DNA of 43,103 bases from Cellulomonas sp. (lineage in GTDB: Bacteria; Actinomycetota; Actinomycetes; Actinomycetales; Cellulomonadaceae). The translations under genes and the position numbers were made by a program. The stretch covers positions 1 through 43,103 of the forward strand of contig JAKLPK010000257.1 of the NCBI GenBank assembly GCA_022013895.1, written 5' to 3'. Positions 1-43,103 of the stretch are shown piece after piece (the first letter of the stretch is position 1; each line of letters starts with the position of its first letter). The notes beneath the pieces were generated by a model that saw nothing but the letters and a program-made list of their open reading frames with translations, searched no databases and was not told where the DNA came from.

Positions 1-359
1 CGTCGCGTGACTGGGCGGCCAAGGGCACCTCGTTGCTGGGAGTCCGCGCGGTGATCACCGAGTCGTTCGAGCGGATCCACCGGTCGAACCTCATCGGGAT
101 GGGCGTGCTCCCGCTGCAGTACCCGACGGGTCAGAACGCGCAGTCCCTGGGGCTGGACGGCACCGAGACCTTCGGCATCGCGGGTGTCACGGAGCTCAAC
201 ACCGGGACCACACCGCGCACGGTCGCGGTCACGGCCACGAAGGCGGACGGCTCCGTCGTCACCTTCGACGCCGTGGTGCGGATCGACACGCCCGGTGAGG
301 CGGACTACTACCGCAACGGCGGCATCCTGCAGTACGTGCTGCGCTCGCTCGTCGCCTGA
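1..359 (+). CDS. acnA: Aconitate hydratase, C-terminal fragment (5' end outside window)
   Basis: Only the last 118 codons are visible, in frame from base 3. The first residues read SRDWAAKGT, the conserved substrate-binding loop of the aconitase swivel domain. They are followed by [18 protein letters not shown] and GMGVLPLQY, both hallmarks of the AcnA/IRP1-type enzyme. Aconitase interconverts citrate and isocitrate in the TCA cycle, in the cytosol, using a 4Fe-4S cluster whose ligands lie upstream of this window. The gene ends at TGA 357-359 inside a 15-bp tandem repeat and is followed by a strong palindrome that probably terminates it. Family assignment is secure from the motifs; the symbol assumes the single actinobacterial acnA type. 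Confidence 0.93.
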
Positions 360-392
360 CCTCTCGTCGCCTGACCTCTCGACGCCTGACCG
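348..392 (+). repeat. 15-bp tandem repeat, three copies, spanning the acnA stop codon
   Basis: The unit CTCGTCGCCTGACCT is perfect at 348-362 and 363-377 and recurs at 378-392 with two changes. Fifteen bases is five codons, so the acnA TGA is repeated in frame at 372-374 and 387-389. It looks like a local slippage duplication of the gene end that leaves two backup stop codons. Confidence 0.9.
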
Positions 393-411
393 CCTCACGC
401 TCGAGCGCATA

Positions 412-455
412 CAGGGCGCTGCGACCTGGTCCACGGACCGGGACGCGGCGCCCTG
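412..455 (+). terminator. 44-nt near-perfect palindrome, probable acnA terminator
   Basis: Outer arms CAGGGCGCTGCG (412-423) and CGCGGCGCCCTG (444-455) enclose inner arms CCTGGTCC and GGACCGGG. The only defects are one A/A mismatch and two T/G positions. As + strand RNA these two are U-G wobbles, but on the minus strand they become A/C mismatches, so the hairpin favours termination of acnA rather than of prsW. No T-run follows, which is usual in high-GC actinobacteria. Confidence 0.7.
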
Positions 456-567
456 CGGCGTCTTCGGGTGCCTGCGGCGGTCCTGTGGGCGGCCGCGCGC
501 CGGATGAGGTCGCGCCTGATCCCGTTGCGACGGATCAGGGCCGTGCAGAGTCCCGGGTCGAACCGGA

Positions 568-1728
568 CTATCGCCGTGCCGGGAGCGGCAAAGTGGCCCG
601 TAGCTGCACCAGACCGACCAGCCCGGCGTACTCCTGGGCGGCCGCCGTCGGCCCGGCGGTGCCCCGCACCATCCGCTCGCGCAGGAAGGCGAGCTCGGAG
701 GCGAGCGCCTGGAACCTGCGCATCTGTCGTGCCCCGTCTGGCCCCGCGACCTGCGCCGCCCAACGTCGTGCGGAGCGCCGGACCCGCATCGAGCCCAGCA
801 TCGCGGCGTCGCCGGGGTCGACCCATCCGGCGGCGGCGTACTCGGCCAGGTGCGTCGAGATCAGCCGGGCCTCCCGTCGACGGCTGACCAGCGCGAGGAC
901 GACGAACGCCGCGAACAGCGGCACCTGGACGAGGACGTACAGCGCGACGAACGAGGAACCGAGGGACGCCGAGTAGTTCCACAGGGAGTGCAGACCGACG
1001 GCCACCAGGTAGCCGGCGACCGGGGCGAGGATGCGGACGCCGGTGCGCCGGCTCCTGGCGGCCACGCCGATGCCGATCCCGATGGCCGAGGTGAACAGCG
1101 GGTGCGCGAACGGTGAGAACAGGCAGCGCACGACGAAGGTGACGGCGAGGCCTTGGCGCCCCTCCTCGGCGAGCGCCGTGCCCAGGTAGAGGATGTTCTC
1201 GACGAACGCGAAGCCGACGCCGACCAGACCGGCGTACACGAGGCCGTCGACCACACCGTCGAACTCGTGGCGGCGCAGCAGGTAGACGAGCAGGACGGCG
1301 AGCCCCTTGAACAGCTCTTCGACGAGGGGCGCCACCAGGATCGAGACCAGCGTCGGCTCGCGGCCGGAGTTGATGAGCAGCAGGTCGGCGGCGGTGTCGA
1401 GCAGCAGGGCGCCGAAGGTCGCGACCGCAGCACCCCAGATGAAGGCGAAGGCGAGCAGCGAGGGCGGCTCCCGTTCCCACCGGTCCAGCCACAGGTAGAA
1501 GGCGACCACCGGGATCACCGGGACGAGTGCGAGCACGGCGCCGACCCCCACGGCGCCGGGGCCGGTGCTGAGCGTGATCGTGAGCAGGGTGAGGGTGCCG
1601 GTCACCACCGCGAGCAGGGCGAAGCCGATCCACGCCAGCACTGTCAGCGTGGACGCGCCACCCACCGCGGTCGCAGGGCGGACCGGGTCGGGGCCTGGGG
1701 CGCCGGCCGGGGGAGGTGCGAGGGTCAC
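568..1728 (-). CDS. PrsW-family intramembrane metalloprotease
   Basis: The product is a 386-residue polytopic membrane protein. It carries the glutamate pair and lysine of the PrsW/CPBP-like active site (E137-E138...K141), then the second motif FAFVEN (E177) and histidines H209 and H247 (HSLWN) in later membrane helices. PrsW of Bacillus cleaves the anti-sigma factor RsiW; here no adjacent anti-sigma gene is seen, so the substrate is unknown. The first ~25 residues are Pro/Ala-rich and cytosolic, and the C-terminal ~120 residues are soluble and basic. The GTG start at 1728 is chosen because a -10-like hexamer TAGCCT lies exactly 6 nt upstream, consistent with a leaderless mRNA. The gene stands alone, downstream of the guaB1 operon. 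Confidence 0.85.
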   Translation of the reverse strand: MTLAPPPAGAPGPDPVRPATAVGGASTLTVLAWIGFALLAVVTGTLTLLTITLSTGPGAVGVGAVLALVPVIPVVAFYLWLDRWEREPPSLLAFAFIWGAAVATFGALLLDTAADLLLINSGREPTLVSILVAPLVEELFKGLAVLLVYLLRRHEFDGVVDGLVYAGLVGVGFAFVENILYLGTALAEEGRQGLAVTFVVRCLFSPFAHPLFTSAIGIGIGVAARSRRTGVRILAPVAGYLVAVGLHSLWNYSASLGSSFVALYVLVQVPLFAAFVVLALVSRRREARLISTHLAEYAAAGWVDPGDAAMLGSMRVRRSARRWAAQVAGPDGARQMRRFQALASELAFLRERMVRGTAGPTAAAQEYAGLVGLVQLRATLPLPARR

Positions 1729-1734
1729 GCCGGG

Positions 1735-1740
1735 AGGCTA
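1735..1740 (-). promoter_or_regulatory. Leaderless -10 element of the prsW-like gene
   Basis: TAGCCT on the minus strand, 6 nt before the GTG start. This places the transcription start at or next to the initiation codon. There is no Shine-Dalgarno sequence. Confidence 0.55.
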
Positions 1741-1826
1741 GCGGGGTGCCGGCCCTGTGACGACCTCGGGCGGTCCGATCTGGGGCCAGGCCAGACGATC
1801 GACGGAGGGTCAGATCGATGGCTCGG

Positions 1827-2717
1827 TCAGCGGGGCGGGTCCGCAGCCAGTGCCGCTGTGGCGTGCCGCCCGATCTCGTCCAGCCGCGGGAAGTCGTGCG
1901 GATGCCTGCGCAACGCGGAGACCATCACGGCAGCCCAGGCCGCCGCGCGACGCCAGGTGTCGCGGTCGACGGCGGGCAGCGCGGACCTGAAGGCGGACCG
2001 CCCGGCGGCGTCGAACGTCAGCCAGCAGGTGGCCAGGTCGCATGCCGGGTCGCCCGAGCTCAGATCGCCGAAGTCGAGCAGGGCTGCGAGTCGGCCGTCC
2101 TCGATCAGCAGATTGGCGGGGTGGGGGTCGCCGTGCACCCAGAGGGCAGGTCCGTCCCAGGTGGGCGCCGCCACACCGTCATCCCAGGCTGCGAGCAGCA
2201 CCTCGGCGTCGGGGGCCGTCGCCAGCCGGGGGCGCACGGTCTGCTCCCGGGAGGCGAGCGTGACCCCGCGGTACGGGTTGTGCGGGGCGTCGTCGGGCGC
2301 CGGGGCGTGCAGCGCCGCGAGCGCGTGGCCCAGCGTCGCGGCCCACGCGGTCCGATCGGCGACCGGCACGGTATCGGCTCCCGTGCCGGTCAGCCACGGC
2401 ACCACCGACCACGGTGCGGGGAACAGTGGTGAGGGTCGCCCGATACGGACCGGTACGGGGACCGCGACCGGCAGCGTCCGGGCGAGCTGGGGGAGCCAGC
2501 GCTGCTCATGGGCGATCAGCGGGACGGCGAGCGCACGCAGCGGGAGTCGGACGGCCAGGTGGTCGCCGAGCCGGACCATGGCGTTGTCCCACCCCGCGCC
2601 GGCGCGTCGTAGGTCCAGCTCGGCGAGGTCCGGATGCTGCTCGGCGAGCAGCGCGCGGACGAGGCGAGTGTCGATCTCGAACTCGTGCAGCGGGTGGGGC
2701 CCGGCGGGGCGGGTCAT
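1827..2717 (-). CDS. Aminoglycoside phosphotransferase (APH)-family kinase
   Basis: A 296-residue small-molecule kinase with the APH/choline-kinase fold. The catalytic loop reads HGDPHPANLL (residues 195-204) and the metal-binding DFGD follows at 215-218. The N-lobe contains GWDNAMVRLG and AVRLP, in place of the canonical nucleotide loop and lysine strand. Substrates of such chromosomal APH-fold enzymes vary (antibiotics, sugars, nucleosides) and cannot be read from sequence. The ATG at 2717 overlaps the TGA of the NUDIX gene (ATGA), so it is probably translationally coupled as the last gene of the guaB1 operon. Calling it an antibiotic-resistance gene would go beyond the evidence; a metabolic kinase is equally likely. 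Confidence 0.82.
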   Translation of the reverse strand: MTRPAGPHPLHEFEIDTRLVRALLAEQHPDLAELDLRRAGAGWDNAMVRLGDHLAVRLPLRALAVPLIAHEQRWLPQLARTLPVAVPVPVRIGRPSPLFPAPWSVVPWLTGTGADTVPVADRTAWAATLGHALAALHAPAPDDAPHNPYRGVTLASREQTVRPRLATAPDAEVLLAAWDDGVAAPTWDGPALWVHGDPHPANLLIEDGRLAALLDFGDLSSGDPACDLATCWLTFDAAGRSAFRSALPAVDRDTWRRAAAWAAVMVSALRRHPHDFPRLDEIGRHATAALAADPPR

Positions 2718-3373
2718 ACGACCGGCTCGACGAGGCGGGCGGTGTCCCACGGCACGGTCCAGCCGAGCGCATCGAAGAGACCGGACAGGACGAGAGCCGT
2801 GAAGCCCCAGACGAGCACGCCGTCGAGCACGAATGCCGGTGTCCGGGAGGTGCCACGGCGCGCGGAGGCACGGTGGGCCGGATCGATGAGGTCGGCGACC
2901 GGGACCCGGAACACCTCGACGGTCTCGGCATGGTCGACGGCGGCCACCTGGGACGGTCGTGTCCACCAGGCCAGCACCGGGGTCACCAGGTTGCGGCTCA
3001 CCGGGAGCGGGAGGGCAGCCAACGACCCGAGCACCTCGACGCCCGTCGGCTCGAGCCCGGTCTCCTCGACCGCCTCGCGGAGGGCGGCCTGCTCGGGGCT
3101 CTCCCCGACCTCGATCCCGCCGCCGGGGAAGGAGATCTGGCCGGGATGGTGGCTGAGCGTGGCGGACCGCCGTTGCAGCAGCACGTCGAGGTCGGCCGGA
3201 ACCGATCCGTGGGTACGTGCAGGTTCACGGTCGAGCACGCCGAAGAGCACAAGGACGGCCGAGCGGCGGACGTCGACCGGTGAGGGCGGCGCTCGCCACG
3301 ACTCGAACGGCAGCGCCGAGCCCCGGCCGGCGAGGTCCGCGAGCTGGGTCCGCGCATCCGCCGGGCGACTCAT
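2714..3373 (-). CDS. NUDIX hydrolase, CoA-pyrophosphatase-like
   Basis: 219 residues. A full Nudix box (G-x5-E-x7-REAVEETGL) occupies residues 85-107, preceded by HHPGQISFPGG. That preceding motif matches the UPF0035 signature of the CoA diphosphatase branch (YeaB/NUDT7), which splits CoA into 3',5'-ADP and 4'-phosphopantetheine. The assignment to this branch is from the motif only. The ATG at 3373 overlaps the amidotransferase stop (ATGA), and the stop overlaps the APH start in the same way. A longer upstream reading exists in this frame but would run deep into the amidotransferase gene, so the ATG at the overlap is preferred. Confidence 0.85.
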   Translation of the reverse strand: MSRPADARTQLADLAGRGSALPFESWRAPPSPVDVRRSAVLVLFGVLDREPARTHGSVPADLDVLLQRRSATLSHHPGQISFPGGGIEVGESPEQAALREAVEETGLEPTGVEVLGSLAALPLPVSRNLVTPVLAWWTRPSQVAAVDHAETVEVFRVPVADLIDPAHRASARRGTSRTPAFVLDGVLVWGFTALVLSGLFDALGWTVPWDTARLVEPVV

Positions 3374-4059
3374 CCCCGCGCCCGGACCTGCTCCCCGAAC
3401 CGGTCGAGCACGACGGTGGCTGCCGGGGTCAGCCCGGGAAGCACCCGGGCGCCGTCGGCCGCGATCGCGGCACGCAGCTCGTCGTCGACGAGCTCGTCCG
3501 GTGTCGAGAGCCACAGGTCGAGCAGCGGCGCGTCGACCTCGAGGTGGAACTGCAGGCCGAGCGCCGATCCGGCGCGGAACGCCTGGACGGGTGTCACCTC
3601 ACTGCTGGCGAGCAGCGTGGCGCCGGTCGGCAGCTCGATCTGGTCGAGGTGCCAGTGCAGCACCTCGGCGCGGGCCCCGAGCGGTTCGAGCACCGGGTCG
3701 TCGCCCACCAGCTCGATCGGGGCGAACCCGATCTCGGTCCCGGCCCGGCGCAGCAGTCGGGCGCCGAGCGCCAGGGCGAGCAGCTGGGCGCCGAGGCACA
3801 CGCCCAGCGTCGGCACGTCCGCCTCGACCGCCTGGGCGAGCAGCGCGCGTTCGGCCGCGAGGCCCGGGTGGTGCGCATCGTCATCAGCGTCGGGCTGTCC
3901 ACCCATGACGACGAGACCGGCGATCTCGTCGACCGACGGAAGTCGCGGGTGCGGTTCGTCGAGCACGGTGCGGACCCGGTAGGGGTGGTCGAGGGCGGCA
4001 GAGACCAGACCCGGCCCCTCGAGCGGGGAGTGGGTCAGGACCAGGACGGGGCGGCTCAC
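3370..4059 (-). CDS. Class I glutamine amidotransferase-like protein
   Basis: 229 residues with the class I (triad) GATase fold. The nucleophile is C88 in [10 protein letters not shown] and the histidine/glutamate pair is in QFHLEVD (H172, E174). Stand-alone proteins of this size resemble the GMP-synthase-like GATase group, which hydrolyses glutamine or gamma-glutamyl compounds; the acceptor is unknown. The GTG start overlaps the rraA stop (GTGA). Sitting in one operon with a GMP-reductase-type GuaB1 may hint at purine or glutamine metabolism, but that is inference from context alone. Confidence 0.85.
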
Positions 4060-4550
4060 GACAGGACGATATCGGTCGGTGCGACGTGCGCGGGGAGGAT
4101 GACGACACCGTCATCGTCGGCCACCACGAGCGCGCCGGGCACGAACCGGGCACCACCGAACTCCACGACCACGTCACGCCGTCCGGCGCCCGCCTTGGCG
4201 GACTTGCGCGGGTTGGTGCCCAACGCCTTGACCCCGAGGTCGAGCCCGGCGAGTGCGGCGCTGTCCCGTACGGCGCCGTTGATCACGACGCCCGCCCACC
4301 CGTTCGCGACGGCCGATCCGGCGATCAGGTCGCCCATGAGTGCTGTGTGCAGCGACCCGCCGCCGTCGACGACGAGCACTCGTCCTTCGCCGGGTTCGGC
4401 CAGGGTCGACTTCACCAGACCGTTGTCCTGGTGGCAGGCGATCGTGACGGCCCGCCCGGCGAAGGTGCGACGTCCGCCGAGCTGGCGCAGCTGGGTGTCG
4501 CACGAGGCCAGCTCCTCGCCGTACCGGTCGACCAGATCGGCCGTGGCCAT
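4056..4550 (-). CDS. rraA: RraA family protein (RNase E regulator / HMG aldolase fold)
   Basis: 164 residues that align along their whole length with E. coli Rra[43 protein letters not shown] and the C-terminal [11 protein letters not shown]. The family includes regulators that bind RNase E and 4-hydroxy-4-methyl-2-oxoglutarate/oxaloacetate aldolases. The G-x20-RD-type aldolase signature region ([10 protein letters not shown]) is retained, so enzymatic activity is possible. I chose the ATG at 4550 because its product starts where E. coli RraA does. A GTG at 4565 overlapping the guaB1 stop (GTGA) would add five residues and is a fair alternative. Confidence 0.88.
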
Positions 4551-4561
4551 GATCACTGCGC

Positions 4562-6052
<1,491 letters not shown>

Positions 6053-6850
6053 TCAGCTGCGCGGTCCGGGAAGGTCGTCCAGCCGACGGGCGAGCGCCGG
6101 CGGCACGACCGAGTCGGGGTCGCGCGCACCCGCCTCCGGCGCGGGGGTGCCGCCGACCGCGAGGGCTCCGGTGGCGGCCACCAGCGCCGCGTACAACGGG
6201 GGGCAGGTCGGGCAGCCACGAAGGTGGCCGACCACCCGGCCGGCTGTCGCGGCGTCCAGCGCGCCGTCGAGGTAGTCGCTGATCGAACGCCGCGCGTCCC
6301 AGCACCGCAACGGCACTCCGCGGGTCGCCGCCGCGCGCTCATCGGCCCGGCCGAGCTCGCTCACCAGCATCATCCGACCCCTTCGGAGGCGCTGCTTGGC
6401 GGCCGGCCGGCCGATCCGGTGGATCTGGGCGACCTGCGCGGTCGTCAGCCCGGCGCCGTCGTGCAGGAGCAGGGCGGACCGGTAGATCACCGGCAGGTGG
6501 ACGAGCGCATCGCGCAGCTGTGCGGCGTCCTGGGCGCGGATGACGACCTGCTCGGCGTCGACGGTGTAGGAGTCGTCCCGCCAGGCGGCCTCGACCCGGT
6601 CGACGATGTCGGCGACCGGCACCTCGTGGCTGCGCCGGATGTGGTCCATCGCCAGGTTGTGCAGGATCGAGTGCAGCCAGGTCGCCGGGGACGACTCGTA
6701 CCGGAAGCTCTCGGCGCGTTCGAGCGCACGGGTCACGGTCTCCTGCACGAGGTCCTCGGCGGTCGCGGCGTCCGAGGTGAGCGTGCGGGCGTAGCGCAGC
6801 AGACCGGGCAGCTGCGCGGCGATCGCCTGTGCCAGCTGCCCGGTCGTCAC
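6053..6850 (-). CDS. ECF-type sigma factor with C-terminal zf-HC2 (anti-sigma-like) zinc finger
   Basis: 265 residues. Sigma region 2 spans about 10-78 (AEDLVQETVTRALE, WLHSILHNLAMDHIRR) and region 4 about 105-168, with a helix-turn-helix around GLTTAQVAQIHRIGRPAAKQRL. After a linker, residues 183-216 carry C183...H209-x3-C213-x2-C216, the zinc-binding pattern of zf-HC2 anti-sigma domains, which are usually encoded by a separate gene. The fusion suggests an internally inhibited, possibly redox-tuned sigma factor. The GTG at 6850 follows the DUF2892 gene by 20 nt on the same strand, so the two are probably co-transcribed. No clear Shine-Dalgarno precedes it. Confidence 0.85.
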   Translation of the reverse strand: MTTGQLAQAIAAQLPGLLRYARTLTSDAATAEDLVQETVTRALERAESFRYESSPATWLHSILHNLAMDHIRRSHEVPVADIVDRVEAAWRDDSYTVDAEQVVIRAQDAAQLRDALVHLPVIYRSALLLHDGAGLTTAQVAQIHRIGRPAAKQRLRRGRMMLVSELGRADERAAATRGVPLRCWDARRSISDYLDGALDAATAGRVVGHLRGCPTCPPLYAALVAATGALAVGGTPAPEAGARDPDSVVPPALARRLDDLPGPRS

Positions 6851-6870
6851 AGCAGTGAAGGTAGCGGGCC

Positions 6871-7086
6871 TCAGCTCGCCGGGGTCCGGGGGCGGCAGGT
6901 GCTCACGCCGAACAGCCGGTACAGCGGGCAGAAGCCGACGGCCGCCGTGCCCAGGAGCACCACGGCGACGACGAGGAGCACGATGCCGCCGAGCGTGCCG
7001 GCCCCGACGGCGACGCCTGCCCCTGCGGCGACGAGCCCCAGCACCGCGCGGACGCCACGGTCGATCCCGCTCTCGTTCTTGATCAC
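6871..7086 (-). CDS. DUF2892 small membrane protein (YgaP-like transmembrane domain)
   Basis: 71 residues: a short charged N-terminus (KNESGIDRGVRAVLG), a long hydrophobic stretch that can form two helices, and the signature GFCPLYRLFGVSTC. This is the transmembrane half of YgaP-type proteins, which in E. coli is fused to a rhodanese; here it stands alone. The GTG start at 7086 is fixed by an excellent Shine-Dalgarno (AGGAGGAGG) a few bases upstream and by homology beginning at IKNESGIDR. The gene is followed after 20 nt by the sigma factor. The invariant CP and terminal TC cysteines suggest a redox or sulfur link, which is unproven. Confidence 0.88.
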   Translation of the reverse strand: MIKNESGIDRGVRAVLGLVAAGAGVAVGAGTLGGIVLLVVAVVLLGTAAVGFCPLYRLFGVSTCRPRTPAS

Positions 7087-7216
7087 AACGACCTCCTCCT
7101 GTCCCCGCACGGTGCGCGGACGGCACACTGACGCTCGTCGCCACCGGAGGGATACCGGTTCGCGGGGTGACCTGTGTCACATCGGGTCCGGTCCGACGAC
7201 CGGCACGACGGCTCGC

Positions 7217-7222
7217 TACCCT
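7217..7222 (+). promoter_or_regulatory. Leaderless -10 element of the DUF4126 gene
   Basis: TACCCT followed by exactly 6 nt and the ATG at 7229. No ribosome binding site lies between. It shares the 142-bp divergent region with the DUF2892/sigma transcript. Confidence 0.55.
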
Positions 7223-7228
7223 CGCGCC

Positions 7229-7816
7229 ATGGTGGCACTCACGGGACTCGGCCTGGCGGCTGCGGCAGGACTCAACGCCTACATCCCGTTCCTGGTCATG
7301 GCGCTGCTCGCCCGGTTCACGACGGTGGTGCAGCTGCCGGCGGGCTTCGAGTGGATGACCAGCTGGTGGGCGATCGGCATCGGTGCGCTCCTGCTGGCCT
7401 CGGACGTGCTGCTCGACAAGATCCCCGCGGTCGACTCGCTCAACGACGTGGTCCAGGGCGTGCTGCGCCCGGCCACCGGGGGTCTGGTCTTCGCCGCCAG
7501 TCAGGCCGCTGCCGATCTGGAGAGCTCGTCGTGGATGCGCGAGCACTCCTGGGTGGGCATCGTCGTCGGGGTGCTGGTCGCGGCGGCGGTGCACACGACC
7601 AAGGCGACCGTACGGCCGATGGTGAACGTCGCGACCGGCGGGTGGGGCGCACCGGTGGTGAGCACCGCCGAGGACGGGGTCAGCCTGGGACTGTCGGTGG
7701 TGGCGGTGCTCGTCCCGGTGCTGGTCGTGGTGGTCCTGGCGGTGATGGTCGCGGTCGTCGTCCGGTTGCTCCGGCGGCGCGCCGCTCGTCGGCGGTCGTC
7801 GGCCGCCGGTGGCTGA
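7229..7816 (+). CDS. DUF4126 family integral membrane protein
   Basis: 195 residues with several hydrophobic helices: about 1-25, 45-65, 85-110, 118-135 and a long one at 155-185. The family start [16 protein letters not shown] and the middle motif [15 protein letters not shown]...RPATGG are characteristic of DUF4126, a bacterial membrane family of unknown function. The C-terminus is a run of Arg/Ser that should remain in the cytosol. The start is supported by the leaderless -10 element. It stands alone between the divergent sigma operon and dxs, separated from dxs by its own hairpin and the dxs promoter. Confidence 0.85.
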
Positions 7817-7869
7817 CCAGGCGGCTGACCCGATCGTCGGCCCGCCATCTCATGGACCCGCGGAGCGCC

Positions 7870-7887
7870 GTCCGGGTTCGCCCGGAC
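7870..7887 (+). terminator. UUCG-loop hairpin between DUF4126 and dxs
   Basis: GTCCGGG, loop TTCG, CCCGGAC form a 7-bp perfect stem with a tetraloop. Its position 54 nt after the DUF4126 stop and before the dxs -10 element suits a terminator, although no T-tract follows. Confidence 0.45.
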
Positions 7888-7905
7888 CGGACGGCCCGGG
7901 CCGTC

Positions 7906-7911
7906 TACAGT
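7906..7911 (+). promoter_or_regulatory. Putative -10 element of dxs
   Basis: TACAGT 75 nt upstream of the dxs GTG, leaving a leader of roughly 65 nt that ends in the strong Shine-Dalgarno GGAGGAGGG (7965-7973). The -35 is not obvious. Confidence 0.4.
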
Positions 7912-7980
7912 GGGGGACCCGGGACGTCCAGGTCCCGTGACCCGTACGGCGCGGGTGCCGTATGTGGAGGAGGGACGGGC

Positions 7981-9861
7981 GTGGGACTGCTCGAGGGCAT
8001 CCGTTCGCCGACGGACGTGCAGCGGCTGTCGGCACGGCAGGTGACCCGGCTCGCCGCCGAGATCCGGGTGTTCCTGGTCGACCAGGTCTCCCGCACCGGT
8101 GGGCACCTCGGTCCGAACCTCGGCGTCGTCGAGCTGACCATCGCGTTGCACCGTGTCTTCCGCTCGCCGCGGGACACCTTCGTCTTCGACACCGGTCATC
8201 AGGCCTACGTCCACAAGCTGCTGACGGGGCGCACCGACTTCTCGGGCCTGCGCAAACGGGGCGGGCTGTCCGGCTACCCGTCCCGCAGCGAGTCCGAGCA
8301 CGACGTCGTGGAGAACTCCCACGCGTCGACGGCTCTGTCGTGGGCCGACGGCATCGCGCGGGCGCGTGCGCTGATGGGCGAGGACGACCGGTCCGTCGTG
8401 GCGGTGATCGGCGACGGCGCCCTCACCGGCGGGATGGCCTGGGAGGCCCTCAACAACATCGCCGACGGCAACGACCGCGGCATCGTGATCGTGGTCAACG
8501 ACAACGGGCGGTCCTACGCCCCGACGATCGGTGGCCTGGCCCGGCACCTCGACGCCCTGCGGACGGCCCGCGGTTATGAGTCCGTGCTCGAGTGGGGCAA
8601 GTCGACGCTGCGGCGTTCAGGCCCGCCCGGACGCTTCGCCTACGACGCGCTGCACGGGCTGAAGAAGGGCATCAAGGACGTCGTCGCACCTCAGCAGGGC
8701 ATGTTCGAGGACCTCGGGCTGAAGTACATGGGTCCGGTCGACGGGCACGACGAACCGGCGGTGGAGCGTGCATTGCGCCTGGCCAAGGCCTACGGCGGGC
8801 CCGTCATCGTGCACGTCATCACCCGCAAGGGGAACGGCTACTCACCGGCCGAGCAGGACGCTGCCGACCGGTTCCACGCCGTCGTCCCGATCCACCCGGA
8901 GACCGGGCTGCCGCTCGCACCCTCCCGCTTCGGGTGGACCGGCGTGTTCGCGGACGAGATCGTCCAGATCGCGCGGCGCCGTCCCGACGTGGTGGCGCTC
9001 ACGGCTGCGATGCTGCAGCCGGTGGGGCTCGCCGCGTTCGCCGAGGAGTTCCCCGACCGGGTCGTCGACGTCGGGATCGCCGAGCAGCATGCCGCGACCG
9101 CTGCTGCCGGGATGGCGTTCGCGGGGCTGCACCCCGTGTTCGCGGTGTACGCGACGTTCCTCAACCGCGCGTTCGACCAGCTGCTCATGGACGTGGCGTT
9201 GCACAGGGCTGGGGTCACCTTCGTGCTCGACCGCGCCGGGCTCACCGGGGACGACGGGGCCAGCCACAACGGGATGTGGGACCTGGCCCTGCTGTCGATC
9301 GTGCCGGGGCTGCGCCTTGCGGCACCGCGTGACGAGCAGACGCTCCGGGCCGCGCTGCGCGCGGCGGTGGACGTCGACGACGGCCCGACCGTCGTGCGCT
9401 ACCCCAAGGGCGCGCTCGGCGCACCGCTGCCCGCGGTGGACGAGATCGACGGTGTCGATGTGCTGGCCCGCCACGAAGGCCAGCCAGGGCACCCTCGGGT
9501 CCTGGTGGTGGGGATCGGCTCGATGGCGGGCACGGCGCTGGCGGTGGCCGAGATCCTGGCCGCCCATGGTCTGGCCGTGGAGGTGGTGGACCCGGTCTGG
9601 GCCCTGCCGCTGCCGAGTGCGCTGGTCAAGCTCGTGGGTGAGCACCCTCACGTCGTGACGATCGAGGACGGGCTCGTCGACGGCGGGATCGGCACGTTGG
9701 TGGCCGCTGCGGGCGCCCGGATGGGGACCAGGGTCCAGTCCTTCGGGGTGCCCCGACGCTTCCTCCCGCATGCGAGTCGGGAGCAGCTCGTGGCCGAGCT
9801 GCACCTCGGATCGCATGAGATCGCAGGTCAGGTGCTTGCCCTGCTCGCCGACGCGGGCTGA
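7981..9861 (+). CDS. dxs: 1-deoxy-D-xylulose-5-phosphate synthase
   Basis: 626 residues, normal for DXS. It condenses pyruvate and glyceraldehyde 3-phosphate in a thiamine-diphosphate reaction, the first step of the MEP isoprenoid pathway, in the cytosol. Visible motifs are [14 protein letters not shown] and [14 protein letters not shown] near the N-terminus, the TPP/Mg site [15 protein letters not shown] around 142-156, [11 protein letters not shown] with the catalytic glutamate, and RYPKGALG. The loop after TAAM reads LQPVG instead of the common PEGTG; I recall similar wording in other actinomycetes. The GTG start is supported by GGAGGAGGG about 7 nt upstream. It is monocistronic or weakly linked to the PFL-like gene 78 nt downstream. 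Confidence 0.95.
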
Positions 9862-9906
9862 GGGGCTGCAGGCCCTACGTCCCGGTCGGGTGCATCACCT
9901 GCTCCG

Positions 9907-9912
9907 TATGGT
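9907..9912 (+). promoter_or_regulatory. Putative -10 element upstream of the PFL-like gene
   Basis: TATGGT lies 27 nt before the ATG at 9940. The leader would contain the Shine-Dalgarno GGAG at 9931-9934. No convincing -35 is seen, so this is tentative. Confidence 0.35.
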
Positions 9913-9939
9913 CGAGACGGACCGAGACCTGGAGCGGTG

Positions 9940-11817
9940 ATGAGCATCGACCTCACAGGGACGGCTGCAGTTGCCGCATGGGCCGGCTTCGCCGCCGGCC
10001 CATGGCAGGAGCAGATCGACGTACGCGACTTCGTGCTGCGGAACGTCGCGCCGTCGTCCTGTGCGGACGTCGTCCCAGCAGGGCCGTCGCCACGGGTCGC
10101 TGCGCTGGTGCAGCGTGCAGCCGGTGGACTCGGCGACTGGGTGGCGGAGCTGCTGGTCGGCCTGCCGGCCGAGGTGTGGCGGTCGCTGGAGACGCGGAGC
10201 GCCCCGGCCCAGGCGTTCGAGGACGTCGCTTCCCAGGATGTGCGGGCCGCGCGGGCGGTGCACCTGGTGAACGGTCCGATCGACGGCGGCGGTCGGGTCC
10301 TGGGTGATGCGCGACGGGTCGCCCTCTACGGTCTCGATGCCCTGGCGGCGGCCAAACGCGCCGAGCGCAACGACCTCGACCTGCTGGCCAGCACCGAGCA
10401 GGTGGTCCGTCAGCGGGCGGATCTGGCCGAGCAGCTCATCGGTATGGTCCGGCTGGCCGAGCTGGGCGACCTGGCCGGGGTCGACCTCACGCAACCTGCT
10501 CGGACCGCACGTGAAGCAGCGCAGTGGATGCTGCTGGCCTACGTCGCGGGTCTGGTGGAGATCCAGACCGCTGAGACGGCGTGGGGTCGCAACGCGGCGT
10601 TCCTCGACGTGTACGTCGAGCGCGACCTGGCGAGCGGGACGTTGACGGCCGCGCGTGCGCAGGAGATCTGCGACGACGTGGTGCTGGTGCTCGGGATGGT
10701 CGGGCGGATGCGCGCCTGCCGTCCGGTCGTCGTGACCCTCGGTGGGACGGCCGAGGACGGGCGGCACCTGGTCACCGGGACGTCGATGCGGTTCCTGCAG
10801 GCGCTGCGCAACGTGGCGCACGGTCCGCTGCCGGCGCTCGCGGTGCTGTGGTCGTCCCGCCTGCCGTCAGCCTTCCGGCGCGCGTGCGCCGAGGTCAGCC
10901 TGGCGGGCGCGCGCGTGACGTACGTGTCGGACGATCTGGTGCGGGCGTCCTGGGGTGACGACGCCGCGATCGTCGGGAGCGCCTCGACGGCCGTCCGGGT
11001 GGGTCGTCAGGTCACCTATGGCGGCGTGCGGGTGAATCTCGCGAAGGCCCTGCTCTACGCCCTCAACGGTGGGCGCGACGAGCTGACCGGTCGCCAGGTG
11101 GGGCCGGTGGCCTCGGCGGTGACCGGCGATGTGCTGGCGTTCGACGATGTGGTGCCACGGCTGCGTGCGACGCTCGACTGGCTCGCCGGGGTGGCGGTGG
11201 ACTCGCTGGTCTGCGCCCATGCGACCCGGGACCGGTACGGGTACGAACGGGTCGCGATGGCGCTCTCGGATGCGATCGTGCTGCGTTCCCTGGTGTGCGA
11301 GGTGGCCGGGGTTGCGATCGCGGCCGACGGGTTGGCTGCGATCCGGCATGCGACGGTGCGGCCGGTGCGGTCCACCGACGGTCTGGTGGTCGACGTCGAG
11401 GTGGAGGGCACGGTGCCGCGCTTCGGGACGGACGACGACCGTGCCGATGACCTCGCAGTGTGGTTGCTGCGCACCTTCATGTCGGCGTTGCGCGGTCGTC
11501 AGACGTACCGGGGTGCGCTGCACGCGCAGGCGTTGGTGCGACCGGAGGCGGCGGACGGGACCTCGACCGGTGCGACGCCGGACGGCCGGCCGGCCCAGGC
11601 GCCGCTGTTCGCCTGGACTGGGACACCCGATGAGCTGGTGGCCTCGGTGGCCAAGATGCCGTACCCGGAGGCCCAAGCCGGGCTGGCCTGCCCCTATCCG
11701 GTGCATGCCGGCGACCTGGGGGAGCACCCGCGGGCGCGTGCCGCCCGGCTGGTCGAGCTGGTCGATGCAGCGGTCTGCCGGGGCGGCGCGTACGGGTTGC
11801 TCGTCATCGTCCGCTGA
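9940..11817 (+). CDS. Pyruvate formate-lyase-like protein lacking catalytic cysteines and glycyl-radical domain
   Basis: 625 residues, collinear with the barrel of E. coli PflB (760 aa). Matching blocks are RVLGDARRVALYGLD (119-133), FLDVYVERDLASGTLT (221-236), GRHLVTGTSMRFL (274-286), AVLWSSRLP, NLAKALLYALNGG (366-378), ERVAMALSDAIVLRSLVCEVAGV, FGTDDDRADDLAVWLL, TGATPDGRP and VASVAKMPYPEAQAGL. Where PflB has the Cys418-Cys419 pair (IACCVSP), this protein reads AIVGSASTAV (Gly346-Ser347). It stops after AYGLLVIVR, just where the glycyl-radical domain with the RVSGYA glycine should begin. The arginine of FGARANLAK is kept as R364. The frame is uninterrupted and codon use is like its neighbours, so it is maintained rather than decaying. 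Start ATG 9940 has GGAG 5 nt upstream; GTG 9937 is possible. The PFL activase follows 51 nt later. Function unknown: pseudoenzyme, regulator or PflA-binding decoy are all inference. Confidence 0.85.
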   Translation: MSIDLTGTAAVAAWAGFAAGPWQEQIDVRDFVLRNVAPSSCADVVPAGPSPRVAALVQRAAGGLGDWVAELLVGLPAEVWRSLETRSAPAQAFEDVASQDVRAARAVHLVNGPIDGGGRVLGDARRVALYGLDALAAAKRAERNDLDLLASTEQVVRQRADLAEQLIGMVRLAELGDLAGVDLTQPARTAREAAQWMLLAYVAGLVEIQTAETAWGRNAAFLDVYVERDLASGTLTAARAQEICDDVVLVLGMVGRMRACRPVVVTLGGTAEDGRHLVTGTSMRFLQALRNVAHGPLPALAVLWSSRLPSAFRRACAEVSLAGARVTYVSDDLVRASWGDDAAIVGSASTAVRVGRQVTYGGVRVNLAKALLYALNGGRDELTGRQVGPVASAVTGDVLAFDDVVPRLRATLDWLAGVAVDSLVCAHATRDRYGYERVAMALSDAIVLRSLVCEVAGVAIAADGLAAIRHATVRPVRSTDGLVVDVEVEGTVPRFGTDDDRADDLAVWLLRTFMSALRGRQTYRGALHAQALVRPEAADGTSTGATPDGRPAQAPLFAWTGTPDELVASVAKMPYPEAQAGLACPYPVHAGDLGEHPRARAARLVELVDAAVCRGGAYGLLVIVR

Positions 11818-11856
11818 CGGGACGAGAGTCCTGGGACGACTCGCGTGCGGAGCGCG

Positions 11857-11862
11857 TAAAAT
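11857..11862 (+). promoter_or_regulatory. Leaderless -10 element of the pflA gene
   Basis: TAAAAT, the most AT-rich hexamer in the neighbourhood, ends exactly 6 nt before the ATG at 11869. PflA can therefore be made from its own leaderless transcript, independently of the PFL-like gene upstream. Confidence 0.65.
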
Positions 11863-11868
11863 CAACCC

Positions 11869-12753
11869 ATGAATCTTCCGGTGGTGCCTGCGCAGGGCGC
11901 TCCCGTCGTCGAGCTCGGCCTGCCGATGGTGGCCGGTTCGAGCACGCGGACCGCAGGCCACGGTACGGCTGGTCTGACCGGCCACGACCTGGGCCGCAGC
12001 GAGCGGTTCGCCGCACTGCGCTCCGGCGACCTGGGCTCGGTGCACTCGTGGGAGCTGGTGACCGCGGTCGACGGTCCGGGCACCCGGATGACCGTGTTCC
12101 TCTCCGGCTGCCCGCTGCAGTGCCTGTACTGCCACAACCCCGACACCATGCAGATGCGCCGCGGGACCCCGATCGAGGCCGATGAGCTGCTCGGGCGCAT
12201 GCGCCGCTACCGGGGCGTCTTCCGGTCCAGCGGTGGCGGGCTGACGGTCTCCGGCGGCGAGCCGCTCATGCAGCCGGCGTTCACCGCCAGACTGCTGCGC
12301 GGAGCCCAGGAGCTCGGCATCCACACGGCGCTGGACACCTCGGGATTCCTCGGCGCGGCCTGCACGGACGCGATGATCGAGGACCTCGACCTCGTGCTGC
12401 TCGACATCAAGTCGGGGCTGCCCGACACCTACCGGAAGGTCACCGGGCACGACCTGGCCCCGACCCTGGAGTTCGGACGCCGGCTCACCGAGGCCGGGAC
12501 GCCGATCTGGGTGCGGTTCGTCCTGGTGCCGGGGCTGACCGACGCCGTCGAGAACGTCGAGGCCGTCGCCGACCACATCGCCGCGCTGTCGACCGTGACC
12601 AGGGTCGAGGTGCTGCCGTTCCACCAGATGGGCCGCGACAAGTGGGCCGATCTGGGGATGCGGTACGAGCTGGAAGAGACCCGCCCGCCGAGCCACGAGC
12701 TCGTCGAACGGGTCCGCTCCCAGTTCCGTGCCCGGGGCCTGACGACCTTCTGA
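11869..12753 (+). CDS. pflA: Pyruvate formate-lyase-activating enzyme (radical SAM)
   Basis: 294 residues. The radical-SAM cluster motif C-x3-C-x2-C is intact at C81, C85 and C88 (SGCPLQCLYCHNPDT), followed by the SAM-binding TVSGGEPLMQP (127-137) and the C-terminal RVEVLPFHQMGRDKW. It abstracts hydrogen from the active glycine of pyruvate formate-lyase using a 4Fe-4S cluster and S-adenosylmethionine. Compared with E. coli PflA (246 aa) it has an N-terminal extension of about 50 residues rich in Gly, Ala and Pro, encoded from the leaderless ATG. Its usual partner, a functional PflB, is not in the window; the neighbouring PFL-like protein has no glycine to activate, so the true substrate must be encoded elsewhere. 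Confidence 0.93.
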   Translation: MNLPVVPAQGAPVVELGLPMVAGSSTRTAGHGTAGLTGHDLGRSERFAALRSGDLGSVHSWELVTAVDGPGTRMTVFLSGCPLQCLYCHNPDTMQMRRGTPIEADELLGRMRRYRGVFRSSGGGLTVSGGEPLMQPAFTARLLRGAQELGIHTALDTSGFLGAACTDAMIEDLDLVLLDIKSGLPDTYRKVTGHDLAPTLEFGRRLTEAGTPIWVRFVLVPGLTDAVENVEAVADHIAALSTVTRVEVLPFHQMGRDKWADLGMRYELEETRPPSHELVERVRSQFRARGLTTF

Positions 12754-12779
12754 GCCCGGCGCCCGGCGCCCGGCCCAGG

Positions 12780-14888
12780 TCAGGGCCCGGCCGGGACGTC
12801 CGCCAGTCCCGGGGCGAGCAGCCGGTGCCCGAGCACGCGGGTCGACCAGCCGGTCCGGTCCAGGTAGGGGCAGATCCCGCCGAGGTGGAAGCCCCAGCCC
12901 GCACCCAGGATCATGCAGAGGTCGATCTGCTGGGGTGTGGCCACCACCCCCTCGTCGAGCATCCGGCCGATCTCCGCGGTGAGCGCCTGGAGCACGGCAT
13001 CGCGGACGCCGGCCGTGTCCAGCGGCTGCGCAGCCACCTCGCGGTTCTCGTCGAAGACCGCCTGGATCGCGGGGTCGGCGCGGCGGGGCAGACCCTTCCC
13101 GCGCGACGGCATGACGACGGGGACCTGATCGGCGACCAGCTTGGCGAGGCCCGGCGAGACCGGGAACCGTGCGCCCAGCTCGGTGTTCAGCGTCTCCAGC
13201 ACGTGCAGCCCGACGGCCGGACCCACCAGGTCGAACAGCTCGAACGGCGGCATCGGCAGCCCCAGCGGGTCCAGCGCCCGGTCGGCCACCTCCACCGGCG
13301 TCCCGTGGTCGATGGTGTCGACCACGATCCCCAGCAGCAGGACGAGGAGCCGGTTGACGACGAAGCCCGGCCGGTCCCTCACCAGGACAGCCGTCTTGCG
13401 CAGCCGGGCCGCCACCTCGAAGGCCGTGGCCAGGGCCTCGGCCGAGGTGGTCGCGGCCTGCACGACCTCGACCAGCGGCATCGCTGCGACCGGATTGAAG
13501 AAGTGCAGCCCGACGACGCGCTCGGGATGCGCGAGCTGGGCTGCCATCGCGGTCACGGACAGGGCCGAGGTGTTCGTGGCCAGGATGGTGCCCGGTGCGA
13601 CGACCTGCTCCAGCTCGGCGAAGACGCGCTTCTTGACCTCGAGCAGCTCCGTGACGGCCTCGATCACCAGATCGCAGCCGGCGAAGACCGACAGCTCGGT
13701 GCTCCCGGTGATCCGACCGACGATCTGCTCGGCGGCCTCGGGACGCAGGCGCCCGCGAGTCACCTGCGCCTCGACCTGGGCGCGCACGGCCGCCAGCCCC
13801 GAGGCCACCCGGTCGGCGTCGAGGTCGCGCAGGACGACCGGCACCTCGAGCCGCTGCGCGAGCAGGACGGCGATCTGGGCAGCCATCAGCCCGGCACCGA
13901 CCACCCCGGCGCGGGTCACGGGTGCGGCCAGCGACCTGTCGGGCGCCCCCGAGGGGCGCTTCGCAGCGCCGACCAGGGAGAACGCGTAGACGCTCGCGCG
14001 CATCTCATCGGACATGATCAGATCGGCGAGCGCCTCGTCCTCGGCGGCAAAGGCCTGCGACTCGGTCGCGGTCCGTGCGGCAGCGATCAGGTCGAGCGCG
14101 CGGTACGGAGCCGGGCGCGAACCGTGCACCGACTCCTCGAGGGCCGCCCGTGCGGCAGCGACCGCGCCGTCCCAGAGCGCCGCGTCGTCCAGCGGGCGAC
14201 GGGGGACCGTCACCTTGCCGCTGATGACGTCCGCGGCCCAGCGGATCGACTGCTCGAGGAAGTCGGCGGGATCCAGGACCACGTCGACGAGTCCGGTCTT
14301 CGCGGCCTGCGCCGCGGTGAACGGCTTGTTCTGGGCCGGGCGGGTGAGGATCACGTCGAGGGCGGCGGCCACACCGATGAGCCGTGGGACGCGGTAGGCA
14401 CCACCCCAGCCGGGGACGAGGCCGAGGCTGGTCTCGGGGAGCCCGAGCGCCCGCACATCGGCCGAGACCGTGCGGTGGTCGGCGGCGAGCGCGAGCTCGA
14501 ACCCCCCGCCCAGGGCGACCCCGTTGACGAAGGCGAAGGTCGGCACCGGCAGATCGGACAGCAGCCCGAAGGCCCGGTGGCCCGCCTGGGCGAGCGCCAG
14601 GCCGGCCGCCCGGTCGCCTGCACCGGTGACCTGTTTGAGGTCGGCACCGGCAGCGAACACGTACGGCTTGCCGGTGACGGCCACGGCCGTCACCTGACCA
14701 GCGAGGACGCGGTCGCGGACCGCTGCCAACGTCGCTTCCAGCTCGGCGATGCCGACCGGGCCGAAGGTCGTGGGCCGGGTGTGGTCGAACCCGTTGTCGA
14801 CCGTCACCAGCGCCAGCGTCCCGGCCCCGTCCGGGAGCCGGACGTCGCGGGCGTACGCGTGGGCGACGGTCTCGCTGTACTGGCTCAC
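12780..14888 (-). CDS. fadB: 3-hydroxyacyl-CoA dehydrogenase / enoyl-CoA hydratase fusion
   Basis: 702 residues, the two-domain alpha subunit of the fatty acid beta-oxidation complex. The N-terminal crotonase domain carries the oxyanion-hole VFAAGADLKQ and the catalytic glutamates E131 (GGGFELAL) and E152 (LPETSLGLVPGWGG). The C-terminal NAD-binding Rossmann motif is VVGAGLMAAQIA, followed by TNTSALSVT, HFFNPVAAMPLVEVV and the HAD C-terminal domain (RPGFVVNRLL). It hydrates enoyl-CoA and oxidises the product to 3-ketoacyl-CoA, feeding the thiolase encoded just upstream. The GTG at 14888 overlaps the thiolase stop (GTGA) and is therefore coupled. It converges with pflA 26 nt away, across a short GCCCGGC repeat. 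Confidence 0.93.
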   Translation of the reverse strand: MSQYSETVAHAYARDVRLPDGAGTLALVTVDNGFDHTRPTTFGPVGIAELEATLAAVRDRVLAGQVTAVAVTGKPYVFAAGADLKQVTGAGDRAAGLALAQAGHRAFGLLSDLPVPTFAFVNGVALGGGFELALAADHRTVSADVRALGLPETSLGLVPGWGGAYRVPRLIGVAAALDVILTRPAQNKPFTAAQAAKTGLVDVVLDPADFLEQSIRWAADVISGKVTVPRRPLDDAALWDGAVAAARAALEESVHGSRPAPYRALDLIAAARTATESQAFAAEDEALADLIMSDEMRASVYAFSLVGAAKRPSGAPDRSLAAPVTRAGVVGAGLMAAQIAVLLAQRLEVPVVLRDLDADRVASGLAAVRAQVEAQVTRGRLRPEAAEQIVGRITGSTELSVFAGCDLVIEAVTELLEVKKRVFAELEQVVAPGTILATNTSALSVTAMAAQLAHPERVVGLHFFNPVAAMPLVEVVQAATTSAEALATAFEVAARLRKTAVLVRDRPGFVVNRLLVLLLGIVVDTIDHGTPVEVADRALDPLGLPMPPFELFDLVGPAVGLHVLETLNTELGARFPVSPGLAKLVADQVPVVMPSRGKGLPRRADPAIQAVFDENREVAAQPLDTAGVRDAVLQALTAEIGRMLDEGVVATPQQIDLCMILGAGWGFHLGGICPYLDRTGWSTRVLGHRLLAPGLADVPAGP

Positions 14889-16105
14889 TTGGCGGCCTCC
14901 GTGTGGTGCGGGTTCTCCCAGATGACGGTCCCGCCCTGACCGAGCCCGACGCACATGGCGGTCAGGCCGTAGCGGACCTCGGGGTGCTCGGCGAACTGCC
15001 GGGCGAGCTGGATCATCAGCCGCACACCCGAGGAGGCGAGCGGGTGGCCGACGGCGATGGCTCCGCCGTAGGGGTTGACGCGCGGGTCGTCATCGGCGAT
15101 GCCGAAGGCGTCGAGGAAGGACAGCACCTGGACGGCGAAGGCCTCGTTGAGCTCGAACAGCCCGATGTCGTCGATGCTCAGCCCGGCGCGCGCGAGGGCC
15201 TTGCGGGTGGAGGGCACAGGGCCGAGACCCATGAGCTCGGGTTCGACGCCCGCGTAGGCGTAGGTGACCAGCCGCATCCGCACCGGTAGCCCGAGCTCGA
15301 CCGCGGTCGCCTCGTCGGCGAGCAGGCAGGCCGTGGCACCGTCGGTGAGCGGGGAGGACGTGGCGGCGGTCACCCGGCCGCCGGCGCGGAACGGTGTGGG
15401 CAGGTCCGCGATCGACTCGAGCGTGGTCCCGGGGCGCGGCGGTTCGTCGCCGGTCGCCAGACCCCAGCCCAGCTCGGGGTCGCGCAGCGCGACGGGCACC
15501 AGGTCGGGCTCGATCTTCCCGGCGGCCAGGGCCGCGGCGTACCGCGCCTGGCTGGCGACGGCGAACGCATCGGCCCGCGCTCGGGTGAGCTCGGGGAAGC
15601 GGTCGTGCAGGTTCTCGGCGGTCACGCCCATGGTGAGCGCGTCGGGGGAGACGAGCCGTTCGGTGATGAACCGTGGGTTCGGCTCGAACTCGGCTCCGAG
15701 CGGGTGGTGGCCCATGTGCTCGACGCCGCCTGCGACAGCCACGTCCTGCGCCCCGGCGGCGATGCCGGAGGCGGTCGTGGTGACGGCGGTCATCGCGCCA
15801 GCGCACATCCGGTCGATGGCGTACCCGGGGACGGTGGCCGGCAGCCCGGCGAGCAGTCCGACGGTGCGTCCGAGCGTGAGCCCCTGGTCCCCGGACTGGC
15901 TGGTGGCGGCCAGCGCCACCTCGTCGACCCGCTCGGCGGGAAGCTCGGGGTGGCGACGCATGAGCTCACGGACGCATCGCACCGCGAGGTCGTCGGCGCG
16001 GGTGTGGGCGTAGAGGCCGTCCTTGCGGGCTCGTCCGAACGGGGTGCGCACCCCGTCGACGAAGGCCACGGATCGGCCGTGCAGGGCTGTGGCGGCGGGG
16101 GACAT
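14885..16105 (-). CDS. fadA: Acetyl-CoA acyltransferase (thiolase), beta-oxidation type
   Basis: 406 residues with thiolase N and C domains. The acyl-accepting cysteine is C101 (DRMCAGAM); the second catalytic block is NPYGGAIAVGHPLASSG and the third MCVGLGQGG. It cleaves 3-ketoacyl-CoA with CoA to release acetyl-CoA and pairs with the downstream FadB as a two-gene operon. The ATG at 16105 has a good Shine-Dalgarno (CAGGAGG) about 5 nt upstream. The upstream 100-bp region holds an inverted GTACTG repeat that may be a regulator site. The symbol fadA is given from context; substrate chain length cannot be read. Confidence 0.92.
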   Translation of the reverse strand: MSPAATALHGRSVAFVDGVRTPFGRARKDGLYAHTRADDLAVRCVRELMRRHPELPAERVDEVALAATSQSGDQGLTLGRTVGLLAGLPATVPGYAIDRMCAGAMTAVTTTASGIAAGAQDVAVAGGVEHMGHHPLGAEFEPNPRFITERLVSPDALTMGVTAENLHDRFPELTRARADAFAVASQARYAAALAAGKIEPDLVPVALRDPELGWGLATGDEPPRPGTTLESIADLPTPFRAGGRVTAATSSPLTDGATACLLADEATAVELGLPVRMRLVTYAYAGVEPELMGLGPVPSTRKALARAGLSIDDIGLFELNEAFAVQVLSFLDAFGIADDDPRVNPYGGAIAVGHPLASSGVRLMIQLARQFAEHPEVRYGLTAMCVGLGQGGTVIWENPHHTEAAK

Positions 16106-16139
16106 GCGGCCTCCTGGGACGTCGGTGTCCGGTCAGAAC

Positions 16140-16179
16140 GTACTGAAGAGTAACCGGGACCTTCGTCCTTTACCAGTAC
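16140..16179 (-). promoter_or_regulatory. Inverted GTACTG repeat in the thiolase promoter region
   Basis: GTACTG at 16140-16145 and its complement CAGTAC at 16174-16179 flank a TTACTCT stretch (minus strand) that could be the -10. The region is AT-richer than its surroundings. It is a candidate operator for a fatty-acid-responsive repressor, but the regulator is unknown. Confidence 0.35.
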
Positions 16180-16206
16180 CTCGGGTACCGGATTGTTCCG
16201 CCAGGC

Positions 16207-17487
16207 TCAGCCGTCCCCGACGGTGGCCGTGAGCACATCGGCGAAGATGCCTGCCAGGAGCTCGACCTGCCACGGCCGCGCGCCTCCCGCCAGCAGGAAT
16301 GCACCGACGGAACCGGTATCGACCTCTGCCGGTGGGCTCCAGCACAGGCGCCGCAGCAGATCCGGCTGGAGCAGGTTCTCGGGCGGCACGGCCCACTGCT
16401 CGCACAGCTCGGTGACCACCGCACGCACCGCCACGAGCCGGTCCGCGGCCGCCGGATCGCGTTCGGACCAGGTCCGTGGCGGTGGTGGCGCGTCCGTGTG
16501 CGGTCCGCGGAGGGTGGGGAGCTCGGCCTCGGGCAGGCCGAGCGCCCGATCGACCGCCGCCTGCCACAGCGGTGCGCGCCGCGACTGGCCCTTGCCCGAG
16601 AACTCGGGCAGCGCGACCATCTGGGGCACCGTCCGGGGCAGGGCCACGGCCGCCGCTACGATCGCCCGGTCGGGCAGCACCCGCCCGGGCGAGATGTCAC
16701 GCTGCTGGGCGTTCTGCTCGCGGGTCTCCCACAGCTCGCGCGCGACCGCGAGCCGCCGCCGGTCACGGACCGTGTGCAGACCGGAGATCCGCCGCCACGG
16801 GTCGACCCGGGCCGGACGGGGCGGTGCCGTGCGCTCCGAGTCGAACTCCTGCGCTGCCCAGACCGCCTTGCCGGCGAGCGCCAGCTGCTCGGCGAGACGG
16901 TCACGCAGCTCGACGAGGACCTCGACGTCGAGCGCTGCGTACCGCAACCAGTCGATCGGCAACGGACGGGTGGACCAGTCGACGGCCGAGTGCTCCTTGG
17001 CAAGGCCCAGACCGAGCACCTGAGCCACGACGGCCGCCAGACCCACCCGTTCGAACCCCAGCAGCCTGGCCGCGAGCTCGGTGTCGAACACCCGTGAGGG
17101 GTGCAGGCCGACCTCCGCCAGGCACGGCAGGTCCTGGGAAGCGGCGTGCAGCACCCACTCCACCCCGGTGAGTGCCTCGCTCAGGCTCGAGAGATCAGGC
17201 AGTGCAGCAGGGTCGACGAGCGCCGTCCCGGCGCCCTCGCGGCGCAGCTGGACGAGGTAGGCGCGCTGGCCGTAGCGGTAGCCGGAGGCCCGCTCCGCAT
17301 CCACGGCGACCGGTCCGGTTCCGGCAGCGAACCTGGCGACGGCCTCGGCCAGCGCGGACGGGGTGTCGATGACAGCCGGGACACCGTCGGCTGGTTCCAC
17401 CAGAGGGACGACCTCGGGAGCCACCGTGTCGTCGACCACCGCGGGCTCATCTGCCTCGTCCGACGCCGGTGGCGTTCCGTTCTGCAC
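16207..17487 (-). CDS. rnd: Ribonuclease D-like 3'-5' exonuclease with HRDC domain
   Basis: 426 residues. The DEDDy exonuclease domain has VAVDAERASGYRYGQ (motif I, about 61), HAASQDLPCL (motif II) and RYAALDVEVLVEL (motif III with the tyrosine). An HRDC-type helical domain follows (WRRISGLHTVRDRRRLAVARELWETRE). RNase D trims tRNA and other stable RNA 3' ends in the cytosol. The first ~35 residues are acidic and variable. The GTG start at 17487 is supported by TAGCGT ending exactly 6 nt upstream. It is followed by the thiolase/fadB operon, which has its own ribosome site and probably its own promoter. Confidence 0.92.
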   Translation of the reverse strand: MQNGTPPASDEADEPAVVDDTVAPEVVPLVEPADGVPAVIDTPSALAEAVARFAAGTGPVAVDAERASGYRYGQRAYLVQLRREGAGTALVDPAALPDLSSLSEALTGVEWVLHAASQDLPCLAEVGLHPSRVFDTELAARLLGFERVGLAAVVAQVLGLGLAKEHSAVDWSTRPLPIDWLRYAALDVEVLVELRDRLAEQLALAGKAVWAAQEFDSERTAPPRPARVDPWRRISGLHTVRDRRRLAVARELWETREQNAQQRDISPGRVLPDRAIVAAAVALPRTVPQMVALPEFSGKGQSRRAPLWQAAVDRALGLPEAELPTLRGPHTDAPPPPRTWSERDPAAADRLVAVRAVVTELCEQWAVPPENLLQPDLLRRLCWSPPAEVDTGSVGAFLLAGGARPWQVELLAGIFADVLTATVGDG

Positions 17488-17493
17488 GCGCCC

Positions 17494-17499
17494 ACGCTA
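17494..17499 (-). promoter_or_regulatory. Leaderless -10 element of rnd
   Basis: TAGCGT on the minus strand with 6 nt to the GTG at 17487, and no Shine-Dalgarno. Confidence 0.55.
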
Positions 17500-17563
17500 G
17501 GCCCGGCACAGCGGGTGCTGTGCGAGGCGTGCCGCGCGAGGCCCAAGGCAGGTGCCCCGGAAG

Positions 17564-17585
17564 GGACGTGGCCGCGGCCCTGTCC
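17564..17585 (-). terminator. GC-rich dyad downstream of the LuxR-type gene
   Basis: GGAC...GGCCGCGGCC...GTCC forms an imperfect 22-nt dyad 14 nt past the LuxR-type stop codon. It is plausible as a terminator separating that gene from rnd. It has two mismatches and no T-run. Confidence 0.4.
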
Positions 17586-17598
17586 GAACCGGCAGGTG

Positions 17599-18126
17599 CT
17601 ACTTCAGGACTCCGGCCCGCAGCACCATCGCGACGAGCTCGGCACGGTCACCCGTCCCGAGCTTGCGGGAGATCCGTGCGAGGTGGCTCTTGACCGTGAG
17701 CGCCGACAGCCCGAGGTCCTCACCGATCAGCCGGTTGCTGCGGCCGTCGGCGACCAGCCGCAGGACGCCGAGCTCGCGGGCCGACAGCTCGGGCAGGCTC
17801 GGACGCGGCCGGGCGGGCGGTGCCGCCGTCGGACGCACCAGGCTGGTGAGGAGCTGTCCGGTCACGGCGCCCCTGATGCCGCCGGCGAGCAGCACGGTGA
17901 GCTCGTCACGCGAGGCACGGCGTGCGAGCACGACGGCCCGCGGGACACCGCGACGGCGCAGGGCGAACAGGAGGGCGCGTCCCTCGCCGTCACCGATGTC
18001 CTGCACGGTGACGCAGGACGGCGCGCGGCTGGGCTGCTCAGGGGCGGTGCGGGCGTTCGGGAGCGGACGCACCGCGCGGGAGACGCCGAGACGCCGCTCC
18101 GGGGTCCGCACAGGCTCGATGGTCAC
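17599..18126 (-). CDS. LuxR-type helix-turn-helix regulator with degenerate N-terminal domain
   Basis: 175 residues. The C-terminal LuxR HTH is clear at about 110-172 (LSARELGVLRLVADGRSNRLIGEDLG...TVKSHLARISRKLGTGDRAELV). The N-terminal ~95 residues look like a receiver-like alpha/beta fold (ALLFALRRRGVPRAVVLARR, DELTVLLAGGIRGAVTG), but no phosphoacceptor aspartate of the DD...D type can be placed, so it may be an orphan atypical response regulator. The start is GTG at 18126 and the ribosome site is poor, so translation may depend on read-through from the DUF3000 gene 40 nt upstream. Target genes are unknown. Confidence 0.8.
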   Translation of the reverse strand: MTIEPVRTPERRLGVSRAVRPLPNARTAPEQPSRAPSCVTVQDIGDGEGRALLFALRRRGVPRAVVLARRASRDELTVLLAGGIRGAVTGQLLTSLVRPTAAPPARPRPSLPELSARELGVLRLVADGRSNRLIGEDLGLSALTVKSHLARISRKLGTGDRAELVAMVLRAGVLK

Positions 18127-18166
18127 CTCACTGTCATCGGCCGCCTGGAGCCGGGTGTGAAGGGTC

Positions 18167-18745
18167 TCAGGTCCTCGGGCCGAGCGCGACGACGCCGTCG
18201 GGCAGCGGAGGCAGCCCGGCCGCGGTGCACAGCAGGGTGGTCCAGGCCACCAGGTGCGGTGCGAGGTCCTCGTCCCGGGCCGTCCAGGAGGCCCGGATCT
18301 CCAGCTCCGTCTGCTCCTCGCGCTCGGACAACGAGCCGAAGGTCTGCGACAGCACCCGTGTCACCGTGCCCCCGGCCGCGTGCGGGTCGAGGCCGGCGTG
18401 CTCCAGGGAGTCGAGGAACCAGCTCCACGCGACCTCGGCGAGCAGCGGGTCGGTGCCGACCTCGGGCTCCAGCGGGGCCCGGACCAGCGTGACGAGCCGG
18501 AAGCACCCGTCCCACGCGTCCTGTCCGGCCGGGTCGTACAGCACGACGAACCGACCGGAGGCGAGCTCCGTCGCATCGACCGAGCGACGGGCGGAGCGGA
18601 CGTCGGCGTTGAGCGCGGCGGAGAAGGGGGCGATGCGGCTGGGGCCCGGTACCTCGTCGAGCACCACCTCGCTGCGTACCGGCACCCCGCGCAGGGTGCG
18701 GAGCGCGCGGACGAACTCCTCGGGGGCGTCCTCCGGGCGGCTCAC
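18167..18745 (-). CDS. DUF3000 domain-containing protein
   Basis: 192 residues, full-length match in style to the actinobacterial DUF3000 family: PEEFVRALRTLRG, EVPGPSRIAPFSAAL, GRFVVLYDPAGQDAWDGCFRLVTLVRA, then the negatively charged SEREEQTELEIRASWT. The family is soluble and of unknown function; it commonly lies near rnd/dxs-type housekeeping genes in actinomycetes, and that neighbourhood is recalled, not checked. The GTG start at 18745 has TACGCT exactly 6 nt upstream, indicating a leaderless transcript that probably also carries the LuxR-type gene. It is divergent from gnd. Confidence 0.85.
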   Translation of the reverse strand: MSRPEDAPEEFVRALRTLRGVPVRSEVVLDEVPGPSRIAPFSAALNADVRSARRSVDATELASGRFVVLYDPAGQDAWDGCFRLVTLVRAPLEPEVGTDPLLAEVAWSWFLDSLEHAGLDPHAAGGTVTRVLSQTFGSLSEREEQTELEIRASWTARDEDLAPHLVAWTTLLCTAAGLPPLPDGVVALGPRT

Positions 18746-18751
18746 CGGCGC

Positions 18752-18757
18752 AGCGTA
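18752..18757 (-). promoter_or_regulatory. Leaderless -10 element of the DUF3000 gene
   Basis: TACGCT on the minus strand, 6 nt before the GTG at 18745. Confidence 0.55.
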
Positions 18758-18775
18758 CGCACGGGACCGGCCGCC

Positions 18776-18802
18776 TTGATTCCCGGCGCGCCGGGATACA
18801 GT
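18776..18802 (+). promoter_or_regulatory. gnd promoter with a perfect palindrome in the spacer
   Basis: A -35-like TTGATT (18776-18781) and -10-like TACAGT (18797-18802) are separated by 15 nt. Fourteen of these form the perfect palindrome CCCGGCGCGCCGGG (18782-18795), an attractive repressor-binding geometry. The transcript leader would be about 55 nt, ending in GAGAGGA before the gnd ATG. Confidence 0.5.
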
Positions 18803-18862
18803 GACGGCTCGTCATGCGCGTCCGGCGAACCGTGTCGCGCCCGGTCGCCGGAGAGGACCACG

Positions 18863-20308
18863 ATGGTCGAGCAGGACGGTGCGCAGGCCCAGATCGGTGT
18901 GACAGGGCTGGCTGTGATGGGTCGCAACCTGGCCCGCAACCTGGCCCGGCACGGGTACCGGGTGGCGGTGCACAACCGCAGCTGGGAGCGGACCGCCTCG
19001 CTGGTCGCCGACCACGGTGACGAGGGCACCTTCGTCCCGGGCCGGACCATGGCGGAGTTCGTCGGCTCGTTGGCCCGTCCACGCACGGTGGTGGTCATGG
19101 TCAAGGCCGGCGACGCGACGGATGCGGTCATCGACGAGCTCGTCCCGCTGCTGGAGCCGGGTGACATCGTCGTGGACGCCGGGAACGCGCACTTCCCGGA
19201 CACCGCCCGCCGCGAGCAGGCGTTGGCCGCCCGCGGCCTGCACTTCGTCGGGACCGGTGTCTCGGGTGGCGAGGAGGGCGCGCTCAACGGGCCGTCGATC
19301 ATGCCCGGCGGCACGGTGGAGTCCTACCGGACGCTGGGGCCCATGCTCGAGGCGATCTCCGCCAAGGTCGACGGGGTGCCGTGCTGCACGCATGTGGGCC
19401 CCGGGGCGGCCGGGCACTTCGTGAAGATGGTGCACAACGGCATCGAGTACGCGGACATGCAGCTGATCGCCGAGGCGTACGACCTGCTGCGTCAGGGCCT
19501 GGGTGCCGATGCCGCCCGGATCGCCGGGATCTTCGCCGACTGGAACTCGGGCGACCTGCAGTCGTACCTGATCGAGATCACGGCCGACGTCCTGGCGCAC
19601 ACCGACCCCGCGACGGGTGCCGCGTTCGTCGACGTGGTCCTCGACCAGGCCGAGCAGAAGGGCACCGGTCGCTGGACCGTGCAGGCGGCGCTCGACCTGG
19701 GTGTCCCGGTCACCGGGATCGCCGAGGCGACCTTCGCCCGCGGGCTGTCGGGGTCGGTCCCGCAGCGCGCCGCCGGGTCGGGGCTGCCCGCGGAGGTCGA
19801 GCCGTGGCATGTCGTCGACGAGGACGCCTTCATCGCGGATGTCCGCGCAGCGCTGTACGCGTCCAAGGTGGTGGCCTACTCGCAGGGCTTCGAGCAGATC
19901 GCCGCCGGTTCGGCCGAGCACGGCTGGGGGGTCGACCGCGGTGCGATGGCGCGCATCTGGCGTGGCGGCTGCATCATCCGGGCCAAGTTCCTGGACCGCA
20001 TCACCCAGGCCTACGAGCAGGACCCCGAGCTTCCGCTGCTGATCGCGGACCCGTACTTCGCACGGGTGGTCGGCGACGGTCTGGCGGCCTGGCGGCGCGT
20101 CGTGGCCGCCGCCGTCACCCACGGTGTGCCCACCCCGGCGTTCTCCTCGTCCTTGGCCTACTACGACGGGGTGCGCGCGTCGCGGCTGCCGGCCTCGCTC
20201 ATCCAGGCGCAGCGTGACTTCTTCGGTGCGCACACCTACCGACGGACCGACCGCGACGGGGCGTTCCACACCGACTGGTCCGGCGACCGCACCGAGCACC
20301 CGGCCTGA
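18863..20308 (+). CDS. gnd: 6-phosphogluconate dehydrogenase, decarboxylating (GndA type)
   Basis: 481 residues, the long form of 6PGDH. The N-terminal Rossmann fold begins IGVTGLAVMGRNLARNLA, and HNRS with nearby residues favours NADP. Substrate-binding blocks are GVSGGEEGALNGPSIMPGG, VGPGAAGHFVKMVHNGIEYADMQ (catalytic lysine and asparagine), EQKGTGRWT and IWRGGCIIRAKFLDRI. It converts 6-phosphogluconate to ribulose 5-phosphate, CO2 and NADPH in the oxidative pentose phosphate pathway. Start ATG 18863 follows a moderate Shine-Dalgarno. It is monocistronic, ending 10 nt before a strong 13-bp hairpin shared with the convergent FemAB gene. Confidence 0.96.
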   Translation: MVEQDGAQAQIGVTGLAVMGRNLARNLARHGYRVAVHNRSWERTASLVADHGDEGTFVPGRTMAEFVGSLARPRTVVVMVKAGDATDAVIDELVPLLEPGDIVVDAGNAHFPDTARREQALAARGLHFVGTGVSGGEEGALNGPSIMPGGTVESYRTLGPMLEAISAKVDGVPCCTHVGPGAAGHFVKMVHNGIEYADMQLIAEAYDLLRQGLGADAARIAGIFADWNSGDLQSYLIEITADVLAHTDPATGAAFVDVVLDQAEQKGTGRWTVQAALDLGVPVTGIAEATFARGLSGSVPQRAAGSGLPAEVEPWHVVDEDAFIADVRAALYASKVVAYSQGFEQIAAGSAEHGWGVDRGAMARIWRGGCIIRAKFLDRITQAYEQDPELPLLIADPYFARVVGDGLAAWRRVVAAAVTHGVPTPAFSSSLAYYDGVRASRLPASLIQAQRDFFGAHTYRRTDRDGAFHTDWSGDRTEHPA

Positions 20309-20318
20309 TCCCGCGCGG

Positions 20319-20350
20319 CGCCACGCACCCCGTCGCAGGGGTGCGTGGCG
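20319..20350. terminator. Bidirectional terminator between gnd and femAB-like gene
   Basis: Perfect 13-bp stem: CGCCACGCACCCC, loop GTCGCA, GGGGTGCGTGGCG. It lies between the two convergent stop codons (20308 and 20364). Confidence 0.8.
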
Positions 20351-20363
20351 AGGGTTCGGACGC

Positions 20364-21374
20364 TCAGCGTCGCTGCAACGCCCGTAGCACCCGCTTGGCG
20401 GCCGGCGCGGCGAGGGTCCACAGCCGGTAGGTTGCGCCGAACGGGATGTCGATCGCGCCCACCAGATGGTCCTCGTGGTCGGCGAACGACCGTTTGAAGG
20501 TCGAGATGCCGTCGTTGAGCAGACCGTTCATGTCGTACTCGGCCAGCCCGCGCTCCTGCATGGCGCAGATCGCCGTCCACTTGAGCGAGAAGTTGGCGTG
20601 CAGCTCCTGACCGGCCTCGGTCGCACCGCCGTACAGCTCGAACGCCGTGCGGTCGCTGGCCGCCAGCCACAGGAAGGCGACCGGCCGATCGCCGTCGAAC
20701 GCCGCGATGACGGGGGAGTGCTCCGGGCCGAGCTCGGCCCGGACCCGTAGGTAGTACTCGTCGGGGTGTAGCGCGAACCCGGCCCGGTCGGCGACCTCGT
20801 GGTAGACGTCCAGGCAGGCGGGTAGCTCCGCGTCGGTGACCTCGCGGTAGACCAGATCGGTGCGCGCCGAGCGGCGGATCTGCTTGCGGGTGGTCTTGCT
20901 CATCGCGGACTGCAGCTCGTCCTGCGTGCGGGTGAGGTCGAGCACCAGCGTGTCGGGGACGAGCACCCGTTGCGCCGCCGGCCGCGCCCCGGGGACGTCT
21001 AGGACGGTCCCGGCCGGCCACTGCGGTTCGAGCGTGATTGCGGCGCCACCCACGTGGGTGCGGGTCCAGGTGACCACGGCTGAGCTCACCTGGTCGCGAT
21101 CGGCGCCCTGCGCCAGCACCGGGCCACGCGGCACGTAGGAGAGCCGCTGCAGCGGCCACGGCAGCGCCCGGACCAGCACCTGGGCCGCACCTACGACCTC
21201 CGCGCCCTGGCGGACGAGCACCCGGCGCGCCGACCAGCTGCCCGCCGACTTGACCTCGCCCCAGCCCCACAGCTGCAGCGGGTGGGCGCCGAGCGCCAGG
21301 ACCTGGCTGTCCCAGACCGCCCGGTCGGTCACCTCCTCGACGGTGGTGGCTGATGCGGTGGGGGAGGAAGGCAC
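20364..21374 (-). CDS. FemAB-family aminoacyltransferase (peptidoglycan bridge type)
   Basis: 336 residues with tandem GNAT-like folds typical of FemABX. Recognisable stretches are HPLQLWGWGEVKSAGSW, LSYVPRGPVL, ALSKTT-like MSKTTRKQIRRSART, HPDEYYLRVRAELG, PVAFLWLAASDRTAFELYGGATEAGQ and the C-terminal EYDMNGLLNDGISTFKRSFADH. FemABX enzymes add amino acids from aminoacyl-tRNA to the stem lysine/ornithine of lipid II in the cytosol. The GTG at 21374 is chosen because TAGGGT ends 7 nt upstream. It is divergent, across 100 bp, from an ATP-grasp ligase that could add a second bridge residue. Its specificity (Ser, Thr, Ala or Gly) cannot be read. Confidence 0.85.
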   Translation of the reverse strand: MPSSPTASATTVEEVTDRAVWDSQVLALGAHPLQLWGWGEVKSAGSWSARRVLVRQGAEVVGAAQVLVRALPWPLQRLSYVPRGPVLAQGADRDQVSSAVVTWTRTHVGGAAITLEPQWPAGTVLDVPGARPAAQRVLVPDTLVLDLTRTQDELQSAMSKTTRKQIRRSARTDLVYREVTDAELPACLDVYHEVADRAGFALHPDEYYLRVRAELGPEHSPVIAAFDGDRPVAFLWLAASDRTAFELYGGATEAGQELHANFSLKWTAICAMQERGLAEYDMNGLLNDGISTFKRSFADHEDHLVGAIDIPFGATYRLWTLAAPAAKRVLRALQRR

Positions 21375-21381
21375 GACGGCC

Positions 21382-21387
21382 ACCCTA
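21382..21387 (-). promoter_or_regulatory. Leaderless -10 element of the FemAB-like gene
   Basis: TAGGGT on the minus strand, 7 nt before the GTG at 21374. Confidence 0.45.
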
Positions 21388-21430
21388 CCGAGCGTCCGCG
21401 TCGGGGCGGTCGGGTGCGGTTCCTGCCAAC

Positions 21431-21436
21431 TACGCT
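21431..21436 (+). promoter_or_regulatory. Putative -10 element of the ATP-grasp ligase gene
   Basis: TACGCT, with a leader of about 32 nt containing the Shine-Dalgarno GGAG (21461-21464) 10 nt before the ATG. It shares the divergent region with the FemAB-like gene. Confidence 0.45.
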
Positions 21437-21474
21437 GGCAGCGCCTGTCCAGCCGATCCCGGAGCCCGTCGCGT

Positions 21475-22737
21475 ATGCCTTCCGCCCCTGCCGTCACCGA
21501 CCTGCTGCCCGTCGCCGTCGGGGGTGACATCGGCGTCTACGCGTTCGTCCGCGCCTTCCACGAGGCCTACGGCTGCCCGGCGGTCGTGGTCTCGGCCGTC
21601 GCGACCCGGCCGATGCAACGCTCCTCGTTCATCACCAACCTCGTGGTGCCCGGGATCGACGACGACGAGGTGCTCGTGGCCGCACTGGAGCAGGTCGCGG
21701 CCGATCACCCAGGCCGCACGCTCGTGCTGCTCACCAACACCGACTGGTTCGTGCGCTCGGTCGTGAAGAACGCCGACCGGCTCTCGGCGCACTACCTGCT
21801 GCCGTACTGCACGCAGCCCGTGCTCGACGCGGTCTCGAGCAAGGAGGGGTTCGCCACGATCTGCGCCCGGCTCGGCATCCCCACCCCGCGGACGGTCCCG
21901 GTGGATCTCGCGGCACTGCGCGCGGCCGGCGGTCGCGCCGCCCTGGCCGAGCTGTTCGTCGACCTCGACTTCCCCGTCGTCGCGAAGCCGTCGTCGAGCG
22001 CCGAGCACCACTACCTGACGATGGCGGGCAAGAACAAGGTCGACCACCTGGGCTCCCGGACCGAGCTCGACGACCTGCTCGGCCGGTTGCTGGACGCCGG
22101 GTACACCGGAACGTACCTGGTCCAGGACCGCATCCCCGGCGACGAGACGCAGATGCGGTCGCTCACCGCCTACCGGGACACCCGCGGCGTCGTGACGCTG
22201 CTGGCGACCGGTCGGGTGCTGCTCGAGGAGCACACCCCCGGCACGCTCGGCATCCCGGCGGCGATCCTCACCGAACCGTACGAGGACGCGATGGAGGCGG
22301 CGACCCGCTTCCTCGACGCCGCGGGCTACACGGGGTTCGCGAACTTCGACTACAAGCTCGACCCGCGTACCGGGCAGCACGTGTACTTCGAGATGAACCC
22401 GCGGATCGGGCGCAACAACTACTACGTGACGGCAGCCGGGGCGAACCCGGCGCGCGCCGTGGTGGCCGACCTGGTCGAACGACGCAGCACCGACGTCGTG
22501 CGGGGGACCCGAGAGGTGCTCTACTGCGTGGTCCCGTTCGACCTGCTGGCGCGGTACGTGCTCGACCCCGGGCTGCTGGCGCGGCTGCGCCGGGCCCGGC
22601 GTGAGCACCGCATGGTGCACCCGCTGCGCTACCGCGCCGATGCGAGGCCGCTGCGGCGGCTCCTGGTCGAGGGAGTCACGCAGGTCTACCGGCGCAAGTA
22701 CCGCCAGTTCTACCCGCGGCCGGTCACCGAGGGCTGA
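21475..22737 (+). CDS. ATP-grasp carboxylate-amine ligase
   Basis: 420 residues. The ATP-grasp core runs from about 120 to 330: SKEGFATICARLGIPTPRTV, FPVVAKPSSSAEHHYL (ATP-binding lysine), TYLVQDRIPGDETQM and the metal-binding HVYFEMNPRIGRNNYYV. The N-terminal domain begins PVAVGGDIGVYAFVRAFHEAYG. Family members join a carboxylate to an amine with ATP. D-aspartate ligase of Enterococcus, which puts D-Asp on the peptidoglycan stem lysine, belongs to this superfamily. The divergent FemAB neighbour makes a cell-wall bridge role attractive, but this is inference. The C-terminal ~70 residues are strongly basic (RLRRARREHRM, YRRKYRQFY), which might hold it at the membrane. Start fixed by GGAG. Confidence 0.8.
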   Translation: MPSAPAVTDLLPVAVGGDIGVYAFVRAFHEAYGCPAVVVSAVATRPMQRSSFITNLVVPGIDDDEVLVAALEQVAADHPGRTLVLLTNTDWFVRSVVKNADRLSAHYLLPYCTQPVLDAVSSKEGFATICARLGIPTPRTVPVDLAALRAAGGRAALAELFVDLDFPVVAKPSSSAEHHYLTMAGKNKVDHLGSRTELDDLLGRLLDAGYTGTYLVQDRIPGDETQMRSLTAYRDTRGVVTLLATGRVLLEEHTPGTLGIPAAILTEPYEDAMEAATRFLDAAGYTGFANFDYKLDPRTGQHVYFEMNPRIGRNNYYVTAAGANPARAVVADLVERRSTDVVRGTREVLYCVVPFDLLARYVLDPGLLARLRRARREHRMVHPLRYRADARPLRRLLVEGVTQVYRRKYRQFYPRPVTEG

Positions 22738-22738
22738 T

Positions 22739-23224
22739 TCAGCCCAGTTCCGAGGTGCCCGAGTACAGGTGCAGCACCGGCACCTTGAGCTCCTCGCGGG
22801 CCCGCGACGCCCAATCGGTGTGCAGCGTGTCCTCGACCAGGTGCGGGTAGGTCACGACGACGATCTCGCGGACATCGCCGTCGGCGACCGCGGCCTTCAG
22901 CGCGGGCAGCGGGTCGTCCTGGGTGACCTCACCGGTCGCGGTCCGGCCGGCGGCCGCCAGCTCGTGCAGGGTGCGCTCCAGGCGCTCGCCTGCGGTCGCC
23001 CGGGCCCGCCCGGCATCGGGTTCGCGGCCGACGGCCCGGCGCAGCGCGTCCCGCAGGTCGCCGAGCCCGAGCTCGTCGAGCACGGTCGCGAGCAGCGGCT
23101 GGTCGGTGTCGGCCGGGACGAGCACCCGGTAGTCGACCTCGTCCTGCGGGTGCAGCTCGAGCAGGTGCGCGACATCCGCGTCGGCCAGGGCGTCCTCGGT
23201 GAGGACCACGATCGTCTCGGTCAT
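22739..23224 (-). CDS. Uncharacterised small soluble protein
   Basis: 161 residues, not recognised. It begins MTETIVVLTEDALADADVAH and has alternating beta strands (YRVLVPADT, EIVVVTYPHLV, VPVLHLYSG) and amphipathic helices that suggest a flavodoxin/Rossmann-like alpha/beta fold. It is acidic, with no membrane segment and no cysteine motif. A resemblance to universal-stress-protein topology is possible but no ATP motif is seen. The ATG at 23224 has TACGCT exactly 6 nt upstream. It converges tightly with the ATP-grasp gene (stops 1 nt apart) and diverges from zapE. Confidence 0.75.
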   Translation of the reverse strand: MTETIVVLTEDALADADVAHLLELHPQDEVDYRVLVPADTDQPLLATVLDELGLGDLRDALRRAVGREPDAGRARATAGERLERTLHELAAAGRTATGEVTQDDPLPALKAAVADGDVREIVVVTYPHLVEDTLHTDWASRAREELKVPVLHLYSGTSELG

Positions 23225-23230
23225 CCCCGC

Positions 23231-23236
23231 AGCGTA
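23231..23236 (-). promoter_or_regulatory. Leaderless -10 element of the uncharacterised gene at 22739-23224
   Basis: TACGCT on the minus strand with 6 nt to the ATG. It forms a divergent leaderless pair with the zapE element, with only 66 bp between start codons. Confidence 0.55.
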
Positions 23237-23277
23237 TTGCCAGCGGGCGCCATGCCGGTCGTCCGTCCCGGCGTCCG

Positions 23278-23283
23278 TATCCT
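23278..23283 (+). promoter_or_regulatory. Leaderless -10 element of zapE
   Basis: TATCCT ends 7 nt before the GTG at 23291. It supports that GTG over the upstream in-frame ATG at 23252. Confidence 0.5.
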
Positions 23284-23290
23284 GTCGTTC

Positions 23291-24361
23291 GTGCAGACGG
23301 GCGACGGGCAGGTACCACGGCTCGTCGACCGGTCCCCTCGGGTCCCGGCCGACCGGCTGCTCGGGCAGCTCGTCCCGCCCCGACACTTCGCCCGGGCGAC
23401 GTTCGACAGCTATGTCGCCGCGCCCGCGCACCCGAGCCAGGCGGCCGCCCGCGGGCGCCTGCGTGAGGTGGCCCACGAGATCGGGCGCCCCGCGCGCCGT
23501 CGCTGGGGCCGGGCACGGCACGAACCCGTGCCGGCGGTCTACCTCGACGGCGGGTTCGGTGTCGGCAAGACCCATCTGCTCGCCGCCCTCGCCCATGCGG
23601 TCGGCGTCGACCGGACGGTGTACGGGACGTTCGTCGAGTTCACCCACCTGGTGGGCGCCCTCGGATTCGCCCCGACGGTCGAGGCGCTGGCGACCAGGCA
23701 GCTCGTGGCCATCGACGAGTTCGAGCTCGACGACCCCGGTGACACCCTCATCGTGAGCCGCCTGGTCCGCGAGCTCACCGACCGTGGTGTGGCCGTGGCC
23801 GCGACCTCGAACACGCTGCCCGAGTCGTTGGGTGAGGGCCGGTTCGCGGCCGAGGACTTCCTGCGCGAGATCCAGGCGCTCGCGGCGCGCTTCGAGGTGC
23901 TGCGGATCGACGGTGAGGACTACCGGCACCGTCAGGTGCGCACCGATGAACCGGCACTGCCGGACGATGTGGTGGCGGACACCGTCCGGGCGCATCCGGG
24001 CGCGACGCTGGACGACTTCGAAGCGTTGACCACCCATCTGGCGCAGGTGCACCCCAGCCGGTACGGCGCACTGCTCGACGGTGTCCCGCTGGTCGGGCTG
24101 ACCGCCGTGGGGCCGGTGCGGGACCAGGACGTCGCGCTGCGGATCGTGGTCCTCGTCGACCGGCTGTACGACCGGGACGTGCCCGTCGTGCTGGGCGGTA
24201 CGGGGGAGCATGACCTGTTCAGCGCGGCGATGCTCCGCGGGGGGTACCGCAAGAAGTACTTCCGGGCGCTGTCGCGACTCGGGGCGTTGGCGGCGCAGGG
24301 GCGTGAGCTCGTCGGCAGCCCGGGACCCGGGCCCGCACCTCACGCCACGACGCAGGGCTGA
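23291..24361 (+). CDS. zapE: Cell division protein ZapE (AFG1-like ATPase)
   Basis: 356 residues. The Walker A is GGFGVGKTH (87-95), Walker B is LVAIDEFELDD (138-148), and the sensor-like TSNTLPESLGEGRF follows with FLREIQALA, all characteristic of the AFG1/ZapE branch of AAA ATPases. The C-terminus carries the family motif LFSAAMLRGGYRKKYFRALSRL. In E. coli ZapE binds FtsZ and modulates Z-ring constriction; the actinobacterial role is inferred by homology. The GTG start is chosen on the leaderless -10. The last codons (PHATTQG) are encoded by a degenerate copy of the 19-bp repeat that fills the gap to treZ, so the tail has probably been rewritten by repeat expansion. Confidence 0.88.
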   Translation: MQTGDGQVPRLVDRSPRVPADRLLGQLVPPRHFARATFDSYVAAPAHPSQAAARGRLREVAHEIGRPARRRWGRARHEPVPAVYLDGGFGVGKTHLLAALAHAVGVDRTVYGTFVEFTHLVGALGFAPTVEALATRQLVAIDEFELDDPGDTLIVSRLVRELTDRGVAVAATSNTLPESLGEGRFAAEDFLREIQALAARFEVLRIDGEDYRHRQVRTDEPALPDDVVADTVRAHPGATLDDFEALTTHLAQVHPSRYGALLDGVPLVGLTAVGPVRDQDVALRIVVLVDRLYDRDVPVVLGGTGEHDLFSAAMLRGGYRKKYFRALSRLGALAAQGRELVGSPGPGPAPHATTQG

Positions 24362-24468
24362 GCGCGCGACACGGGCCTCAAGCCACGGCACAGGCCTCAG
24401 GCCACGGCACAGGCCTCAGGCCACGGCACAGGCCTCAGGCCACGACGCGTGCCTGATCCCACGACGCA
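24336..24468 (+). repeat. 19-bp tandem repeat between zapE and treZ
   Basis: The best unit is GGCCTCAGGCCACGGCACA at 24393-24411 and 24412-24430, with near copies at 24374 and 24431 and degenerate ones at 24336, 24355 and 24450, all in 19-nt register. Each core copy contains GGCCTCAGGCC, an 11-nt dyad. Being between convergent genes it may fold into a hairpin ladder that stops both transcripts. The first degenerate copy lies inside zapE. Nineteen is not a multiple of three, so it is not a coding repeat. Confidence 0.85.
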
Positions 24469-24495
24469 GGCCCGGGCGCCGCCGCCGCCGACGAC

Positions 24496-26268
24496 TCAGG
24501 CGAGGACGGTGACACCGGCGCCGGGCATCATCACGCGCAGATCGGTCCCGTCCTGCTCGAGCGTCACCTGGTCCCAGCTGGCCACCACGCGCAGCGGGTG
24601 CTCCGCGGGCGGCACCGGGACCTCGGCCGGGGTCGGCGCGAGGTTGACCACGATGCGGGCCGATCCGCGGCGCACCACCAACCAGCCCTCGAAGGGCCCC
24701 TCGGTGCCCACCCCGGGCTCGGCTGACAGGTCACAGGCAGCTCGGTCGCCCGACGCCAGCGCGGGCACCACCCGGCGCAGCGCGATGAGGGTCCGGTACC
24801 AGGCCAGCAGTCGCGCATGGGTCTCCGCGGCCGGCTGTGACCAGTCGAGGTGGCTGTCGGCGAAGGTCTGCGGGTCCTGCGGGTCGGGGACCTGCACGGC
24901 CTCGCCGTCGAGCTCGTGCGTGCCGTGGCCGGCGAACTCGGCGCGACGTCCGTCCCGGACGGCGGCGGCGAGTGCGGGATCGGTGTGGTCGGTGAAGTAC
25001 TGGAACGGGGTCGTCGCGCCCCACTCCTCGCCCATGAAGAGCATCGGGGAGAAGGGTGCGAGCAGCACGAGCGCTGCCTGCCCGGCCAGGACCGCCGGGG
25101 TGAGACGGGCGGACGGTCGATCGCCGAGGGCACGGTTGCCCACCTGGTCGTGGTTGGTCACCGCCGCGACGAACCGGTGCCCGTCCAGGCCGTCGGGCAC
25201 CGGCCGCCCCCACGCTCGGCCCCGGAAGGTCGACAGCTGACCCTCGTGGACGAATGCCTGGCGCAACGCATGCCGCAGCACCTGCGGCGAGCCGAAGTCG
25301 ACGTAGTAGCCCTGCCGCTCGCCGGTGACCAGGGCGTGCACGGCGTGGTGGACGTCGTCCGCCCACTGGGCGGTCATGCCCCAGCCGCCCTCGTCGGTGG
25401 GCGCCACGGATGCGGGGTCGTTCAGATCGGTCTCGGCCACGAGCGAGAGCGGTCGGCCGAGCGCGGCGGCCAGCGCGGCCACCTCATCGCTCAGCTGGGC
25501 GAGCAGATGCCGCGGTGAGGTGTCGGCGAGCGCGTGGACGGCGTCCAGCCGAAGTGCGTCCACGTGGAAGTCGGTCAACCAGCGGAGCGCGTTGTCGCAC
25601 ACGAACCGGCGCACCTCGTGCGCGCCCGGTCCGTCCAGGTTGACCGCCTCGCCCCACGGGGTCGTGTGGCTGGCGGTGAAGTACGGTCCGAAGTCGCGCA
25701 GGTAGTTCCCGGACGGGCCGAGATGGTTGTAGACGACGTCGAGGCACACACCCAGACCGAGCTGGTGCGCCGCATCGACGAACCTCTGGAGGGCGCCCGG
25801 TCCGCCGTACGGCTCGTGCACGGCGTACAGGTCGACGCCGTCGTACCCCCAGCCGTGCCGACCGTCGAATGCGGCGACGGGCATGAGCTCGACCAGGTCG
25901 ACACCGAGGTCCGCGAGGTGGTCGAGCCGTTGCGCGGCCGCATCGAGCGTGCCGTCCGGGGTGAAGGTACCGACGTGCAGCTCGTAGGTGACCGCTCCCG
26001 CGGCGTCCACCCCGCACCAGTCCGCATCGGACCACCGGTGCAGCCCGGGGTCGAAGGCGCGGGACGGGCCGTGCACCCCACCTGGCTGCCACGGCGAGCG
26101 CGGGTCCGGACGTGCCGGGCCGCCGTCCAGGCTGAAGGCGTAGTCGGCGCCGTGCACCAGCTCCTGGTCGGCGGCCCACCAGCCGGCCGCCTGCGGGTGG
26201 AGCTCGGTGCGGGTCATCGTGACGAGGGTGACGGCGGCCGCCGCAGGCGCCCACACGCGGGGGATCAT
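24496..26268 (-). CDS. treZ: Malto-oligosyltrehalose trehalohydrolase (TreZ)
   Basis: 590 residues, GH13. The N-terminal carbohydrate-binding-like domain (VWAPAAAAVTLV) leads into the barrel: YELHVGTFTPDGT, LVELMPVAAFDGRHGWGYDGVDLYAVHEPYGGP, DVVYNHLGPSGNYL, nucleophile aspartate in DALRLDAVHAL, acid/base glutamate in LVAETDLND, and the transition-state aspartate in VTNHDQVGNRA. It releases trehalose from the reducing end of malto-oligosyltrehalose made by TreY. It is the last gene of glgX-treY-treZ, its ATG overlapping the treY stop (ATGA). It converges with zapE across the 19-bp repeat. Confidence 0.95.
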   Translation of the reverse strand: MIPRVWAPAAAAVTLVTMTRTELHPQAAGWWAADQELVHGADYAFSLDGGPARPDPRSPWQPGGVHGPSRAFDPGLHRWSDADWCGVDAAGAVTYELHVGTFTPDGTLDAAAQRLDHLADLGVDLVELMPVAAFDGRHGWGYDGVDLYAVHEPYGGPGALQRFVDAAHQLGLGVCLDVVYNHLGPSGNYLRDFGPYFTASHTTPWGEAVNLDGPGAHEVRRFVCDNALRWLTDFHVDALRLDAVHALADTSPRHLLAQLSDEVAALAAALGRPLSLVAETDLNDPASVAPTDEGGWGMTAQWADDVHHAVHALVTGERQGYYVDFGSPQVLRHALRQAFVHEGQLSTFRGRAWGRPVPDGLDGHRFVAAVTNHDQVGNRALGDRPSARLTPAVLAGQAALVLLAPFSPMLFMGEEWGATTPFQYFTDHTDPALAAAVRDGRRAEFAGHGTHELDGEAVQVPDPQDPQTFADSHLDWSQPAAETHARLLAWYRTLIALRRVVPALASGDRAACDLSAEPGVGTEGPFEGWLVVRRGSARIVVNLAPTPAEVPVPPAEHPLRVVASWDQVTLEQDGTDLRVMMPGAGVTVLA

Positions 26269-28768
26269 CGTGCGACCAGGAGGGCCACCGGCAGACGGTC
26301 GAGGAGCTCGTCGACGGCGGTCAGGCCTCCCGTCAGCTCGGCACCGGTGAGCTCATCGCGCCACCGTCCCTCGGGGAGCGCCACCGTGTGGTCCGCCCAG
26401 CCGCCGAGCCGTTCCACGGACGCCGCCAGCCGGGTCGCCACCACCACGACCGCAGCCCTGTCCTGGACGGTCCGGGCGAAGCTCAGACACGTGCCCGCCG
26501 AGTGGGCCAGCGGGCGGAAGCCGGCGGAGGGGCCGATGAACGCCTCCGGGTGTGCCCGCCGGACCCGCAGTGCGCGCGAGGTGACCAGCAGCTTCTCCTC
26601 GTCGAGGGTGCGGGGTGTGGCACCGTCGTCGAGCCGGCTCAGGCCGGCCGCGAGCTGGTCGAACGGCACGGGCCGCCGGTTGTCGGGGTCCACCAGCGTC
26701 GTCGCCGAGACCTCGGTGCCCTGGTAGACGTCCGGGACGCCCGGAAGCGTGAGCTGGACGAGCTTGGTGCCGAGGGTGGCCGCCCGCACCGCGGTGCGGG
26801 TGCGTCGCTCCCAACCCACGAAGGCATCCACCACCTGCGGATCTGCGAGCGCCTGGCGCGCGCTGGCGATCACGGCCTCCTCGTACGCGTCGTCCGGGGC
26901 CGACCACGAGGTCCGGGTCCGTGCCTCGCGGACCGCCTTGAGCAGGTACTGCTCCAGGCGCTCGGGGCTGATCGGGCCCTCCGCGGTCCAGGTCCCGGCC
27001 AACGTCTGCCAGAGCAGGTTCTCGGTGCGCCCGTCCAGCAGCGCGGACCGGTGGCCCGCCGTCACGTCGTGCAGGCGGTGCACCAAGGTGGACCACTCGG
27101 GCGCGAGCTCGGACAGCACACCGAGCCGGGCCCGGGTGTCCTCGCCGCGTTTGGTGTCGTGGGTCGAAGCCGTCGTCATCCCCAGCGGGAAGGCTGCCTG
27201 TGCGTGCTGGGCCCAGGCGGCGAGCTCGGTCGGGGTGAACGCGAACCGTGCGGGTTCCCCGCCGACCTCGCACAGGCCGACGAGCTGGGTCCACCGGTAG
27301 TACGCGGTGTCCTCGACCCCCTTGGCCTGGACGGCCGCACTGGTCTGCGCGAACCGGACCACGAGCTCATCACGGCGATCGCCCCGGGTGCGTCCGGCGC
27401 TGCCCACCTCGCGGCCGAGCAGGAGGTCGACGAGCACGGTCATGGTCTCGCTGCGTTCGGGGTCGAGGTGCTCACGTGCCCGTGCGGCTGCGGCTTCGAG
27501 GGCCTCGATCGACTCGGCCCGGGTCGGTTGCCCGGGCACCACGTAGGTGCGGTACCGGTCCATCTCGACCAGCAGGTTGACCAGGCAGTCGGCGAGGGCA
27601 CGCCAGGTGTGGTCGCGCAGCCGCAGGTCCTCCCGGCAGATGCTGGCCGCGAGCTCGGTGAGCCGGTGCACCTCGGCATACAGCTGGTCGTCGACCACCT
27701 CGCGTTTGGCCTGCTCGACGAGCTCGGCGAACGCATCGGAGGCATCGCCCGTCAACCGGTGCATGAGGGCACCGAGTACGGCGGCCCCGCTGGGGTCGAT
27801 GAACGTCTGCTGCACCCGCCACAATGTGTCGTAGCCCGTGGTGCCGGCACAGTCCCAGTCCCCGGCCAGCTCCTCGGAACCGGCGAGGATCTTCTCCACG
27901 ACCACCCACGCGCCCCCGGTCGCCTCACGCAACCGCGCCAGGTACCCGGCCGGGTCGGCCAACCCGTCCGGGTGGTCGATCCGCAACCCGTCCACCAGCC
28001 CCGAACGCACCAGCTCGACGATCAGGGCGTGGGTGGCCTCGAACACCTCGGGGTCCTCGACCCGGACGGCGACGAGGGTGTCGACGTCGAAGAACCGCCG
28101 GTAGTTGAGCTCCTCGTCGGCCACCCGCCAGTAGGCCAGCCGATAGTGCTGACGGTCCAGCAGCTCGGTCAACGGCAGCGATTGGGTGCCCTCGCGCACC
28201 GGGAAGACGTGCTCGTGGTACCGCAGCACCGGGCGTGGACCGTCGCCGTCGACATCAGCCATGTCGACCTCGAGGTCGCCGCGCGCGAGAACCGTCCCGA
28301 GCCGTTCGCCGAGCACAGGCATGAGCAGTGCGCCGTCGCCGAGCGACCAGTCGACATCGAACCAGCGCGCGTAGCTGGAGCCGGGCCCGTCGGTGAGGAC
28401 CGACCACAGGGCCCGGTTGTGCCAGGCCGGCGTCGGCACCGCCATGTGGTTCGGCACGATGTCGAGCACCAGCCCGAGACCGGCGGCGTGCGCCGTCGCC
28501 GCCAGACGTTCGAGCCCGGCCCGACCGCCCAGGGTGGGGGAGATCTCGTCGTGCGCGACGACGTCGTACCCGTGGGTCGAGCCCGGTGCGGCCCGCAGCA
28601 CGGGCGACAGGTACAGGTGGCTGACCCCGAGCGAGGCCAGGTACGGCACCCGGGCAGCCGCATCGTCGAAGGTCAGGTCCGGTCCCAGCTGGAGTCGGTA
28701 GGTCGAGACCGGAACGACGGCGGTCGGGGAGGGCAGCCGGCGGGCGGGCGTCGACCGGGTGTCTGCGG

Positions 28769-28772
<4 letters not shown>
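26265..28772 (-). CDS. treY: Malto-oligosyltrehalose synthase (TreY)
   Basis: 835 residues, GH13. Diagnostic segments are VSTYRLQLGPDLTFDDAAARVPYLASLGVSHLYLSPVL at the N-terminus (seen as a whole), VLDIVPNHMA, the nucleophile in GLRIDHPDGLADP, acid/base region VVVEKILAGSEEL and the late STHDTKRGEDTRAR. It isomerises the terminal alpha-1,4 bond of maltodextrin to the alpha,alpha-1,1 bond of malto-oligosyltrehalose. The GTG start overlaps the glgX stop (GTGA), so a longer N-terminal reading that runs back through glgX is rejected. Together with TreZ and GlgX it turns glycogen into trehalose, an osmolyte and, in actinobacteria, an envelope glycolipid precursor. Confidence 0.95.
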
Positions 28773-31006
<2,234 letters not shown>

Positions 31007-31046
31007 GGCCCTACCCTGCCAGGCCGGTCCGACAGCCGCCCGGGGC

Positions 31047-31685
31047 TCAGTGCTGCACGTCGATGACGAGCCGGGTCGGGTCGGTCAGCGCGAACACCCG
31101 GAACGGCGCAGTGTGGTCCAGACCGATGAACGCCTGTGTCTGTCCTTCGAAGACCCCGCGCAGGTTGACCTCGCGCACCTGGGTCAGGCCCGAGGGCTGC
31201 AGCGGGCTGCCGGCCCACTCGGTGACGCCCGTGTCGTAGGGGTAGCCGGTGCCGTCGATCAGCACCTGGAGGTACGCCGAACCCGCCACGTCCAGCGGTT
31301 GCCCGCTCGGATCGTCCACCGGGGCGTCGACGTACTCCACGCGCCAGCCGGGCGTCCCGGTGCCACCGAGGGTGAGCACCACCCGGTCGTAGCCCTCGTG
31401 GGCTCCCACGGTGGCCTCGCTGACGGTGAGGGCCGCGCCCGCCGACGGTTCTGCCGTGTCGGCGGTCGTGTCCGCCGGGAAGGCAGGCGCATCCGCCGTG
31501 GCCGAAGCGGTCGGCGCCTGCGTCGCGGAGGGGGTGGCCACCACGGCGGCCGTGCTCGCACCTGTGCTCGCCGTCGAGGGGCTGGCCGGTGAGGCCGGGC
31601 TCTGCCCGCAGGATGCCAGCAGGGCGATCGCCATCATCCCGGTCGCCATCGTCCCGGTTGCCCGGGCACCACCTGTCCGTGTCAT
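31047..31685 (-). CDS. Secreted lipoprotein with AMIN-like domain
   Basis: 212 residues. The signal peptide ends in the lipobox LLASC (C26), so the mature protein is lipid-anchored to the outer face of the membrane. Residues ~30-75 are a Ser/Thr/Ala/Pro linker. The C-terminal ~130 residues (EGYDRVVLTLGGTGTPGWRVEYVDAP...VREVNLRGVFEGQTQAFIGLDHTAPFRVFALTDPTRLVIDVQ) match the AMIN-like domain found in actinobacterial exported proteins and suggest binding to cell-wall polymers. The ATG at 31685 has Shine-Dalgarno AGGAG 6 nt upstream. It lies 34 nt after the transglutaminase-like gene and 40 nt before glgX on the same strand, so read-through is possible. Confidence 0.82.
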   Translation of the reverse strand: MTRTGGARATGTMATGMMAIALLASCGQSPASPASPSTASTGASTAAVVATPSATQAPTASATADAPAFPADTTADTAEPSAGAALTVSEATVGAHEGYDRVVLTLGGTGTPGWRVEYVDAPVDDPSGQPLDVAGSAYLQVLIDGTGYPYDTGVTEWAGSPLQPSGLTQVREVNLRGVFEGQTQAFIGLDHTAPFRVFALTDPTRLVIDVQH

Positions 31686-31719
31686 CGCGAACTCCTGTCC
31701 GACTGATCGACCTGGCGCG

Positions 31720-32511
31720 TCACGCCAGATCGACCAGCGTACGGACGTCGTCGTCCGGCAGGGTGTCCGCCACGGCGGTGACCTCCAGGTGGTCCAGTGT
31801 GGCGAGCCCGTGGTGGACCGAGACGAACGCGGTGTCGGAGGCGTCGCGGCCGGTCGCGATCCGCAGCAAGGTGCTCCGCGGCGCCAATGTGGTGGCGTCG
31901 ACGACGTGCCAGCCGCCGCTGACGTACGCCTCGGCGACTGCATGGAAGTCCATCGGCGCCAGCCCCGGGGCATACACGGCCACCAGCCGCGCGGGTACGT
32001 CCAGCGCCCGCAGGAGCGCGACCACCAGGTGCGCGTAGTCCCGACAGACACCCTGCCGGGCGAGCAACGTACGAACCGCGCCGTCCGTCGGCCCGCTCGA
32101 ACCAGGGACGTAGGCCAACCGGGTACCGACCCAGGAGGACACGGCGGCGAGCAGATCGACCCCGACCAGCCCGGCGAACTCCGCACGGGCCGTCGGCCCC
32201 AGGGTGTCGGACTCGCAGTAGCGCGACGGTCGCAGGTAGCCGAGCAGCTCGGCCTCGTCGACCGGCGGGCGCGGGGCGAGGCCCCGCACCTCGGCGACGT
32301 AGGTCACGAGCAGCCGCCCCGGATCGGCGTCGACGACGTGCATCCGGGTGCCGTGCGGCCCGGCGACGACCCGAGGTCCCGCCGGTCTGCCATCGACGGA
32401 GACCTCCATCGTCTCGACCAGGTCGGCCCGCGCCGCGAGCGAGATCTGCACGACCACCGTCGCGGCCCGCTGCACGTCGAGCACGAGGGTGGCGGCGACG
32501 TGTCGGAGCAT
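31720..32511 (-). CDS. Transglutaminase-like cysteine protease family protein
   Basis: 263 residues. The N-terminal half is a beta-rich domain (bacterial transglutaminase-like N-terminal type) and the C-terminal half carries the papain-like triad: C156 in GVCRDYAHLVVALLRALDVPAR, H190 in MDFHAVAEAYV and D205 in WHVVDATTLAPR. There is no signal peptide, so it is cytosolic. Bacterial members include proteases and amidases of unknown substrate. The ATG at 32511 lacks a Shine-Dalgarno; a CAGCAT hexamer ends 6 nt upstream, resembling the leaderless arrangement with a weaker first base. Confidence 0.85.
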   Translation of the reverse strand: MLRHVAATLVLDVQRAATVVVQISLAARADLVETMEVSVDGRPAGPRVVAGPHGTRMHVVDADPGRLLVTYVAEVRGLAPRPPVDEAELLGYLRPSRYCESDTLGPTARAEFAGLVGVDLLAAVSSWVGTRLAYVPGSSGPTDGAVRTLLARQGVCRDYAHLVVALLRALDVPARLVAVYAPGLAPMDFHAVAEAYVSGGWHVVDATTLAPRSTLLRIATGRDASDTAFVSVHHGLATLDHLEVTAVADTLPDDDVRTLVDLA

Positions 32512-32524
32512 CGGGCCATGCTGT

Positions 32525-32553
32525 CAGCCGCGTGTCGTTCCTGCTTGCGGCTG
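32525..32553 (-). terminator. Hairpin downstream of the ABC transporter operon
   Basis: CAGCCGC (32525-32531) pairs with GCGGCTG (32547-32553), a 7-bp stem with a 15-nt loop, 26 nt past the ABC ATPase stop and just ahead of the transglutaminase-like gene. Confidence 0.4.
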
Positions 32554-32578
32554 GACCGCGGGCTGCGTTCCGGGCCGG

Positions 32579-33361
32579 CTACAGCACGCGGGCGAGGAAG
32601 TCGCGGGTGCGCTGTTCGGAGGGCGTACCGAGGACGGCGGCGGGGGACCCGTGCTCGACCACCTGACAGTCGGCTATGACGACCACCTGGTCGGCGACCT
32701 CGCGGGCGAACCCGATCTCGTGGGTGACGACGATCATCGACATGCCCGAACCGGCCAGGTCGCGCATGACGGCGAGCACCTCGCCGACCAGCTCGGGGTC
32801 GAGGGCCGAGGTCGGCTCGTCGAACAGCATGAGATCGGGGTCCATGGCCAGCGCCCGGGCGATCGCCACCCGCTGCTGCTGTCCGCCGGAGAGCTGGGCC
32901 GGGTAGAAGTCCACCCGGTCCGACAGCCCGACCTGCTCGAGCATCCCGCGGGCACGCACCTCGGCCTCGGACTTCGTGCGGCCCAGAACCTGGACCTGCG
33001 CCTCGACCACGTTGGACAGGGCCGTCATGTGCGGGAAGAGGTTGAACCGCTGGAACACCATGCCGATCCGCGCCCGCTGCGCGGCGATCGCCCTGGGATG
33101 CAGCCGGAACAGGGCCGGCGCGCCCCGGCGGACGCCCTCCCGGTACCCGATGAGCTCGCCGTCGACGTGGATCGAGCCGGCGTCGATCTGCTCGAGCTGG
33201 TTGATGCAGCGCAGCGCGGTGGACTTGCCCGAGCCGGAGGGGCCGAGCACCACCGTCACGGAGCCCTTCGGCACTGCCAGGTCGATCCCGCGCAGCACGT
33301 GGTGCTCGCCGAAGAACTTGTGCACCCCGGCGAGCTCCACCATGGGGACCTGCTCGTTCAT
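32579..33361 (-). CDS. Polar amino-acid ABC transporter, ATP-binding protein
   Basis: 260 residues. Walker A is GPSGSGKST (40-48), the Q-loop is [13 protein letters not shown], the signature is LSGGQQQR, and Walker B is [14 protein letters not shown] with the H-loop VTHEIGFA. This is the GlnQ/HisP-type subfamily that energises uptake of polar amino acids. An insertion of about 15 residues around [18 protein letters not shown] precedes the Q-loop, as in some actinobacterial members. The ATG at 33361 overlaps the permease stop (ATGA). It is the last gene of the substrate-binding protein-permease-ATPase operon. Confidence 0.94.
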
Positions 33362-34344
33362 CCCCAGCCTCCGGCGGGTCGGCCCATGTCGTCCACCGGG
33401 GCGAGCTCCGGGGTGGTGCGGGCCGCGTTGATGGCGGCCTGGCGTGGACCTCGGCCCCCGCGGCGGGGTCCTGCGGTGCGGGAGGGGTCGAACCCGCGCC
33501 CGTAGTAGCGCTCGAGGTGGTGCTGGCCGACCATGAGCACGCTGGTGATCGACAGGTACCAGAGCGCCGCGACCAGCAGCAGCGGCACCGGCTGGAAGAT
33601 CCGGTTGCCGATCGCATTGGTGGCGTACTGCAGATCGAGGATGAACGGCACGGCCAGCACGAGCGAGGTGGTCTTGAGCATGGAGATCGTCTCGTTGCCG
33701 GTGGGCGGCACGATCACCCGCATGGCCTGCGGCAGCACGATCCGGCGCAGGATCGGTCCGTCCTTCATGCCGAGGGCCTTGGCGGCTTCCTGCTGCCCGC
33801 GGTCGACGCTCTCGAGACCGGCCCGAACGATCTCCGCGAGGTAGGCCGCCTCGTTGAGCGCCAGTCCGATGAGGGCCGCGACCCCGGCGGTGAAGACGTC
33901 CTTGGTGCTGAACGACCAGAACTCCGGCCCGAACGGGACGCCGAGGGACAGCCTGGGGTACAGCACCGAGATCAGACCCCAGAACACGAGCTGGGTGTAG
34001 ATCGGGGTGCCGCGGAAGAACCAGATGTAGAACCAGGCCACCGCCCGCAGCACCGGGTTGGTGGAGTCCCGCATCACGGCGAGGGTGATCGCGAGTGCCA
34101 CCGCGATCACCATGGAGCCGACCGTCAGCGCCAACGTCCAGACCACACCACGCAGCACCGGTGTGGCGAACAGGTACTGCCCGACGGTCGGCCAGGCGAA
34201 CTTGGGGTTGGTCAGCAGCGAGTGGATCGCCATCGCCGCCAGGACCAGGACGACCGCAGCCGAGACCCACCGGCCGGGGTAGCGGACAGGAACCGCGTGG
34301 ATCCTGCTCACCCCGGCCGACGGGTCCGTCGGCCCTGCGCTCAC
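33358..34344 (-). CDS. Polar amino-acid ABC transporter, permease
   Basis: 328 residues with about five to six membrane helices and the HisMQ-type EAA loop (EIVRAGLESVDRGQQEAAKALGMKDGPILRRIVLPQAMRVIVPPTGNE, seen as a whole). WFFRGTPIYTQLVFWG is another family hallmark. The C-terminal ~45 residues after GRGFDPS are a proline/arginine-rich cytosolic tail. The GTG start lies 4 nt after the stop of the substrate-binding protein. It probably works as a homodimer because only one permease gene is present. Confidence 0.93.
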   Translation of the reverse strand: MSAGPTDPSAGVSRIHAVPVRYPGRWVSAAVVLVLAAMAIHSLLTNPKFAWPTVGQYLFATPVLRGVVWTLALTVGSMVIAVALAITLAVMRDSTNPVLRAVAWFYIWFFRGTPIYTQLVFWGLISVLYPRLSLGVPFGPEFWSFSTKDVFTAGVAALIGLALNEAAYLAEIVRAGLESVDRGQQEAAKALGMKDGPILRRIVLPQAMRVIVPPTGNETISMLKTTSLVLAVPFILDLQYATNAIGNRIFQPVPLLLVAALWYLSITSVLMVGQHHLERYYGRGFDPSRTAGPRRGGRGPRQAAINAARTTPELAPVDDMGRPAGGWG

Positions 34345-34348
34345 GAGA

Positions 34349-35266
34349 TCAGCTCACCGTGGGGTTCAGCTCGGCGGTCGTGACCGCACCGGCCTCGTTG
34401 CCCCACGCGGTGAGGACCTTCGTGTAGTCGCCGGAGTCGATGAGCTTCTGCAGGGCCTTCTGCACGGCCTCGGTGAGGGCCGCGTCGTCCTTGGCGACCA
34501 CGACGCCCTGCGGTGCGGTGGCGAAGACGTCGCCGAGCTGTTCGAGCTGGCCGCCGGTCTGCGCGATCGCGTAGGAGATGATCGGCGAGTCCGCGTACAT
34601 GAGATCGACCTTGCCGCCGACCAGTGCGGTGGTGACATCGGACTGGTGGTCGTACTTGAGCGGTTCGATCGCCTTCTTGCCGTCGGCCACGCACTGCGCA
34701 CTCGCGGCGTCGAGCTCCTCGTCCTCGACGGTCCCGGTCTGCACACCGACGGTCAGTCCGCAGATGTCGCTCGCGTCGACCGTGTTCGGGTTGCCGGCCT
34801 GCACCGCGTACGCCTCACCGGCGGAGAAGTAGCTGATCATGTTGACCTGCTGCTCGCGGTCGGAGTTGATCGTGAACGACGAGACACCGATGTCGTACTT
34901 GCTGCCGATGGCCGGGATGATCGAGGCGAAGGTCGCCGTCTGGACCTCGACCTTGAGGCCGAGCACGGCGCCGAGCGCCTTGGCCAGGTCGACGTCGTAG
35001 CCGATCGGGGTGGTGCCGTCCTCGTCGATGTACTCGGCCGGCGCGTACGTGGTGTCCGAGCCGACGATGAGCGTGCCTGCCGTCGCGATCTTCTCGGGAA
35101 GCAGGGCGGCGATCGTCTCGTCCTTGGCAATGGTGGTCGGGTCGAACGTCGCCGCGGCCGAGGTGGCGGCATCGGTCGAGCCCGAGCCGCTGTCGGACGA
35201 GGAGCAGCCGGCAAGGACGAGCGATGCGGCGACGGCCGTCACCAGGACGAAGGGGGTGGAGCGCAC
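34349..35266 (-). CDS. Polar amino-acid ABC transporter, substrate-binding lipoprotein
   Basis: 305 residues. The signal peptide and lipobox LVLAGC are at about 16-21, then a Ser/Gly linker. The family-3 periplasmic binding fold is shown by LIVGSDTTYAPAEYIDEDG, PIGYDVDLAKALGAVLGLKVE, DIGVSSFTINSDREQQVNMI and GLTVGVQTGTVEDEEL. It captures the ligand outside the membrane for the downstream permease; the ligand (basic, polar or amine) is not readable. The GTG at 35266 is fixed by a Shine-Dalgarno GGAGGA 4 nt upstream and by the signal peptide starting there. The amine-oxidase-like gene upstream on the same strand suggests a linked substrate. Confidence 0.93.
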   Translation of the reverse strand: MRSTPFVLVTAVAASLVLAGCSSSDSGSGSTDAATSAAATFDPTTIAKDETIAALLPEKIATAGTLIVGSDTTYAPAEYIDEDGTTPIGYDVDLAKALGAVLGLKVEVQTATFASIIPAIGSKYDIGVSSFTINSDREQQVNMISYFSAGEAYAVQAGNPNTVDASDICGLTVGVQTGTVEDEELDAASAQCVADGKKAIEPLKYDHQSDVTTALVGGKVDLMYADSPIISYAIAQTGGQLEQLGDVFATAPQGVVVAKDDAALTEAVQKALQKLIDSGDYTKVLTAWGNEAGAVTTAELNPTVS

Positions 35267-35338
35267 AAGATCCTCCAAGGGTGCGCGGGGTGCCGCGCGG
35301 ATCAGCTGTGCACCGGCCCCGCGGTCGGTGCGACGTCG

Positions 35339-35344
35339 ACGGTA
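35339..35344 (-). promoter_or_regulatory. Putative -10 element of the ABC transporter operon, with leader hairpin
   Basis: TACCGT on the minus strand, about 73 nt before the GTG at 35266. The leader holds a 6-bp GC hairpin at 35283-35298 (GCGCGG, CACC, CCGCGC on the RNA) just ahead of the ribosome site. The rest of the 35267-35476 gap shows nothing else I can support. Confidence 0.35.
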
Positions 35345-35476
35345 GCGAGCGGATGTTACGCCGGGGTGTCCTGGTTCCGAGGCCGTTCCGCGGGACGGAC
35401 GCATCGGCCGAGCGGGACGTGATGCCCGCACCGCGCCTCGCGACCCACGACCCCGTGGCGGAGCAGGGGTCTTCGC

Positions 35477-36886
35477 TCAGGAGTCGAAGCCGAGACCGAC
35501 CGCGTCGAGCGTGCGCAGCAGGAGGTTGCGTCGACCCTCGTGGTGGTCCGCGCGGTCGAGAGACCAGCGGGTGGCCTCGACGCCGACGGTGGTGAACGGC
35601 TCGGGCGGGAAGGGCAACGGTTTGCGCCGGACCATCTCCAGCTCGGTGCGTTCGGTGACCTCACCGGCGAGCCGGTCGAGCATGACCTCGGCCGCGAAGC
35701 GGGTGGAACCCACGCCCAGACCGGTGAACCCGGCGCTGTAGGCGACGCGTCCGCCGGCGGCGAGCCCGTGGAATGCGCAGAACTGGGTGCTCGTGTCGAT
35801 CGCACCGGCCCAGCGGTGGCTGAACTCGATGCCTTCGAGCTGGGGGAACGTCGTGAGCAGGTGCGAGGCGAGCTTGCGGAAGGTGGCCGGACGGTCCTCG
35901 TGCCCGACCCGGACGTGGCGCCGGAAGATCGCGTCGTAGCCGCCGAACACGATCCTGTCGTCAGCGGTGCGCCGGTAGTAGTGGAAGTGGTTGGCCAGGT
36001 CTGCGATGCCCTCGCGGCCGGCCCAGCCGATGGACTCCAGCTGGGCGGGGGTCAACGGCTGAGTGGCGAGCACGTAGTCGTAGACGGGCACGGTCATGAG
36101 CCGGGTGCGTGCCAGCAACGACGGGAACACGTTCGTGGCCAACGCCACGCGCGGTGCCCGGACGGCGCCTGCCGCGGTCTCCACGACGACGGCGGCCGAA
36201 CCACGCTGCGGCAGGACGGCGGTGACAAGGCTGTGCTCGAAGATCTGCACCCCGAGGTCGGCGGCGGCGCGGGCCAGCCCGGCGGCGAGCTTGGCCGGGT
36301 TGACCAGGACCCCGTCGCCTTCGTGCCGGACCGCGCCCAGGTAGGTGGGGGAGTGCACGAGCGCCTGCACACCTGCGGCATCGAGCACCTGCGCATCGCC
36401 CTCGGCCTCCAGCCACGGCAGCTGGTGGGGCTCGGTCGCCACGTCCAGGAAACCGACGTGCTCCAGCTCGGCGTCGATGCCCAGCTCGGTGACATCGGCC
36501 ACCAGAGCCGCCAGGTTCTCCTGGCCGAGGCGTTCGAGGAGGTCGTACTCGTGCGGCCAGCGGCGGCGACCGTTGTCGGCGCCGTGGGTGAGGCTCGCAT
36601 CGCAGAAGCCTCCATTGCGCCCGGAGGCGGCCCAACCGATCTGCTGGGCCTCGAGCAGCACCACGCGGAGGCCCGGTCGGCGGCGGACCGCCAGCAACGC
36701 GGTCCACAGCCCGAGGTACCCGCCGCCGACGACGACGAGGTCGGCGTCGAGCCGCCCGGACAACGCGTCGAAACGAGCGGCGTCGGTCAGCCCCTCACGC
36801 CACAGCACGGACTGGCGGCTACCGGCCAGCGCGGCATCGACCAGTCGCGGGTCGGGAGCCAGACGTTCGAAGACCGGCGTTGACAT
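35477..36886 (-). CDS. FAD-dependent oxidoreductase, DAO/gamma-glutamylputrescine oxidase-like
   Basis: 469 residues. The dinucleotide-binding motif is VVVGGGYLGLWTAL (51-64), and GWAASGRNGGFCDASLTHG is the signature that PuuB-like oxidases share. The DAO-fold C-terminus has GLAAGGRVAYSAGFTGLGVGSTRFAAEVMLDRLAG, which binds the FAD end. Such enzymes oxidise the amine or imine bond of amino acids and polyamine derivatives and produce hydrogen peroxide. ATG 36886, with AAGGAG about 12 nt upstream and a -10-like TAGCGT at 36932-36937. It lies 210 nt before the amino-acid ABC transporter and 102 nt after the repressor gene, all on the minus strand. Substrate unknown. Confidence 0.87.
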   Translation of the reverse strand: MSTPVFERLAPDPRLVDAALAGSRQSVLWREGLTDAARFDALSGRLDADLVVVGGGYLGLWTALLAVRRRPGLRVVLLEAQQIGWAASGRNGGFCDASLTHGADNGRRRWPHEYDLLERLGQENLAALVADVTELGIDAELEHVGFLDVATEPHQLPWLEAEGDAQVLDAAGVQALVHSPTYLGAVRHEGDGVLVNPAKLAAGLARAAADLGVQIFEHSLVTAVLPQRGSAAVVVETAAGAVRAPRVALATNVFPSLLARTRLMTVPVYDYVLATQPLTPAQLESIGWAGREGIADLANHFHYYRRTADDRIVFGGYDAIFRRHVRVGHEDRPATFRKLASHLLTTFPQLEGIEFSHRWAGAIDTSTQFCAFHGLAAGGRVAYSAGFTGLGVGSTRFAAEVMLDRLAGEVTERTELEMVRRKPLPFPPEPFTTVGVEATRWSLDRADHHEGRRNLLLRTLDAVGLGFDS

Positions 36887-36988
36887 GACGGCGAGCGCTC
36901 CTTCGGGCCACGGGGATGGACCTGGTCGGGCACGCTATCGCGGCAGACCGTGTGCGTGTCGGGACCGTCCTGTGGTCGGGCGCTGTCC

Positions 36989-37267
36989 TCAGGCGAGCGA
37001 GAGGAACAGCCGCTCGAGCTTGGCGACATCGAGGGTCTGGGTGGGGTCGCCGTCCTCGTTCTGCGTCTCCACGAGGCACTGCTGCATCCCGGTCGCGATG
37101 ATCGCGAACCCGGCCTTGTCGAGGGCGCGGCTGACAGCGGCGAGCTGGACCACGATCTGCTCGCAGTCGCGTCCCTCCTCGACGGCGCGGCGCACGGCCG
37201 AGAGCTGGCCCTCGGCGCGGCGCAGCCGGTTGACCACGGCGGTCATCTTCTGCGGATCGAGCTGCAT
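36989..37267 (-). CDS. CsoR-family repressor, CstR-like (persulfide-sensing type)
   Basis: 92 residues, the DUF156/CsoR four-helix fold: NRLRRAEGQLSAVRRAVEEGRDCEQIVVQLAAVSRALDKAGF (seen as a whole). Copper-sensing CsoR proteins use a Cys-His-Cys triad (C36, H61, C65 in Mycobacterium tuberculosis). Here C35 and C64 are kept with the same 29-residue spacing, but the histidine position (60) is glycine. A cysteine pair without the histidine is the pattern of CstR, which responds to per/polysulfide. The neighbours support that: CoA-disulfide reductase-rhodanese, sulfide:quinone reductase and DsrE2. The ATG at 37267 has GGAGGG about 8 nt upstream. The operator at 37315-37330 also covers its own promoter region (minus-strand TACGAT at 37293-37298), so autoregulation is likely. 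Confidence 0.85.
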   Translation of the reverse strand: MQLDPQKMTAVVNRLRRAEGQLSAVRRAVEEGRDCEQIVVQLAAVSRALDKAGFAIIATGMQQCLVETQNEDGDPTQTLDVAKLERLFLSLA

Positions 37268-37314
37268 GGGTGTCTCCCTCCGGTGCGGCGCCATCGTACG
37301 TCGGGTGGTCACGC

Positions 37315-37330
37315 ATACCCCCTGGGGTAT
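37315..37330. promoter_or_regulatory. CstR/CsoR-type operator 1, divergent
   Basis: ATACCCCCTGGGGTAT: a perfect ATACCCC / GGGGTAT inverted repeat around CT, the classical CsoR-family G-tract operator form. It abuts a plus-strand -10-like TATGGT (37330-37335), placing it in the -35/-10 spacer of the transcript for the Cys-rich protein and CoA-disulfide reductase. On the other side it faces the repressor gene. Confidence 0.85.
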
Positions 37331-37369
37331 ATGGTGTCCTCGAATCCAACGTCTCGAGGAGGACGACAC

Positions 37370-37486
37370 ATGTGTAGTGCAGTGCGATGCGGTCAGTGCG
37401 GCAAGGTCACCTGGTCCGGCTGCGGCCGCCACGTCGACGCGGTCATGGCGAGCGTCCCGGACGCTCAGCGGTGCACCTGCCGGTGA
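37370..37486 (+). CDS. 38-residue Cys-rich small protein
   Basis: The protein has six cysteines in 38 residues: C2, C7-x2-C10, C18 with H21, and C35-x-C37, plus the core GKVTWSGCGRHVDAVMASVP. The spacing would allow a zinc knuckle or a cysteine-based sulfur carrier; no function is known to me, though I recall similar short proteins in other actinomycetes. It is real rather than a chance frame because AGGAGG sits 8 nt before the ATG, it lies directly behind operator 1, and its TGA overlaps the GTG of the CoA-disulfide reductase (GTGA). It is therefore first in the regulated transcript and translationally coupled to the reductase. Confidence 0.85.
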   Translation: MCSAVRCGQCGKVTWSGCGRHVDAVMASVPDAQRCTCR

Positions 37487-39156
37487 GCCGTCGACGCCTC
37501 GTCGTGGTCGGCGGTGTCGCGGGCGGCATGAGCGCCGCCGCCCGCGCCCGCCGGCTCGACGAGAACCTCGAGATCATCGTGCTGGAGGCCGGGCCCTACG
37601 TCTCCTTCGCGAACTGTGGCCTGCCCTACCACCTGTCCGGCGACATCCCGTCGGCCGACTTCCTGCTGCTGCACGACCCCCAGTCCCTCGCCGAGGACCT
37701 GGCGCTGGATGTGCGTATCGATCACCGCGTGACGGCGATCGACCGCGCCGCGCGCACCGTCACGGTCGTCTCGCCCCAGGGTGAGCAGCAGATCGGGTAC
37801 GACGCTCTCGTGCTGTCCCCGGGCGCCGTGGCCGTCGAGCCGCCGATCGAAGGCCTGCACGCCGCCCACGTGCACCACCTGCGGACCGTTCCCGACGTCA
37901 AGGCGATCGCGGGCCGGCTCGACGATCTGCTGGCCGGCAACCCGAACCCGGTGGCGGTGGTCGTCGGGGCCGGTTTCATCGGTCTCGAAGCGGTCGAGGC
38001 GCTCGTCTCGCGCGGCCTGACCGTCCACCTCGTCGAGCTGGCGCCGCAGGTGCTGCCGCCGCTCGACGCCGAGCTTGCTGCCCGGGTCGCCGCTGAGCTC
38101 ACGCTCAACGGTGTCCAGCTCCACCTGGGCGTCTCGGCCACGAGCGTCGACCCGCAGGTCGTGCTGTCGGACGGCACGACGATCGAGGCCGATCTGGTCC
38201 TCGTGAACGTCGGTGTGCGTCCGGCGAGCGGTCTTGCCGCTGCCGCGGGGCTCGAGCTCGGTGCCCAGGGTGCCATCGTCGTCGACCAGGATCAGCGCAC
38301 CTCCGACGAGCACATCTGGGCCGCAGGGGACGCCGTACAGGTGAGCCGCTACGGCTCAGCGGTTCCGGGCGTCGTCCCGCTCGCCGGGCCGGCGAGCCGG
38401 CAGGGTCGGCGCGCCGCCGACTCGATCTGCGGGCACCGCACCACACCGCAGGCACCCGTTCTCGGAACCGCGATCGTGCGGGTGTTCGGCCTGACCGCTG
38501 CGGTCACTGGGCTGTCCCAGCGCCAGCTCGCCCAGGCCGGGACGCCGCACGAGGTGGTCCGGGTGCATTCCGGCAATCACGTTGGCTGGCTCCCGGGGTC
38601 GCAGATCGTGCACCTCGTGGCCTCCTTCGCTCCGGACGGGACGCTGCTCGGCGCCCAGGCCGTGGGCAGCGACGGGGTCGACAAGCGGATCGACGTGCTC
38701 GCCACGGCCATCCGGTCCGGGATGGGTGCCGACGAGCTCGCCGAGCTCGAGCTCGCCTACGCCCCGCCCTACGGTGCAGCCAAGGACCCGGTCAACATGC
38801 TGGGCTTCGCCGCCCAGAACGCACTGGACGGCATGATGCCGCAGTGGCAGCCGTCCGAGCTGGACGCGGTGCTGGCCGAGGAGCTGGTGCTGGACGTTCG
38901 TACCAAGCGGGAGTGGGACCGCGGGCACCTCGACGGTGCGCTCCTGGTGCCCAACACCGAGGTCCGCGACCGCCTGGAGGAGATCCGGGAGGCGGCCGCC
39001 GGTCGGCGGATCGCCGTGCACTGCGCGAGCGGGTTCCGCTCATACCTGGCCACGCGCATCCTCCTGCAGGCAGGTCTGCAGGCCAGGAACCTGTCCGGGG
39101 GCTGGATGACGCTCTCGGTCGCCCGCCCGGAGGTCCTGACGCCGACGCACGTCTGA
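37483..39156 (+). CDS. CoA-disulfide reductase fused to rhodanese (CoADR-RHD)
   Basis: 557 residues. The FAD/NAD(P)H pyridine-nucleotide disulfide reductase part starts VVVGGVAGGMSAAARARRL and has the single redox cysteine C45 in SFANCGLPYHLSG, the CoA-disulfide reductase type active site, then the second nucleotide site VVVGAGFIGLEAVE and the FAD motif IWAAGDAVQ. The C-terminal rhodanese domain (about 460-550) has LDVRTKREWDRGHLDGALLVPN and a catalytic loop CASGFRS with C514. CoADR-RHD proteins reduce CoA-persulfide/polysulfide and release sulfide or pass sulfane sulfur to the rhodanese. GTG start overlaps the TGA of the Cys-rich gene. Controlled by operator 1; ends at a 17-bp perfect hairpin. 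Confidence 0.92.
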   Translation: MSRRRLVVVGGVAGGMSAAARARRLDENLEIIVLEAGPYVSFANCGLPYHLSGDIPSADFLLLHDPQSLAEDLALDVRIDHRVTAIDRAARTVTVVSPQGEQQIGYDALVLSPGAVAVEPPIEGLHAAHVHHLRTVPDVKAIAGRLDDLLAGNPNPVAVVVGAGFIGLEAVEALVSRGLTVHLVELAPQVLPPLDAELAARVAAELTLNGVQLHLGVSATSVDPQVVLSDGTTIEADLVLVNVGVRPASGLAAAAGLELGAQGAIVVDQDQRTSDEHIWAAGDAVQVSRYGSAVPGVVPLAGPASRQGRRAADSICGHRTTPQAPVLGTAIVRVFGLTAAVTGLSQRQLAQAGTPHEVVRVHSGNHVGWLPGSQIVHLVASFAPDGTLLGAQAVGSDGVDKRIDVLATAIRSGMGADELAELELAYAPPYGAAKDPVNMLGFAAQNALDGMMPQWQPSELDAVLAEELVLDVRTKREWDRGHLDGALLVPNTEVRDRLEEIREAAAGRRIAVHCASGFRSYLATRILLQAGLQARNLSGGWMTLSVARPEVLTPTHV

Positions 39157-39165
39157 TCGGCGAAC

Positions 39166-39205
39166 CGACATGGTCCGCACCCGGTTAGGGGTGCGGACCA
39201 TGTCG
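39166..39205 (+). terminator. 17-bp perfect hairpin after the CoADR-rhodanese gene
   Basis: CGACATGGTCCGCACCC, loop GGTTAG, and its exact complement at 39189-39205. The stem starts 9 nt after the stop codon. It separates the first sulfur transcript from the sulfide:quinone reductase transcript. Confidence 0.8.
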
Positions 39206-39313
39206 CTGTCCGGACGCAGGCCTCGGCCCGACGGAGGACGTTGGTCCTCGCCGGCCGCCGGAAGAGCAGCGGATCCGCAGGTGGGAGGGACGCACGGGCC
39301 TTAGGGCCCTCGG

Positions 39314-39329
39314 ATACCCCGTGGGGTAC
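39314..39329. promoter_or_regulatory. CstR/CsoR-type operator 2, upstream of sulfide:quinone reductase
   Basis: ATACCCCGTGGGGTAC differs from operator 1 only in the two central bases and the last base. A -10-like TACCGT follows at 39333-39338, again putting the operator in the promoter spacer. The shared element makes the SQR-TusE-DsrE2 genes a second unit of the same regulon. Confidence 0.85.
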
Positions 39330-39389
39330 CCCTACCGTCGAGGCACAGGTACCGCCAATGGGGGCGGGACCCGAACCTCGGGAGCTGTG

Positions 39390-40607
39390 ATGGAGGTTCT
39401 CATCCTCGGTGCCGGCACGGCCGGCACCATGGCCGCGGCGGGGCTGCGCAAGCGCCTGCCGGCGGGCAACCGCATCACCGTCGTCGACACGGACGACCGC
39501 CACATCTATCAGCCGGGGCTGTTGCTGCTGCCCTTCGGCGTCTACGACACCGGGCAGATCGTGAAGTCGCGACGCGGGGTGCTGCCGCGCGGCGTCGACC
39601 TCGTGATGGGGGCCGTCGAGGTCGTCGACCCCGATGATCGAACGGTGACCCTGGCCGACGGACGGGTGCTGCGCTACGACCAGCTGGTCATCGCGACCGG
39701 GACCAGCCCGCGGCCCGACCAGACCCCCGGGATGGCCGACACCCCCGGGGTCCATGAGTTCTACACGCTCGAAGGCTCGCAGGCGTTGCGCGAGGCACTC
39801 GCCGGTTTCTCCGGCGGCAAGCTCGTGGTCGGCATCACCGAGATGCCGATCAAGTGCCCGGTGGCGCCGTTGGAGTTCGCCTTCCTGGTGGATGCCCACC
39901 TGCGCAAGCGCGGGATCCGCGACCGGACGCAGATCACCTACGTGACACCGCTGGACGGGGCGTTCACCAAAGCGGTCTGCTCGCGGGAGCTCGGGCACCT
40001 GCTCACCGAGCGCGACATCGTGCTGGAGACCGACTTCATGCTCGAGCACATCGAGGACGGCAAGCTCGTCTCCTACGACGAGCGCGAGATCGACTTCGAC
40101 CTGCTGGTCACCGTCCCGATCAACATGGGCGCCGACTACGTCGCGAAGTCCGGCCTCGGCGACGAGCTCAACTACGTGCCGACCGACAAGCACACGCTGC
40201 GCGCCGAGGGCCACGACGACATCTGGGTGGTCGGTGACGCCGGGAACCTGCCGACGTCGAAGGCCGGGTCCGTCGCGCACTTCTCGATGGAGGTCTTCCT
40301 GGCCAACTTCATGGACGTGGTGGCCGGACGCGCGCCGACGGCCTCGTTCGACGGGCACTCGAACTGCTTCATCGAGTCGGGTGACGGCAAGGCGCTGCTC
40401 ATCGACTTCAACTACGACGTCGAACCGCTGCCCGGCACGTACCCGCTTCCCAAGGTCGGTCTGCCGCTGCTGCGGGAGAGCCGGTTCAACCATCTCGGCA
40501 AGCTCGCGTTCCGCTACATGTACTGGTACGCCCTGCTGCCCGAGCGCAAGCTCCCCATCCCGTCCGCCATGTCCATGCGCGGCAAGAAGCAGCCCGCGGG
40601 TCACTGA
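39390..40607 (+). CDS. Sulfide:quinone oxidoreductase (SQR)
   Basis: 405 residues, flavoprotein of the SQR/FCC group. It starts VLILGAGTAGTMAAAGLRKRLP (FAD site), has HIYQPGLLLLPFG typical of SQR, and the second FAD motif IWVVGDAGNLPTSKAGSVAHF. Candidate catalytic cysteines are C156 (MPIKCPVAPLE) and C326 (SNCFIES), the usual pair that carries the trisulfide bridge; C197 is also present. The C-terminal segment FNHLGKLAFRYMYWYALLP is amphipathic and should dock on the membrane. It oxidises sulfide to sulfane sulfur and reduces menaquinone. The ATG has GGAG 5 nt upstream. It leads the operon with TusE/DsrC-like and DsrE2 and sits behind operator 2. Confidence 0.92.
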   Translation: MEVLILGAGTAGTMAAAGLRKRLPAGNRITVVDTDDRHIYQPGLLLLPFGVYDTGQIVKSRRGVLPRGVDLVMGAVEVVDPDDRTVTLADGRVLRYDQLVIATGTSPRPDQTPGMADTPGVHEFYTLEGSQALREALAGFSGGKLVVGITEMPIKCPVAPLEFAFLVDAHLRKRGIRDRTQITYVTPLDGAFTKAVCSRELGHLLTERDIVLETDFMLEHIEDGKLVSYDEREIDFDLLVTVPINMGADYVAKSGLGDELNYVPTDKHTLRAEGHDDIWVVGDAGNLPTSKAGSVAHFSMEVFLANFMDVVAGRAPTASFDGHSNCFIESGDGKALLIDFNYDVEPLPGTYPLPKVGLPLLRESRFNHLGKLAFRYMYWYALLPERKLPIPSAMSMRGKKQPAGH

Positions 40608-40633
40608 CCTGCGACGACGAAGGAGAAGGGTCC

Positions 40634-40948
40634 ATGCCTGTCACCACCATCGCCGAGCACCAGGTGCACGTCGACGCCGAGGGCTTCCTCACCGAGTTCG
40701 ACGAGTGGGACCCCTCGCTCGCCCCGACCCTGGCCAAGGCCATCGGGATCGAGCTCACCGACCGTCACATGGAGGTCATCACGTTCCTGCGCGCCGATTA
40801 CAAGACGCAGGGCGAGACGGCGACCACCCGCCGCACCCAGGCCGTGGGCGGCTTCCCCATCAAGGAGCAGTTCGCGCTGTTCCCCGGCAAGCCCGGCAAG
40901 AAGATGGCGTACATCGCCGGCCTGCCCAAGCCGAAGGGATGTGTCTGA
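40634..40948 (+). CDS. TusE/DsrC-family sulfur relay protein
   Basis: 104 residues with full-length DsrC/TusE character: VDAEGFLTEFDEWDPSLA, LAKAIGIELTDRHMEVI and the C-terminal arm FALFPGKPGKKMAYIAGLPKPKGCV. The penultimate cysteine C103, which carries the sulfane sulfur, is present. The second cysteine found in DsrC eleven residues earlier is alanine here, so it is single-cysteine, TusE-like. No TusBCD or dissimilatory sulfite reductase genes are adjacent, so it probably accepts sulfur from DsrE2 or SQR rather than serving tRNA thiolation or sulfite reduction. Strong ribosome site AAGGAG about 9 nt before the ATG. Confidence 0.9.
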   Translation: MPVTTIAEHQVHVDAEGFLTEFDEWDPSLAPTLAKAIGIELTDRHMEVITFLRADYKTQGETATTRRTQAVGGFPIKEQFALFPGKPGKKMAYIAGLPKPKGCV

Positions 40949-40949
40949 G

Positions 40950-41468
40950 ATGAGCGAGGACTTCGTGGTCCCGGACTTCGGGTCGAGCGAGGGCACCGGC
41001 CGCCACCTGGCGATCATCTGCTCGAAGGGCAACCTCGACATGGCCTATCCGGGCCTGATCCTGGCGAACGCAGCGCTCGGTGAGGGCGTCCAGGTGGACC
41101 TGTTCTTCACGTTCTGGGGCTTCGACATGATCATGCGTGACCGGGCCGACGAGATGGCGTTCAGCCCGGCGGGCAACGCCGCCATGCGGATGGGCAACGT
41201 CCGGATGCCTCAGGCCCTGGCCCCGGCGCCGGGGATGACCGGCTTGGCGACCCGCATGCTCAAGAAGCAGATCGCCGACCTCGGCATCCCGACCGTGCCG
41301 GACTTCCTGGAGCAGATCGTCGCCTCGGGCGGGGCGCTGTGGGCCTGCAAGATGTCGGCGGACATGTTCCACGTGACGGAGGCGGATCTGCGTGACGACC
41401 TGTCCGGGATCATCAACGCCGCCACCTTCATCGAGATGACCGACGGGGCGCAGATCCTGTTCATCTGA
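40950..41468 (+). CDS. DsrE/DsrF/DrsH-like family protein (DsrE2)
   Basis: 172 residues. It opens with HLAIICSKGNLDMAYPGLILANAAL and carries the DsrE2 active cysteine in ALWACKMSADMFHV (C133), with a further cysteine at C24. DsrE2 proteins are sulfur transferases of the DsrE fold that hand persulfide sulfur to TusA or DsrC-type carriers, and some are membrane-attached; here a hydrophobic stretch at about 33-60 could touch the membrane. The ATG lies 1 nt after the TusE-like stop, so the two are coupled. A GTG at 40941 would add three residues. It is the last gene of the SQR operon and ends at a 14-bp hairpin. Confidence 0.9.
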   Translation: MSEDFVVPDFGSSEGTGRHLAIICSKGNLDMAYPGLILANAALGEGVQVDLFFTFWGFDMIMRDRADEMAFSPAGNAAMRMGNVRMPQALAPAPGMTGLATRMLKKQIADLGIPTVPDFLEQIVASGGALWACKMSADMFHVTEADLRDDLSGIINAATFIEMTDGAQILFI

Positions 41469-41476
41469 GCGCCGTA

Positions 41477-41513
41477 CGTGCCCTCGCCCCCATCCGTCGG
41501 GGACGAGGGCACG
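41477..41513. terminator. Bidirectional terminator after the sulfur operon
   Basis: CGTGCCCTCGCCCC pairs with GGGG-A-CGAGGGCACG, a 14-bp stem with one bulged A. It lies between convergent stop codons (41468 and 41520). Confidence 0.75.
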
Positions 41514-41519
41514 CCGCCG

Positions 41520-41978
41520 CTAGACCGACAGCGAGCAGTAGACGTGCTGACGTTCGCGCCGCGCCAGTCGGACCAGGCCGCACAGGCCCCGCAGGACTCC
41601 CACGAGACGATCGGCGTCGGCGGTGCTGCCGGCGGGCTGGGCGAGTGACCACCGGGCGGCCGCACGCTCGAGCTGGGCCTCGGAGGCCTCCGCCAGGACC
41701 CTGGTGAGGTCCGCGGTCAGCTTGACGACCACCCGCTCGGCACCGTCTCGTTCGGCGACGAACGTGATCACAGGACCATGGTGGAGCTCGATGAACTGCT
41801 CGCCCGTGCAGACCTCGTGGAGCTGGACCAGGTGCAGGCTCGGGTCCACCCCCCGACCGTCCACGGTCGGGTAGGGAGGGCCGTCGTCGCCCGGTCCGTC
41901 GGTGCGGTCGTGGCGGTCCAGGGTCGCCGCCGCGTCGCGGTCGCAGGGAGCCACAAAGTAGTCACAGGCCAGTCCCAT
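41520..41978 (-). CDS. Uncharacterised protein
   Basis: 152 residues, not recognised. It begins MGLACDYFVAPCDRDAAATLD and has a central beta-rich part (SLHLVQLHEVCTGEQFIELHHGPVITFVAE) and a C-terminal helical part (LTRVLAEASEAQLERAAARWS...LVGVLRGLCGLVRLARRE). There is no signal peptide or membrane span. Its codon and base use match the neighbours. The ATG at 41978 has a CATCAT hexamer ending 6 nt upstream, a weaker version of the leaderless pattern. A sulfur link cannot be claimed; it is on the opposite strand beyond a terminator. Confidence 0.7.
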   Translation of the reverse strand: MGLACDYFVAPCDRDAAATLDRHDRTDGPGDDGPPYPTVDGRGVDPSLHLVQLHEVCTGEQFIELHHGPVITFVAERDGAERVVVKLTADLTRVLAEASEAQLERAAARWSLAQPAGSTADADRLVGVLRGLCGLVRLARRERQHVYCSLSV

Positions 41979-42017
41979 GGCGCCATGATGGAGCGGTTCG
42001 AGGTGGTGGGTCCGGGT

Positions 42018-42038
42018 CGGGACGGCCCGGCCGTCCCG
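42018..42038 (-). terminator. Terminator downstream of nadE
   Basis: CGGGACGGC, loop CCG, GCCGTCCCG: a 9-bp perfect stem starting 3 nt past the nadE stop on the minus strand. Confidence 0.7.
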
Positions 42039-42041
42039 CGT

Positions 42042-43103
42042 TCAGGAGATGTTCGGCGGCACGTTCTCGTCGAGGTCGGCCAGCCAGGCGGCGGCCGAGG
42101 CGTCCGAGGGCATCCGCCAGTCGCCCCGGGGGGAGAGGGTGCCGCCGGCCGTGACCTTGGGACCGTTCGGCAGCGCGGACCGCTTGAACTGATGGGCGAA
42201 GAACCGGCGGACGAAGATCTCCAGCCAGTGCCGGATCGTTGCGAGGTCGTAGGCGGTGCGGGACTCGGCGGGCCAGCCGGGTGGCCAGGAGCCGGCTGCC
42301 AGGTCGTGCCAGGCGTGCCAGGCGAGGAAGGCGATCTTGCTCGGCGCGTAGCCCCGGCGCAGGACGTGGAAGAGCGTGAAGTCCTGCAGCGAGTAGGGCC
42401 CGACGATGTCCTGCGTGCTCTGGATCCGCTCGCCGGGGGCCACCGGGACCAGCTCGGGGGAGATCTCCTGGTCGAGGACTGTCGCGAGCACGGCGTTGGT
42501 CGCGGCGTCGAAGTGGCGCTCGTCGATGACCCAGCGGATCAGGTGCTGGATGAGGGTCTTGGGGACCCCCGCGTTGATGCCGTAGTGCGACATCTGGTCG
42601 CCGACCCCGTAGGTGCACCAGCCGAGCGCGAGCTCCGACAGGTCGCCCGTGCCCAGCACGATCCCGCCGCGCTGGTTGGCCGCCCGGAACAGGTAGTCGG
42701 TGCGCAGCCCGGCCTGCACGTTCTCGAACGTCACGTCGTAGAGCGGTTCGCCGCCTGCGAACGGGTGCCCGAGATCGGCCAGCAGCTGACGTGCGGCGGG
42801 TCGGATGTCGATCGTCTCGCCCGTCGTGCCCAGGGCCGCCATGAGGGCCAGGGCGCTGGCCTTGGTCTCGTCGCTGGTGGCGAAGCCGGGGAGGGTGAAG
42901 GTGAGGATGTCGCTGCGCGGTCGGCCGAGCCGGTCCATCGCCCGGGCGGCCACGATGAGCGCGTGGGTGGAGTCCAGGCCGCCGGACACACCGATCACGA
43001 TCTTCGGCTGCCCGATCGCGGTCAGCCGCTTCTCGAGGGCGCTGACCTGGATGTTGTAGGCCTCGTAGCAGGCCTGCGCGAGCCGTGCCGGGTCGTCGGG
43101 GAC
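42042..43103 (-). CDS. nadE: Glutamine-dependent NAD+ synthetase, C-terminal part (5' end outside window)
   Basis: 353 codons are visible, open to the window edge. The ATP-pyrophosphatase P-loop [22 protein letters not shown] is complete, followed by [43 protein letters not shown], the NaAD-binding and dimer region. It amidates deamido-NAD to NAD+ with ATP; in the long actinobacterial form an N-terminal nitrilase domain supplies ammonia from glutamine, and that domain would lie beyond base 43103. The residues before the P-loop ([17 protein letters not shown]) look like the inter-domain linker, which supports the long, two-domain form. Confidence 0.94.

Follow-up and report, generated by a model that had tools for sequence, protein, structure and literature searches.

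Our analysis indicates that an ancestral PFL of Cellulomonas has probably become a selected pseudoenzyme: PFL-A, redundant through a second PFL (PFL-B), would have turned into PFLx, a PFL-barrel protein of 625 amino acids without the Cys-Cys pair and without the glycyl-radical domain, which is probably a partner of the formate/fermentation system. The gene is located at positions 9940–11817 (+) of the window, i.e. the whole stretch of 43,103 nt analysed here (Cellulomonas sp., contig JAKLPK010000257.1). Its uninterrupted frame, already recognized in a first-pass annotation made from the sequence alone, comprises 625 codons plus stop, starts with an ATG at position 9940 and is preceded by GGAG (9931–9934); the feature delimited there (9940..12753) contains both PFLx and pflA, but it resolves into two genes and a 51-nt gap. 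PFLx matches the Pfam profile PF02901 (PFL-like) with 306.9 bits (cut-off 24.3, E 4.4e-91, profile positions 128–636 of 647), and the same search returned no Gly_radical match (PF01228), confirming that the gene ends before the domain of Gly734; four fused PFLs from relatives match both profiles. With 420.1 bits PFLx stays below the equivalog cut-off of TIGR01255 (994.2). Aligned with E. coli PFL (1h16), PFLx carries Gly346-Ser347 (codons 10975–10980, +) at the position of Cys418-Cys419, as previously noted; the counterpart is Gly-Ser in the window and in the genome G083, and Gly-Asn in C. citrea. Judged by the mechanism of E. coli PFL, a protein without thiyl site and without glycyl radical cannot perform PFL-type radical chemistry.

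Orthologues of PFLx, each of 625 amino acids, are present in a MAG (G083, locus L003; 92% identity) and in C. citrea (G028, locus L004; 88%), and the order dxs-PFLx-pflA is conserved without stop or indel in all three species. Three separate assemblies, including that of the named strain C. citrea Ao-9, share this state, and a sequencing or assembly error is thereby ruled out. No further orthologue was found in the 81 genomes of the genus, and among 396 genomes of the order, with no more than three candidates scored per genome, none emerged besides the window's own. The scan of genome contigs yielded four loci, namely L003 and L004 (PFLx), L005 (a Cys-Cys PFL) and L006 (a 40-residue match).

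The gene is under purifying selection. The NG86 dN/dS ratios of the three species pairs (0.083, 0.112 and 0.134) resemble those of pflA (0.083–0.131) and are slightly above those of dxs (0.053–0.098), and the codon model MG+F3X4 (IQ-TREE) rejects neutrality (lnL -3835.6 with omega free vs -4193.3 with omega = 1). Codon differences affect the second position at 22–41 of 625 codons vs 192–232 at the third. In a neutral simulation with 0.3 changes per site and an assumed base composition, in-frame stops arose in 500 of 500 copies (mean 6.9). The expectation that the gene is kept for another role rather than dying is thus borne out by its open frame in three species, a dN/dS of 0.08–0.13 among close relatives and the canonical PFL encoded elsewhere. 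PFLx combines the loss of catalytic residues with purifying selection, as expected of a pseudoenzyme. Its GC3 (0.87–0.95) is lower than that of six compared PFL-A and PFL-B genes (0.97–0.99), which suggests modest expression.

The search for a canonical pflB, proposed in the first-pass annotation, detected a Cys-Cys PFL (PFL-B) elsewhere in the genome of the window (G000; 89.8% complete, 5.6% contamination) and in C. citrea (99% complete); none was seen in the 81% complete assembly of G083. In G000 the contig with PFL-B is only 3.1 kb long, and this copy differs remarkably little from that of C. citrea (dS 0.14), so that its placement leans on C. citrea. The Cys-Cys pair is retained in 82 of the 87 Cellulomonas PFL genes read, a count outside which stand G073, G074 and G075 (no PFL hit), G023 and G082 (fragments only) and the incomplete second hits of G033 and G081. 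The five exceptions are the three PFLx genes and two full-length PFL-A, with Cys-Ala in G067 and Ser-Ala in G085. The typical PFL-A of other Cellulomonas shares with PFLx the barrel, the substrate arginines, the dxs-pfl-pflA synteny in several relatives and about 41–52% identity, depending on relative and alignment, but differs by its Cys-Cys pair, the RVSGYAV glycyl loop and a length of about 744–757 amino acids. The PFL-A of G067 and G085 are closer: they lack a complete Cys pair, occur beside a Cys-Cys PFL-B in the same genomes, are under purifying selection (dN/dS 0.093) and represent the nearest PFL-A in the PFL gene tree, where PFLx, itself on a very long branch, groups with them (bootstrap/SH-aLRT 91/79). 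Unlike PFLx, both still have their glycyl-radical domain and an N-terminal part of normal extent, and PflA could therefore still act on them.

Since the five genes comprise three PFLx and two full-length PFL-A beside PFL-B, the genus has probably seen no fewer than two losses of the cysteines, and two separate events are more likely than one. The rpoB protein tree places G067, whose rpoB was usable only in part, with the Cys-Cys group of G088 (SH-aLRT/bootstrap 98.9/93) and the PFLx trio with G076 (99.7/100); its backbone is without resolution, as is that of the dxs+pflA tree. A broader scenario, which we consider possible but advance tentatively, is that in Cellulomonas lineages with PFL-B, PFL-A repeatedly lost its cysteines and gave rise to selected pseudoenzymes: full-length proteins able to bear the radical without using it (G067, G085) and, in the lineage of the window, an entirely non-radical barrel whose re-purposed pocket would sense a fermentation acid or regulate either PFL-B or the export of formate.

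In lineages with PFL-B, the ancestral dxs-linked PFL-A would have been freed of its catalytic duty; in the lineage of the window, the alignment and the tree show that one long stem branch saw the loss of the glycyl-radical domain, of the two cysteines and of a large portion of the N-terminal region, and the product is now held under purifying selection. The upstream neighbor is dxs for 1-deoxyxylulose-5-phosphate synthase (7966–9861, +; approximate start). Downstream, pflA (11869–12753, +) encodes a PFL-activating radical SAM enzyme of 294 amino acids (298.6 bits vs TIGR02493, cut-off 231.75), whose cluster cysteines are intact (CX3CX2C), as had been stated. G000, G028 and G083 each contain one PflA above this cut-off, and being the only activase found it presumably now activates the distant PFL-B. 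The preserved pflB-pflA gene order, previously taken as an argument for a new role, is real, but dxs-pfl-pflA is also present in relatives and hence ancestral, and with an activase presumably needed by PFL-B the order alone is no argument that PFLx has a function. Binding to PflA is less likely than implied earlier, because PFLx lacks the Gly loop on which PflA acts.

The leaderless -10 element claimed for pflA has a candidate in TAAAAT (11857–11862, +; 6 nt before the ATG) with similar equivalents across the three species (TAAAAT/TAAAAT/CAGAAT), but a sigma-70 scan of positions 9700–12100 found no full promoter. The GGGACnnnnGTCCC element is of the DevR/OsdR-like type, a box that also has a mycobacterial form. 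A candidate of this type with one mismatch, GGGACGAGAGTCCT (11819–11832, +), precedes pflA, and a box lies at this position, 49–50 nt before the ATG, in all three species. Upstream of PFLx, AGGCCCTACGTCCC (9870–9883, +; two mismatches) is a possible weakened GGGACnnnnGTCCC-type box at the place of a good one upstream of the pfl genes of relatives; it is weak, as another two-mismatch site ranked ahead of it and some 30% of shuffled sequences contain a site with two or fewer mismatches. GGGACnnnnGTCCC resembles the published OsdR/DevR box (PMC5069765).

The first-pass annotation had PFLx align over nearly the whole barrel, thereby overlooking a shrunken N-terminal part: the 87 E. coli residues 53–139 are covered by only 29 residues (56–84), which HMMER left unaligned against 1h16. 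The barrel need not unfold upon loss of the glycyl domain, given that the structure of PDB 1qhm, an E. coli PFL fragment of 624 residues, was reportedly solved without the C-terminal part; unlike PFLx, this fragment has both cysteines and a complete N-terminal region. The equivalents of E. coli Arg176 and Arg435, the substrate arginines of PFL, are retained in all three species as Arg119 and Arg364 (codon 11029–11031, +), the latter being the R364 of the first-pass annotation. Further pocket positions, whose E. coli numbers were counted by hand from the 1h16 alignment, are changed (Ala273 to Glu, Phe432 to Gly, His514 to Ser; Trp333 is lost or Val, varying with the aligner). The replacements at Ala273, Cys418, Phe432 and His514 are identical across the species, and Cys419 is Ser or Asn. 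The half-barrel that follows the inactive cysteine loop and forms the pocket half is the most constrained region, with 9 of 150 variable sites in residues 351–500 vs 89 of 475 elsewhere, a block picked after inspection of the variability profile; three other PFL sets exhibit no such contrast.

The kept arginines, the uniform replacements together with the loss of Trp333, and the constrained block would also fit a new enzyme that converts a small carboxylate or an acyl compound by another, non-radical chemistry, but we regard this as unlikely, as PFLx contains no recognizable new catalytic motif and matches only PF02901 in Pfam. Most likely, PFLx is non-catalytic and would serve either as a small-carboxylate sensor with a remodelled pocket and both arginines or as a subunit that pairs with a putative partner, PFL-B or the formate channel. 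Gating of a channel of the FNT/FocA family was suggested by E. coli PflB, which binds the N-terminal helix of FocA and is presumed to gate this channel (PMC11841067), and an FNT gene exists in all five genomes with a cysteine-less PFL. This presence is uninformative, because six of eight other genomes tested have one too (11 of 13 overall), and the FNT genes reside on contigs other than that of PFLx; this specific role appears doubtful.

It is very unlikely that PFLx is a functionless paralogue that is just not broken yet. The very long stem branch, which itself may record relaxed selection, the skewed composition, the small distribution over three species and the weak or lost upstream box would fit slow decay, but the low dN/dS with rejection of omega = 1, three open frames without an indel across 625 codons and the scarcity of second-position differences speak against it, and a decaying copy is rejected on the grounds of dN/dS and frame integrity.

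Related actinobacteria have split PFLs, whose barrel is completed in trans by a glycyl-radical protein encoded separately; that PFLx works in this way has next to no probability. Barrel gene, glycyl-radical ORF of ~90 amino acids and pflA stand in a row at 13 of 13 short-frame loci read, but all 13 barrels keep Cys-Cys, PFLx groups with the fused PFL-A (the only split PFL in the tree, L005, with PFL-B), and E. coli PflB C418A/C419A takes the radical but is inactive and cannot substitute for GrcA (PMC12338860). PFLx has neither the Cys-Cys barrel nor the separate glycyl-radical ORF of a split PFL; the only Gly_radical copy found in the 89.8% complete genome of the window is that of contig C141, with no spare or separate gene. 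Repair by a GrcA/YfiD-type domain is rejected, as PFLx has no cysteines and this incomplete assembly yielded no such gene, in agreement with the earlier verdict.

Pseudoenzymes are well known, e.g. among kinases and proteases. Searches of the open-access literature brought up no pseudoenzyme of natural origin in the PFL family; the closest parallel among their results is the N-terminal extension of the GRM2 choline TMA-lyases, a natural GRE-like segment without glycyl loop and catalytic Cys, for which the authors suggested a role in encapsulation or organisation (PMC6325248). That extension is a ~350-aa part of an active microcompartment enzyme of another GRE family, whereas PFLx is a free-standing barrel. 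The E. coli PflB variant C418A/C419A (PMC12338860) resembles PFLx in lacking the Cys pair and is catalytically inactive, but it is man-made, keeps Gly734 and takes the radical. If PFLx is a pseudoenzyme, the PFL barrel has uses other than radical chemistry, and formate production should not be assumed for PflB-like proteins in genome annotations. The Cellulomonas series from Cys-Cys over Cys-Ala and Ser-Ala to Gly-Ser without glycyl domain would then represent a natural experiment on a radical enzyme that loses its chemistry and is nevertheless retained.

The PFL-barrel protein PFLx (9940-11817, forward strand, 625 codons) is encoded behind dxs and ahead of pflA (11869-12753, same strand). The PFL-like Pfam model matches it with 306.9 bits over model positions 128-636 of 647, whereas the PFL equivalog TIGR01255 scores 420.1, under its cut-off of 994.2. 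No further Pfam model, that of the glycyl-radical domain included, was found in the profile search up to E = 1. Alignments with the PFL of E. coli and 13 other PFLs, including one encoded by the same genome, revealed three losses in PFLx, namely, the cysteine pair, the glycyl-radical domain and much of the N-terminal part. The positions of E. coli Cys418-Cys419 are occupied by Gly346-Ser347, exactly as the first-pass annotation had read them; the C-terminus falls about at the start of the glycyl-radical domain, and only 29 residues stand for E. coli residues 53-139. In the pocket, Ala273, Phe432, His501 and His514 of the E. coli enzyme correspond to Glu212, Gly361, Arg430 and Ser443, and Trp333 is missing or substituted. 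PFLx retains the substrate arginines (176 and 435) as Arg119 and Arg364; the roles given to all these positions are those known for the E. coli enzyme. Of 390 columns that are invariant in 10 PFLs, the three known PFLx sequences retain 181, alter 153 and lack 56, and 110 of the 153 altered positions are identical in all three. Because PFLx is devoid of both cysteines and glycine, a PFL-type radical reaction is impossible.

The window contig belongs to a 3.76-Mb assembly of 304 contigs (89.8% complete, 5.6% contamination) from the genus of Cellulomonas citrea. Orthologues of PFLx are present in the MAG KR13_N1.mb.16 (92%) and in C. citrea Ao-9 (88%), both with 625 amino acids, zero indels and the order dxs-PFLx-pflA; the conservation figures rest on these three sequences, which are all that the searches turned up. 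Pairwise dN/dS values of 0.083, 0.112 and 0.134 are to be compared with 0.083-0.131 for PflA and 0.053-0.098 for DXS. The codon model fits worse with omega 1 (lnL -4193.3) than with omega free (-3835.6), and third codon positions carry most of the differences (192-232 of 625 vs 22-41 at second positions). Neutral simulation at 0.3 changes per site, under an assumed base composition, introduced in-frame stops into 500 of 500 copies (mean 6.9). PFLx is conserved and under selection, and the comparison among relatives shows that it is not a decaying copy; random disruption in relatives was the outcome that would have overturned the first-pass annotation. Variable sites are rare in residues 351-500 (9/150 vs 89/475 elsewhere; Fisher p 9e-5, for a block picked after inspection); the same split gave p values of 0.12, 0.35 and 1.0 in three other PFL sets.

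Our survey of the genus covered 87 PFL genes from 76 of 81 genomes, and Cys-Cys is retained in 82 of them. The exceptions are the three PFLx genes and the dxs-linked PFL (PFL-A) of the Cellulomonas genomes G067 (L057 8773-11040; Cys-Ala) and G085 (L052 4621-6885; Ser-Ala), both full-length with an intact glycyl loop. Their dN/dS of 0.093 indicates that these copies are also kept, under purifying selection. They represent natural counterparts of the E. coli PflB cysteine mutants, and the C418A/C419A variant is described in PMC12338860 as accepting the radical yet catalytically dead. The rpoB gene of G067 is broken into two frames (contig C8, around 371874-373612), and its assembly may hold base errors; PFL-A of G085, a close relative, supports what was read for G067. 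In other genera of the family, where our reading is limited to 11 genomes with a PFL match yet without a match to the Cys-Cys DNA pattern, nine proteins as well as that of G180 (L112) have Cys-Cys, and G011 is a fragment with the catalytic site outside it.

In the rpoB tree, G067 joins the Cys-Cys group of G088 (SH-aLRT/bootstrap 98.9/93) and the three PFLx strains join G076 (99.7/100), with the backbone between the two groups lacking resolution. In the PFL tree, PFLx clusters, through a very long branch, with the G067/G085 copies (bootstrap/SH-aLRT 91/79). Given these different placements, the cysteines were probably lost at least twice. The PFLx stem is by far the longest of the PFL tree (drawn across the midpoint root as 3.87 + 2.28 changes per column; LG+C20+F+G4), and the branches between the three species are short (0.04-0.11), the pattern expected when rapid change gives way to constraint.

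A second PFL type with Cys-Cys (PFL-B), 41-43% identical to PFLx, is present in eight genomes of the genus. Their PFL-A has Cys-Cys in three (G088, G068, G090), is cysteine-poor with a glycyl domain in G067 and G085, is PFLx in the window genome and C. citrea, and was not found in G076; the MAG (81% complete) has PFLx, and PFL-B was not seen. The gene order is dxs, PFL-A, pflA, PFL-B in G088, G067 and G085. The canonical pfl sought elsewhere in the window genome is a PFL-B on the 3.1-kb contig C141, which stops shortly ahead of the radical glycine; this gene is the sole PF01228 (glycyl-radical) match in the genome. It is 97.4% identical to the C. citrea copy, with a dS of 0.14 below other genes compared for that pair. 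Since this copy is unusually close and the assembly partly contaminated, C. citrea (99% complete), where contig C425 encodes PFL-B at full length with Cys-Cys, is the firmer case. In each of the three PFLx genomes only one activase exceeds the PFLA cut-off, namely, the neighbour of PFLx; this activase therefore presumably acts on the distant PFL-B.

Split PFLs occur within the order as a Cys-Cys barrel gene without glycyl domain, followed by a glycyl-radical ORF of about 90 amino acids (RVSGYAV) and pflA. All 13 loci chosen for short frames have this same order (L005 5935-8360, L167-L177, L179), including Brachybacterium squillarum; at L170 the loose regular expression also matched the barrel. 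Both long-frame loci (L178, L181) encode a fused PFL. A search of the open-access literature gave nothing clearly matching such splits.

Upstream of the A-type pfl genes of the genus, GGGACnnnnGTCCC occurs exactly in 41 of 74 cases (0% of mononucleotide shuffles) and with at most one mismatch in 61 of 74 (2.4%); one example of this palindrome lies just above 10907 of L051 on the minus strand. Its resemblance to the hypoxia-response DevR/OsdR box described in PMC5069765 suggests low-oxygen control of PFL in Cellulomonas. The box is retained upstream of the altered PFL-A (no mismatch in G067, one in G085). Near this position, the best that PFLx offers is a weakened candidate with two mismatches, a level reached by about 30% of shuffles, and C. 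citrea a candidate with one mismatch. In all three species pflA carries its own GGGACGAG[A/G]GTCCT, located 49-50 nt upstream of the ATG, as well as a TAAAAT-like element immediately before the start, and its control thus appears to be separate from that of PFLx.

Searches of the open-access literature showed no natural PFL pseudoenzyme. One related case is that of the GRM2 choline TMA-lyases, whose N-terminal extension resembles a glycyl-radical enzyme and is described in PMC6325248 as being without glycyl loop and catalytic cysteine. The solved E. coli PFL fragment (PDB 1qhm, 624 residues) indicates that the barrel can remain stable when the glycyl domain is absent. The first-pass annotation had proposed a pseudoenzyme, a PflA-binding regulator or a different non-radical reaction: selection and the lost residues support the first of these, and PflA binding is less likely because the target loop of the activase is missing from PFLx. 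One candidate partner would be the formate channel, as PflB of E. coli binds FocA and presumably gates this channel (PMC11841067). Of 13 genomes tested, 11 have FNT genes; these are all five that carry a cysteine-less PFL as well as six of the other eight, and the presence of FNT is thus not discriminating. PFL-B would be another candidate. As a first guess, the functional site may be the pocket or an adjacent face in residues 351-500. The best reading is that PFLx is a pseudoenzyme, with a PFL barrel that would bind either a small acid or another protein as its partner.
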